Source: Candidatus Rokuibacteriota bacterium | GTDB lineage: Bacteria > Methylomirabilota > Methylomirabilia > Rokubacteriales > CSP1-6 | Direction of reading: 5' to 3' | Assembly: GCA_023248995.1 (NCBI GenBank) | Contig: JAHFDN010000025.1 | Coordinates: forward strand, 1 to 33,262 | Length of the DNA: 33,262 bases | Position numbers and translations under genes: made by a program | Shown: piece by piece, positions 1-33,262 of the stretch | Numbering within the stretch: the stretch's first letter is position 1 | Layout: each line of letters starts with the position of its first letter | The notes under the pieces: generated by a model | What the model was told of the DNA's origin: nothing | Database searches by the model: none | The model's input: the letters and a program-made list of their open reading frames with translations, nothing else

Positions 1-2
1 AG

Positions 3-953
3 TGGGGTTGGCTCGATCCCAAGGAATCCCCGAAGCTGGTCGTCAATTCCGGGGACACGGTCGCGGTCGAGACCATGATGCACTCGCACAACGCCATCCA
101 GCCGGGCACCACCATGGAGGAGATTGTCAAGCTCCGGCTCGCCAATCCCGGGGGCGGACCGCATTCGGTTACGGGGCCGATCTGGGTGAACGGCGCCGAG
201 CCGGGCGAGACGATGGAGATCCGCATCAAGAAGATCACCCCGAAAGCGTTTGGGACGAACTTCCACCTCCCGGGCAAGCAGTTTCCCGCGGTCGGGCTCC
301 TCGCGCCGGAGTTCCCGGACGGATTCGTCCGCTACTTCTACCTTGACTGGGACAAGCGCCAGGCCGAGTTCAAGCCCGGCGTCATGATCGATCTCCAGCC
401 CTTCCCGGGCATTCTTGCCGTCGGCGTTGACCCCAACGAACCCAAGGAAAAGGCCGGCCCGCCGATCAAGGACCCCAAGGGGCGGACGAGCACACTCCGC
501 CCGTGGAAGAACGGCTCCAACATGGACATCAACGAACTTCAGGAAGGGACCACGATCTTCATCCCGATCTTCCTGAAGGGCGGGCTCATCTGGACCGGAG
601 ACTCTCACTGCCGCCAGGGTAACGGCGAGGTGAACCTCACCGCGCTTGAGTGCGCGTCCCGCGAGATCGTGATGCAGTTGATCGTACGGAGGGACATGAA
701 GGTCGAATGGCCCCGCATGGAGACCGCCACGCACTGGATCATGATGGGCTTCGACGAGGACCTCACGGAGGCCATGAAGATCGCCACCCGAGAGACGGTC
801 AACTTCCTCGCGAGCCAGAAGATGGTGCCGATGAGCCGCGACGAGGCGTACGCCCTGACCTCGATGGTGGGCGACTGCCGCGTGACGCAGATGGTGGACA
901 TCCGCAAGGGCGTGCACTGCATGGTCCCGAAGTCCATTTTTGTGAAAAAGTAG
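3..953 (+). CDS. Acetamidase/formamidase family protein (5' end outside window)
   Basis: Hydrolyses formamide or short-chain amides to ammonia and the carboxylate, probably in the cytoplasm. The reading frame is open from base 3, so the N-terminus lies outside the window; the first ATG (75) is internal, because the preceding codons (WGWLDPKESPKLVV) already read as the family's N-terminal region. Family features visible are the HSHNAI stretch near the visible start and the motif GDSHCRQGNGEV at about 600-635, matching the GD-H-QG-GE signature of FmdA-type enzymes. The visible 316 codons are most of a typical 310-410 aa protein. It ends in TAG only 3 nt before the next gene, so it is probably cotranscribed with the metal-transport genes, although no functional link is evident. 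The choice between formamide and acetamide cannot be made from sequence alone. Confidence 0.9.
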   Translation, partial: WGWLDPKESPKLVVNSGDTVAVETMMHSHNAIQPGTTMEEIVKLRLANPGGGPHSVTGPIWVNGAEPGETMEIRIKKITPKAFGTNFHLPGKQFPAVGLLAPEFPDGFVRYFYLDWDKRQAEFKPGVMIDLQPFPGILAVGVDPNEPKEKAGPPIKDPKGRTSTLRPWKNGSNMDINELQEGTTIFIPIFLKGGLIWTGDSHCRQGNGEVNLTALECASREIVMQLIVRRDMKVEWPRMETATHWIMMGFDEDLTEAMKIATRETVNFLASQKMVPMSRDEAYALTSMVGDCRVTQMVDIRKGVHCMVPKSIFVKK

Positions 954-956
954 CGA

Positions 957-1871
957 GTGCACCGCGCGCTCGCCCTCTTCCCCCTGCTGGTCGGGTGGGT
1001 CGCCCCCGCGTGGGGCGGCCCACTCGCCGTCGTCACCAGCTCGACGGACCTGAAGGCGCTTGTCGAAGCCGTGGGAGGGGACCGGGTCCGGGTGGAGAGC
1101 CTGGCCCCTGCCATCCACGAGCCGCACGCGGTGGAGGTGAAGCCGAGCCAGCTCGCCGAGCTGAAGTCGGCCGTTCTCCTAGTGAGGATCGGCCTCGACC
1201 ACGAGCCCTGGCTCCCTCGCGTGCTTCAGACGCTGAGTGACCCGCGCTTCGCCCCCGGAAGCCCCCACTACCTCGAAACCTGGAAGGGGATTCGTCTCCT
1301 CCAAACCGAGACCCCGAGGCTCAGGGCCGACCGCGGCGTCCACCTGCATGGATTCGGGAACACTCACTACTGGCTGGATCCCGGGAACGCACGGCCCATG
1401 ACCGGAGCGATACTCGGAGCGCTCAGTCGCCTGGCGCCGGCCGACAGTCCCTCCTTCGAGGCAAATCGGAAGCGCTTCCTCGAGCAACTGGATGCGCGCC
1501 TTGGGCGCTGGACGCAGGCAATGGCTCCCTACGGGGGCACCCGGGTGGTGGTGGCCCACGAGACGTGGCCGTACTTCGCCGAGCGGTTCGGTCTCAAGAT
1601 CGTCGCGGCGCTCGAGCCCACGCCGGGAGTGCCACCCTCCCCGTCCTACCTCGCCAAGCTCACCCAGCAGATGCGGGAGGCCGGGATCAAAGTCCTGATT
1701 GCCGAGCCCTCGTCCAGCGCCTCGCTCGTGAACGAGGTGGCGATCCGGAGCGGGGCCCGCGTCGTGACGCTCATCCCCTCTGTGGGAGGCAATCCTGAGG
1801 CCGGGGACTACCTGGCGCTTTTCGACCTGAACATCAAACGCCTCGCTGAAACTCTGGCCGCAGGCCGGTAA
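957..1871 (+). CDS. Zinc/manganese-type ABC transporter substrate-binding protein (ZnuA/TroA family)
   Basis: Periplasmic metal-binding protein of a cluster A-I ABC importer. It starts at GTG 957 and opens with a signal peptide (HRALALFPLLVGWVAPAWG). The 304-residue body follows the TroA fold: TSSTDLKALVEAVGGDRV near the N-terminus, His57 in HEPHAVEVKPSQ, a His in NTHYWLDPGNA (about residue 137), a His in VAHETWPYFAERFGL, and the late acidic ligand region IAEPSSSASLVNE. These are the usual metal-ligand positions. The long His-rich loop of high-affinity ZnuA proteins is absent; only VHLHGFGNTH is present, so the metal (Zn, Mn or other) is uncertain. The gene is 3 nt downstream of the formamidase and 1 nt upstream of the permease, so an operon is very likely. 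Confidence 0.9.
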   Translation: MHRALALFPLLVGWVAPAWGGPLAVVTSSTDLKALVEAVGGDRVRVESLAPAIHEPHAVEVKPSQLAELKSAVLLVRIGLDHEPWLPRVLQTLSDPRFAPGSPHYLETWKGIRLLQTETPRLRADRGVHLHGFGNTHYWLDPGNARPMTGAILGALSRLAPADSPSFEANRKRFLEQLDARLGRWTQAMAPYGGTRVVVAHETWPYFAERFGLKIVAALEPTPGVPPSPSYLAKLTQQMREAGIKVLIAEPSSSASLVNEVAIRSGARVVTLIPSVGGNPEAGDYLALFDLNIKRLAETLAAGR

Positions 1872-1872
1872 C

Positions 1873-3171
1873 ATGTGGCTTGCGTTCGACTTCCTCTGGC
1901 TCCCGTTCCTCGCCTGCCTCGTGCTGACCGGGATCCATGCCTACCTGGGCCTCCACGTCCTGGCCCGCGGCGTCATCTTCGTTGACCTGGCCCTGGCCCA
2001 GGTCGCGGCCCTCGGGATCACCATCGCATTCTTGGCCGGCCACACGATCCAGAGCGACGCTGCCTACTGGTACGCCCTGACGTTCACGGTCGGTGGGGCT
2101 GTCCTGTTCTCGGTGAGCCGGTTCCGCCGCGCCCCCATTCCCCAGGAGGCCATCATCGGGATCGTGTACGCGGTGTCGGCAGCGGCGGCCGTGCTGGTCG
2201 TGGATCGAGCCCCACAGGGCAGCGAGCACATCAAGCAGCTTCTGGTCGGAAGCATCCTCACCGTCACACCGAAGGAGGTGGGCGCCCTCGCGATCCTCTA
2301 TGCCGTGATCGGAGCGCTCCACTGGGCGATCCGCCGGCCGCTTCTTCAGATTTCCTTTGACCCGGAGGCCGCCCTCCGCCAAGGACGATGGATCCGCTGG
2401 TGGGACTTTCTTTTCTACGCTTCGTTTGGACTGGTCGTGACCAGCTCGGTCAGAATCGCCGGGGTCCTCCTCGTCTTCTCCTACCTCATCGTCCCGGCGG
2501 CCGTCGGGGCCCTCCTCACCCGGTCGGTCACCGGCCGCCTGACGATCGGCTGGGCGCTCGGCTCTCTCGTGAGCGTGATCGGCCTTTCGGCTTCCTACCT
2601 CTGGGACCTTCCGACCGGCGCCACGGTGGTGACCACTTTCGGCGCCCTTCTGGCCGCCGTGGCCCTCGGGCTGGGCGTGCGCACGCTCATCCAAGAACTC
2701 AGGCAGCGTGGCCTAAGTGCCCTCATTGGCGTGGGAATTGCTGGGTCTGCCATCGTCGGGATGCTCGGCCTCTTGCTAGTTCTCTTCCCCCAGATGGACC
2801 ACCATTGGCTCAACTGGGTCGAGGAGGCGGCGCCATCCGTCCAGCTCCTATTCCTCACCCCCCGGGAGCGCCAGACGTACTGGGACAGTCAGGAAGCCAT
2901 CCGGAAAGGGCTGGCCGACCTCCAGCGCCTCCGCGCCTTTCAGCAGGAGGTCCAGTGGGGAACGCGACACATGCCGGCAGACCAAGAGGAGCGGCTCCGT
3001 CAATTCCTGGCGGGACGGAGTGAGATCACCGCGGGAGATCGGCTCGTGCTCAGGACGCTCAGAAGCAAGGCGCGGGAACGCCAGCGCTACTGGCTAGGAG
3101 TTCCACTGTTCGCCGTCGGAGGCGTGGGCGCCCTCGCTCTTGCGCGGGCGCGGCGGCGAGGGACAGCCTAA
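1873..3171 (+). CDS. Metal ABC transporter permease (ABC-3/ZnuB family) with C-terminal extension
   Basis: Inner-membrane permease that would take metal from the preceding binding protein. Residues 1-270 form the multi-helix ABC-3 core ([56 protein letters not shown]). The usual family length is about 260-290 aa; this protein has 432. The extra 150 residues contain another helix ([20 protein letters not shown]), a soluble charged helical segment ([19 protein letters not shown] to [11 protein letters not shown]) and a final helix ([17 protein letters not shown]). No ATPase gene lies next to it: upstream is the binding protein, downstream a convergent gene overlapping by 4 nt. The permease must borrow an ATPase from elsewhere or have another role. 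A truncated paralogue of the core lies at 32931-33262. Confidence 0.88.
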
Positions 3172-3809
3172 CGTCCTCGGAGTTTGCGCGCGGCCTCGGC
3201 GCGCATCTGCTGCATGGCGCGGGTCTCCTGGTCCGAGTAGCGCTCCTCCTTCCATGGATCCGCGCGCATGTGATAGCCGTTGACCTCCCAGAAGCCCGGC
3301 GGGTTCACGTCCAGGAACTCGAGCCCCCGCACCCACTTGGCGCTCTTCCAGAAGTAGACCTTGGGCACGACGAGGCGGCAGGGGCCGCCGTGGTCCGGCT
3401 CGAGGTCCCGGTCGTTGTGCTTGAGCGCCAGGAGCACGTCGTCGTCGATCAGGTCTGACAGCGCGATATTGGTCGTATAATCCGGGTCGGCGTGGACCAT
3501 GACCGCCGTTGCCTCGGGCTTGATCCGCACGTGCTTCAGGATCTCGCGGATGTGGACGCCTTCCCAGCGGTTGTCGAGCTTGGACCACCGGGTGACGCAG
3601 TGGACATCGGAGGCGATCTCCACCCGCGGGAGCTTCAGGAATTCCTCCCAGGTCCAGGCGACCTCCTGCTCCACCAGCCCGAAGCAGCGGAAGCTCCACT
3701 TCCGGGGATCGAAGCGCGGGGTGAGGCCGTACGTCAGCACCGGCCACTTGGCCGTGAGGACCTGGCCCGGCGGCAGGCGTTTTGCGAGTTCGGGATCAGG
3801 CCCTTTCAT
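3168..3809 (-). CDS. Sulfite-oxidase-like molybdopterin oxidoreductase
   Basis: Soluble 213-residue protein of the oxidoreductase molybdopterin-binding (SuoX/MsrP-like, COG2041) fold. The pterin-binding core is visible: [22 protein letters not shown], then [18 protein letters not shown], whose Cys is the expected Mo ligand, then [28 protein letters not shown] and a C-terminal [18 protein letters not shown] 3809 was chosen over a TTG six codons upstream because GGAG lies just before it and a TATA-rich stretch (GGTATATAG) precedes that. No Tat signal and no YedZ/MsrQ heme membrane partner is seen, so it is probably a cytoplasmic stand-alone member of unknown substrate. Its 3' end overlaps the permease gene by 4 nt (convergent). 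Confidence 0.88.
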
Positions 3810-3925
3810 GGCTCCACTATATACCAAACCGTCGCGGCTGCACCCCGGTGCGGGCTCGCGACCCCTCGAGTCCGGGGGTGACCAATGAAGCGGCAGAAGG
3901 GAGGCGTTTAGAGATAGAATTGGCC

Positions 3926-6900
3926 ATGGCGTACCTCAGAGAGCCGCGGGGTCGTCTCTTCCGCAAGTACGTCCTCCTCTTCGTCACCCTGGTGAGCGGG
4001 GCTCTCTTGGCCAGCGGCCTCATCGAGATTTACTTCTCCTATCAGGAAAACAAAACAGCCCTGGTCCGCGTCCAGCGGGAAAAGGCCGAGGCCGCCGCCG
4101 CCAAGATCGAGCAGTTCGTCAAGGAGATCGAGCGCCAGATCGGTTGGACCACCCAGCCCCAGTGGGGCGTCCGTTCCGCCGCGCTGGAGCAGCGGCGCTT
4201 CGACTACTTGAGGCTGCTCCGGCAGTCCCCGGCGCTCACGGAGCTCAGCCAGCTGGACGCATCCGGCAGGGAACAGCTGCGCGTATCTCGTCTGGCCATG
4301 GACGTGGTGAGCAGCCAGGCCGATTTCTCCCGGGACCCGAAGTTTCTCCAGGCCTCGGCCGGCAAGACGTACTTCAGCCCGGTGTATTTCCGCAAGGAAT
4401 CCGAGCCGTACATGACGATCGCGATGGGCTCGAGCAGCGGCGATGTGGGCGTGACCGTCGCCGAGGTCAATCTGAAGTTCATCTGGGAGGCGGTCTCTCA
4501 GATCAAGGTCGGCAAGGCCGGCCATGCCTACGTGGTGGACTCCAGCGACCGCCTGATCGCCCACCCCGACATCAGCCTTGTCCTGAAGAAGACCGACCTC
4601 TCCGCGCTCCCGCAGGTCCAGGCCCTGCGCGCGCGCTCCCCGTCGCCAGCCGAGGCGCGGGACGAGGCGACGATCGCCCGGGACTTTCAGGGCCACCAGG
4701 TTCTCACCGCCTCCGCCGTCATCGCCCCGCTGGGATGGTTGGTCTTCGTAGATTTACCCCTGAAGGAGGCTTTCGCCCCCCTCTATTCGTCCATCTATCG
4801 GACAGCCTTGCTGTTGCTCGTGGGCATCGCGCTGTCGGTTTTGGCGAGCCTGTTCCTCGCCCGCAAGATGGTGACCCCGATCCAGGCGTTGCGGCGCGGT
4901 GCGGCCCGGATCGGGGCGGGTGATCTCGGCCACCGCCTCGAGGTCCGGACCGGCGACGAGCTGGAAGCCCTCGCCGACCAGTTCAACAGCATGACCGGCC
5001 AGCTCCAAGAGTCTTACGCAAACCTCGAGCAGAAGGTGGAAGTGCGGACGCGCGAGCTCTCCGAGGCCCTGGAGCAGCAGACCGCCACCGCCGAGATCCT
5101 GCGAGTCATCAGCAGCTCGCCGACTGACATCCAGCCCGTGCTGGACGCCGTGGCCGAGAGCGCCGCCCGGGTGTGTGGCGCACACGATGCCCTCATCTTT
5201 CGCATCGGGGGTGACGTCCTTCGGCTGGCGGCCCATTACGGGCCACTCACCTGGACGGCCGAGAGCATGCCCGTCAGCCGTGGCTCGGTCACCGGGCGAG
5301 CCATCGTGGATCGACAGACGCTTCATGTCCATGATCTCGCCGCAGAGCCCGAATCGGAGTTCCCCGTCGGAAGGGCTATGCAAGAACGCTACGGTCAGCG
5401 GACGGTCCTCGCGACGCCGCTGCTCCGCGAAGGCGTCGCGATCGGGGCCATCGCCATCCGCCGGCTGGAGGTCCGCCCATTCTCGGAGAAACAGATCGCG
5501 CTGCTGGAGACGTTCGCCGACCAGGCGGTCATCGCCATCGAGAACGTCCGCCTCTTCCAGGAGCTCCAGGCCAAGAACCGCGAGGTGACCGAGGCCCTCG
5601 AGCAGCAAACGGCCACGAGCGAAGTCCTCAAGGTGATCAGCCGCTCGACTTTTGACCTTCAACCCGTACTCGAAACGCTTATCGAGAACGCGGCGAGGCT
5701 GTGCGGCGCCGATCAGGGGATCATCTACAGGCTGGATGGTGAGTTGTACCGGCTAGCGGCCTGCCACAACGTCTCCCCTGAGTTCACGGCTTTCGTTGAG
5801 CAACATCCGCTCCACTCCGGGCGAGCGACCGCCATAGGGCGGATTGGGCTCGAGCGCAGAGCGGTTCATATCCCCGACATCCTGGCTGACCCCGAGTACA
5901 CATACCCCGGCGCCGGACTGGGAAAGATCCGAACGATACTGGGCGTTCCGATGCTCAGGGAGGGCGTCCCCATTGGAGCGTTTTCGATCTGGCGGGAGGA
6001 AGTCCGGCCGTTCACCGAAAAGCAAATTGAACTGGTCACGACCTTCGCCGACCAAGCCGTCATCGCCATCGAGAACGTCCGCCTCTTCCAAGAGCTGCAG
6101 GCCAGGACCCGCGAGCTGACCCGCTCGGTGGAAGAACTCAAAGCCCTGGGGGAAGTCAGCCAGGCAGTCAGCTCCACGCTCGATCTCGAAACGGTGCTGA
6201 AGACGATCGTCTCCCGTGCCGTCGAGCTCTCCGGAGCGATGTGTGGTCTGATCTACGAGTACGACGAGGCCTCCCAGGAGTTCCACCTGCGGGCACACGA
6301 CCGGATGGAGGAGGAACTGGTGGAGGTGCTGCGGAACTCCCCGGTCCGCCTGGGTGAGGGCGCGGCCGGGCAGGCTGCTGCCACCCGAGCGCCGGTCGAA
6401 GTGGCGGACACCCTCGACGAGAAGCAATACGGCGTCACCCGCGTGCGGTCGGTCCTGGTTCGACTCGGCCACCGCTCCCTTCTCGCCATCCCCCTCCTCT
6501 TCGAAGACCGGGTCCTCGGTACGCTGAACGTCCACCGACGAGAGCCAGGACGTTTTCCTCCCGAAGTCGTGAACCTCCTCCAGACATTCGCCACCCAGTC
6601 GGTCCTGGCGATCCAGAACGCCCGGCTCTTCCGCGAGATCGAAGACAAGAGCCAGCAGCTCGAGGTCGCCGACCGGCACAAGTCCGAGTTCCTGGCCAAC
6701 ATGTCCCACGAGCTCCGTACACCGCTCAACGCCATCATCGGCTTCTCCGAGGTCCTCCTGGAGCGCATGTTCGGTGAGATCAATGAGAAGCAGGCCGAGT
6801 ACCTCCAAGATGTCCTCTCCTCGGGACGTCACCTCCTCTCCTTGATCAACGACATCCTGGACCTCTCCAAGATCGAAGCGGGGAGGATGGAGCTCGAGCT

Positions 6901-7372
6901 CACGAGGTTCGACCTTCCCACGGCGCTGGCGAACGCCCTCACCCTCGTCCAGGAGCGGGCCAGCCGCCAGGGGATCGCCCTCGACCTCACCGTGGACAAG
7001 AGCCTCGCCGACTTCCTCGCGGATGAGCGGAAGGTCAAGCAGATCGTCCTGAATCTCCTCTCCAACGCCATCAAGTTCACCCCCGAGGGCGGCCGCGTCA
7101 GCCTCAGAGCGATGCCCGCCGACGGCGCGGTGGAGATCTCCGTCAGCGACACCGGCATCGGGATTGCCGCGGAGGATCATGAGGTCATCTTCGAGGAGTT
7201 CCGCCAGGTGGGGAGCGACTACGCCAAGAAGCGCGAGGGCACCGGGCTCGGGCTGACGCTGACGAGGAAGTTCGTCGAGATGCACGGCGGCAGGATCTGG
7301 GTGAAGAGCGAACTGGGCAAGGGCTCCACCTTCACCTTCACGCTACCGGGGGGACAATGGCGAACGAGCTGA
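3926..7372 (+). CDS. Membrane sensor histidine kinase: Cache-like sensor, HAMP, three GAF domains, HisKA, HATPase
   Basis: Phosphorelay sensor of about 1148 residues. Order: TM1 ([23 protein letters not shown]), an extracytoplasmic Cache-type ligand domain (about 40-285), TM2 ([19 protein letters not shown]), HAMP (about 315-370, [18 protein letters not shown]), coiled coil, GAF1 (about 395-545), GAF2 (about 570-720), GAF3 (about 740-900), HisKA with phospho-acceptor His928 in [17 protein letters not shown], and HATPase with N box ([13 protein letters not shown]), G1 (DTGIGI) and G2 (GTGLGL). The linkers before GAF1 and GAF2 are nearly the same peptide ([14 protein letters not shown]). ATG 3926 is chosen because [15 protein letters not shown] gives a normal short N-terminus before TM1; its ribosome-binding site is weak (GGGAGG about 21 nt upstream). 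The gene overlaps the next by 16 nt. The signal sensed is unknown. Confidence 0.92.
5513..6104 (+). repeat. Near-identical direct DNA repeats at the ends of GAF1 and GAF2
   Basis: The segments 5513-5572 and about 6044-6103 (531 nt apart, exactly 177 codons) are nearly the same DNA, differing at a handful of positions. Both encode [20 protein letters not shown]. The same region at the end of GAF3 (about 6590-6650) is recognisably related but much more diverged. This is evidence of recent in-frame duplication, or of gene conversion, between GAF1 and GAF2. Confidence 0.8.
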
Positions 7373-7731
7373 TTCTCATCGTCGAGGACAACGAAAAGAA
7401 CCGGAAGCTGGTGCGGGACGTGCTCCAGTTCAAGGGCTACCGCACCGAGGAAGCGGAGACCGCCGAGGAGGGAATCCGCCTGGCTCAGGAATCCCGCCCC
7501 GCCCTCATCCTCATGGACATCCAGCTCCCGGGGATGAACGGCATCGAAGCCCTGGGGCGTCTCCGGGCCGATCCGAGGACCAAGAAGATCCCGGTCATCG
7601 CGGTCACGGCGTCGGCGATGACCCACGACCGGCAGAAGATCATGGCAGCAGGGTTCGACGGCTACCAGTCGAAGCCGATCAACGTGAAGGAGTTCTTGGT
7701 CGCGGTGCGCGAGATGCTGGACCGCAAATGA
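7357..7731 (+). CDS. Single-domain response regulator (CheY/DivK-like receiver)
   Basis: A 124-residue receiver with no output domain. Acidic pocket Glu10/Asp11 (IVEDNEKN), phospho-acceptor Asp54 (LILMDIQLPGMNG), switch Thr84 (AVTASAM) and Lys106 (YQSKPINVKEF) are all present. The wording LMDIQLPGMNGIEAL and TASAMTHDRQKIMAAGFDGY is close to DivK-type receivers that follow multi-GAF kinases. The start lies 16 nt inside the kinase gene and the TGA overlaps the next ATG as ATGA, so the three genes should be translated as a coupled set. It probably receives phosphate from His928 of the kinase and may pass it on; no phosphotransfer protein is encoded nearby. Confidence 0.94.
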   Translation: MANELILIVEDNEKNRKLVRDVLQFKGYRTEEAETAEEGIRLAQESRPALILMDIQLPGMNGIEALGRLRADPRTKKIPVIAVTASAMTHDRQKIMAAGFDGYQSKPINVKEFLVAVREMLDRK

Positions 7732-8822
7732 CCACTCCCGCCAAGATTCTCGTGGTGGACGACACCCCTCAGAACGTCAAGCTCCTGGCCGACCTTCTGA
7801 CCGTGAAGGGGTATGCGGTGGTGACGGCCGCGTCCGGGCGCGAGGCACTCGAGCTCGTGGACAAGGAACGGCCGGACCTGGTGTTGCTGGACGTGGTGAT
7901 GCCGCAGATGAGCGGATACGAGGTGTGCCGCCTCATCCGGGACAAGTCTGCGACCACGGCCCTGCCGGTGGTGATGGTGACGGCCCTCGATCCGGCGCAG
8001 GAACGGATCAAGGGGCTCGAGGCCGGGGCCGACGACTTCCTCACCAAGCCGATCAATCAACCCGAGTTGCTCGCGCGCGTCCGCTCGCTCCTCAGGATCA
8101 AGGAGCTGCACGACCAGCTCGCCGACTGGAACCGGAAACTCGAGGAGCGCGTCCAGGAGCAGGTGAGCCAGCTGGAGCGCCTGGGGCGGCTGAAGCGCTT
8201 CTTCTCGCCGCAGCTCGCGGAGCTGATCGTGGCGGGCGGGGCCGAAGATCCCCTCAAGACCCACCGGCGGGAGGTGACGGTGGTTTTTCTGGACCTCCGG
8301 GGCTTCACCGCCTTCGCCGAAACCTCCGACCCCGAAGAAGTCATGGGCGTGCTCCGCGAATACCACGCCGAGATGGGGAGCCTGATCCTCAACCACGAAG
8401 GCACGCTCGAGCGCTTCACCGGCGACGGCATGATGATCTTCTTCAACGATCCGGTGCCGGTGGCGAACCCGGCGGAGCGGGCGATCCGGATGGCCGTGGC
8501 CATGCGGGAGCGCGTGACCGATCTGATCGCCGTATGGCAGAAGCGCGGGTACGAGCTCGACTTCGGGGTCGGCATCGCCCAGGGCTACGCCACCATCGGC
8601 GCCATCGGCTTCGAGGGGCGCTGGGACTACGGGGCCATCGGCCCCGTCACCAACCTGGCCGCCCGCCTCTGCGGAGAAGCCAGGCCCGGTCAGATCCTGA
8701 TCTCCCGGCGCCTCCTGGGAACGGTGGAGAAACTGGTGGAGGTGGAGCCCATCGGTGAGCTCGTCCTCAAGGGGTTCCACCGCCCGATCACCGCCTGGAA
8801 CGTCCTTAGCCTCAAAGGATAG
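7728..8822 (+). CDS. Response regulator with class III adenylate/guanylate cyclase output
   Basis: A 364-residue protein that probably makes cAMP or cGMP under phosphorelay control. Residues 1-125 are a receiver (ILVVDDTPQN, phospho-site Asp55 in LVLLDVVMPQMSG, Thr in MVTALD, Lys in FLTKPINQ). A coiled coil follows (LHDQLADWNRKLEERVQEQVSQLERL). From about 180 on is a class III cyclase with metal Asp in FLDLRGFTAFAE, second metal Asp in ERFTGDGMMIFF, and the purine/transition-state region RWDYGAIGPVTNLAARL. The purine-contacting Lys of classical enzymes (DKFIGD) reads Arg here (ERFTGD), as in many bacterial cyclases, so base choice cannot be assigned. It overlaps the upstream receiver by 4 nt; the TAG ends the operon. 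Confidence 0.93.
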   Translation: MTTPAKILVVDDTPQNVKLLADLLTVKGYAVVTAASGREALELVDKERPDLVLLDVVMPQMSGYEVCRLIRDKSATTALPVVMVTALDPAQERIKGLEAGADDFLTKPINQPELLARVRSLLRIKELHDQLADWNRKLEERVQEQVSQLERLGRLKRFFSPQLAELIVAGGAEDPLKTHRREVTVVFLDLRGFTAFAETSDPEEVMGVLREYHAEMGSLILNHEGTLERFTGDGMMIFFNDPVPVANPAERAIRMAVAMRERVTDLIAVWQKRGYELDFGVGIAQGYATIGAIGFEGRWDYGAIGPVTNLAARLCGEARPGQILISRRLLGTVEKLVEVEPIGELVLKGFHRPITAWNVLSLKG

Positions 8823-8951
8823 CCCGCCTCGCCGTCTTGTCCCCCGGCTGCCAAATGGGCACCCGGGAGCCCGTCCGCTCCGGCACGCCGATTTTCATGG
8901 CTTCCGCCCACCCCACAAAATACTCTGCATTTCTAGCCACTTCCGGGCCAG

Positions 8952-9302
8952 ATGTCTCAACAGCTGCCCCAGAAACCCGCTGGCATGTCCGATGCACAAT
9001 CGGAGGGCATGACGACCCGATCGCGGCTCCTCCTGGTCCTCCTCCTGGTTGGCATCGTCGCCGTCAGCCTCATCACGGCGTTTACCGCCGAGGCGGCCCC
9101 TTCACCCGAACAGGTTTACGAGAACTCGCCGGTCCTCAAGTTCGACTCGGCCCAGCTTCGCGTGCAGGAAGCGGCCCTTGCACTGTTCCGCGCCGGGTGC
9201 CTCGAGGCCAGGGTGCTGGTCTTCCCCGACCTGGACGGCAGCTTCGAAGTGTACGCCACCTGCATCGAGTGGCCCGAAGTCCGGCCCGCCGCGCAGCAGT
9301 AA
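8952..9302 (+). CDS. Small membrane-anchored or secreted protein of unknown function
   Basis: No family recognised. The frame encodes up to 116 residues, but ATG 9009 is also plausible. From there the protein starts MTTRSRLLLVLLLVGIVAV, a typical signal peptide or anchor ending near TAEAAPS, and GGAGG sits 2 nt upstream, a rather short spacing. The mature part (about 75 residues) is soluble, with VYENSPVLKFDSAQLRVQEAALALFRAGC and VLVFPDLDGSFEVYATCIEW. It contains two Cys that could form a disulfide in the periplasm. The 129 bp upstream (8823-8951) contain no other gene. Confidence 0.55.
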   Translation: MSQQLPQKPAGMSDAQSEGMTTRSRLLLVLLLVGIVAVSLITAFTAEAAPSPEQVYENSPVLKFDSAQLRVQEAALALFRAGCLEARVLVFPDLDGSFEVYATCIEWPEVRPAAQQ

Positions 9303-9339
9303 GTTCCCCGCTCCCACACCCTCGCCCCAGAAAACGCGT

Positions 9340-9367
9340 TCCGCATCTCTGCCGGGGGGTCTATAAT
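9340..9367 (+). promoter_or_regulatory. Putative sigma-70-type promoter of the NYN-LOTUS gene
   Basis: A perfect TATAAT at 9362-9367 stands out in very GC-rich sequence. A weak -35-like TTCCGC lies at 9340-9345 (16 nt spacer). Transcription would begin about 35 nt before ATG 9409, and an AAGGAAGGA ribosome-binding site lies between. Confidence 0.5.
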
Positions 9368-9408
9368 ACCTATGTGACCGCCCCCCTACTCAAGGAAGGA
9401 CATCCCGC

Positions 9409-10173
9409 ATGAACGAAGAACGAAAGCTGGCCCTGTTCATCGATTTCGAGAACATCGCGCGCGGCGTCAAGGAGGCGCAGTACAAGGGATTCGAGATCAA
9501 GCTCGTTCTCGAGCGGCTCGTCGAGAAAGGGAAGATCATGGTGCGCCGCGCCTATGCCGACTGGAACCGTTACGCCGAGTACAAGCGCGGGTTCCACGAG
9601 CACGCCATCGAGCTGATCGACGTCCCCCAGAGCCGGTACAGCGGGAAGAACTCCGCGGACATCCGCATGGTTGTGGACGCGATGGACCTGGCCTACTCGA
9701 AGGGGCACGTGGACACCTTCGCGCTCGTGTCAGGCGATTCGGATTTCTCCCCGCTGGTGTCGAAGCTCCGGGAAAACGACCGCTACGTGATCGGTCTCGG
9801 CGTGAAGTCTTCCTCCTCCGAGCTGCTCGTGTCGAACTGCGACGAGTTCATCTTCTACGAAGACCTCATCCGGGAGGCGAAGAAGACGCACCTGCTGCGC
9901 GGGCTGCCGGAGAAGAAGGCCGAAGCCTTCGCCCAGATCATCGAGGCGACCCAGGCACTCCAGCGCGAGAACAAAGAGGTCCTCTGGGGCTCCATGGTCA
10001 AGCAGACCATGATCCGCAAGAACCCCGCCTTCAACGAGTCCTACTACGGCTACTCGACGTTCTCCAAGCTCCTCGAGGAGGCCGCCAAGCAGAAGATCCT
10101 CACGCTCGAGCGGGACGCCAAGAGCGGCACCTACATCATCACGTCCGTCGTTGAGGAAGGCCGCGCCGCGTAG
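9409..10173 (+). CDS. NYN-domain (PIN-like) protein with C-terminal LOTUS/OST-HTH domain
   Basis: Probably an RNA-binding protein or RNase. Residues 1-150 form an NYN/LabA-like PIN-fold domain: [13 protein letters not shown] (first acidic cluster), [16 protein letters not shown] (central Asp pair), [26 protein letters not shown] (DSD motif) and the [18 protein letters not shown] end. These aspartates are the expected metal-binding active site. Residues 165-250 ([17 protein letters not shown] through [26 protein letters not shown]) match a LOTUS/OST-HTH winged-helix domain that binds RNA. An AAGGAAGGA ribosome-binding site lies about 10 nt before ATG 9409 and a TATAAT box at 9362. The gene ends 20 nt before a CaiB/BaiF remnant. 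Confidence 0.9.
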
Positions 10174-10192
10174 GCCGCCTTCCTCCGACCCG

Positions 10193-10326
10193 CGTCCCCT
10201 GGCGGGCGTGCGCGTGCTGGACCTCACCTGGGTCCTCGGCGGGCCGTTCGCCGCCATGCAGCTCGGCGACCTGGGAGCCGAGGTCATCAAGATCGAGCCC
10301 CCCGACGGGGACTTCTCCGTCCTGGG
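10193..10326 (+). pseudogene. N-terminal remnant of a CaiB/BaiF-type CoA-transferase
   Basis: The + frame reads [20 protein letters not shown] then [19 protein letters not shown], which is exactly how CaiB/BaiF (formyl-CoA/carnitine-CoA) transferases begin. The match stops after about 42 residues; the frame then reads unrelated sequence ([10 protein letters not shown]) to a TAG at 10394. A full member has about 400 residues, so about 90 percent is missing. There is no clear start codon or ribosome-binding site; the frame only opens inside the end of the NYN gene. It appears to be a deletion scar left when a CoA-transferase gene was lost and the selenoprotein gene became the downstream neighbour. 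Confidence 0.75.
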
Positions 10327-10338
10327 GGGTGATGAACG

Positions 10339-10368
10339 TTGCCTAGGCCTGCACGCTCAGGCTATGCT
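10339..10368 (+). promoter_or_regulatory. Possible promoter of the DsbA-like selenoprotein gene
   Basis: TTGCCT (10339-10344), an 18 nt spacer and TATGCT (10363-10368) give 4/6 plus 4/6 matches to sigma-70 boxes, about 42 nt upstream of ATG 10411. The region lies just beyond the CoA-transferase remnant. It is a weak assignment based on consensus only. Confidence 0.3.
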
Positions 10369-10410
10369 GGCTCTGTCTTGCGGAAACGTGCACTAGCCGC
10401 TGGAGGGAAC

Positions 10411-11016
10411 ATGGCGATGGGGTGGCTCCGAGTCACAATGCTGGCGGTCGTCCTTTCGGCGCCGGCGTCCGCCGGGGCCCAGGATCCCGCCTTCCGGCTG
10501 ACGTTCGACCCGGCCATGGTCAAGGGGCCCGTCAGCGCCCCCGTGACCATCGTGGAGTTTTCCGACTACCAGTGACCCTACTGCCGACGGGTCCAGCAGG
10601 TGCTGGACCGAGTCCTCGGGGACTACCAGGGAAAGGTGCGCCTGGTGTTCAAGGATTTCCCGTTGCCCTTCCACGCCCTCGCCCGTCCCGCCCACGAGGC
10701 CGCCCGCTGCGCCGGGACCTTCAACCGGTACTGGCGCTATCACGACCGCCTGTTCGAGGCTCAGCCTGACTTCTCGCGCCCAGAGCTCCTTCGCTACGCG
10801 ACCGAGCTCGGCATCCCGGCCGATGCGTTCGCCCGGTGCCTCGACAGCGGCCAGTTCCGGAACGTGGTGGAGGCGGATGTCGTGCAGGGACGGCACATGG
10901 GCGTTTCGGCGACCCCGATGTTCTTCATCAATGGCGCCCGCCTCGCCGGCGCCCATCCGTACGAGGCCTTCAAGGAAGTCATCGACCAGGCCCTGCGCGA
11001 GGCCGGCAAGCGTTGA
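10411..11016 (+). CDS. DsbA-like thiol oxidoreductase, probable selenoprotein (Sec55 at TGA 10573-10575)
   Basis: Probable periplasmic thioredoxin-fold oxidoreductase of 201 residues if the in-frame TGA is read as selenocysteine. Signal peptide (GWLRVTMLAVVLSAPASAGAQ), then VKGPVSAPVTIVEFSDYQ-[TGA]-PYCRRVQQVLDRV. In DsbA/DsbG-like proteins this is SDYQ-Cys-PYC, so TGA stands exactly where the nucleophilic Cys of CPYC belongs, giving Sec55-Pro-Tyr-Cys58. The same frame continues without a gap through the family's helical insertion (FPLPFHALARPAHEAARCAG) to the cis-Pro loop (VSATPMFFINGARLAGAHPYEAF, Pro169) and the C-terminal helix. A perfect hairpin with an AGGU loop follows the TGA. GGAGGG at 10402-10407 supports ATG 10411 (ATG 10417 is also possible). 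Conventional calling gives a 55-codon stub plus a headless 138-aa protein. The alternative is a nonsense mutation or base error at a former TGC/TGT. Confidence 0.86.
10586..10614 (+). promoter_or_regulatory. SECIS-like hairpin directing UGA recoding in the DsbA-like gene
   Basis: GGTCCAGC (10590-10597) and GCTGGACC (10602-10609) form a perfect 8-bp stem closing the tetraloop AGGT (10598-10601). The stem extends through GAC/GTC (10586-10588 with 10612-10614) past a small internal loop. The loop begins 22 nt after the TGA, within the spacing accepted for bacterial SECIS elements, and has G at its second and third positions as in E. coli fdhF (AGGUCU). It lies wholly within codons RVQQVLDR, as bacterial SECIS elements do. 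Confidence 0.82.
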
Positions 11017-11019
11017 CGA

Positions 11020-11526
11020 TCAGGGCGAGGGGGGCTCGACCTCTCCGAGATCGAGCGCATCCCCCAGCGTCTTGAGCAGGAGGAAGAGGCTGGCCTTGAC
11101 TTCCTGGTCGTAGTCCACCGACTCCGGATCCCCGCCGTAGAAGACCGTCAAGAGGTACTGGACCAGGTTCGGATGCGGAAACTCTCCCCCACCCTGCACG
11201 CTGCGAAGAAAAATCCGCGGATCGGCGCCCTCCCACTGCTCGATCCACTCGGCGGTGGCCTCGTAGGCTTCCTGAATCCGATGCTGGGCCAACGCCGGGA
11301 ACGGCGTGCCCAGACTGGCCTCGAGGATCTTGAAGAGGAGGAACGTCAGGCCGAGGGCGGCCTTTTGCACGGGGGCGTCGAACTCCTTCGTCAGCACCTG
11401 GCAGAACGCCGCCACGTGGGGCTGCCGCTCGAGGAACGCGCGCGCCTCGTCCTCGGCCCGGCCGGGCGGATAGGCCGTGATTTCCCGCCACACCGCATCC
11501 ACCAGGGACTGGTCGATCGCTCTCAC
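11020..11526 (-). CDS. Conserved-looking helical protein of unknown function
   Basis: No family recognised. It encodes 168 residues, mainly amphipathic helices (DEARAFLERQPHVAAFCQVLTKE, KAALGLTFLLFKILEA, IQEAYEATAEWIEQW, LVQYLLTVFYGGDPES) with no signal peptide or membrane segment. GTG 11526 is chosen because GGAGG lies 4 nt upstream on this strand; the frame is open far beyond it but reads arginine/proline-rich antisense there. The end is 3 nt from the end of the selenoprotein gene (convergent) with no terminator between. An acidic tail (LGDALDLGEVEPPSP) closes it. Confidence 0.7.
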   Translation of the reverse strand: MRAIDQSLVDAVWREITAYPPGRAEDEARAFLERQPHVAAFCQVLTKEFDAPVQKAALGLTFLLFKILEASLGTPFPALAQHRIQEAYEATAEWIEQWEGADPRIFLRSVQGGGEFPHPNLVQYLLTVFYGGDPESVDYDQEVKASLFLLLKTLGDALDLGEVEPPSP

Positions 11527-11634
11527 AACGCCTCCGAAAGGGCGGAATCTGCTTGCGGGACATCGGAGTTCTGCAGTATCGTGAACGCTCGGCGGCAGGG
11601 ATTGTAGCACACCACCTTCGAGAGGGATACGTCG

Positions 11635-11940
11635 ATGAGCGATCCGTGCGGGCAACCGGTCGGCTGGGTGCTGTTGGCGTTCGGATTCCTCGGCCAGGCC
11701 TTCTTCTCCACGCGATTTCTCGTTCAGTGGATCGCGTCGGAGCGCAAGAAGGAGAGCGTGATCCCGATCTACTTCTGGTACTTCTCCGTAGGGGGCGGCC
11801 TCACCCTCCTGATTTACGCCATTCTCCGCGTGGACCCGGTCTTCATCGTCGGCCAGGCCGCCGGACTGTTCGTGTACTCCCGGAACCTCTACCTGATCTG
11901 GCGGAAGAAAGACCGGCTGGCCGCTTCTCACGGGGCCTGA
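11635..11940 (+). CDS. Lipid-A-disaccharide synthase N-terminal-type membrane protein (LAB_N)
   Basis: A 101-residue protein that is almost entirely the LAB_N domain, three membrane helices normally found beside or fused to lipid A or sugar-transfer enzymes. Segments: VGWVLLAFGFLGQAFFSTRFLVQWIASERKKESVIP, IYFWYFSVGGGLTLLIYAILRVDP and VFIVGQAAGLFVYSRNLYLIW. The FLVQWIASE and FVYSRNLYLIWR signatures are intact. No glycosyltransferase is adjacent, which is common for stand-alone copies. GAGAGGGA precedes ATG 11635. Its presence supports a lipopolysaccharide-bearing outer membrane. The 108 bp upstream is a divergent promoter region shared with the helical unknown. The next gene begins 18 nt downstream. 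Confidence 0.9.
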   Translation: MSDPCGQPVGWVLLAFGFLGQAFFSTRFLVQWIASERKKESVIPIYFWYFSVGGGLTLLIYAILRVDPVFIVGQAAGLFVYSRNLYLIWRKKDRLAASHGA

Positions 11941-11958
11941 TCGAACCGGAGAAGCATC

Positions 11959-12957
11959 GTGCCGCCATCCACGCCCGATCGCGTCCGCATCGTCGTCCCG
12001 GACGATTTCCCGTCGGTCTTCAAGGGAACCGACGCCCACAAACGGGCGGCCGCGCTCTGGGAAGTGACGGTTTTCAGCGAACGCGGGGCGGATCAGGAAG
12101 ACGAGTTGATCCGCCGCATCGGCCGAGCCCAGGTCGCCATCAACATCCGAGCCCACGCCAAGTTCGCTGAGCCCGTCTTCCGCGCCTGCCCGACTCTCAC
12201 GCTCATCTCGGTCTGGGGAACGGGCGTGGACAACATTGACCTCCACGCGGCCGGTCGGAACGGGGTGACGGTCTGCAACACGCCAGGCACCAACGCGAAC
12301 GCGGTGGCCGAGCACGCGCTGGCCCTCATGCTCGCGGTCGCGCGGCAGGTCCCGGCGGTTGACCGGGCGATGCGCGGAGGTCAGTGGCCCCGCGAGCTTC
12401 TGACCCAACTCACCGGAAAGACGCTCGGCGTGTTCGGACTCGGCACGATCGGAAGCCGGGTGGCCACAATGGGGAGGGCATTGGGCATGAATGTTCTCGC
12501 GTGGAGCGCTCGGGGCGATGCCAATCGAGCTCGCGCGCTAGGGGCGCAGCCGGCCTCGAAGGAGGACATTCTCCGCGAGGCGGACGTCGTGACGCTCCAC
12601 CTGATGCTCGAGACCGAGACGCGCGGCTTCCTCAGACGGAAAGAGTTCGCCCTGATGAAGCCCACCGCCATCCTGGTCAACACCGGGCGCGGGGCCCTGG
12701 TGGATCGCGAGGCACTGCTCGAGGTGCTGCGCGAGCGAAAGATCCTGGGAGCCGGTCTCGACGTCTTTCACGAGGAGCCGCTCAAACCCGACGATCCCAT
12801 CCTGGCGCTCCCCAACGTCGTGCTCTCGCCGCACATCGCGGGTCAGACGCCCGAGGTCATCCGCGACGGGCTGCTGCGCGCGGTGGAAAACGTCGAGAAC
12901 TTCCTCAAGGGCGCTCCCACCGACGTCGTCGTCTCCCCCTCACCCTCCCGAAGGTGA
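11959..12957 (+). CDS. D-2-hydroxyacid dehydrogenase (NAD-dependent)
   Basis: A 332-residue cytoplasmic oxidoreductase of the D-isomer-specific 2-hydroxyacid dehydrogenase family (phosphoglycerate, glyoxylate and related dehydrogenases). Visible: substrate-domain start VRIVVPDDFPSVF, GTGVDNIDLHAA, nucleotide loop GKTLGVFGLGTIGSRVA, and the catalytic set Arg in VNTGRGALVD, Glu in DVFHEEPL and His in LSPHIAGQTPEV. The start is GTG 11959 with GGAGAAG about 6 nt upstream. The last residues (SPSPSRR) run into a palindromic C/T-rich element, so the C-terminus may have been altered by its insertion. A second, diverged member lies at 27424. The substrate cannot be inferred. Confidence 0.92.
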   Translation: MPPSTPDRVRIVVPDDFPSVFKGTDAHKRAAALWEVTVFSERGADQEDELIRRIGRAQVAINIRAHAKFAEPVFRACPTLTLISVWGTGVDNIDLHAAGRNGVTVCNTPGTNANAVAEHALALMLAVARQVPAVDRAMRGGQWPRELLTQLTGKTLGVFGLGTIGSRVATMGRALGMNVLAWSARGDANRARALGAQPASKEDILREADVVTLHLMLETETRGFLRRKEFALMKPTAILVNTGRGALVDREALLEVLRERKILGAGLDVFHEEPLKPDDPILALPNVVLSPHIAGQTPEVIRDGLLRAVENVENFLKGAPTDVVVSPSPSRR

Positions 12958-12961
12958 TGCT

Positions 12962-13036
12962 CCCCTCACCTCTTCTCCTCTCCCCAGTGGGGAGAGGTAG
13001 GGTGAGGGGGGAGAGGATCAAGGTGAGGGGGTCCCC
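12962..13036. repeat. Palindromic C/T-rich intergenic element, copy 1
   Basis: Nested inverted repeats: CCTCTCCCC-AGT-GGGGAGAGG (12977-12997, perfect 9-bp stem) inside CCCCTCACC (12962-12970) and GGTGAGGGG (13001-13009), followed by AGGGGGTCCCCCT near 13025-13037. No T-run follows, so it is not a classic terminator. A related element is at 26637-26674. It is REP-like in form and sits between convergent genes, where it might also stop or stabilise transcripts. Confidence 0.75.
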
Positions 13037-13040
13037 CTTC

Positions 13041-13778
13041 TCAACTGAGCCCGCGCATCACGAGCCAGACCGCCAGCAGCGCCAGGAATCCCAGCACCAC
13101 CCGGTTGAAGGTGACCTGATCCACTCGGTCCTGCGTCTTGAGACCCAGCCAGAAGGCGCCGAGCCCGACCACCGTCGCGAGGACCGACAGGCCGAACACC
13201 CGCCACGTCAAGAGCCCGAAGTAGATCACCGAGGCAAGCTGGGCGACCTTGTAGACCAGGAACGAAAAGGCGATGGAGCGGATGAACTCGTCCTTGCCCA
13301 TGCCGAGGGCATAGAAGTAAATGGCCAGCGGGGTGCCGGGCACGTTGGTGACGCCCCCGAGCACTCCGCAGAGGAGACCCACCGGGGGCGAGAGGTAGCG
13401 CTCGAGGTCGGGCCGCACGCGGAGCGAGAAGCGGCCCACGTTCACAACCACGAAGAGGAGCACCACCGCGCCCAGGATGAGCAGAAGTCTCGGCGAGGAG
13501 ATCCAGACGAGAAGCTGCGTGCCGACGAACGTGCCGCCGATGCCGAACAGATACAGGATCCAGTGGCGCCTGAGGGTGCGGACGAGGCCGGGCTTGCGGA
13601 GGACCTGGATGCCGTCCATGAGGATATTGGGGAAGATCAGGACCACGATGGCTGTCCGGAGATCCACGAACAGGGCGAGGAGTGGAGTGGCAATGGTCGG
13701 GAAGCCGAAGCCGATGACGCCCTTCACGTAGGACGCCAGGAGCACCGCGAGGAGGCTCAGCCCCGCAGGGACTCCCAC
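13041..13778 (-). CDS. TauE/SafE-family sulfite/sulfonate exporter-type permease
   Basis: A 245-residue inner-membrane protein with about eight hydrophobic segments. TauE/SafE features: LLASYVKGVIGFGFPTIATPLLALFVDLRTAIVVLIFPNILMD in the first repeat and VGLLCGVLGGVTNVPGTPLAIYFYALGMGKDEFIRS in the second, the two G-x-G-x-P hairpins of the family. Such proteins move sulfite, sulfoacetate or other organic anions; the substrate here is unknown. GTG 13778 is chosen; it overlaps the end of the FAD/Fe-S dehydrogenase gene by 22 nt, so the two form an operon and the permease might carry that enzyme's acid substrate (inference). Confidence 0.88.
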   Translation of the reverse strand: MGVPAGLSLLAVLLASYVKGVIGFGFPTIATPLLALFVDLRTAIVVLIFPNILMDGIQVLRKPGLVRTLRRHWILYLFGIGGTFVGTQLLVWISSPRLLLILGAVVLLFVVVNVGRFSLRVRPDLERYLSPPVGLLCGVLGGVTNVPGTPLAIYFYALGMGKDEFIRSIAFSFLVYKVAQLASVIYFGLLTWRVFGLSVLATVVGLGAFWLGLKTQDRVDQVTFNRVVLGFLALLAVWLVMRGLS

Positions 13779-16618
13779 AGCACCTCGGCGGGATGCTTGG
13801 CGCGGCGGCCGGCCAGGTGCTCGATCTGCTGCCGGCAGGAGATTCCCGGGGCCACGATCTCCATGTCGGCGGCCGCGGCCTTGACGGCCGGGACGAGCCG
13901 ACGGTTTCCGAGGGCGACGGAGAGATCGTAGTGCTCCCGCTCGAAGCCGAACGAGCCGGCCATTCCGCAGCACCCGGAGTCCACCTCCTGCACGTCGAAG
14001 CCGGCCCACGTGAGGGCCGACACCGTGGGTGCCATCCCGACGAGCGCCTTCTGGTGGCAGTGGCCGTGGAGCAGCGCCTTCCGGCCGTTCCCGGCGAACG
14101 GTAGCGAGAGCCCGCTCTTTCGCTCGCGCTCGAGGAACTCCTCCAGGAGGAGGCTCTGCTCCGCCACCCGCCTCGCCGCGTCGCTCCGGAGCAGATCCAC
14201 GTACTCGTCCCGGAGGGTCAAGAGACACGACGGCTCGAGGCCGACGATGGCCACGCCCCGCCGCGCGTGAGGCAGGAGCCGCTCCACGTTCCACGCCGCG
14301 TGGGCCTTGGCCTCCGCGAGCATGCCCTTCGAGATGAGCGGTCTCCCGCAGCACTTCTTGTCCACGAGCGTCACGCGATAGCCTGCCCGTCCGAGCAGCC
14401 GCACCGCGGCGATCCCGACGTGGGGCGCGTTGTACGTGACGAAGGTGTCGTGGAACAGGACCACCTCGCCCCGGGGCGCGGGCGCCGACTGCTCATGACG
14501 GGCGAACCAGTCGGCGAACGTCCGACGCGCGAAGCAGGGAAGCGGCCGGCGCCGATCGATCCCGACGAGGCGCTCGAGGGCCCAGCGGTGAAGCCCGGAT
14601 GCGGCGACCCAGTTGGAGACCGGCGCGAGGCGAGAGGCGAGCCGGCTGAGCGACTCGATCCGGCCGAACAGCCGGTTACGGAGCGGTAGGCCGTTGGCCC
14701 GGTGGTAGTGGGCCAGGAACTCGTACTTGAGCTTCGCCATGTCCACGTTCGAGGGGCACTCGGCCTTGCACGCCTTGCACTCCAGGCAGAGATCCATGAC
14801 CTCATAGAGCCGTCGCCCCGTGAAGTCCGAGGCCGGCACCTGCCCCGACAGGACGGCGCGGAACGCGTTCGCGCGCCCCCGCGTCGAGTGCTCCTCATCG
14901 CGGGTGACCATGTACGACGGGCACATCGTCCCTTCCAGCTTCTTCCGGCAGACGCCGACGCCGTTGCACATCTCCACGGCGGCGGCAAACCCGCCCTGCG
15001 CCGAAAAATCGAGCGTCGTGGCCGGCTCCCAGGTCCTGTACTCCGGCCCGTAGCGGAGGTGCTCCGTGATGCCGGGGCTGTCCACGAGGTTGCCCGGGTT
15101 CATCAGATTCTTCGGATCGAAGGCGTGCTTGAATTCGCTGAACGCCCGAAACAGCCGTGGTCCGAAGACGCGCTCCAAAAACGGGCTCCTCGCCCGCCCG
15201 TCGCCGTGCTCGCTCGAGATTGCGCCGCCGAACTCCAGGACGAGGTCCACAATCTCATCCGCGATGGCCCGCACCTGCTCGAGTCCCCGGCGCGTTTTCA
15301 GGTTGATCAGCGGGCGGATGTGGATGCACCCGACCGAGCAGTGGCCGTAATAGGCCCCCTCGGCGCCGTGCTCGGCCATGATCTCGCGGAAGCGCGGCAC
15401 GAAGGTAGGCAAGTGCTTCGGATCCACCGCGGTGTCCTCGATGAAGGCGATGGGCTTGGAGTCGCCCTTCATACCCAGGAGGAGCCCCAGCCCCGCCTTG
15501 CGCAGCTTCCAGATGGACTGCTGCTCCGCCGGATCGTAGGCCGCGTGGGAGGCGTAACCGAAACGGCCCCGGGATCGCCGCGCTTCGAGCGCCTCGACCT
15601 TGCTCTTCACCTCGGCGTCGCTGTCACCGGCGTACTCGACGATCAGGATGGCGACCGGATCCCCCTGGACGAACCCCATCCGCTTGGACTGCTCGATGTT
15701 TCCCCTCGCCAGATCGAGGATCATCTTGTCCGTGAGCTCCACCGCGTACGGCCCCGTCTCCAGAATCGCCTGGGAGGACTCGAGCGCCTCGAGCATGTCG
15801 GCAAAGTGGATCACGTCGAGCGCGGTCCTCTTCGGCCGGCCCACCAGCCGCATCTTGGCCTCGACCACGGTGAGCAGGGTGCCCTCGGAGCCCACCACGA
15901 GGCGCGCCATGTTGAGCGGGCGGTCCTTGACCAGCTCGTCCAGGTTGTAGCCGCACACGCGGCGCCAGTACTTCGGGTAGCGCGCGCGGATCTCCCCGCG
16001 GTATTGGTCCCGCAGCCGCGCCACTTCGCGGTAGATCTGCCCCTCGAGCCCGGGGACGTTCATCTTGGCCCGGAAGGCCTCCGGGGGCACTTCCCCGAAC
16101 ACCGCTCGGCTGCCGTCGGCGAGGAGCGCGGTCACCTCGATGACGTGCTCCACCGTCAGGCCGTAGACGATGGAGTGGGCGCCGCCCGAGTTGTTGCCGA
16201 TCATGCCGCCCAGCGTCGCCCGGCTGGACGTGGAGGTATCAGGGCCGAAGAGCAGTCCCAGCGGGTGGATATGCGCGTTCAGCTCGTCCTGGATCACCCC
16301 GGGCTCCACGCGGCACCAGCCCTCCTCCGGGTTGACCTCGAGCACGCGGCTCATGCGAGGGGAGAAGTCGAGCACGACCGCGCGGTTGACGGTCTGCCCG
16401 GTCAGCGACGTGCCGCCGCCGCGCGGGAGGATCGGCACGTTCTGCCGGTTCGCGACCTCGATCGTCGCCTGCACGTCCCCCGCATGCCGCGGGATCACGA
16501 CGCCGATGGGCTCCATCTGGTACATCGACGCGTCGGTCGCGTAGAGCAGCCGCGAGTACCGGTCGAAGCGGACTTCGCCCTCGACGACTCGACGAAGGTC
16601 GTGCTCGAGCCCGGTCAT
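13757..16618 (-). CDS. FAD-binding and Fe-S-binding dehydrogenase (D-lactate/glycolate/2-hydroxyglutarate type)
   Basis: A 953-residue protein that fuses a GlcD-like flavin domain to a GlpC-like iron-sulfur domain, oxidising a 2-hydroxyacid and passing electrons toward the quinone pool. FAD domain: PRHAGDVQATIEVANRQN, PRGGGTSLTGQTVN, GGMIGNNSGGAHS and VVGSEGTLLTVVEAKMRL; C-terminal cap with GHCSVGCIHIRP and SSEHGDGRARSPFLE. Two 4Fe-4S motifs follow (CNGVGVCRKKLEGTMCPSY and CLECKACKAECPSNVDMAKLK, about 545-620), then two cysteine-rich CCG motifs (DKKCCGRPLISKGM and DSGCCGMAGSFGFE). All key cysteines are intact. ATG 16618 starts 7 nt after a TATAAT on the same strand, suggesting a leaderless message. 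The exact substrate is not assignable. Confidence 0.93.
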   Translation of the reverse strand: MTGLEHDLRRVVEGEVRFDRYSRLLYATDASMYQMEPIGVVIPRHAGDVQATIEVANRQNVPILPRGGGTSLTGQTVNRAVVLDFSPRMSRVLEVNPEEGWCRVEPGVIQDELNAHIHPLGLLFGPDTSTSSRATLGGMIGNNSGGAHSIVYGLTVEHVIEVTALLADGSRAVFGEVPPEAFRAKMNVPGLEGQIYREVARLRDQYRGEIRARYPKYWRRVCGYNLDELVKDRPLNMARLVVGSEGTLLTVVEAKMRLVGRPKRTALDVIHFADMLEALESSQAILETGPYAVELTDKMILDLARGNIEQSKRMGFVQGDPVAILIVEYAGDSDAEVKSKVEALEARRSRGRFGYASHAAYDPAEQQSIWKLRKAGLGLLLGMKGDSKPIAFIEDTAVDPKHLPTFVPRFREIMAEHGAEGAYYGHCSVGCIHIRPLINLKTRRGLEQVRAIADEIVDLVLEFGGAISSEHGDGRARSPFLERVFGPRLFRAFSEFKHAFDPKNLMNPGNLVDSPGITEHLRYGPEYRTWEPATTLDFSAQGGFAAAVEMCNGVGVCRKKLEGTMCPSYMVTRDEEHSTRGRANAFRAVLSGQVPASDFTGRRLYEVMDLCLECKACKAECPSNVDMAKLKYEFLAHYHRANGLPLRNRLFGRIESLSRLASRLAPVSNWVAASGLHRWALERLVGIDRRRPLPCFARRTFADWFARHEQSAPAPRGEVVLFHDTFVTYNAPHVGIAAVRLLGRAGYRVTLVDKKCCGRPLISKGMLAEAKAHAAWNVERLLPHARRGVAIVGLEPSCLLTLRDEYVDLLRSDAARRVAEQSLLLEEFLERERKSGLSLPFAGNGRKALLHGHCHQKALVGMAPTVSALTWAGFDVQEVDSGCCGMAGSFGFEREHYDLSVALGNRRLVPAVKAAAADMEIVAPGISCRQQIEHLAGRRAKHPAEVLWESLRG

Positions 16619-16625
16619 GCCCCAC

Positions 16626-16658
16626 ATTATACCCGCGGTCCCCGATCGGCGGTATACT
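16626..16658. promoter_or_regulatory. Divergent -10 elements for two probably leaderless genes
   Basis: On the minus strand TATAAT (16631 to 16626) is followed by 7 nt and then ATG 16618. On the plus strand TATACT (16653-16658) is followed by 6 nt and then GTG 16665. In both directions the expected transcription start falls at or next to the start codon and no Shine-Dalgarno sequence is present. No convincing -35 boxes are seen. Confidence 0.5.
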
Positions 16659-16664
16659 GGCGGG

Positions 16665-17174
16665 GTGCGACGCATCTTCGGTCTGGGGCTGGCTCTGGCG
16701 TTAGCGTGGAGTTTCCCGGCCGCGGGGTGGGCTCACCCCTCGGCGCCGGCCTTCACGCTCCGGCTCCTCGACAGCCGTAAGACGCTCGACTCGCGCTCCT
16801 ACCTCGGAAGGAAGGTCCTGGTCGTCCGCTTCCAGGCTTCGTGGTGCAATCTCTGCGTGCGGGAAGCGCCCTCCTTCGAGCGCGCGTACCGCAAGTACAG
16901 GTCGCGAGGGGTGGAGTTCGTCGGGATCCAGGTGCTGGACACCGAGGCCGACGTGCGAAGGTTTCTCAAGGCCCACGGCGCGACTTATCCGGCGGGCCTC
17001 GATCCGAATCTGACGATCGCCAATCGATTCGGCTTCCAGCGCACGCCCTACACGATCGTCATCTCGCGAAAGGGGGAGATGATGGCGAGGATCCACGACT
17101 CCGCGGACGAGACCCGGCTCGCCAAGGTGATCGAGCCACTCCTCGCCCGCTCGGCCAAGCCCCGCCAGGGCTAA
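16665..17174 (+). CDS. TlpA-like periplasmic thioredoxin
   Basis: A 169-residue thiol-disulfide oxidoreductase with an N-terminal signal peptide (RRIFGLGLALALAWSFPAAGWAHPS) and a TlpA/ResA-type thioredoxin fold: FTLRLLDSRKTLDSRSYLGRKVLVVRFQASWCNLCVREAPSF. The active site is WCNLC (an ordinary Cys pair), and the cis-Pro is in GFQRTPYTIVISRKGEMM. TlpA/ResA proteins reduce cytochrome c or copper-site cysteines during maturation. GTG 16665 is chosen rather than an upstream in-frame start because the signal peptide begins there and a TATACT box lies just before it. It is divergent from the FAD/Fe-S dehydrogenase and convergent with the ROK gene. Confidence 0.88.
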   Translation: MRRIFGLGLALALAWSFPAAGWAHPSAPAFTLRLLDSRKTLDSRSYLGRKVLVVRFQASWCNLCVREAPSFERAYRKYRSRGVEFVGIQVLDTEADVRRFLKAHGATYPAGLDPNLTIANRFGFQRTPYTIVISRKGEMMARIHDSADETRLAKVIEPLLARSAKPRQG

Positions 17175-17190
17175 CCCGTGGCGGCGGCGT

Positions 17191-18249
17191 TCATCCGCCG
17201 CCTGCCGGGGCTCGCTCGGTCTCGTAGAGGTAGAGAGCGGCGCCCCCCAGCACGGCGGCCCGCTTGTCCAGGGACAGCAAGCTGATCCGCGTCGTGACCA
17301 GGGCGCGCCTGAAGGCGTACTCGGCGACCCAGCCGAGGACCCTGGACTCCAGCGGGATCAGCGACTCGGCCACCCCGCCCGTCACCAGTACGACCTCCGG
17401 ATTCAGGGCGTTGACGATGACTGCCAGCCCCGCCGCCAGCGCCTGGCAGATCTCCTCCACCAGGACCCGGGCTCCGGCGTGGCCGGCGCGCGCCGCCTGG
17501 AACACCGCCGGGGCGCCGACGTCCGGCCCGAGGTCGGGGAGGTCCCGGCGCGCGCGCTCGGCGATCTCCCGCCCGGACACGTAACTGTCGAGCCACCCCC
17601 GGCCGAAGGCGGACGTCTTCGGCGCATCGAAGTTGATGGGAACGCAACCAATCTCCCCGCCGTAGCCGCCTTCGCCGCGGACGAGGCGGCCGTCCAGGAT
17701 GATCCCGCCGCCGACGCCGGTCCCGAGCGCCAGGAGGACGAGAGAGCGGGTTCCCCGGCCGGCGCCGAAGAGCCACTGGCCCAGGGCGAGGAGGTTCACG
17801 TCGTTGTCCACTCGCGCGCGGAGGCCGTAGCGGGCGGCGAGACGATCGGCGAGCGCACAGCCCGCCAGCTCGGGCACGTTCTTGATGTCCTCTCCCACGA
17901 TCCCGCGCGCCGCGTCCACGACGCCGGGCACGCCGGCGCCGATGGCGAGGAGCGTGATTCCCTGCGCCTTGGCCATCGCCACGAGCTCATCGGCCAGGTC
18001 GAAGATCGTCCCGAGCGCCCCGCCACGCTCCGCCGCGTGGGTAGGCGCCTGGGAGTGCGCAAGCGTCTCGCCCTCAGGCGTGACGAGTCCGGCCGCCGTG
18101 ACGCTTCCGCCGACGTCGAGGCATAGAATCGCCTCACGACCCGAGCCACGTAAAGTGGCTCGGGTGCCCGCGGAGGTGGCTCGCCTCCGCTCGCGACGAC
18201 CCGCGCCAGTAGCGCGGGTGCCCGCAGGGGTCGCTCGCTTCGCTCGCAT
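17191..18249 (-). CDS. ROK-family protein (sugar kinase-like) with repeat-derived N-terminus
   Basis: A 352-residue protein. The ROK core starts at about residue 41: ILCLDVGGSVTAAGLV (phosphate loop), VPGVVDAARG, VDNDVNLLALGQWLFG (catalytic Asp region), VLLALGTGVGGGIILDG and VLVTGGVAESL. The usual zinc site (His plus CxCGxxGC after GGEIG) is absent: the sequence reads YGGEIGCVPINFDAPKTSAFGRGWL, so kinase activity is less certain. Residues 2-40 are basic, Arg/Ala/Thr/Gly-rich, and contain a 20-residue repeat (RATPAGTRATGAG, RATSAGTRATLRG) encoded by two palindromic DNA elements. No ATG, GTG or TTG occurs between them and the core, so ATG 18249 must be used. That ATG is 1 nt after the deacetylase stop, giving translational coupling. 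Confidence 0.86.
   Translation of the reverse strand: MRAKRATPAGTRATGAGRRERRRATSAGTRATLRGSGREAILCLDVGGSVTAAGLVTPEGETLAHSQAPTHAAERGGALGTIFDLADELVAMAKAQGITLLAIGAGVPGVVDAARGIVGEDIKNVPELAGCALADRLAARYGLRARVDNDVNLLALGQWLFGAGRGTRSLVLLALGTGVGGGIILDGRLVRGEGGYGGEIGCVPINFDAPKTSAFGRGWLDSYVSGREIAERARRDLPDLGPDVGAPAVFQAARAGHAGARVLVEEICQALAAGLAVIVNALNPEVVLVTGGVAESLIPLESRVLGWVAEYAFRRALVTTRISLLSLDKRAAVLGGAALYLYETERAPAGGG
18139..18246 (-). repeat. Tandem pair of palindromic elements inside the ROK coding region
   Basis: Unit A: ACCCGAGCCAC (18139-18149), GTAAA loop, GTGGCTCGGGT (18155-18165), then CGGAGG/CCTCCG (18171-18176 with 18184-18189). Unit B, 60 nt further: ACCCGCGC (18199-18206), CAGTA loop, GCGCGGGT (18212-18219), then GCCCGC and TCGCTCGCTTCGCTCGC. 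Both units share the order hairpin, GCCCGC, GGNGG-type arm, GCTCG. The 60-nt period keeps the reading frame and gives a 20-aa protein repeat. Confidence 0.8.
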
Positions 18250-18250
18250 G

Positions 18251-19003
18251 TCACTCAAGATGGCCGAAGTGGCCGAGCCGGATGCCGCGCGCGTCCACGC
18301 TCTCGCGCACCCGGGGATCGGTGAGCCCCTCGAGCTCCACCTCGCGCTGCGGGCCGTAGCGGCTCCCCGCGAGGTCCGGGTCGAAGTAGCCCGGGTGGGT
18401 CATGAACTCGGACACGCCGTCCGGCAGCGAGGCCAGATGCGCCAGGAGACGCTCGGACGACCAGTAGGCCTCCGGGCCGGACTCGCCCATGAAGTGATCC
18501 GGCGTCCTGAGCTTGAGCCGCCGCGCGGCGGCCCGGACCAGGGCGTCCTGGCTCCTCACCGGCACCCTGATGGCTTGCGCGAACTCCAGGATCAGCGCCA
18601 GGATCGGCTCGTGGCGCCCCACGTGGTGGTGACTGTCGAGATGGGTGGGAAACCGTCCCATGAGCTTCCTGAACGCGTCGATCTGGGCGCCCAGCTCGAT
18701 ACGCGCCTCTTCGGCCTTGGCGCGCGCCGCCGCCTGCCGCGCGTCCCGCACGAACTTCCCCTCGCCGTCCACGAGCGAGGGCACGCGCCGGGGATCGGAG
18801 ACTGGAGCGCCGAGGGTCAGGTTCAGGTGGAGGCCCACGCCCAGGGCCGACGCCTTCAACGCCCCCACGAGCGCGAGATCCATCGGGCGGTTCACGAGCA
18901 TCGTGGTGCTGCTGACGATGCCCTTGCCATGCGCCTCCAGGATCCCCCGGCTCACACCGGCCGTCAGGCCGAAATCATCGGCGTTCACGATCAGACGCTT
19001 CAC
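18251..19003 (-). CDS. YdjC/ChbG/HpnK-family carbohydrate deacetylase
   Basis: A 250-residue polysaccharide-deacetylase-like enzyme that removes N-acetyl groups from amino-sugar substrates (chitooligosaccharide or hopanoid glycoside in named members). Motifs: RLIVNADDFGLTAGVSRGI (catalytic Asp pair), VGLHLNLTLGAPVS (metal His), THLDSHHHVGRHEPIL (metal His cluster), EFMTHPGYFDPDL near the end. All are intact. GTG 19003 starts inside the stop of the upstream methyltransferase (GTGA overlap), and its own TGA is 1 nt before the ROK start. A deacetylase beside a ROK protein suggests amino-sugar handling (inference). Confidence 0.93.
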   Translation of the reverse strand: MKRLIVNADDFGLTAGVSRGILEAHGKGIVSSTTMLVNRPMDLALVGALKASALGVGLHLNLTLGAPVSDPRRVPSLVDGEGKFVRDARQAAARAKAEEARIELGAQIDAFRKLMGRFPTHLDSHHHVGRHEPILALILEFAQAIRVPVRSQDALVRAAARRLKLRTPDHFMGESGPEAYWSSERLLAHLASLPDGVSEFMTHPGYFDPDLAGSRYGPQREVELEGLTDPRVRESVDARGIRLGHFGHLE

Positions 19004-19701
19004 GCGGGTTTCGTCCCCTGCACCACGAAGCGTTCGACCGTCTTGGGGATCCCCGTTCGGGGGAGCGTTCCCTCGGTGTCCAGGCTCCGGATGTGATCCA
19101 GCCGCTCGTAGCCGATCCGCGGAAAGGCCTGGACCTCCCGTCCGATGACCCGGGGGGTGAGCCCCACCCCCTCGAGCTTCGAGGTCGCGACCTTCTGGCC
19201 GAGGAAGGCAAAGATCGTGAAGACGAGCCGGCCCCCGGGAGCCAAGTGACGCGGGGCGCCCTGGATGGCGCGATCCAGGATCTCCCAGCCGTCCACACCT
19301 CCGTTGTCCGCGACCGCGACGGGATCGTCCCGGTCGCGCCCCGGCGGGGTCGGCATCTGCGGCGGGTTGGTGCAGATCAGGTCGAAATTCAGCCCGGCGA
19401 CCGGATCATAGCAGTCCCCCAGCCTCACCTCGAGCCGATCCGCGACGCCGTTGAGCAGGGCGTTTTCGCGCGCGCAGGCGACCGCCTCGGGGACCACGTC
19501 CGTCGCCACGACGCGGCACCCGGCCCTTGCCGCGAGGATCGCCGCGAGACCGGCTCCGCACCCCAGCTCCAGCACGCGCTCCCCCGGCTCGACCCGGAGG
19601 TGCCGGCAAAAAAGCAAGGAGCCCGCTTTGGGGACCTGCACGCCGTCGGCGATCCTGACGAGCGCCCCCTGATAGACGTAGAGCAGGACCCCGTCGTCCA
19701 T
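19000..19701 (-). CDS. SAM-dependent methyltransferase (PrmA/HemK-like, small-domain type)
   Basis: A 233-residue class I methyltransferase. The SAM site reads RVLELGCGAGLAAILAARAGCRVVATDVVPEAVACARENALLNG; the acceptor motif is FDLICTNPPQMP, the NPP[YF]-type motif of N-methyltransferases acting on amides or bases. The N-terminus (GALVRIADGVQVPKAGSLLFCRHL) is a substrate-entry cap. The target (protein glutamine, tRNA or rRNA base) cannot be named. GGAGG lies 5 nt before ATG 19701, within a small self-complementary GGAGGCTCC. It overlaps the deacetylase gene by 4 nt. Confidence 0.88.
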   Translation of the reverse strand: MDDGVLLYVYQGALVRIADGVQVPKAGSLLFCRHLRVEPGERVLELGCGAGLAAILAARAGCRVVATDVVPEAVACARENALLNGVADRLEVRLGDCYDPVAGLNFDLICTNPPQMPTPPGRDRDDPVAVADNGGVDGWEILDRAIQGAPRHLAPGGRLVFTIFAFLGQKVATSKLEGVGLTPRVIGREVQAFPRIGYERLDHIRSLDTEGTLPRTGIPKTVERFVVQGTKPA

Positions 19702-19717
19702 AGGAGCCTCCGCTGCG

Positions 19718-20029
19718 CTAGCGCCCCTGCACCTTCCTGAAGTAGAGGCGGAGCGCTTCCTTCAGCTGCGCCCGGGCACCCGGGGAGCTCTTGGCGTCCT
19801 CCAGCTCCTCCAGATCAAGCTGAAGGGGCACCCCTTCTTTCTTGACGCCGTCCAGCTCGGCCGTGAGCCCGCAGCGCTCGTCGGACTCGGTGAAGACGAC
19901 CTTGGCCTTCTTGAAGCTGCCATCGTCCTGGGCGATCTGCTGGATCGTCTCCGTCAGAAGCTGCTTGATCGCCTCGGCCTCGGCTGTCGGGACGGTCGAG
20001 AACGCGGCGATGAGATCGATCTCGGCCAT
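19718..20029 (-). CDS. Small acidic protein of unknown function
   Basis: A 103-residue soluble protein with no recognised family. It begins AEIDLIAAFSTVPTAEAEAIKQLLTETIQQIAQDD, then a strand-like FKKAKVVFTESDERCGLTAELDG and an amphipathic helix ARAQLKEALRLYFRKVQ. It follows the selenoprotein gene by 6 nt; its ribosome-binding site (GAGGAAAGG) lies within the last codons of that gene, so expression of the two should be coupled. A functional link with the CMD-like selenoprotein is therefore plausible but unproven. Confidence 0.72.
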   Translation of the reverse strand: MAEIDLIAAFSTVPTAEAEAIKQLLTETIQQIAQDDGSFKKAKVVFTESDERCGLTAELDGVKKEGVPLQLDLEELEDAKSSPGARAQLKEALRLYFRKVQGR

Positions 20030-20035
20030 GGCGGT

Positions 20036-20287
20036 CTACCTTTCCTCATCCCACACCTTGAGGATGTCGGCGTGGGTCTTGGCGGCGTTGGCCCGGATGG
20101 CGAAGCTGATGGCCTCGCGGATCTCGTCCTCGGTCGCGCCGGCGGCCCTGGCACCTGCCAGGTCTCGCTTCGCTCAGTGGGTGTTCCCCGCCGCAAGGTT
20201 GGCGGCGAGATAGCAGAGGGATGCGGTCTTGGGGTCCAGCACGCCCTTCTTGTAGCGCCAGCTCGCGATCACCTTTTCCTCAACCAT
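20036..20287 (-). CDS. CMD/AhpD-like small redox protein, probable selenoprotein (Sec38 at TGA 20176-20174)
   Basis: An 83-residue single-domain carboxymuconolactone-decarboxylase/AhpD-like protein if the in-frame TGA is read as selenocysteine. It reads VLDPKTASLCYLAANLAAGNTH-[TGA]-AKRDLAGARAAGATEDEIREA, then ISFAIRANAAKTHADILKVW. Against the family pattern (LAA.LAA.C..C..YH...A...GAT.EEI.EA) this aligns without gaps and places the TGA at the second Cys of CxxC; the first Cys is Asn35 and the usual His position is Asp42. A hairpin with an AGGU loop follows. GGAGGAGA lies 5-7 nt before ATG 20287. The gene overlaps its upstream neighbour by 8 nt and precedes the next start by 6 nt, so it sits inside an operon. 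Standard gene finding would call a 37-aa stub or nothing. A peroxidase or thiol-redox role is inferred from family. Confidence 0.86.
20147..20162 (-). promoter_or_regulatory. SECIS-like hairpin directing UGA recoding in the CMD-like gene
   Basis: Read on the minus strand, CCTGGC (20162-20157), loop AGGT (20156-20153) and GCCAGG (20152-20147) form a perfect 6-bp stem and tetraloop, with a further G-C pair beyond an A-G mismatch. The loop begins at nucleotide 18 after the TGA. The hexamer GCAGGT occupies nucleotides 16-21 after the TGA, the same place as GCAGGU in E. coli fdhF. The loop is identical to that of the DsbA-like gene. Confidence 0.82.
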
Positions 20288-20909
20288 CGTGGCTCTCCTC
20301 CCTGGGGAACTTGAACGGATGAAGCCGACAGGTCCAGACGCCTCCCTGGTTCTCGATGGCGAGGCGAACGTGAACGAAGCCGTCGCGATGCGTGGTCCAG
20401 AGAAAGACCGAGGCATCCTCGGCCTCCCCGCACCCGTCGCAGATCCAGGCCGTACCGAACCGCTCCGGCTCTCGCTGGAGACCCGCGTGTGCCTCGGGGG
20501 TCACGAAGAGCGGCCCGGAGTCCGAGGGGAGGAAGGCGTTCAGGTCGCTCAGGTAGGGCAGCACCTCTGCCGGGGCGGTCTCGCCCCAGGCGTCGAGGAC
20601 GGGCAGCAGGGGGGCCCGGCGGCACGTGGCCACGAACTCCAGCTCGTCGCTGAGCCGGCCTTCCGCGACATCCAGGTCGCCGAGGAAGGCCCGGAGATCG
20701 GCCAACGTCACCTCGGCGCGGTAGAGACGGCCGGCGAACGCGCTCCGCTCGAGGGGCGCCAGCAGGAAGTACGGAGAAGCCGGCACCGGCTCCAGCACCG
20801 GTCCAGCGACCTGGTAGAGACGATCACCGCCCCGCGCCTCCCCCACGCCGTCGTACCAGATGAGGGTCGCCGTGAGACCGGGCTGAATCCAGGCAGGAGA
20901 CTCCGCCAT
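20280..20909 (-). CDS. Protein of unknown function with a C-terminal CxxC pair
   Basis: A 209-residue soluble protein with no recognised family and no signal peptide. Most of it is a mixed alpha/beta sequence (ATLIWYDGVGEARGGDRLYQVAGPVLEPV, SPYFLLAPLERSAFAGRLYRAEVTLADLRAFLGDLD). Near the C-terminus is FGTAWICDGCGEAEDASVFLWTTH, a CxxC that could bind metal or be redox active. The DNA encoding its final residues supplies the ribosome-binding site for the CMD-like selenoprotein, and the two genes overlap by 8 nt. GGAG lies 4 nt before ATG 20909. Confidence 0.75.
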   Translation of the reverse strand: MAESPAWIQPGLTATLIWYDGVGEARGGDRLYQVAGPVLEPVPASPYFLLAPLERSAFAGRLYRAEVTLADLRAFLGDLDVAEGRLSDELEFVATCRRAPLLPVLDAWGETAPAEVLPYLSDLNAFLPSDSGPLFVTPEAHAGLQREPERFGTAWICDGCGEAEDASVFLWTTHRDGFVHVRLAIENQGGVWTCRLHPFKFPREESHDG

Positions 20910-20946
20910 CGCGCTCCGTCAGGAGAGATCAGTCTACCACACGCTC

Positions 20947-21444
20947 CTACCGCGGGAGGAGGGCGCTCCGCGTCTGGGTGATGTCCGTGAGGGTGTCACC
21001 GTCGAAGTAGAGCGTCCAGCCCGCCGGGTAGACCCAGGCTTCCTTCGCCTGCGGCTTGACAGCCGGCCAGAACTTGCCGGCCAGCTCCGCCATGCGCGCG
21101 GCGGCGTCGGTGGCCTCCCGGGGGGCGCCCAGCAGGAGCGTGATCTCCCCCTTCTTCATCCCCACCGTCACCTGGCGAAAGAGGCGCAGGTTGCCCACCC
21201 CATAGGAGCTCGCGATCACCGGATTGTCCCGGAGGAAATTCCGGACGCGGGCATCCATCTCCTCCTCGAATGTCTGCTTCTCGCCGAAGGTCGGACTTCG
21301 GCCATTGCTCGCCTGGAACCCGACCTTCCACATCTCCTCGGCCGTCGGGCCGTCGGTCGTCCGTTGCTCCGCGGTCAACCCGGCGCAGCCGGCGACGGCG
21401 ATGCCGACGACAAGGCCCATCCCGATCGCGCGCACGACTCCCAT
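20947..21444 (-). CDS. Lipoprotein with BamE/SmpA-like C-terminal domain
   Basis: A 165-residue lipoprotein. The signal sequence GVVRAIGMGLVVGIAVAGCAG ends in a lipobox (VAGC), so the mature protein should begin at a lipidated Cys near residue 20. The C-terminal half (LFRQVTVGMKKGEITLLLGAPRE ... EAWVYPAGWTLYFDGDTLTDI) has the G-x-x-K-x-E-[IV]-x-x-L-L-G-x-P and W-x-Y pattern of the SmpA/OmlA/BamE fold. BamE itself is smaller, so this is a relative rather than a clear orthologue. GGAGGGAA precedes ATG 21444; the gene follows the helicase gene by 10 nt. Confidence 0.8.
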   Translation of the reverse strand: MGVVRAIGMGLVVGIAVAGCAGLTAEQRTTDGPTAEEMWKVGFQASNGRSPTFGEKQTFEEEMDARVRNFLRDNPVIASSYGVGNLRLFRQVTVGMKKGEITLLLGAPREATDAAARMAELAGKFWPAVKPQAKEAWVYPAGWTLYFDGDTLTDITQTRSALLPR

Positions 21445-21454
21445 GCGTTCCCTC

Positions 21455-24172
21455 CTAAATCAGGGCCGATTCGAGGACGATCCCGCGGTCAATGACCCGC
21501 GCCGCCTGCCCCAGGAGGGCCGCGAGGGAGGTCGTCACCTCCGAGGACTCCGCGAGCTGACGCAGGAGATCGATGAGTCGGCGCATCGCGCGGATCAGGT
21601 CCCCCTCGTGACCGCCGAAGGACTCTTCGACGATGCCGGTCCAGCCGTCGTCGCCGGACGCCCACCGATGGACCGCCGGCATGAACCCGGCGTGAACGGC
21701 CACCGGCAGCGGGAGGTGACGGGCGCGCTGGGCCTGCCACACGGCCTCCGCGGCGGCTTCCATCTGGTGAAGCTTCTTCCTCAGGCCCGGGCGCTTCTTC
21801 AAAAAGACGCGCCAGGCCGCGTGCTCCCCCGACCGCGCCTCCTCGAGCAGGCACGAGCAGAGGGCGGCTGCCTCCGCCAGCGGAACCCCCTCAAGGATGC
21901 GGCGATCCACGATCTCGGCCACCAGCAGCTCGTTGTCGTGGCGGATTCCCGCCACCAGCCGACCCTTGGCCTCGAGCACGCCGGCCCGGACCGCCCCGAA
22001 CTCTTCCAGCACCTCCACCACGCGGCAGAACTCCTGCCAGTACGCGCCCTTCAGGGCGCCGAGCGCCTCCTCGCGCTGGCGGAACCTGCTCTCGAGCTTC
22101 TCGATCTGCTTCCACGCCTGCTCACACCGGGGTTGAGCGCTCCAGGGGCAGCGGTGGCATTCGATGCTGGCGAACTGGGCCTGGCTTCCGTGCCCGCGCT
22201 CGCGCTCGAGGAGGTCGCCGAGGGAGAGCTCCGAGAGCTGCGCCACGAGTCCCTTCGGACGTTGCCGCCAGTCGCGCGGCACCGCCAAGGGCGGCGTCGC
22301 CCAGAAGATCTTCTTGATGTTTCCGGACTTGACCCGCACCACCGCGCCGTGGGGGAGCAGGGCGTCCACGAGGACACGCGACGCCCGCACGCTGTGGATG
22401 GAGACAACCGCGGCCAGGCTGCCTCCGCCGCGACGGCGCAGCAGGACGAGACGACCCGGCTCGGCCTCGGCCACCGCTTCCCCCCGCCGATGGCCTCCCC
22501 GCCCGAGGGCCCGCCGTTGGGCCTCGGCTTCGGCCCGCAGCTGCCGGTAGCGGCCGATGCGCCCGAAATCCCCGCACGGCGCCTCATAGCCTCGTGCTTC
22601 AGCCAGCGCCGCCTGGAGCTCTTCGACCTCCTGCGCCAGGGCGCGGATCCGTTTCAGGTTCTGATACTGCCCGAAGGAGGATTCAACAGTGCGCCGGATC
22701 GTCTCCTGGTCGTGGCCGGTTCCCAGCAGCAGGGCCACCGAGCCGTACCCGAGCCTGAACTGGCTCTCCACCGGTTCCGGCGGCCCATCCACAGTGCGCA
22801 GGGCCTCCTCCAGGCTGTCGCGGCTGTCGAGGGCGAGGACGCACTTGCCCTCCGGGTCGATCCCGCGCCGCCCGGCCCGCCCGGCCATCTGCGTCAACTC
22901 GTTGTGGGTGAGGCCTCGAAAGCCGCGATCGGTCCGCTTGGTCAATCCCTGGAGCACCACGCTCCGGGCGGGCATGTGGATGCCGAGGCTCATCGTCTCG
23001 GTGGCGAAGACCACCCGGCAGAGGCCGCGCTCGAAGAGGTGCTCGATGAGCCGCTTGAGACTCGGCAGGATGCCGGCGTGGTGGAGGCCGATCCCCATCC
23101 CGAGGGCCTCGAAGATCGTCTGGTTCAGCGGCGACTCGGCCATCGCGGGGCTCTCTTGCGTGGCCTCCCCGATCGCGCGCTCGACCTCATCCTGCTGCGG
23201 CCGCGTCAGGAGCGGCTTGCCTTTCGCCAGGTAGCTCTCCATCGCGCGCTCGCACCCCGCCCGGCTGAAGATGAAGTAGATCGCCGGAAGCCACCCGCGC
23301 GCCTCCAGCTCCTCGATCGCCAGCGTCGGGTCCGCCACGCGACGGGGAACCCAGCGGCGGCCATCGCCCCCGCGCTCGTCCGAGCGACCGGCGAGACCCA
23401 CCTTCCCCCGCCGCACCGCCTCCAGCGGATGAATCTCCCCGGTGACGTCGGCCACCAGGTACTCGAGCGGCACCGGGCGATGGGGATGGATGACGGGCAC
23501 GATGGGGCGATGGACGAGGCTGATCCAGTCCGCGATCTCGGCGATGTTGGCGACGGTGGCAGACAGCGCGACCAGCGCCGCCTCCCGAGGCGCGCTGACG
23601 ATGGTCTCCTCCCACACCGTACCCCGTCCCGGGTCGCCCATGTAGTGACACTCGTCCAGGACCACCGCCGCCAGCCCGGGAAGCCCACCCGCGTAGAACA
23701 TGTTGCGGAGGATCTCCGTGGTCATGATCAGCACCGGCGCGCGCGGGTTCACCTTGACGTCGCCGGTGAGGATGCCCACCTCCGCCACGCCCAACTGACG
23801 GCAGAAGTCGGCGTACTTCTGGTTGGAGAGCGCCTTGAGCGGGGTCGTGTAGGCAATCCGCCGGCGGCGCCGGAGGGCCTGGTGGATCGCGAACTCGGCG
23901 ATCAGCGTCTTGCCGGACCCCGTCGGGGCCGACACGATGACCGAGTCGCCCTCCAGGATCGCCCTGATCGCCCGGACCTGAAAGCCGTCCAGCGAAAACG
24001 GATAGCGGGCCTGGAAGCTCCTGTAGAGGTCGAGGTCGCTCGCGGCGAGGCGGCCCTCGCGGTGGGCGGCCTCGAGCTCCTTGGGCAGAATATCGGTGAG
24101 AATCGGGTCCCTCCCTGTCGCACTCAGCCTATCACGGGCTTGCTCCCCGGGAAAATCGACGCTAAGCTGCAC
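21455..24172 (-). CDS. Ski2/Mtr4/HelY-like superfamily II helicase
   Basis: A protein of about 905 residues resembling the DOB1/Ski2 group of RNA helicases. Motifs: Q-like FSLDGFQVRAIRAI, Walker A APTGSGKT (Lys88), TTPLKALSNQKY, DECH box at 173-176 (VVLDECHYMGD), SAT (LVALSATVANI), FIFSRAGCERA, ATETMSLGIHMPARSVV and motif VI TQMAGRAGRRGID. A long C-terminal region has a Cys cluster (ECHRCPWSAQPRCEQAW) and a DSHCT-like helical end. The start is doubtful: GTG 24172 is only 5 nt from the divergent ATG 24178 and lacks a clear ribosome-binding site. A better GGGAGG lies further in, before codons with no standard start. It heads a compact minus-strand run of eight genes. Confidence 0.9.
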   Translation of the reverse strand: MQLSVDFPGEQARDRLSATGRDPILTDILPKELEAAHREGRLAASDLDLYRSFQARYPFSLDGFQVRAIRAILEGDSVIVSAPTGSGKTLIAEFAIHQALRRRRRIAYTTPLKALSNQKYADFCRQLGVAEVGILTGDVKVNPRAPVLIMTTEILRNMFYAGGLPGLAAVVLDECHYMGDPGRGTVWEETIVSAPREAALVALSATVANIAEIADWISLVHRPIVPVIHPHRPVPLEYLVADVTGEIHPLEAVRRGKVGLAGRSDERGGDGRRWVPRRVADPTLAIEELEARGWLPAIYFIFSRAGCERAMESYLAKGKPLLTRPQQDEVERAIGEATQESPAMAESPLNQTIFEALGMGIGLHHAGILPSLKRLIEHLFERGLCRVVFATETMSLGIHMPARSVVLQGLTKRTDRGFRGLTHNELTQMAGRAGRRGIDPEGKCVLALDSRDSLEEALRTVDGPPEPVESQFRLGYGSVALLLGTGHDQETIRRTVESSFGQYQNLKRIRALAQEVEELQAALAEARGYEAPCGDFGRIGRYRQLRAEAEAQRRALGRGGHRRGEAVAEAEPGRLVLLRRRGGGSLAAVVSIHSVRASRVLVDALLPHGAVVRVKSGNIKKIFWATPPLAVPRDWRQRPKGLVAQLSELSLGDLLERERGHGSQAQFASIECHRCPWSAQPRCEQAWKQIEKLESRFRQREEALGALKGAYWQEFCRVVEVLEEFGAVRAGVLEAKGRLVAGIRHDNELLVAEIVDRRILEGVPLAEAAALCSCLLEEARSGEHAAWRVFLKKRPGLRKKLHQMEAAAEAVWQAQRARHLPLPVAVHAGFMPAVHRWASGDDGWTGIVEESFGGHEGDLIRAMRRLIDLLRQLAESSEVTTSLAALLGQAARVIDRGIVLESALI

Positions 24173-24177
24173 GCGAC

Positions 24178-24714
24178 ATGCTCGTCTATCACGCGCGAAT
24201 CGCCGCGGCGGAGGATTCTCTCGAGCGGCGACTTCCGCACCGCCAGGCCCACCTCGAGCGGCTCCTGGAGCTTCGCGCCCGCGGTCTCGTGATCGGCGGC
24301 GGGCCGGCTCCCGACGGCCGGACGGCCGACCTCTTCTACCGGGTCGCCCTGCCGCCCGACGTGGTCCGCCTCATCGAGGACGATCCGTATTTCACCGCCA
24401 AGGTCTGGACCGGCTCCACTCTCCGGACGTTCTCCCGGTTCATCGAGCCCTGGGAGCTGCCGCCGGTGGTGACCGACGGCTCACGCCAGGCGACGCTCGT
24501 CGAGGGAATCGCGCTCGACGCGGACATGGCGACCTTCGCGCTGATCGAGCTCCGCGGCGCCGGCCGGCTCGCCTTCGGCGGCTTTCTCGAGGGCGAAAAG
24601 ACCCTCGGCCTGATGAACACGGCCGACGCCGCCGCGGCCCTCGGGTGGCTCGCCGGAACCGGATTCTGGCGGGACGGGAGCTTGACGACCCGCCCGCTGC
24701 TCCGCGTGATGTAG
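24178..24714 (+). CDS. YCII-domain-containing protein
   Basis: A 178-residue cytoplasmic protein. Residues 1-95 look like a YciI ferredoxin-like domain (HRQAHLERLLELRARGLVIGGGPAPDG, then LIEDDPYFTAKVWTGSTLRTFSRFIEPWE). The second half (EGIALDADMATFALIELRGAGRLAFGGFLEGEKTLGLMNT) is a related half-domain, so this may be a tandem. YciI-type domains are often linked to small-molecule or halogenated-ring metabolism, but no substrate can be named. ATG 24178 has no ribosome-binding site; a TAAGCT box ends 9 nt upstream, which would give a near-leaderless message. Confidence 0.7.
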   Translation: MLVYHARIAAAEDSLERRLPHRQAHLERLLELRARGLVIGGGPAPDGRTADLFYRVALPPDVVRLIEDDPYFTAKVWTGSTLRTFSRFIEPWELPPVVTDGSRQATLVEGIALDADMATFALIELRGAGRLAFGGFLEGEKTLGLMNTADAAAALGWLAGTGFWRDGSLTTRPLLRVM

Positions 24715-24724
24715 GCCCGCGACG

Positions 24725-25819
24725 ATGGCCAGGCCGGCGCCGACCGTCGGCATTATCGGGCTCGGGTTCGGCCGGGCCCACATCCCCGCCTTCCAGGCCA
24801 ACGGCTGCCAGGTCGTCGCCGTCTGCCAGCGGAATCAAGTCCAGGCCAGAGCCGTGGCCGCCAAGTACGACGTCCCTCGCGTGTTCACACGGTGGGAGGA
24901 AATGCTGGACGAGGTGCGGCCCCAGATCGTCGTCATCGCCGCGCCGCCCCATCTCCATCACCCGATCGCGCTCCGGGCCCTCGAGGCCGGAGCCCACGTC
25001 CTCTGCGAGAAGCCGCTGGCGAGGAGCCGCGCCGAGGCCCAGGAGATGGTCGCGGCCGCGGCGCGCGCCAAGCGCGTGGCGATGACCGGCTTCAACTGGC
25101 GCTTTCCTGCCGCCATGCAAAGCCTTCACGCCCTGGTCGAAGAGGGTTTCCTCGGCCGGCTCTTTCACGCGAGCGCCCGGTACCTCGTTCCCCGCTGGGT
25201 GGACGAGGCCACGCCCACCACGTGGCGCATGGATCGTTCCCAGGCCGGCCACGGCGTCATGGGGGACCTCGGCGTCCATCTCGTGGACCTGACCCGGTGG
25301 AATTTCGGCGAGATCGTCCGCGTCTCGGCCCGAGCCGGCATCGCGTACCCGGGGCGCACCGTGCCGGGCGGAGCGAGGCCCGCCGACGCGGAGGATTTCT
25401 GCGCCGTCACGGCGGAGCTCGCCTCCGGCGCCCTCGTCACCCTCATGGCGAGCCGCGTCGCCCGGGCCCGCAACGAGCAAACCCTGGAGGCGTACGGCAG
25501 TCAGGGCGCGCTCTCCTATCGCCTCGCCCGCCAGGAGCCCCGGTGGTATGAGGGCGAGCTGCGGGCCGCCTCGGGGTCCACCGGACTTGAGCCGGTGAAG
25601 GTCGCCTCGGGACTTCCGAGCTCGGCGGCAGAGGGAGAGCAGCTCGAGGTCACCGGCAAGGCCACGATCGCCCCGCTGGTGAAGCGACTCCTGGCTGGGA
25701 TCGAAAGGGGCGAGAACCCGTCGCCCACGTTCGAGGACGGGATGCGGGCCCAGACGGTGCTGGATGCGGTCTGCGACTCGGTCGCGCGAGAGTCCTGGGT
25801 GGAGGTTCCCCTCGGCTAG
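24725..25819 (+). CDS. Gfo/Idh/MocA-family NAD(P)-dependent oxidoreductase
   Basis: A 364-residue dehydrogenase acting on a sugar, cyclitol or related polyol. N-terminal Rossmann domain: TVGIIGLGFGRAHIPAFQANGCQVVAVCQRN; HPIALRALEAGAHVLCEKPLARSRAEA carries the EKP signature (Lys of the active site); FNWRFPAAMQSLHALV follows. The C-terminal beta-sheet domain contains GDLGVHLVDLTRWNFGEI, where the catalytic D-x-x-x-H is seen. It ends in the usual ASG.P GIERGENPSPTFEDGMRAQTVLDAV pattern. The gene starts 10 nt after the YCII gene. Its stop overlaps that of the convergent phosphatase by 4 nt. The substrate is unknown. Confidence 0.93.
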   Translation: MARPAPTVGIIGLGFGRAHIPAFQANGCQVVAVCQRNQVQARAVAAKYDVPRVFTRWEEMLDEVRPQIVVIAAPPHLHHPIALRALEAGAHVLCEKPLARSRAEAQEMVAAAARAKRVAMTGFNWRFPAAMQSLHALVEEGFLGRLFHASARYLVPRWVDEATPTTWRMDRSQAGHGVMGDLGVHLVDLTRWNFGEIVRVSARAGIAYPGRTVPGGARPADAEDFCAVTAELASGALVTLMASRVARARNEQTLEAYGSQGALSYRLARQEPRWYEGELRAASGSTGLEPVKVASGLPSSAAEGEQLEVTGKATIAPLVKRLLAGIERGENPSPTFEDGMRAQTVLDAVCDSVARESWVEVPLG

Positions 25820-26589
25820 CCGCCCTTGATCAGCCTGAGGGCGGCGTCGTGGAGCCTGCCGTTCGTCGCCAGCGCCGTTCCCGAATAGATCGTGGGGACT
25901 CCGGCAAAGTCGGTGAAGCGGCCCCCGGCTTCCTCGACCAGGATCTTGACCGGGGCCACGTCCCAGGGCTTCAGGTCCGACTCTACAACGAGCTCGGCCT
26001 TCCCCTCGGCGAGCACCGTGTAGCACATGTAGTCGCCGAAGCCCCGCTGACGCTCCGTGGCGTCCACCAACCGGGCGAGCGACTCCCAGTGGCCCCCCCG
26101 ACGGAGGAGGTTGAGGCTCGCGTGGATCAGCGTGGCCTTGTCGAGCGAGGCGACGTCCGAGACCCGAAGGCGCTCGCGTCCCCGATACGCGCCCTTGCCT
26201 TTCCCGGCCGTGTACAGCTCGCCGCTCACGGGGTTCAGCATCACGCCCGCCGTGATCTCCCCCTCCTCCTCCAGCCCGATCAGGACGGCCCAGATCGGGA
26301 TCCCCCGGACGAAGTTCCGCGTCCCGTCAATGGGATCGATGATCCAGCGGCGCTCCTTCGACCCCCGGCCACCCAACTCCTCGCCCAGGAAGCCGTGCTC
26401 CGGAAACGCCTTCCCCAGAATCTCGACGATGACCCGCTCCGCCTCGCGATCTGCCCGCGTCACGGGTGACCGGTCGGGCTTGAACGTTACCTCCACGCCG
26501 CGCCGGAAGTAGTCCAGCGCGAGCTTCCCGGCCTCCCGGGCCGCCCCGGTCATCGCCCTGAGTGCCTGATCCATCTCGGCGAAGTCCAT
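25816..26589 (-). CDS. Inositol monophosphatase-family phosphatase (possible histidinol-phosphatase)
   Basis: A 257-residue Mg-dependent phosphatase. Motifs: DRSPVTRADREAE, FLGEELGG (metal Glu pair), WIIDPIDGTRNFVRGIP (core metal motif), and ESDLKPWDVAPVKILVEEAGGRFTDF (final metal Asp in WDVAP). The wording RNFVRGIPIWAVLIGLE is close to HisN-type histidinol-phosphatases, but inositol-1-phosphatase or another small phosphate ester remains possible. ATG 26589 follows a TAGAAT box by 9 nt without a Shine-Dalgarno sequence, another candidate for a near-leaderless transcript. Confidence 0.92.
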   Translation of the reverse strand: MDFAEMDQALRAMTGAAREAGKLALDYFRRGVEVTFKPDRSPVTRADREAERVIVEILGKAFPEHGFLGEELGGRGSKERRWIIDPIDGTRNFVRGIPIWAVLIGLEEEGEITAGVMLNPVSGELYTAGKGKGAYRGRERLRVSDVASLDKATLIHASLNLLRRGGHWESLARLVDATERQRGFGDYMCYTVLAEGKAELVVESDLKPWDVAPVKILVEEAGGRFTDFAGVPTIYSGTALATNGRLHDAALRLIKGG

Positions 26590-26636
26590 GGCGGGGCTAT
26601 TCTACTCCTTCCACTCGCCGCGCTCGACGAGGACCG

Positions 26637-26674
26637 CCCCCTCACCCCGACCCTCTCCCCATCGGGGAGAGGGG
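26637..26674. repeat. Palindromic C/T-rich intergenic element, copy 2
   Basis: CCCTCTCCCC (26651-26660), ATC, GGGGAGAGGG (26664-26673) is a perfect 10-bp hairpin preceded by CCCCCTCACCCC. It shares the CCTCTCCCC/GGGGAGAGG core and the adjacent CTCACC arm with the element at 12962-13009, but lacks the matching GGTGAGGGG arm on the right. Confidence 0.72.
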
Positions 26675-26682
26675 CCGGGCCG

Positions 26683-27294
26683 TTACGGGCCGGCCCAGCG
26701 GATGGGGGCGTAGTGGCCGTTGCGCCCGCTGTTGTCGAAGGTGAAGGCGTGGTCCCGGTAGCGGCTGGACGTTCCCCGGGCGGCCGCCAGGCGACGCGCC
26801 GCGAAGTGGGCCACGTTGTCGAGCCAGACCTCTTGCTTTCCCGCCCCCTCGATCCCTTCCACCGTCACCTCGACAATGCCCGGAATCTCCACGCTGCGAC
26901 GCCTGCCCTGGATCGAGAAGGTGATCGGGACGGCCCTCGTCGGCATGCGCTTGGAAATGAGCGGGCCGAGCCGGCCGAGCGGCCCGCCGGCCTGTCCGGA
27001 GAAGATCGCTTCCAGGACGTGACGCTGGTCCGGCGTGGCCCGCTCATCCACGTAAGAGGCCACGGTCCAGTCGCCCAGGGCCATGACGCCGGGAGTGTAA
27101 ATCGCGAGGACGGCATTGAGGCCGTCCAGGATCGTGTCGCCGGAGCGGCCGGAATCCACATGGAACGCCACGACGACGTCGCAGTGCCCTTCGGTGGGCC
27201 TCGCCTGGGCCCGGGAGAGGAGGCACGGGCAGAGCACCTCGCAGTTGCAGCTCTCGAAGTACTCCCCCGCAATCTGCCAAGCGGGGCCCGTCAT
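26683..27294 (-). CDS. DUF1326 domain protein
   Basis: A 203-residue protein of the DUF1326 family, recognised by its N-terminal signature WQIAGEYFESCNCEVLCPCLLS with the C-x-C-x-x-x-C-x-C cluster. The rest is predicted beta-rich (VVVAFHVDSGRSGDTILDGLNAVLAIY, VPITFSIQGRRRSVEIPGIVEVTVEG). Family function is unknown; the Cys cluster suggests metal binding or redox. AAGGAGGAG lies 6 nt before ATG 27294. The last codons run into the GC palindromes next to the repeat at 26637-26674. It is divergent from the second hydroxyacid dehydrogenase; the 129 bp between starts should hold both promoters but no clear boxes are seen. Confidence 0.9.
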   Translation of the reverse strand: MTGPAWQIAGEYFESCNCEVLCPCLLSRAQARPTEGHCDVVVAFHVDSGRSGDTILDGLNAVLAIYTPGVMALGDWTVASYVDERATPDQRHVLEAIFSGQAGGPLGRLGPLISKRMPTRAVPITFSIQGRRRSVEIPGIVEVTVEGIEGAGKQEVWLDNVAHFAARRLAAARGTSSRYRDHAFTFDNSGRNGHYAPIRWAGP

Positions 27295-27423
27295 GGTCCG
27301 CTCCTCCTTCGGGGTTGACTCGGGGCGGCTCGCGCCCTATCGTCGGAGTGGTCCGCCCCACCATACTCCAGGACGGCGGAACAAGACAATGCCGGAGCGG
27401 CTGGCCCAGGGAGGAGTGCCCGT

Positions 27424-28389
27424 CTGAACATCGTCGTCCCGGACGACTACGACAAGGCGTACCTGGGGAGCCCGCACCTGGAGCGGCTGGCTCCTCACGG
27501 CCGGGTGCACGTCTATACCGACCCGCCCCGCGACGACGGCGAGCTGATCGAGCGCCTGCGCCCCGCCGAGGTCGTGATCCCGATTCGAGAGCGGACTCCT
27601 CTGACCGGCGACCGGCTCGTCCAGCTCCCGCGCCTTCGGCTCATCTCGATGACCGGCACCGGCGTCGCCAGCATCGACGTCAGGACCGCGACCGCCCGCC
27701 GGATCGCCGTGACCAACACTCCCGGCGCCTCCGTGCCGGCTGTCGTGGAGCTGACCTTCGGGCTGATGATCGCCCTCTGCCGCCGCTTGGCCGCCGTGGA
27801 CCGCGAGGTCCGCCAGGGGCTGTGGCCCCAGCACGTCGGCACGGAGCTCAACGGGAAGATGCTCGGCATCATCGGCCTGGGAGCGATCGGGTCGCGCGTG
27901 GCAGAGGTGGCCCGAGCCTTCGGCATGGAGGTGATCGCGTGGAGCCCGAGGCTCACGCCCGAGCGAGCCCGGCTCCACGGCGCCACGCCCGCCGCTCTTC
28001 CCGACCTCATGGCCCGGGCCGACTTCGTCTCGGTCCACCTCCGCACCCTCCCCGCCACCCGAGGGCTCGTCTCTCGGGACTTGATCGGACTCATGAAGCC
28101 CGGCGCGGTGTTCGTCAACACGGCCCGGGCCGCGATCGTGGACGAGGACGCGCTCTGGGAGGCGCTCCGCGCCGGGCGTCTGGCCGGGGCGGGGCTCGAC
28201 GTCTTCGGCCAGGAGCCCCTCCCCGACAATCACCGGTGGGCGAGTCTCGATAACGTGATCTTGACCTCCCATCGCGGGTGGGTCACGCGCGAAACCCTGG
28301 ACCGCTTCATGGCGGCCGCCGTGGAGAACGTCCTGGCGTTCCTCGCCGGCCGGCCGGTCAACGTGGTCAACCCCGAGGCCCTCCAATGA
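27424..28389 (+). CDS. D-2-hydroxyacid dehydrogenase, second copy, probable CTG start
   Basis: A 321-residue NAD-dependent dehydrogenase. Visible: N-terminal NIVVPDDYDKAYLGSPHLERL, which aligns with VRIVVPDDFPSVF of the copy at 11959; GTGVASIDVRTA; GKMLGIIGLGAIGSRVA; catalytic Arg in VNTARAAIVD, Glu in DVFGQEPL, His in LTSHRGWVTRE. No ATG, GTG or TTG lies in frame upstream of NIVVPDD. The codon before it is CTG 27424, preceded at 7 nt by a strong GGAGGAG. The only later alternative, GTG 27505, would remove a conserved strand. The stop overlaps the next start (ATGA), so it is coupled to the phosphomannomutase. The two paralogues are clearly diverged. Confidence 0.88.
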   Translation: MNIVVPDDYDKAYLGSPHLERLAPHGRVHVYTDPPRDDGELIERLRPAEVVIPIRERTPLTGDRLVQLPRLRLISMTGTGVASIDVRTATARRIAVTNTPGASVPAVVELTFGLMIALCRRLAAVDREVRQGLWPQHVGTELNGKMLGIIGLGAIGSRVAEVARAFGMEVIAWSPRLTPERARLHGATPAALPDLMARADFVSVHLRTLPATRGLVSRDLIGLMKPGAVFVNTARAAIVDEDALWEALRAGRLAGAGLDVFGQEPLPDNHRWASLDNVILTSHRGWVTRETLDRFMAAAVENVLAFLAGRPVNVVNPEALQ

Positions 28390-29765
28390 ACCCCCACATC
28401 TTCCGGGCCTACGACATCCGGGGCAAGGTCGGCAGCGACATCACCGCGGACGTGTTCCGGCAGGTCGGCCGGGCCTACGGCACTCTCGTGCGCCGGAAGA
28501 GCGGGACGCGGCAGCCACGGGTCGCCCTGGGCCAGGACAACCGGCTCTCCTCGGCGGAGCTCAAGGCCGCGTTCGCCGACGGCGCGCGGGGCGCCGGTGT
28601 GTCCATCGTGGACATCGGGCTCGTCCACACCCCGCTCCTCTACTTCGCCACCGCCCACTGGAAGCTCGACGGCGGGGCCAACGTCACCGGCAGCCACAAC
28701 CCCGTCGAGTACAACGGGGTCAAGATGGTCCACGCGGCCGCCGTCCCCCTGACCGAAGAGGAAATCCAGGATCTCCGCCGCATGATCGAGGCCAACGATC
28801 TGGAGTCGGGCGCCGGCGCCGTGAGTCAGGCGGATCCGAAGGAGGACTACTTCCGCGTCATCTGCGATCGCGTGCGGCTCACCCGGCGCCTCCGGGTGGT
28901 GGTGGACGCCGGCAACGGCGTCGCCGGTCTCTACGCGCCCGAGCTGCTCCGGCGGCTGGGATGCGAGGTGGTCGAGCTTTACTGCGAATCCGACGGGCGC
29001 TTCCCCCACCACATGCCCGACCCGGAGGTCGAGGAAAACATGCGGGACCTCATGGCCCGCGTGGTGGAGGTCAAGGCCGACCTGGGCATCGCCTACGACG
29101 GCGACGCCGACCGAGTGGGGCTGGTGGACGACAAAGGCCGGCGGCACGAGGCCGACCTGCTGCTCATCCTCCTGGCGCGGGATCTCCTGACCCGTCACCC
29201 CGGAGCCAAGATCGTCTTCGACGTCAAATCCTCCCAGACGCTCGTGGACGCGATCAGGGCCCACGGCGGGGTGCCCGTGATGTACAAGACGGGCCATTCG
29301 CATCTGAAGCGCAAGATGCGCGAGGAGGGAATCCTCCTCGGCGGCGAAGTGAGCGGCCACATGTTCTTCGCGGAGAACTACTACGGCGTGGACGACGGCC
29401 TCCTGGCCTCCGCCAAGCTCATCGAGATCGCCGCCCGGAGCCGGGAGCCCCTGTCCACCCAGTTCGACGCGATGCCCCACCTCCACGTGACTCCCGAGCT
29501 GAAGGCGCCGTGCCCGGACGGGGAGAAATTCCGCGTCGTCGAGGAGCTGGCGCGCGACTTCAAGAGGCGCTACGAGACCATCGACGTGGACGGCGCGCGC
29601 ATCATCTTCCCGGGAGGGTGGGGGCTGGTCCGCGCCTCCAACACCAATCCCTACCTGACACTCCGCTTCGAAGCCCGGACCAAGGGTGAGCTGGAGGAGA
29701 TGAAGCGCATCGTGTACGAGGCCCTCTCTCACCACCCGTTCGTGACGCTACCCGCCGAGGGCTAG
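28386..29765 (+). CDS. Phosphomannomutase/phosphoglucomutase
   Basis: A 459-residue alpha-D-phosphohexomutase that moves phosphate between C6 and C1 of mannose or glucose, feeding nucleotide-sugar and exopolysaccharide or LPS synthesis. Domain signatures: NPHIFRAYDIRGKVGSDIT, active phosphoserine in GANVTGSHNPVEYNG, metal-binding loop YDGDADRVGLVD, sugar loop GGEVSGHMFF and phosphate-binding loop VRASNTNPYLTLRFEA. All are intact and the length fits the bifunctional AlgC/ManB group. ATG 28386 overlaps the upstream TGA. The 3' end overlaps the convergent HAD gene by 18 nt. Confidence 0.95.
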   Translation: MNPHIFRAYDIRGKVGSDITADVFRQVGRAYGTLVRRKSGTRQPRVALGQDNRLSSAELKAAFADGARGAGVSIVDIGLVHTPLLYFATAHWKLDGGANVTGSHNPVEYNGVKMVHAAAVPLTEEEIQDLRRMIEANDLESGAGAVSQADPKEDYFRVICDRVRLTRRLRVVVDAGNGVAGLYAPELLRRLGCEVVELYCESDGRFPHHMPDPEVEENMRDLMARVVEVKADLGIAYDGDADRVGLVDDKGRRHEADLLLILLARDLLTRHPGAKIVFDVKSSQTLVDAIRAHGGVPVMYKTGHSHLKRKMREEGILLGGEVSGHMFFAENYYGVDDGLLASAKLIEIAARSREPLSTQFDAMPHLHVTPELKAPCPDGEKFRVVEELARDFKRRYETIDVDGARIIFPGGWGLVRASNTNPYLTLRFEARTKGELEEMKRIVYEALSHHPFVTLPAEG

Positions 29766-30470
29766 CTCCACCGCTTCCCCGAGACTCTGCGCCAGCGGGC
29801 AATCCCGCTCCCCCCAGACGCCCCCGGGGTCCAGGAGGATGCCCCCGAGGCCGGCGGCGCGGGCGCCGACGATGTCCACGGAATAGAGGTCCCCGATGTA
29901 CGCGGCCTCTTCCGGCTCCACCCGCGCCTCGCCCAGCGCCATCAGGAAGATCCGGGGGTCGGGCTTCTCCACTCCCACCACCGCCGAGTCCAGGATGAAA
30001 TCCAGGTGAGCGGCAAGCCCCGTCTCCTCGAGGATCGAGCGGACCGACCCGTTCGAGTTCGAGATGACTCCCACCGACAGCCCCGCCTCCCTCGCCCGCC
30101 GGAGGGCGGCCTCGGCCTGGGGATGCGGGAGGTTCCAGATCCCGACGGGACGGTTGTAACTTCTGCGCCACTGGGTCACGGCCTGGATGGTGGCCTCGTC
30201 CTCGACCCCGAGCCCCTCGAGGATGTAGCGGAGGTACTGGCCGACGACCGACCTTCCTTCGGTGGACGCCCCTGGCGCCAGGTCGGGATCCAGCCGTACC
30301 CGCGCCCGGTACTCGGACCGGGCGACGGCCTCCGGCGTCACGCCGATCCCGTGGCGCCGGAGCTCAGCGGCGATGGCGGCGTAGTTCATCTGGAGCAGGG
30401 TATTGCCGGCGTCGAAGAAGAGCCCCCGCAGAGGACGGGATCGTGTCAGAGAGATGGCGCGTTTCGTCAT
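29748..30470 (-). CDS. HAD-superfamily hydrolase (subfamily IA)
   Basis: A 240-residue phosphatase-like enzyme. Motif I is LFFDAGNTLLQMN: nucleophile Asp present, but the second Asp of DxD is Gly, as in haloacid-dehalogenase and REG-2-like members. Motif II VGVISNSNGS, motif III Lys in VGVEKPDPRIF, motif IV YIGDLYSVDIVGARAAGL. The cap is helical (about 30-110). Missing the usual general acid, it may be a dehalogenase or a phosphatase using another residue. ATG 30470 lies 11 nt after TATAAT on the same strand with no Shine-Dalgarno sequence. Confidence 0.9.
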   Translation of the reverse strand: MTKRAISLTRSRPLRGLFFDAGNTLLQMNYAAIAAELRRHGIGVTPEAVARSEYRARVRLDPDLAPGASTEGRSVVGQYLRYILEGLGVEDEATIQAVTQWRRSYNRPVGIWNLPHPQAEAALRRAREAGLSVGVISNSNGSVRSILEETGLAAHLDFILDSAVVGVEKPDPRIFLMALGEARVEPEEAAYIGDLYSVDIVGARAAGLGGILLDPGGVWGERDCPLAQSLGEAVELALGG

Positions 30471-30490
30471 GGGCCTAGCCTATTATAAGG

Positions 30491-30583
30491 ATGAAGGAGC
30501 CGATGGAAATGCCCAAGGCGCGCGGCGTGGTTACGGGGTGTGGCGGCTCGCCGGTTCCGGCCGACCAGGCGCCCGGACGGTGA
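30491..30583 (+). CDS. Possible 30-codon leader peptide overlapping the CopD gene start
   Basis: ATG AAG GAG CCG ATG opens a 30-codon frame (MKEPMEMPKARGVVTGCGGS...) whose TGA (30581-30583) overlaps GTG 30580 of the next gene as GTGA. That GTG has no ribosome-binding site of its own, so coupling would explain its translation. AT-rich TATTATAAGG lies immediately upstream. There is no family match and no proof of expression. Confidence 0.25.
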   Translation: MKEPMEMPKARGVVTGCGGSPVPADQAPGR

Positions 30584-32550
30584 TCGCGCTCGGCTTGGCG
30601 GCCCGCTGGGTCCATCTGGGGGCCGGCGTCTGGCTCGTGGGCACCTTCGCGCTCTTCCTCCTGGCGGGTCGCTCGGACCGACCGACGGCCCGGGCGTGGG
30701 AGCAGCGCCTCATCTGGTGGACCCGGTGGGTCGTGGGGCTTCTCTTTCTCTCCGGGCTTGGCAGCCTCGCCTATCAGGCGGCGCTCGTCACGGGGCATCC
30801 CCGGGGTGCCTGGTCGGGCCCGACACTCCTCGGGCTCCTCGCCGCCACCCAGTTCGGCACGGTCTGGCTTCTCCGTCACAGCCTGCTCCTCCTTCTCGCC
30901 GGGCTGATCCTCCTCCGGGACAGCGAGGACCGGGAGTGGGACTGGGCCGCGTTTCGAGGGGAAGGGCTCGTGCTCGGGGGAATCGGGCTCGCGCTCATGG
31001 CCTGGGCAGGCCACGCCGCCGCCGTCGAGCCCTGGGGACTCGCCGCGGCCGGAGCCGACGCGCTCCACCTGCTGGCCGTCGGCGTCTGGCTGGGAGGGCT
31101 CGGCCCCCTCTGTCTCCTCCTCCGCGCTGCCGGCACGGAGGCCGGGGCCGACGCCCGACCCTTCGCCGTGTCGGCCGCGAAGAGCTTCTCCCAGGTCTCT
31201 CTCGTCGCGGTGCTGGCGGTCGCGGCCACGGGCGGCTGGAACAGCTGGAACCAGGTCGGCGGTGTCCCCGGCCTCGTCGGCACCCGCTACGGACGTCTCC
31301 TCCTCGTGAAACTCGGGTTGTTCATCGCGATCCTCACCCTGGCCGCCGTCAACCGTCTCCGCTTGCTCTCCCTCTTGTCGGGGGAGGCGGAGACCGTCGG
31401 CCGTCCCGCGATGAGACGGCTTGCCGCGTTCGTCGGGATCGAACTGGTCCTCGGCGCCGCCATCCTCGCCGTCGTCACGGCAATGGCGGTCACGCCTCCG
31501 GGCCGGCACACCCAGCCGTGGTGGCCGTTTCCGTTCCGGTTCTCCTACGCGGCCACCGCCGATCTGCCCGGCGTCAGAACGCGACTTCTCATCGGGAGTC
31601 AAGTTGCCCTGGCCGGATTCCTGGGAATGTTGATGGGATGGTTCCTCGGCTGGCGCCGCCGGCTGGCGGTGAGCCTGGCCGCGGCCGCTTTCGTGGCAGG
31701 GCTGGGCGTGGGGCTGCCTCCGCTCGCGGTCGAAGCCCATCCGACCACTTACCGTCGCTCGCCGGTCTCCTATCACGCCGCCTCCATCGTCTACGGCCGG
31801 GAACTCTACGCCACCCACTGCGCGACGTGCCACGGGCTCACGAAAAAGGGCGACGGGCGCCCGGACCTGGCCGCGCCACGCCTCGCCCGGCTGACCGCGG
31901 GGGACCTCTTCTGGTGGACCCGGCACTGGGTCGCCCTGCGCGGCGCGCCGGCCACGGCCGGCCGCCTGTCGGACGAGGAGCGCTGGGACGTCGCGAACTT
32001 CCTGCGAACCCTCTCGGCGGCCGAGCGCGCGCGGACGCTCACGGACGTCGTCGAGCCCGACAAGCCGTGGCTCGTCGCTCCGGACTTCACGTTCGCGGTC
32101 GGTCCGGGCGCGCCGCAATCGCTCAGGGACTTCCAGGGCCGCCGTGTCGTGCTGGCAGTGCTCTTCACCCTGCCCCACTCGCGCCCCCGGCTCTCCCAAC
32201 TGGCCCGGAACTACGACATCCTCCGGGTCATGGGGGCCGAGGTCATCGCGGTGCCGACCGATGGCGGAGAGCAGATCATCTCCCGTCTGGGTGCCTCCCC
32301 GCGGATTCTCTTTCCCGTGGCCACCCAAGGCGGACAGGAGATTTTGGCCGCGTACTCGTTCTTCTGGCCAGGGACCCGCGCCGCCTCCCCAGCCCACGCG
32401 GAGTTCCTGGTTGATCGGCAGGGGTTTCTCCGTGCCCGCTGGGTCCCCGACGGCAAGGGGTGGACCGAGATCACCGCCCTGCTCGCCGAGATCCAGCAAC
32501 TCAACCAGGAAGTGCCGGCGACCACGCCCCCCGACGAGCACGTGCACTGA
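30580..32550 (+). CDS. CopD-cytochrome c-redoxin fusion protein
   Basis: About 656 residues from GTG 30580 (GTG 30538 is an alternative). The first 390 residues hold many membrane helices of the CopD copper-resistance/transport family (ARWVHLGAGVWLVGTFALFLLAG, WAGHAAAVEPWGL, HLLAVGVWLGGLGPL, LLLVKLGLFIAILTLAAVNRLRLL). A c-type heme site follows: HCATCHG, Cys414-Cys417-His418, then RLSDEERWDVANFLRTLS. The usual distal Met of such domains is missing; the position reads GAPATAG and no Met occurs before the next domain. Residues about 500-640 form a redoxin fold (PDFTFAVGPGAPQSLRDFQGRRVVLAVLFTLPHSRPRLSQLARNYDILR), but the Cys pair site is TLPHSRPR, without Cys. Probably an electron- or copper-handling membrane protein, acting with the CusF-like gene 2 nt downstream. 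Confidence 0.87.
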   Translation: MIALGLAARWVHLGAGVWLVGTFALFLLAGRSDRPTARAWEQRLIWWTRWVVGLLFLSGLGSLAYQAALVTGHPRGAWSGPTLLGLLAATQFGTVWLLRHSLLLLLAGLILLRDSEDREWDWAAFRGEGLVLGGIGLALMAWAGHAAAVEPWGLAAAGADALHLLAVGVWLGGLGPLCLLLRAAGTEAGADARPFAVSAAKSFSQVSLVAVLAVAATGGWNSWNQVGGVPGLVGTRYGRLLLVKLGLFIAILTLAAVNRLRLLSLLSGEAETVGRPAMRRLAAFVGIELVLGAAILAVVTAMAVTPPGRHTQPWWPFPFRFSYAATADLPGVRTRLLIGSQVALAGFLGMLMGWFLGWRRRLAVSLAAAAFVAGLGVGLPPLAVEAHPTTYRRSPVSYHAASIVYGRELYATHCATCHGLTKKGDGRPDLAAPRLARLTAGDLFWWTRHWVALRGAPATAGRLSDEERWDVANFLRTLSAAERARTLTDVVEPDKPWLVAPDFTFAVGPGAPQSLRDFQGRRVVLAVLFTLPHSRPRLSQLARNYDILRVMGAEVIAVPTDGGEQIISRLGASPRILFPVATQGGQEILAAYSFFWPGTRAASPAHAEFLVDRQGFLRARWVPDGKGWTEITALLAEIQQLNQEVPATTPPDEHVH

Positions 32551-32552
32551 GC

Positions 32553-32930
32553 ATGAGACTCTGGAAAGCGATCCTGCTCCTCAACGTGGCCGTCGGCGTG
32601 GGGATTCTCATCGGGTACGCCTGGTGGGGGCGCGAGGCGGCGCGGCTCCGGCGGGAGACGGTCGTCACTTTTCAGGCGGCCGGCGCTCCCGGGGAAGAGC
32701 GCCAGTGGACGGTCCAGGGCGTGGTGCGGTCAGTGATCCCCGAGATCCACGTGCTGGTGCTCACCCACGAGGAGATCCCCGGCTACATGCCGTCCATGAC
32801 CATGGGGTTCCGGGCCGCCAACCCCCAGCTCTACAGCGGCCTCCAGGTCGGCGACCGGATCCGCTTCACGCTGCGGGGGGTGCCGCCCGACGTCACCATC
32901 ATCGCCATCACCCGGGAGGGGAAATCCTGA
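32553..32930 (+). CDS. CusF-like copper-binding protein, membrane anchored
   Basis: A 125-residue protein with an N-terminal anchor (RLWKAILLLNVAVGVGILIGYAW) and a periplasmic CusF/CopK-type OB-fold: WTVQGVVRSVIPEIHVLVLTHEEIPGYMPSMTMGFRAAN, then YSGLQVGDRIRFTL. The Cu(I)-binding MPxMTM motif (Met79, Met82, Met84) and His72 are in place. Such proteins carry Cu(I) to exporters or to cytochrome-oxidase assembly. Starting 2 nt after the CopD-fusion gene, it supports a copper-handling role for the pair. It ends at TGA 32928 and the same frame continues into the permease remnant. Confidence 0.86.
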   Translation: MRLWKAILLLNVAVGVGILIGYAWWGREAARLRRETVVTFQAAGAPGEERQWTVQGVVRSVIPEIHVLVLTHEEIPGYMPSMTMGFRAANPQLYSGLQVGDRIRFTLRGVPPDVTIIAITREGKS

Positions 32931-33262
32931 GTTGACAACGCTCTCTTTGAGGGCTGGCGCGTGCGTTGGTGGGACTTCCTCTTCTACGCCTCCTTCGGAG
33001 TGGTCGTCACCAGCTCCGTTCGCATCGCGGGCGTCCTCTTGGTCTTCTCCTACCTGATTGTCCCCGCCCTGGCGGGCATCATCCTCGGGGCCCGCGTCGG
33101 GACTCGGCTCTTGATCGGGTGGGCCTTCGGCACCGCAGTGAGCATCCTGGCCATGGTCGCCTCCGCCGCGCTCGATCTTCCGACTGGAGCGACCGTGGTC
33201 TGCGCGTTCGGGGTCGCCCTGCTCGCCCTCGGAGGGATCGTGCAAGTCGCCCGCCGGCGCGC
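32931..33262 (+). pseudogene. 5'-truncated second metal ABC permease (C-terminal half; runs off the window)
   Basis: The frame reads [20 protein letters not shown] then [21 protein letters not shown] and ends [13 protein letters not shown]. That is closely similar to residues about 170-270 of the permease at 1873-3171 ([19 protein letters not shown]...). The first roughly 170 residues of the family are absent: the homology begins about 25 nt after the stop of the CusF-like gene, and only a GTG at 32961 could start it. Half a permease cannot make a channel, so this is most likely a decayed paralogue, unless the true 5' part lies elsewhere. Whether it stays open past 33262 cannot be seen. Confidence 0.72.

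Follow-up and report, generated by a model that had tools for sequence, protein, structure and literature searches.

A DsbA-like gene interrupted by an in-frame UGA

The window analysed here, a stretch of 33,262 nucleotides from the genome of a Candidatus Rokuibacteriota bacterium, encodes a DsbA-like protein in a frame of 201 codons (10411-11016) that is open apart from a single internal TGA, which we predict to be read as selenocysteine (Sec). The gene, its parts and its two conserved neighbours are arranged as follows.

9409-10173, plus strand: NYN-domain/OST-HTH protein, conserved upstream neighbour (Pfam NYN, 4.7e-36)
10402-10406 (approximate), plus strand: putative GGAGG-like ribosome-binding site, read from the sequence directly 5' of the ATG
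10411-11016, plus strand: predicted Sec-containing DsbA-like coding sequence, 201 aa, ATG at 10411, stop TGA at 11014-11016, translated with TGA as U
10411-10482 (cleavage site approximate), plus strand: putative N-terminal signal peptide (MAMGWLRVTMLAVVLSAPASAGAQ)
10573-10575, plus strand: TGA, predicted Sec (U55) at the nucleophile position of U-P-Y-C, from 44 readable genes, the sel machinery and TGC/TGT in Cys homologues
10582-10584, plus strand: Cys58 (TGC), resolving Cys of U-P-Y-C, invariant in the alignment of relatives
10590-10609, plus strand: bacterial SECIS hairpin, from folding and covariation; stem GGTCCAGC/GCTGGACC (10590-10597/10602-10609), loop AGGT (10598-10601)
10708-10710, plus strand: Cys100, invariant in the same alignment
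10837-10839, plus strand: Cys143, likewise invariant
10915-10917, plus strand: Pro169, the thioredoxin-fold cis-Pro, which follows Thr168; both are invariant
11635-11940, plus strand: small LAB_N (lipid A biosynthesis N-terminal domain) protein, conserved downstream neighbour (Pfam LAB_N, 2.1e-32)

The initial annotation had located the TGA, the Cys58 codon and the cis-Pro codon correctly, and had read the sequence on either side of the TGA as two halves of one DsbA-like protein in one frame. The joined product agrees with this, as its matches to Pfam Thioredoxin_4 (4.4e-32) and DSBA (3.6e-22) both span the TGA. With the TGA taken as Sec, a signal-like segment is followed by FSDYQ-U-P-Y-C (residues 50-58), and the protein has the marks of the DsbA-like/Thioredoxin_4 group: a score over the gathering threshold, a helical insertion in the thioredoxin fold, UxxC and cis-Pro. 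An AlphaFold2 model built on an alignment of 28 relatives has a mean pLDDT of 91.5; its N-terminus forms a helix at residues 5-15, and confidence is low ahead of residue 30. Cys100 and Cys143 may form a second, structural disulfide. Other TGA-joined, high-GC3 frames within the window have no Cys-like redox motif at their TGA.

Gene neighbourhood

Directed tblastn over 28 orthologous loci recovered a same-strand NYN gene upstream in 26 and LAB_N downstream in 26, giving a conserved one-strand order of NYN/OST-HTH, Sec-DsbA, often an XRE-type regulator, and LAB_N. The gaps between neighbours measure hundreds of bases, and within the window they are occupied by a minus-strand ORF and a fragment left from a CoA-transferase family III gene (10199-10312, plus strand), which covers only the first 38 profile positions and lies between the NYN and DsbA genes. 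Such spacing does not suggest a tightly packed operon, nor does either neighbour stand out as a redox partner. The NYN/OST-HTH protein, mostly 85-97% identical across the family, has no obvious redox link. Elsewhere in the window, an ORF at 30403-32550 (plus strand) encodes an unusual fused redox protein in which CopD membrane and cytochrome c domains are joined to an AhpC/TSA thioredoxin-like domain at the C-terminus.

A covarying hairpin accompanies the UGA

The 8-bp hairpin occupies nucleotides 15-34 after the TGA, and its AGGU loop begins 22 nt after it, exactly where the initial annotation had placed it. Folded alone, the 28-nt hairpin stretch reaches -16.4 kcal/mol (z -3.74, with none of 200 shuffles as good), while larger folds that take in the flanks stand out less (z -1.6 and -0.9); single-sequence folding by itself is modest evidence. 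The proposal that this region forms a SECIS element gains from covariation. The hairpin core is kept in all 44 Sec-type genes, with 94.4% of stem cells paired, and three of seven pairs have compensatory exchanges in both strands (G-C to C-G, U-A to C-G and C-G to U-A). None of 500 shuffles reaches the covariation score of 0.115, against 0.047 in shuffled alignments, and moving the partner strand by 1-3 columns drops stem pairing to 11-44%. The four inner pairs of the stem are invariant, and are uninformative on their own. At one locus (L036) an Asp to Asn change is accompanied by a compensating base change that preserves the stem.

The hairpin is broken or absent in every Cys version examined, both the orthologues (L041, L163 and L164) and more distant homologues, and these versions provide a natural control for the recoding signal. 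With its loop at +22, within the range of about 16-37 nt, its covariation and its absence from Cys versions, the element fits the bacterial SECIS class. Searches against the Rfam SECIS families gave no match at the gathering threshold, and a relaxed E-value gave only unrelated weak matches. The E. coli fdhF SECIS has a bulged U that the present hairpin lacks. Among the Sec-type DsbA genes the loop is GGTC in most, and U-less loops also occur (GGGC in four, GGAC in three).

Distribution of Sec and Cys versions

A search of 95 genomes from the phylum recovered, within the family to which the window belongs, an orthologue with TGA in about 45 genomes and a Cys orthologue in three (G002, G084 and G087); most genomes of the family have an orthologue. 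In 44 readable Sec-type genes, 43 of them distinct and our own gene included, TGA falls at exactly the same codon, and every Cys homologue examined has TGC or TGT there. Both results speak for the initial annotation's reading, and the random stops elsewhere that would have spoken against it are rare among relatives (in the hit table, G033 has one additional TAA and G083 another TGA). Conservation by codon position after the TGA (0.82/0.84/0.62) resembles that before it (0.86/0.84/0.68) and has the pattern of a coding frame. One orthologue (L181, G006 C33:18301-18693) lacks its N-terminal part and whole active site, and its genus-mates have an intact Sec gene. G049 shares its class with the genome of the window, and its DsbA stretch is letter-identical over ~40 residues to L100 from Candidatus Methylomirabilis sp. 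MAG-BB-18, which suggests Methylomirabilota as the phylum of this clade.

We placed 93 proteins on a quick maximum-likelihood tree that left out the Sec column and did not infer rooting. One group of 47 (SH-aLRT 96) unites all 44 Sec proteins with the three Cys orthologues. Since the Cys rows L163/L164 and L041 are nested inside this Sec group, the simplest reading is that reversion from Sec to Cys happened twice in the clade. A second Sec-DsbA subfamily (L162, G026 C61:1507-2112; L175, G005 C142:2441-3046) carries SDYQ-TGA-P[FY]C and a different hairpin, GGCACGTCCGTGAGACGGTGCC. On the tree L175 falls away from the main Sec clade, surrounded by Cys proteins, and this subfamily is apparently independent of that clade.

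Selenocysteine machinery

The source assembly (2.34 Mb in 57 contigs, 97% complete) contains selA, selB, selC and selD, the four genes that the initial annotation had proposed to look for. The tRNA-Sec gene (selC) has the anticodon TCA (UCA) and scores 70.9 bits, over the gathering threshold; selA (593 bits) adjoins selB (380 bits) on contig 51; and selD, on contig 22, itself carries a TGA in frame where its Sec is encoded (CAG-TGA-ASKMGP). SelD is unrelated to the DsbA-like protein and likewise carries its in-frame TGA at a Sec position, which by sequence shows that the Sec system serves a second gene in the same genome. Among relatives tested, 43 of 46 have selA.

The UGA as a predicted selenocysteine codon

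We consider it almost certain, as a prediction, that the UGA at 10573-10575 is read as Sec, a judgement that excludes the direction of electron flow. Recoding is decisively supported because the 44 Sec-type genes share both the TGA codon and a kept hairpin. Were the TGA instead a nonsense mutation, or a miscalled TGC or TGG, in a pseudogene or faulty read, one might point to the truncated CoA-transferase fragment directly upstream as a sign of some decay nearby. The frame is otherwise open, however, its catalytic and structural residues are invariant, the hairpin covaries, and the same TGA recurs across about 20 genera (44 genes); orthologues sharing the TGA rule out mutation, error or pseudogene in practice, and we give this reading practically no credence. 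It is also highly improbable, if a shade less so, that the UGA is a true stop dividing a short N-terminal peptide from a separately started C-terminal protein. An ORF from GTG 10600 does exist, but a protein started there would be missing the fold's first strand and active site, and the Cys homologues are single proteins. We reject two separate proteins on the further ground that the hairpin accompanies TGA and is missing where the codon is TGC or TGT. Comparison across genomes shows the gene, its recoding signal, the decoding machinery and a purifying selection that continues past the UGA.

Read as a Sec codon, the UGA suggests the following scheme. The hairpin just 3' of the UGA would recruit SelB and Sec-tRNA(UCA), and decoding would yield U55-P-Y-C58 within a full-length chain that the signal peptide would export. 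The U55 selenolate would then attack a substrate disulfide, or a U55-C58 selenenylsulfide would accept electrons from substrate thiols, with C58 resolving the intermediate formed at U55. For the DsbA-like protein, we infer export, catalytic use of Sec and the direction in which electrons pass.

Redox partners and the direction of electron flow

The initial annotation had envisaged a Sec-Pro-Tyr-Cys oxidant in the periplasm. The Sec in this proposal is upheld by the 44 genes with TGA, whereas the oxidant role is less certain: we detected no VKOR in the source genome and no DsbB in any of the 29 genomes searched, the source genome included, and the source genome has a DsbD_TM/CcdA homologue with a match over the cut-off. 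The window protein is the only Thioredoxin_4 protein detected there. Because neither VKOR nor DsbB was detected, we lean slightly, in this genome, towards a reductase or isomerase that would work through the CcdA/DsbD-type membrane protein. The missing VKOR and DsbB may be a gap in the assembly.

That the same selenoprotein is a dedicated oxidase like classical DsbA, re-oxidised by VKOR (in some relatives possibly a Sec protein itself) or by a partner that escaped detection, seems to us only a little less probable than even. VKOR occurs in 15 of the 29 genomes of the group, among them the near relatives G015, G027 and G091, where it speaks for an oxidase role. The best fold matches of the window protein, TsdA and BdbD, are oxidases. 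On the other side, its own genome lacks a detected partner of either kind, and its cis-Pro is preceded by Thr, a feature of DsbC and DsbG. The NCBIfam family nearest to it, of thioredoxin-like (seleno)lipoproteins, is described as DsbG-like in a review (PMC13188914), which also argues against the oxidase.

A candidate Sec-VKOR in relatives

Our VKOR search also recovered genes with a single TGA in three relatives from three genera. These candidate Sec-VKORs lie as follows.

L195: G028, C57:43138-43536
L196: G016, C31:30842-31144
L197: G018, C107:4538-4837

In the quinone-side CxxC the TGA takes the place of the second Cys (CPLU), in the context DLRQPCPL-TGA-I[AV]GHALHAAVAALL; this motif reads CPYC or CPWC in the group's other VKORs. 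L195 is 79-86% identical to the other two proteins, and with Cys substituted for the TGA the match to Pfam VKOR has an E-value of 4.2e-12. Some 20 nt after the TGA there is a hairpin, GCGGC-GGTC-GCCGC, with the GGTC loop found in most of the DsbA genes. Conservation by codon position after the TGA is 0.83/0.83/0.72, which is weak evidence of coding because it covers only about 23 codons, partly overlapped by the hairpin. VKOR is not mentioned in the 2026 selenoprotein review (PMC13188914), and no bacterial Sec-VKOR appeared among the titles and abstracts of a literature search. The candidate Sec-VKOR of these three relatives is more novel than the Sec-DsbA itself, and we offer it as a lead rather than as proof.

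It is conceivable, though we think it unlikely, that the exported disulfide-exchange pathway of this lineage is selenium-based, with Sec-DsbA kept, occasional reversion to Cys, and a Sec-VKOR (CPLU) in at least three genera as well. If so, the relay of thiols between substrate and quinone would cross two selenocysteines. The candidate Sec-VKOR would by itself carry the use of selenium into the pathway's membrane step. The Sec-DsbA genes themselves add a well-supported, long-lived clade of proteins, probably exported, with whole-genome context. Standard annotation would mark such genes as truncated. The natural Cys versions without a hairpin provide matched Sec/Cys pairs, which could inform on the benefit of selenium to a periplasmic disulfide-exchange enzyme and on the survival of Sec outside the cytoplasm.

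Comparison with known systems

The initial annotation had left open whether this subfamily was already described, and in kind it has been known since 2005 and 2008. A Sargasso Sea survey reported nine DsbA-like UxxC sequences (PMC1088965), the GOS survey listed the selenoproteins DsbA 1 (pfam01323) and DsbA 2 with 63 and 18 sequences (PMC2398784), and a 2026 review catalogues a 'DsbA-like protein form 1' (PMC13188914). The proteins of all three sources share with ours a DSBA/Trx fold, Sec in first position of CxxC, a SECIS just after the UGA and widespread Cys homologues. The earlier surveys drew on marine reads, and we set them beside the present clade by description, whereas here whole-genome context, nested Cys versions and synteny are available. 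A literature search found nothing specific linking Rokubacteria or Methylomirabilota to selenoproteins beyond the 2026 review, a passage of which mentions a Methylomirabilota MAG with 63 predicted selenoproteins (PMC13188914).

The best NCBIfam match is NF041057, the Rcas_1661 thioredoxin-like (seleno)lipoprotein family (E 4.5e-35, residues 32-193), named 'DsbG-like protein' in the 2026 review (PMC13188914). At 121.4 bits the score falls below the curated cut-off of 190, and as the match begins only at profile position 78, the window protein is missing about 77 N-terminal positions. NF041057 has Sec at UxxC, as the window protein does. It is a lipoprotein family, whereas the window protein lacks a lipobox; in some orthologues, such as L029 and L037, a Cys resembling that of a lipobox lies close to the signal peptide. 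A literature search for Rcas_1661 found nothing.

The solved structures most similar to the model are those of C. diphtheriae TsdA/DsbA, B. subtilis BdbD and Wolbachia alpha-DsbA, with a query-based TM of 0.71-0.76. BdbD, TsdA and Wolbachia alpha-DsbA1/2 are all Cys-based rather than Sec-containing, and are 21-29% identical to the window protein. The second Cys pair of alpha-DsbA1, whose solved C97A/C146A mutant is among the fold matches, resembles the invariant Cys100 and Cys143 here. The Sec-DsbA gene appears to belong to an already known kind, for which the comparative support is here unusually complete.

Follow-up and report, generated by a model that had tools for sequence, protein, structure and literature searches.

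Two genes in the 33,262-nucleotide stretch of DNA analysed here (the window, contig C31 of a 2.34 Mb assembly that comprises 57 contigs and is 97% complete), one coding for a DsbA-like protein and the other for a small CMD/AhpD-like protein (CMD1), almost certainly encode selenoproteins, as judged by comparison of these sequences with those of relatives. SelB carrying Sec-tRNA-Sec is predicted to bind the hairpin located just past the in-frame UGA of each gene and to deliver selenocysteine at that codon in place of termination. One product would be an envelope-type DsbA-like oxidoreductase with U-P-Y-C at its active site, the other a small protein of the AhpD/CMD fold that carries one catalytic Sec. 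The coordinates and motifs of both pairs of UGA and hairpin, as given in a preliminary description of this DNA, were found to be correct throughout, including the perfect stems, the AGGU loops and their respective distances from the UGA.

Table 1. Positions of the putative selenoprotein genes, their in-frame UGA codons and hairpins, and the genes of the Sec machinery (coordinates without a contig prefix are those of the window)
Feature	Position	Strand	Remarks
dsbA-like gene, putative selenoprotein	10411..11016	+	reading frame; 201 aa; N terminus resembling a signal peptide; active site UxxC
In-frame UGA of dsbA-like gene, predicted Sec codon	10573..10575	+	aligns with TGC/TGT of Cys-type homologs
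Putative bSECIS hairpin of dsbA-like gene	10590..10609	+	8-bp stem 10590-10597/10602-10609; AGGU loop 10598-10601; compensatory changes in orthologs
CMD1, CMD/AhpD-like putative selenoprotein gene	20036..20287	-	83 aa; NxxU motif; Pfam PF02627 44.2 bits, cut-off 23
In-frame UGA of CMD1, predicted Sec codon	20174..20176	-	TGA retained in 41/41 orthologs
Putative bSECIS hairpin of CMD1	20147..20162	-	6-bp stem 20162-20157/20152-20147; AGGU loop 20156-20153
CMD2	C2:4394-4606		TGA here and in relatives found; CxxU
CMD3 (L096)	G000:C36, TGA at 16287	-	CFDU; longer AGGU-capped stem; TGA in 38/38 family matches
Peroxiredoxin (L087, G000:C22)	C22:15564-15938, TGA at 15815	-	DWTPG[U]TKQM; UGA at peroxidatic Cys position
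ArsC/glutaredoxin-like gene	C51:14024-14368		TGA in 25/27 matches
selC (tRNA-Sec)	C51:47447-47540		70.9 bits
selA	C51:44752-45846		510 bits
selB	C51:42802-44682		380 bits
selD	C22:271492-272433		own in-frame TGA

Sec machinery and UGA-containing genes

The genome, a Rokubacteria MAG, contains selC, selA, selB and selD, the set of genes by which an organism is recognised as Sec-decoding, and the first three of these are clustered within 5 kb of one another. SelA was found in 84 of the 95 genomes of the class, and those relatives that carry CMD1 are named Candidatus Rokubacteria or Rokuibacteriota. A point against the selenoprotein reading is that one genome with a Cys-type DsbA (G061), in which SelA was not found, presumably as a consequence of an assembly gap, still has the UGA in both CMD2 and CMD3. 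As a separate observation, contig C32 of the window genome begins within a second SelB C-terminal region (locus L086, G000:C32, positions 1-900; 299 residues with 81% identity to the main SelB), which comes from a contaminating relative or else from another copy of selB.

Seven UGA-containing genes were found in all, coding for DsbA, CMD1, CMD2, CMD3, SelD, a peroxiredoxin and an ArsC/glutaredoxin-like protein, thereby bearing out the earlier expectation that the genome holds further selenoprotein genes. The figure is a lower bound obtained from whole-genome searches plus a sequence sample of approximately 18% of the genome, and since three of the seven lie within the ~380 kb sampled outside the window, the true number is probably larger. 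None of the 14 molybdopterin-oxidoreductase matches in the genome contains a stop, and hence no UGA-containing member of that family was found.

In-frame UGAs in several genes would also be expected had UGA come to specify some other amino acid throughout the genome (compare codes 4 and 25), with the hairpins merely incidental. Such a reassignment is scarcely credible, however, as UGA is still the main stop codon (170 of the 331 genes predicted in the sample end on it), the UGA sites are catalytic Cys positions accompanied by hairpins, and a tRNA-Sec gene is present.

The DsbA-like protein, which reads ...TIVEFSDYQ[U]PYCRRVQQVL... around its UGA, scored above the Pfam cut-off with both PF13462 (112 bits) and PF01323 (79.6 bits), and thus possesses a DSBA/thioredoxin domain in which U-P-Y-C constitutes a UxxC motif. 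Its family and signal-like N terminus suggest that it would be expected to act as a thiol-disulfide oxidoreductase of the cell envelope. Just upstream on the same strand (10201-10395), a frame that by eye resembles the N terminus of a CaiB-type CoA transferase soon ends, and looks like a truncated remnant.

CMD1 reads ...LAAGNTH[U]AKRDLAGARAAG..., the residues directly after U being AKRDL, and its score with PF02627 (Table 1) establishes the presence of a CMD domain. In an AlphaFold model of the protein (mean pLDDT 86), CMD/AhpD structures ranked first amongst structural matches, with weak E-values of 0.03 and above. The Sec would occupy the second Cys position of the motif, and no CxxU motif was present, the window protein having NTHU and 39 of the 41 orthologs having Asn at the position concerned. 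Cys25, 13 residues upstream of the Sec, is conserved in 40/40 sequences and, by way of speculation, could serve as a resolving residue. Neither the 103-aa protein coded directly downstream of CMD1 (19718-20029, minus strand) nor the gene upstream of it (20280-20909) gave a Pfam or NCBIfam match.

Hairpins downstream of the UGA codons

The dsbA-like gene has a perfect 8-bp stem, GGUCCAGC-AGGU-GCUGGACC, with the loop 22 nt past the UGA, and CMD1 has a perfect 6-bp stem, CCUGGC-AGGU-GCCAGG, with the loop 17 nt past the UGA; in both genes the stretch after the UGA folds with an energy of about -19 to -23 kcal/mol. The consensus model of the bacterial SECIS (bSECIS) specifies a loop of 3-9 nt with G among its first two positions, an upper stem of 4-16 bp, a distance of 16-37 nt from the UGA and a minimum free energy of no more than -7.5 kcal/mol (PMC13188914, Fig. 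2A), and neither hairpin deviates from it in any respect. A scan of the window against Rfam at gathering thresholds returned no match, a result attributed to the small amount of information held by short bSECIS hairpins. A genome-wide SECIS scan with covariance models was set aside because ~6 bp plus a UGA is too uninformative for a genome of 2.3 Mb.

The frequency of such hairpins by chance was estimated from a 415-kb sample, consisting of the window and 20 further stretches (~18% of the genome), on which a codon model was trained and from which 331 genes were predicted. A strict rule was applied that demanded at least 6 bp, a tetraloop with a G at position 1 or 2 and a distance of 15-24 nt. 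In this sample the rule was satisfied after 0/169 ordinary TGA stops, 0/42 TAA stops and 3/119 TAG stops (3/161 for TAA and TAG together). The preliminary description would have been undermined had such hairpins been equally common after ordinary stops, which they were not. Hairpins of this kind followed 0.95% of sense codons, and those with an AGGU loop followed 0.014%. Of 98 TGAs flanked on either side by coding signal, three had a strict-rule hairpin, both window sites being among them, and most of the 98 are simply neighbouring genes in the same frame. Other in-frame TGAs of this sort, L101-17159, L091-13271 and L102-15977 among them, were rejected after inspection, when they were judged to be ordinary stops ahead of an adjoining gene in the same frame. 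In DNA with 68% GC the stem alone is too common to be decisive, and it is the conservation data that decide.

Conservation of UGA and stem among relatives

The TGA is retained in 44 of the 48 Rokubacteria DsbA orthologs included in the tree, and the other four have Cys codons. Taken together with the retention of the CMD1 codon (Table 1) and the conserved stems, this result makes it very probable, as originally proposed, that both UGAs are Sec codons served by a bacterial SECIS.

It could nonetheless be argued that the UGAs are ordinary stops, or errors of sequencing or assembly, each downstream frame being a gene in its own right or what is left of a pseudogene: more predicted genes in the sample end on UGA than on any other stop, and both proteins would then simply look truncated. 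That reading is highly implausible given that 41-44 different MAGs preserve the UGA together with the parts of the frame on either side of it, that homologs carry Cys at the UGA position, and that the Pfam domains extend across it.

Selection on the stem is indicated by compensatory changes in DsbA and CMD3 together with synonymous constraint in CMD1. Pairs 1-5 of the DsbA stem are formed in 43/43 distinct sequences, with one compensatory change at pair 5 (C-G to U-A). At pair 6, genera g23 and g8 have exchanged U-A for C-G, accompanied by replacement of Val by Ala and of Asp by Gly, and at pair 7 genus g2 has exchanged G-C for C-G, accompanied by replacement of Val by Leu and of Asp by Glu; as mismatches occur at pairs 6-8 in some lineages, the requirement is strict only in the upper stem. 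Genera g23 and g8 have also exchanged C-G for G-C at pair 5 of the CMD3 stem. The CMD1 stem codons (GAC, CTG, GCC and AGG) exhibited zero synonymous variation across 41 orthologs while most neighbouring codons vary, and the Arg codon in the stem is AGG in 41/41, the remaining conserved Arg positions using CGN only. The invariance of this stem means that the evidence from CMD1 is one of synonymous-site constraint rather than covariation.

Corresponding inspection of the Cys-type DsbA orthologs indicated that the stem is broken in all four present in the tree. One of these (L080, from G070) retains the letters of the AGGU loop with two pairs broken, and looks like a decaying SECIS following a switch from Sec to Cys; L141, L142 and L151 (from G061, G057 and G019 respectively), together with the more distant Cys-type homologs examined, have no such stem. 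The absence of an intact stem from Cys-type orthologs ties the hairpin to the UGA and not to the protein sequence.

These same data bear on hairpin-stimulated read-through by a near-cognate tRNA, which would give rise to truncated as well as full-length protein and would not involve Sec. Stem-loops past a UGA can stimulate read-through, and hairpins follow both UGAs; the DsbA orthologs, however, exchange UGA with Cys codons only, the Sec machinery is complete, and the hairpin is lost in Cys-type orthologs, so that this explanation, if marginally less remote than either reassignment or ordinary termination, is very improbable. Insertion of Sec stands as the favoured account of both window genes.

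Loop sequences and comparison with known systems

The proposal of a SelB specific for AGGU, on the model of fdhF, proved too narrow. A local scan recovered the CMD3 hairpin on C36 as a third AGGU hairpin beside the two in the window, and AGGU predominates in CMD1 (AGGU 31, GGGC 8, AGGC 1, GGGG 1) and in CMD3 (AGGU 29, GGGU 1). The DsbA loops (GGUC 25, AGGU 12, GGGC 4, GGAC 3), on the other hand, divide largely by clade, with the 12 AGGU loops in one and the 32 GGUC, GGGC or GGAC loops in the other. The CMD2 loops are GGCU or GGCC (GGCC in the window genome), selD of the window genome has GGGU by inspection, and the cap in the ArsC-like family takes the form A-(GUU/GGA/GGC)-U, with GUU in the window genome. 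No clean tetraloop hairpin was found downstream of the peroxiredoxin UGA, and the SECIS of that gene may consequently have another shape. Since G039 and G091 each combine AGGU in CMD1 with GGUC in DsbA, one SelB must serve both loops, and a requirement for the word AGGU is ruled out by the GGUC, GGGC, GGAC, GGCC, GGGU and GUU loops of the same clade.

In nearly all loops position 2 is G (position 1 for the triloop of the ArsC-like gene) and the first and fourth letters are complementary, which matches in outline a pattern already published, N1 G[G/U] N N2, where N1 pairs with N2 (PMC13188914). SelB would seem to recognise a small loop whose second letter is G and whose first and fourth letters are complementary (AGGU, GGUC, GGGC, GGAC, GGCC, GGGU), a rule that we infer, since shared ancestry and the demands of coding lessen the value of statistics based on counts. 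It is tentatively suggested, with somewhat less than even confidence, that the SelB element of Rokubacteria is a generalised tetraloop N1-G-N-N2, with N1 and N2 complementary (A-U, G-C or G-U), that interchanges across genes and lineages, and also that CMD1 represents a Rokubacteria-specific selenoprotein subfamily that has lost the partner Cys of CxxU and in which the conserved Cys25 may take the resolving role.

The comparative evidence is unusually clean: several gene families with between 30 and 44 orthologs apiece, and Cys-type orthologs whose hairpins are broken, provide a dataset from which the reading of loops by SelB might be deduced. It also corrects the idea of a shared AGGU loop as the signal, that loop being merely one of several accepted. 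Redox proteins of this uncultured soil and groundwater lineage would be cut or missed by standard gene calls, and truncated annotation of both window proteins, as previously envisaged, is plausible because both fall below the NCBI curated cut-offs for related (seleno)protein families.

Both Sec insertion via bSECIS and the two protein classes are already known (PMC1088965, PMC13188914). The DsbA-like protein shares a thioredoxin/DsbA fold, a UxxC motif and Sec at the first Cys position with form 1 of the DsbA-like selenoproteins described from the Sargasso Sea (PMC1088965) and with the Rcas_1661 seleno-lipoprotein family (NCBIfam NF041057), and its score with the latter of 121.4 bits, against a curated cut-off of 190, makes it a relative and not a formal member. 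CMD1 likewise shares the CMD fold, and Sec in place of the second Cys of CxxC, with the CMD-domain or AhpD-like selenoproteins (PMC1088965) and with the GSU3128 seleno-protein family (NF041047), with which it scored 46.2 bits against a curated cut-off of 110. Those proteins have CxxU, as do the paralogs CMD2 and CMD3, whereas CMD1 has NxxU.

With the SECIS of E. coli fdhF the window hairpins have in common their location after the UGA and a loop containing GG(U). The fdhF loop is the longer AGGUCU and its stem has a bulged U, whereas the window hairpins have an unbulged stem and a tetraloop closed by C-G. At the level of lineage, a comparison can be drawn with a Methylomirabilota MAG that we take to belong to the same GTDB phylum as the window genome. 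A total of 63 selenoproteins have been predicted for that MAG (Deng et al. 2026, cited in PMC13188914), which, as far as the citing paper relays it, shows the lineage to be selenoprotein-rich.

Follow-up and report, generated by a model that had tools for sequence, protein, structure and literature searches.

Palindromic repeats in bacterial genes

The best-known palindromic repeats read in frame within proteins are those of Rickettsia, a genus for which genome decay is a frequent explanation. The Rickettsia RPE are short, dispersed palindromic sequences that at times lie in frame in conserved genes, N-termini included, and in these respects they resemble the repeat described here (PMC10969869, PMC2229807, PMC3733652). 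In-frame RPE fusions are described in reviews (PMC10969869, PMC2229807), and a guanylate kinase carrying an RPE insert is both made and active (PMC2229807). Di Nocera et al. (2013) described the GTAG and CGTC REPs and assigned RPE-4 and RPE-6 of Rickettsia to the CGTC group (PMC3733652). Like the present repeat, these are short stem-loops with alternative complementary stems, lie near gene ends and in some cases provide stop codons. Some copies are likewise intragenic, and REPs inside genes for UvrD/REP-type helicases are on record (PMC3733652). Many REPs at annotated N-termini may be untranslated, with the true start located downstream (PMC3733652). The ERIC, Correia and QMITE1 MITEs share another property with the present case: they are non-autonomous and contain open frames that become joined to ORFs of the host (PMC2229807, PMC10969869).

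The locus described here lies in a contig of 33,262 nt from an uncultured Rokubacteria (Methylomirabilota) genome, referred to as the window. We assign a probability of about 0.78 to the reading that a dispersed REP/MITE-like Rokubacteria repeat was inserted at the junction of a YdjC-like and a sugar-kinase-like ROK-family gene, and is read in frame as a tolerated, disordered tail of the ROK protein.

The YdjC/ROK junction

The two genes form an operon on the minus strand. The upstream YdjC-like gene (18251..19003; PF04794, E 6.2e-59) ends with a TGA stop codon (18251–18253) one base before the ATG at 18249, from which the ROK gene (17191..18249; PF00480, E 1.1e-42) encodes 352 aa. The ROK core begins at ~18132. 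The Pfam match is confined to this core, covering residues 45–343 of the ORF as numbered from TTG 18258. The closest named relatives of the protein are from Candidatus Rokubacteria/Rokuibacteriota MAGs, CSP1-6 among them. Judged by dN/dS values of 0.19–0.22 against the nearest orthologues, the core is under purifying selection, which argues that the gene is not silent debris; silence of the gene had been named by the initial annotation as fatal to its own reading.

The whole junction is occupied by a head-to-tail pair of hairpin units. Unit 1, nearest the ROK core, spans 18133..18196 on the plus strand with its hairpin (ACCCGAGCCAC-GTAAA-GTGGCTCGGGT) at 18139–18165; unit 2 spans 18193..18249 on the same strand with its hairpin (ACCCGCGC-CAGTA-GCGCGGGT) at 18199–18219. 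Covariance model R1 scores them at 70 bits (E 6.1e-13) and 68.4 bits (E 1.5e-12), respectively, both being members of its training set. The initial annotation had placed two related hairpins 60 nt apart between ATG 18249 and the core, and this arrangement is correct in coordinates and spacing. The right-hand parts common to both units (GGGTGCCCGC-RG-RGGT-S-GCTCGC) are separated by 54 nt, because hairpin 1 is longer by 6 nt. Both spacings are multiples of three, as the initial annotation had noted for the period. The region folds better than shuffled sequence (z -2.7), and no Rfam match was found in the window.

Read on the minus strand from ATG 18249, the units yield an Arg-rich, stop-free extension of 39 residues (18133..18249; MRAKRATPAGTRATGAGRRERRRATSAGTRATLRGSGRE), followed by the ROK core AILCLDVGG. 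The ATG itself derives from the right end of unit 2, GCTCGCAT. Between it and the core there is no in-frame ATG, GTG or TTG, and the sole in-frame alternative is TTG 18258, just upstream. Translation of the units as about 39 residues, which the initial annotation took to be necessary, is something that we infer. In shuffled copies a given frame is open in 78% of cases, so at such G+C an open frame over 110 nt says little by itself, and open frames were ruled out as proof of coding. The AlphaFold2 model gives a pLDDT below 50 and no secondary structure for residues 1–36, whereas most of the core exceeds 90. On this prediction the extension is in all likelihood disordered and tolerated by the protein.

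A dispersed repeat family

A 23-mer pattern taken from the window units only was found at 11 places in the 2.34-Mb genome, versus 0 with the reversed control. The repeat is not a product of chance. Copies were expected by the initial annotation to be recognizable in this genome and its relatives, and the unit does prove to be a dispersed family. Covariance model R1, built from 14 copies, identified 18 copies in the source genome (G000) at E <= 0.01, and 34 in G006, 24 in G020, 10 in G027, 9 in G017, 8 in G015 and 7 in G036; G025 has one borderline match, and a second scan added G077 with 11 copies. Seven relatives therefore carry 7–34 copies each, numbers that depend on model and threshold and refer to MAGs. 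At E <= 1e-4, carriers comprise 8 of 60 Rokubacteriales genomes, the source included, and the other 52 have none. The repeat thus occurs at dispersed sites in a number of uncultured bacteria from soil and groundwater.

The unit measures ~55–65 bp; its ACCC..GGGT hairpin leads into a GCTCGC-TTC-GCTCGC arm. The family consensus is CGACCC-hairpin-GGGTGCCCGnnGAGGTnGCTCGCyTTCGCTCGCG, also written CGACCC-hairpin-GGGTGCCCG-nn-GAGGT-n-GCTCGC-yTTC-GCTCGCG(C). Stems are of a short (CCGCAAGGG-type) and a long (GAGCCACnTAAAGTGGCTC-type) kind. In the 8-bp stem of the copies 97.3% of cells are paired, with 14 double-change cells, a level reached in 0 of 500 shuffles. By this comparison the stem is kept between copies through compensatory changes.

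The gene context of 78 copies was tallied with a simple, home-made codon-usage gene caller that reproduces the genes of the window; the resulting numbers are approximate for that reason. Most copies are intergenic (58), 16 lie over the 3' end of a gene, two within an ORF and two at a 5' end. The intergenic class includes the ROK loci themselves, since the caller favours a start within the core. The predominance of intergenic copies indicates a REP-like family with occasional overlap of genes rather than one specialized in invading proteins. In several cases, among them L099, L102, L112 and L160, a gene ends in the unit, which provides the stop codon (TAG, TAA or TGA, from the variable bases after GCCCG) and ~11 C-terminal residues.

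In-frame copies and the ROK orthologues

Among the ROK orthologues examined, the unit is present in three genomes only, in the same frame throughout: two units in G000 and one each in G006 and G015. The single unit of G006 and G015 is the counterpart of unit 1, and unit 2 is lacking in both. In these two genomes the ROK ATG overlaps the YdjC stop codon (TGATG). All other orthologues begin 0–7 codons before the core. Since the insert is missing from most orthologues, whose start lies immediately ahead of the core, the ROK insert is, on this comparison, acquired and not native. The amino acids encoded by the unit differ between genomes. G000 and G015 differ at 3 positions in 63 nt, which change two residues and leave the hairpin identical. 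What is conserved among the three carriers is, at the level of sequence, the DNA hairpin and not the peptide; the opposite pattern had been put forward by the initial annotation as evidence against insertion.

Further in-frame copies were found by comparison with orthologues that have no element, in PcrA, Smr and SDR proteins as in ROK. (i) An SDR dehydrogenase of the source genome has the N-terminus MRAERATSTGTRPLRSGRL-KGKVAIVTGAG, versus M(P/S)(G/D/E)RL-xGKVAIVTGAG in orthologues, and its first start codon is inside the repeat. (ii) A small Smr protein of the same genome begins MVVDPRG-SASEASIPFGHPPLAGGSDE-PVVVPIEDSLDLHAF, and the G006 Smr protein contains a related insert at the same position. 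(iii) In PcrA/UvrD of G020 the unit encodes a linker, SASEASHIYGHPSLEDGSLP, between UvrD_C, which ends at residue 462, and the tudor domain, which begins at 522; PcrA orthologues have different short linkers there. (iv) An 846-residue ORF of G006, assigned by Pfam only, has two CoA-transferase III domains bridged by an element-encoded stretch. The cases read different frames of the element, as expected under random insertion. When the SDR and Smr proteins are set against their orthologues, host sequence picks up directly after GTCG, which is also the element end; these two cases hint at a short target match.

It is extremely improbable that the extension represents an original N-terminal domain, for example a ROK-repressor helix-turn-helix, which most orthologues have lost. 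The frame is indeed kept in three genomes, but the same DNA unit occurs at unrelated loci, the Pfam match is limited to the core, and orthologues across the family start at the core. The native helix-turn-helix was rejected on the AlphaFold2 model, in which the tail is disordered and helix-free.

A leader function is less easily dismissed, though unlikely. The unit may be only a 5' mRNA hairpin, an untranslated element that regulates or stabilizes RNA, the repeat being extragenic and ROK starting at a rare codon just ahead of the core, for which an ATT immediately preceding the DVGG motif is one candidate. The 58 intergenic copies among 78 (subject to the home-made caller), the folding of the region and the many non-coding REPs at N-termini (PMC3733652) are consistent with this. 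It is opposed by the lack of any ATG, GTG or TTG downstream of the units, by the ROK ATG, which in each of the three carriers overlaps the YdjC stop or lies a single base away from it, and by the PcrA and CoA-transferase copies, which are internal to their ORFs.

Mosaic history of the operon

The operon (window 17191–19003, L045) is mosaic: its segments match different genera, and the change points are near the repeat. G000 falls with G006, G027 and JACPSW in the ROK tree, and G015 with G020. Compared segment by segment, the ROK core of G000 is 84% and 82% identical to those of G006 and G027, and 67% to that of G015. The upstream part of its YdjC gene shares 83% identity with G015 and 80% with G020, against 65% with G006 and G027. 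In G015 a patch of ~300 nt at the junction (the last 240 nt of YdjC and the first 57 nt of ROK) is 83–89% identical to the G006/G027 group, versus 61–68% further out.

This pattern bears on the possibility that the hairpin is kept by selection for a cis function in DNA or RNA, such as protein binding or processing of the operon mRNA, with the translated tail as a by-product. Between G000 and G015 the unit shows 95% identity, versus 72% for ROK core DNA, and stem changes are compensated among copies. Mosaic ancestry, however, allows horizontal exchange to explain this identity: the G015 patch lies at the junction itself, so that the high identity of the unit across genera can be explained by recombination there, and selection on the element is weakened as its cause. 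In addition, the close relatives G027 and JACPSW have no unit at the junction. A selected cis function is improbable. The unit may have been lost in G027 and JACPSW, or gained in G000 and G006 only.

A second palindromic family, CCCTCTCCCC-n-GGGGAGAG, is represented in the window at 26651–26673. It has 28 exact matches in the genome versus 0 for the reversed control, some of the 28 being one palindrome read on both strands. The PcrA linker of the source genome holds one copy of this CCCTCTCCCC-type repeat. In CSP1-6 (G027) and JACPSW (L074, L075) a repeat of the same type lengthens the YdjC C-terminus (..CHFGGLEPPHPPLSPWGRGEEVNGASGGS before the stop) at the same YdjC/ROK junction. The presence of an unrelated repeat at this position suggests that the junction is prone to insertion, as it seems to be from these sequences.

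Relation to known repeats and mobilization

The unit agrees with the general description of REPs in having dispersed stem-loop copies that are mainly intergenic and a compensated stem. In-frame insertion inside conserved protein genes, by which RPE are recognized, was found in PcrA, Smr, SDR and ROK, and by Pfam only in the CoA-transferase ORF. The initial annotation had suggested an RPE-like, new protein-invading family. In-frame copies in other proteins support it, whereas the mostly intergenic, REP-like distribution does not fit a family dedicated to protein invasion. RPE measure 105–150 bp (or are the CGTC-tagged RPE-4 and RPE-6) and belong to an A+T-rich intracellular genus; the Rokubacteria unit is 55–65 bp, G+C-rich, mostly intergenic and without a CGTC tag. 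Judged by the published descriptions the unit is not a Rickettsia RPE: it has neither a GTAG nor a CGTC tag, and no transposase was found linked to it.

The unit also differs from the GTAG/CGTC REPs. It has no GTAG or CGTC at the stem side, it forms head-to-tail pairs, an arrangement seldom seen in those families, and no RAYT gene carries it. No GTAG tag is present at the stem end of the aligned copies, which have CG before ACCC and GCCCG after GGGT. The CGTC REPs, as defined in PMC3733652, have a CGTC, TGTC or CCTC tag, two opening A/T pairs and a CCA-like tail. This combination was not found in the unit, whose stem opens with A–T and then C–G and bears no CGTC tag. From MITEs the unit is distinguished in that long terminal inverted repeats, TA ends and target duplication are not demonstrated. 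The literature searched, which covers the field in part, contained no earlier description of the unit in Rokubacteria. Absence of the tags, head-to-tail arrangement and lack of an earlier description together indicate a new, REP-like family; intragenic REPs as such are already known.

No mobilizing enzyme or linked transposase was found for the repeat. Y1_Tnp matches number one in G000 and two in G006, and five further carriers have none. Beside the RAYT (Y1_Tnp) genes of G000 and G006 no unit reaches significance (best E 0.047). The candidate RAYT mobilization was rejected on these grounds, and because the Y1_Tnp gene on contig C17 has an unrelated inverted repeat of its own. This Y1_Tnp-type gene of G000 (L072, C17:2209-2532) is flanked by GGGGTCAGGTCTTGCAATCC, and GGGGTCAG agrees with GGGGWSAS, a motif of TIRYT transposases (PMC3733652).

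Origin of the ROK tail

The following steps are proposed. (i) A unit would have been inserted at the YdjC/ROK junction; in G000 a second, diverged unit adjoins it head-to-tail. (ii) The outer end of the element (AT-GCGCGAGCG, minus strand) would supply an ATG beside the upstream stop codon, so that ROK is probably translated from within the repeat. (iii) The element is G+C-rich and hence has few stops, and would be read through in frame into ROK. (iv) The enzyme would thereby acquire a disordered tail of 22 residues (one unit) or 39 (two), which it tolerates. The best-supported view of this process is passive: a selfish or neutral repeat settles near gene ends, the ATG arises from a chance base pattern, and the stop-poor element is read through. 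As with translation of the ROK tail, we infer its neutrality and the mode of element movement.

A more active role is doubtful. The element could be a portable translation-start cassette that offers an ATG and an open frame, giving basic N-terminal tails to ROK and SDR, and could act as a recombination hotspot between lineages at occupied junctions. The bases that follow CGCTCGC at element ends are GCTT in 22 cases, GCGT in 19, GCAT in 12 and GCCT in three. The base that makes the ATG (GCAT) is not enriched, which argues against an evolved start-codon cassette; enrichment of ATG at the element end was accordingly rejected.

The initial interpretation of the locus is largely upheld, and the checks that it called for all came out in its favour. 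In-frame palindromic repeats would extend to a G+C-rich, probably free-living, uncultured phylum, in a helicase linker and several enzyme termini. Such an extension supports the idea that hairpin repeats of any kind, provided they contain few stop codons, can become part of proteins able to accommodate them. Annotators should also take note that what looks like an N-terminus or a linker in these genomes can consist of repeat DNA. The near-empty/filled pairs and the orthologue set allow the neutrality of such tails to be tested.

The ROK protein of the window departs from most orthologues in its zinc site as well. It has GEIGC in place of GE(L/I)GH, and the protein and its closest relatives, with GE(I/L)GC, lack the CWCGGRGC zinc-site cysteines common to most orthologues (residues ~197–220 of 352). 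Given this altered site, substrate or metal use may differ in the window ROK and its closest relatives.

Follow-up and report, generated by a model that had tools for sequence, protein, structure and literature searches.

Selenoproteins of the CMD/AhpD type, whose occurrence in metagenomic surveys was rightly mentioned in the first-pass annotation of this DNA, have been reported since 2005, and in every case they are listed as CxxU. Those from the Sargasso Sea and GOS surveys contain a PF02627 or AhpD-like domain with selenocysteine (Sec) at the second position and a hairpin downstream, and all of them are listed with a resolving Cys. The GSU3128 family from Geobacter (NF041047, 'distant AhpD homolog') has the CMD core and carries Sec at the position of the second Cys; its listed motif is also CxxU. 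In a 2026 review covering 119 prokaryotic selenoprotein families and subfamilies, the CMD/AhpD entries are CxxU only, and no NxxU motif occurs in its text. The five-residue relay of AhpD from M. tuberculosis is formed by Glu118, Cys130, His132, Cys133 and His137 (PMC3141380). TTHA0727 from Thermus thermophilus (PDB ID 2cwq) has Ser70 at the place of the first Cys and is described as having no peroxidase activity (PMC3141380); hence, a CMD protein with one chalcogen exists among the Cys-containing proteins. RclX protects P. aeruginosa against HOCl/HOSCN (PMC7950407).

The window, that is, the whole stretch of 33,262 nucleotides analysed in this study, comes from a genome of 2.34 Mb (97% complete) whose nearest relatives are Candidatus Rokubacteria. 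Rokubacteria are uncultured bacteria of soil and groundwater. The minus strand of the window contains a gene, further referred to as NTHU, which apparently represents an undescribed subfamily, though a description among the newer selenoprotein families of Haft and colleagues is possible. The gene and its elements are as follows.

20036–20287, minus strand: NTHU, gene of a predicted 83-residue CMD-domain selenoprotein (ATG at 20287–20285, stop codon TAG at 20038–20036)
20174–20176, minus strand: in-frame TGA, codon 38, predicted to be read as Sec; TGA in 40/40 distinct orthologous sequences and in 41/41 survey copies
20147–20162, minus strand: SECIS-like hairpin CCUGGC-AGGU-GCCAGG with the loop at nucleotides +18 to +21 after the TGA; its codons are frozen
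20295–20303, minus strand: ribosome-binding site AGGGAGGAG, assigned from the sequence; AGGAGG-type sites precede most orthologues

The frame translates to MVEEKVIASWRYKKGVLDPKTASLCYLAANLAAGNTH-U-AKRDLAGARAAGATEDEIREAISFAIRANAAKTHADILKVWDEER, with a single TGA at codon 38. When Cys was put at the TGA, the Pfam CMD model (PF02627) matched residues 12–69 with 44.2 bits against a cut-off of 23. The match is one continuous stretch spanning the TGA, as expected from the earlier claim of one gapless CMD domain. The strong ribosome-binding site and the tight spacing on both sides, which had also been noted, were found as well: GGAGGAG is located close to the 5’-side of the ATG, the start of NTHU is overlapped by 8 nt by a 209-residue frame upstream, and a 103-residue frame (p103) starts 6 nt past the NTHU stop codon. 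The model NF041047 has 84 positions and thus belongs to the same length class. It matches NTHU with 46.2 bits, which is below its equivalog cut-off of 110, and its listed motif is CxxU as against NxxU. Since NTHU-type genes score below the cut-offs of curated selenoprotein models, they are likely annotated as truncated fragments or missed. The AhpD core domain (TIGR00778) was not among the matches of NTHU at E-values up to 1. We class NTHU as a variant subfamily within the CMD-fold selenoproteins and not with AhpD.

The fold was assigned by sequence match and structure prediction. The predicted model (pLDDT 87) has the helix-hairpin CMD/AhpD fold common to NTHU, M. tuberculosis AhpD and P. aeruginosa RclX / PA0269, and its top Foldseek and VIA matches are chains of the CMD family. 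Structural matches of the model yielded Z-scores of 9.3 for RclX, 8.4 for 3bey, 7.8 for 2ouw and 7.2 for TTHA0727, the latter being also the best sequence match of the NTHU profile in PDB. In the alignment with 2ouw and TTHA0727, Sec38 corresponds to the second Cys of 2ouw and to the Cys of TTHA0727, hence to Cys133 in the M. tuberculosis AhpD numbering, and His37 corresponds to His132. Cys130 is replaced by Asn35, His137 by Asp42, and the place of Glu118 is occupied by the variable residue 23. Therefore, the complete AhpD relay is absent, with only the His132 and Cys133 places remaining. Among orthologues, Asn35 is nearly invariant, whereas His37 and Asp42 are invariant. The alignment and the orthologues thus agree with the initial reading, in which Asn-Thr-His-Sec replaces CxxC and Asp substitutes for the usual His. 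TTHA0727 shares with NTHU the single chalcogen at the second position, but differs from it in having Cys rather than Sec, in its greater length and in being a hexamer.

The first-pass annotation further described Sec as the only chalcogen residue of the active centre. At the CxxC site this description holds; for the whole protein it does not, as it overlooked Cys25, the sole Cys of NTHU, invariant in all complete orthologues.

A second CMD selenoprotein gene, the CTSU paralogue (Cys-Thr-Ser-Sec), is encoded in the same genome (G000, contig C2, 4394–4597) and also occurs in many genomes of the family. The paralogue is 46% identical to NTHU and has Sec at the same place, and its hairpin carries a GGCC loop 18 nt after the TGA, at the same distance as in NTHU. 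In contrast to NTHU with its Asn, CTSU keeps the first Cys and passes TIGR00778 (30.4 bits, cut-off 27.8). Given that a protein with an ordinary CxxU is present in the same genome, NTHU is the unusual branch of the pair. The stretch just upstream of the CTSU paralogue reads N.

The genes surrounding NTHU in the window are listed below.

21455–24172, minus strand: DEAD/DSHCT helicase, syntenic upstream
20947–21444, minus strand: 165-residue lipoprotein-like protein, syntenic upstream
20280–20909, minus strand: 209-residue upstream neighbour of no known family; 8-nt overlap with NTHU, not conserved as a partner
19718–20029, minus strand: p103, conserved 103-residue downstream partner with the invariant Cys53 and a predicted hibernation-factor-like fold
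19000–19701, minus strand: HemK2/MTQ2-type methyltransferase, syntenic (TIGR00537, 104.7 bits, cut-off 87)
18251–19003, minus strand: YdjC/ChbG-family protein, syntenic
17191–18258, minus strand: ROK-family protein, syntenic

Most orthologous loci have the order helicase, 165-residue protein, [gamma-glutamyltransferase], NTHU, p103, HemK2-type methyltransferase, YdjC, ROK, with the gamma-glutamyltransferase present in 26 of 39 loci. The 209-residue protein had been proposed to form a gene pair with the CMD protein. This proposal failed: besides the window, a homologue of the 209-residue protein was found at only 2 of 39 tested orthologue loci, and it also occurs at loci without NTHU. The idea of a partnership was therefore rejected. 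The conserved neighbour is p103; in 16 of 35 loci it shares with the end of NTHU an identical overlap of a few bases, and 55 of the 95 phylum genomes contain it. As p103 also occurs in members of the family and the order that have no NTHU, its link to NTHU is loose. No Pfam or NCBIfam model matches p103 above the cut-off; its predicted model (pLDDT 90) resembles the ribosome hibernation factors HPF/RaiA in fold alone (Z-score 6.5, 81 residues, rmsd 3.0). Elsewhere in the window, a large fused protein of the FAD-linked oxidase / Fe-S type (972 residues) is encoded at 13757–16675 on the minus strand, and two ABC-permease-like frames near both window ends (1873–3171 and 32961–33260) share a near-identical stretch of 33 letters at the protein level.

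Taken as a whole, NTHU is likely a genuine CMD-fold selenoprotein with a redox cycle of Sec38 that would be resolved externally or by Cys25. In the proposed scheme, the downstream hairpin would direct SelB, which brings Sec-tRNA to codon 38 (UGA). The selenolate of Sec38, polarised by His37 and Asp42, would attack an oxidant or another electrophile, candidate targets being a peroxide, a hypohalous acid or a disulfide. In the absence of a CxxC partner, the thiol resolving the oxidised Sec would be external, belonging to a low-molecular-weight compound or to another protein, or might be that of Cys25. The role of RclX provides by analogy a hint at the substrates, and no more. The assignment of NTHU as a one-Sec redox protein, with a presumed reaction and resolving thiol, seems to us somewhat favoured; against it stand the replacement of three residues in the five-residue AhpD relay, the stated want of peroxidase activity in TTHA0727 with its Ser at the first Cys, and the lack of obvious peroxidase reductants among the operon neighbours.

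The invariant Cys25 may serve as an internal resolving thiol, and NTHU might then be a two-chalcogen enzyme in which Sec38 forms a selenenylsulfide either with this residue or with Cys53 of p103. Both residues have conservation in their favour, Cys25 as the sole and invariant Cys of NTHU and Cys53 as the one invariant Cys of a protein encoded directly 3’ of NTHU and often overlapping it. However, the position of Cys25 is held by Ile in the solved relatives and is core-like, two residues from the Glu118 site, and p103 is retained in family and order members that have no NTHU. We consider such an enzyme unlikely, though worth keeping in view. Still less probable is a function of Sec38 in binding or transferring a metal, a metalloid or an organic electrophile (e.g., arsenic or a methyl group) with no turnover of an oxidant. 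The loss of the CxxC of the dithiol cycle is consistent with it, and the next NCBIfam matches of NTHU describe fusions of an AhpD domain with an arsenite methyltransferase or another methyltransferase (NF041537, 41.9 bits; NF045649, 43.1 bits). These matches, however, are far under the respective cut-offs, no ars-type genes were recognised adjoining NTHU, and the methyltransferase of the operon is of the HemK2 type. A redox cycle of Sec38 remains the preferred reading.

The decoding of UGA 38 was addressed by comparison of orthologues. Six peptide patterns, including a Cys-specific one (AAGNTHCA), were run against 84,980 species. The scan yielded 30 close relatives, all of them from Rokubacteria and all with TGA at codon 38, and no Cys version. 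A six-frame profile survey of 95 genomes of the phylum identified NTHU in 40 of 57 family genomes. The 41 copies each contain one TGA, and none has Cys at codon 38. Two circumstances that would have spoken against Sec, namely a sequencing error and homologues with neither Cys nor Sec at this position, are at odds with these data: the TGA is identical in 40 genomes, and every orthologue has the Sec codon.

The genome encoding NTHU contains all four genes selA, selB, selC and selD, in line with the expectation that a selenoprotein is accompanied by sel genes. selB, selA and the tRNA-Sec gene are located within 5 kb of each other, and selD (contig C22, 271492–272433) has its own in-frame TGA at the active site, CAG-U-ASK. 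SelA was found in 84 of the 95 phylum genomes. With SelA so widespread, the presence of sel genes shows no contrast with that of NTHU across the phylum. Three carriers of NTHU (G077, G078 and G087) have no SelA, which is probably due to assembly gaps.

The hairpin with an AGGU loop noticed in the initial inspection was located at the distance given there. It consists of a 6-bp stem and a four-base loop beginning at the 18th nucleotide after the TGA. A perfect stem of at least 6 bp at a comparable place follows only 1.0% of the 784 TGA trinucleotides in the window (both strands). By itself the hairpin is only moderately stable (z = −1.9 relative to shuffled sequences), and conservation served as the decisive control. 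Over the 40 distinct orthologous sequences the bases of the stem show zero changes. Leu43 is encoded by CTG, Ala46 by GCC and Arg47 by AGG in 40 of 40 genes each; AGG accounts for 6% of other Arg codons in the same genes. Among 35 columns with four- or sixfold degenerate codons, these three are the only ones with zero entropy, and they are precisely the three that belong to the stem (rank probability, 1 in 6545). In these codon statistics related genomes count as if they were independent, the within-gene rank comparison being less exposed to kinship. An AGGU loop is present in 30 of 40 sequences, with the codons GCA in 31 of 40 (3% elsewhere) and GGT in 30 of 40 (9% elsewhere); the loop consensus is RGGN, and both G are unchanged in the 40 sequences. 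Because the stem never varies, no compensatory changes or covariation are visible over these sequences, and the codon freeze was used in place of covariation. No Rfam family matched within the window. The confinement of the synonymous freeze to the stem points to a SECIS element within the coding region, as expected of one.

Two other ways of reading UGA 38 can be given almost no weight. A true stop codon (in a frozen pseudogene or through a sequencing error, with only a 37-residue leader made) agrees with the ORF callers, which stop at UGA 38, and with TGA being an ordinary stop in this genome, but it is contradicted by the invariant residues downstream, by the same TGA in 40 genomes and by purifying selection at the protein level, which is stronger after the TGA (pN/pS 0.15) than before it (0.22), so that the post-TGA part is a working protein. 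Decoding as Trp, Gly or Cys via a suppressor or an altered genetic code, for which the open frame speaks and nothing more, is hardly credible, given that TGA terminates 7 of 35 orthologous genes and thus is not globally reassigned, that the Sec machinery is complete including the Sec-type selD, and that the SECIS-like hairpin is at the canonical place and frozen at synonymous sites. The conservation of the TGA, the TGA terminators and pN/pS accordingly led us to reject a stop codon, a sequencing error and a change of the genetic code. With orthologues, codon constraint and sel genes backing the 83-residue CMD/AhpD-like selenoprotein of the first-pass annotation, we infer from these comparisons that NTHU is almost certainly a true selenoprotein with Sec inserted in vivo.

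NTHU was not found in G048–G056 (genus g7), G057, G061, G064 and G070, and most of these genomes keep SelA. In the eight of these loci that were inspected, all from family genomes, the same neighbours lie next to each other and only NTHU is missing, which leaves a clean gap, and no Cys form was found there; such intact loci indicate that NTHU was gained or lost as a unit. No close relatives outside the phylum were identified among the 84,980 species, where two weak matches were seen, and none in plasmids. The phylum to which the PVC match belongs gave no relatives in 288 genomes, a result of little weight.

It is possible, if short of probable, that NTHU represents an outright selenium-dependent branch of the CMD family, with Sec lacking a resolving Cys, never replaced by Cys across the family, and set in a new combination of Asn-Thr-His-Sec and Asp. 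In that case the AhpD scaffold would carry a naturally occurring selenoenzyme with a single chalcogen. A protein in which Sec is family-wide and the resolving Cys is gone poses directly the question of why Sec is used and not Cys, and NTHU, whose 83 residues are few enough to be assembled entirely by chemical synthesis, is a system in which to test it.
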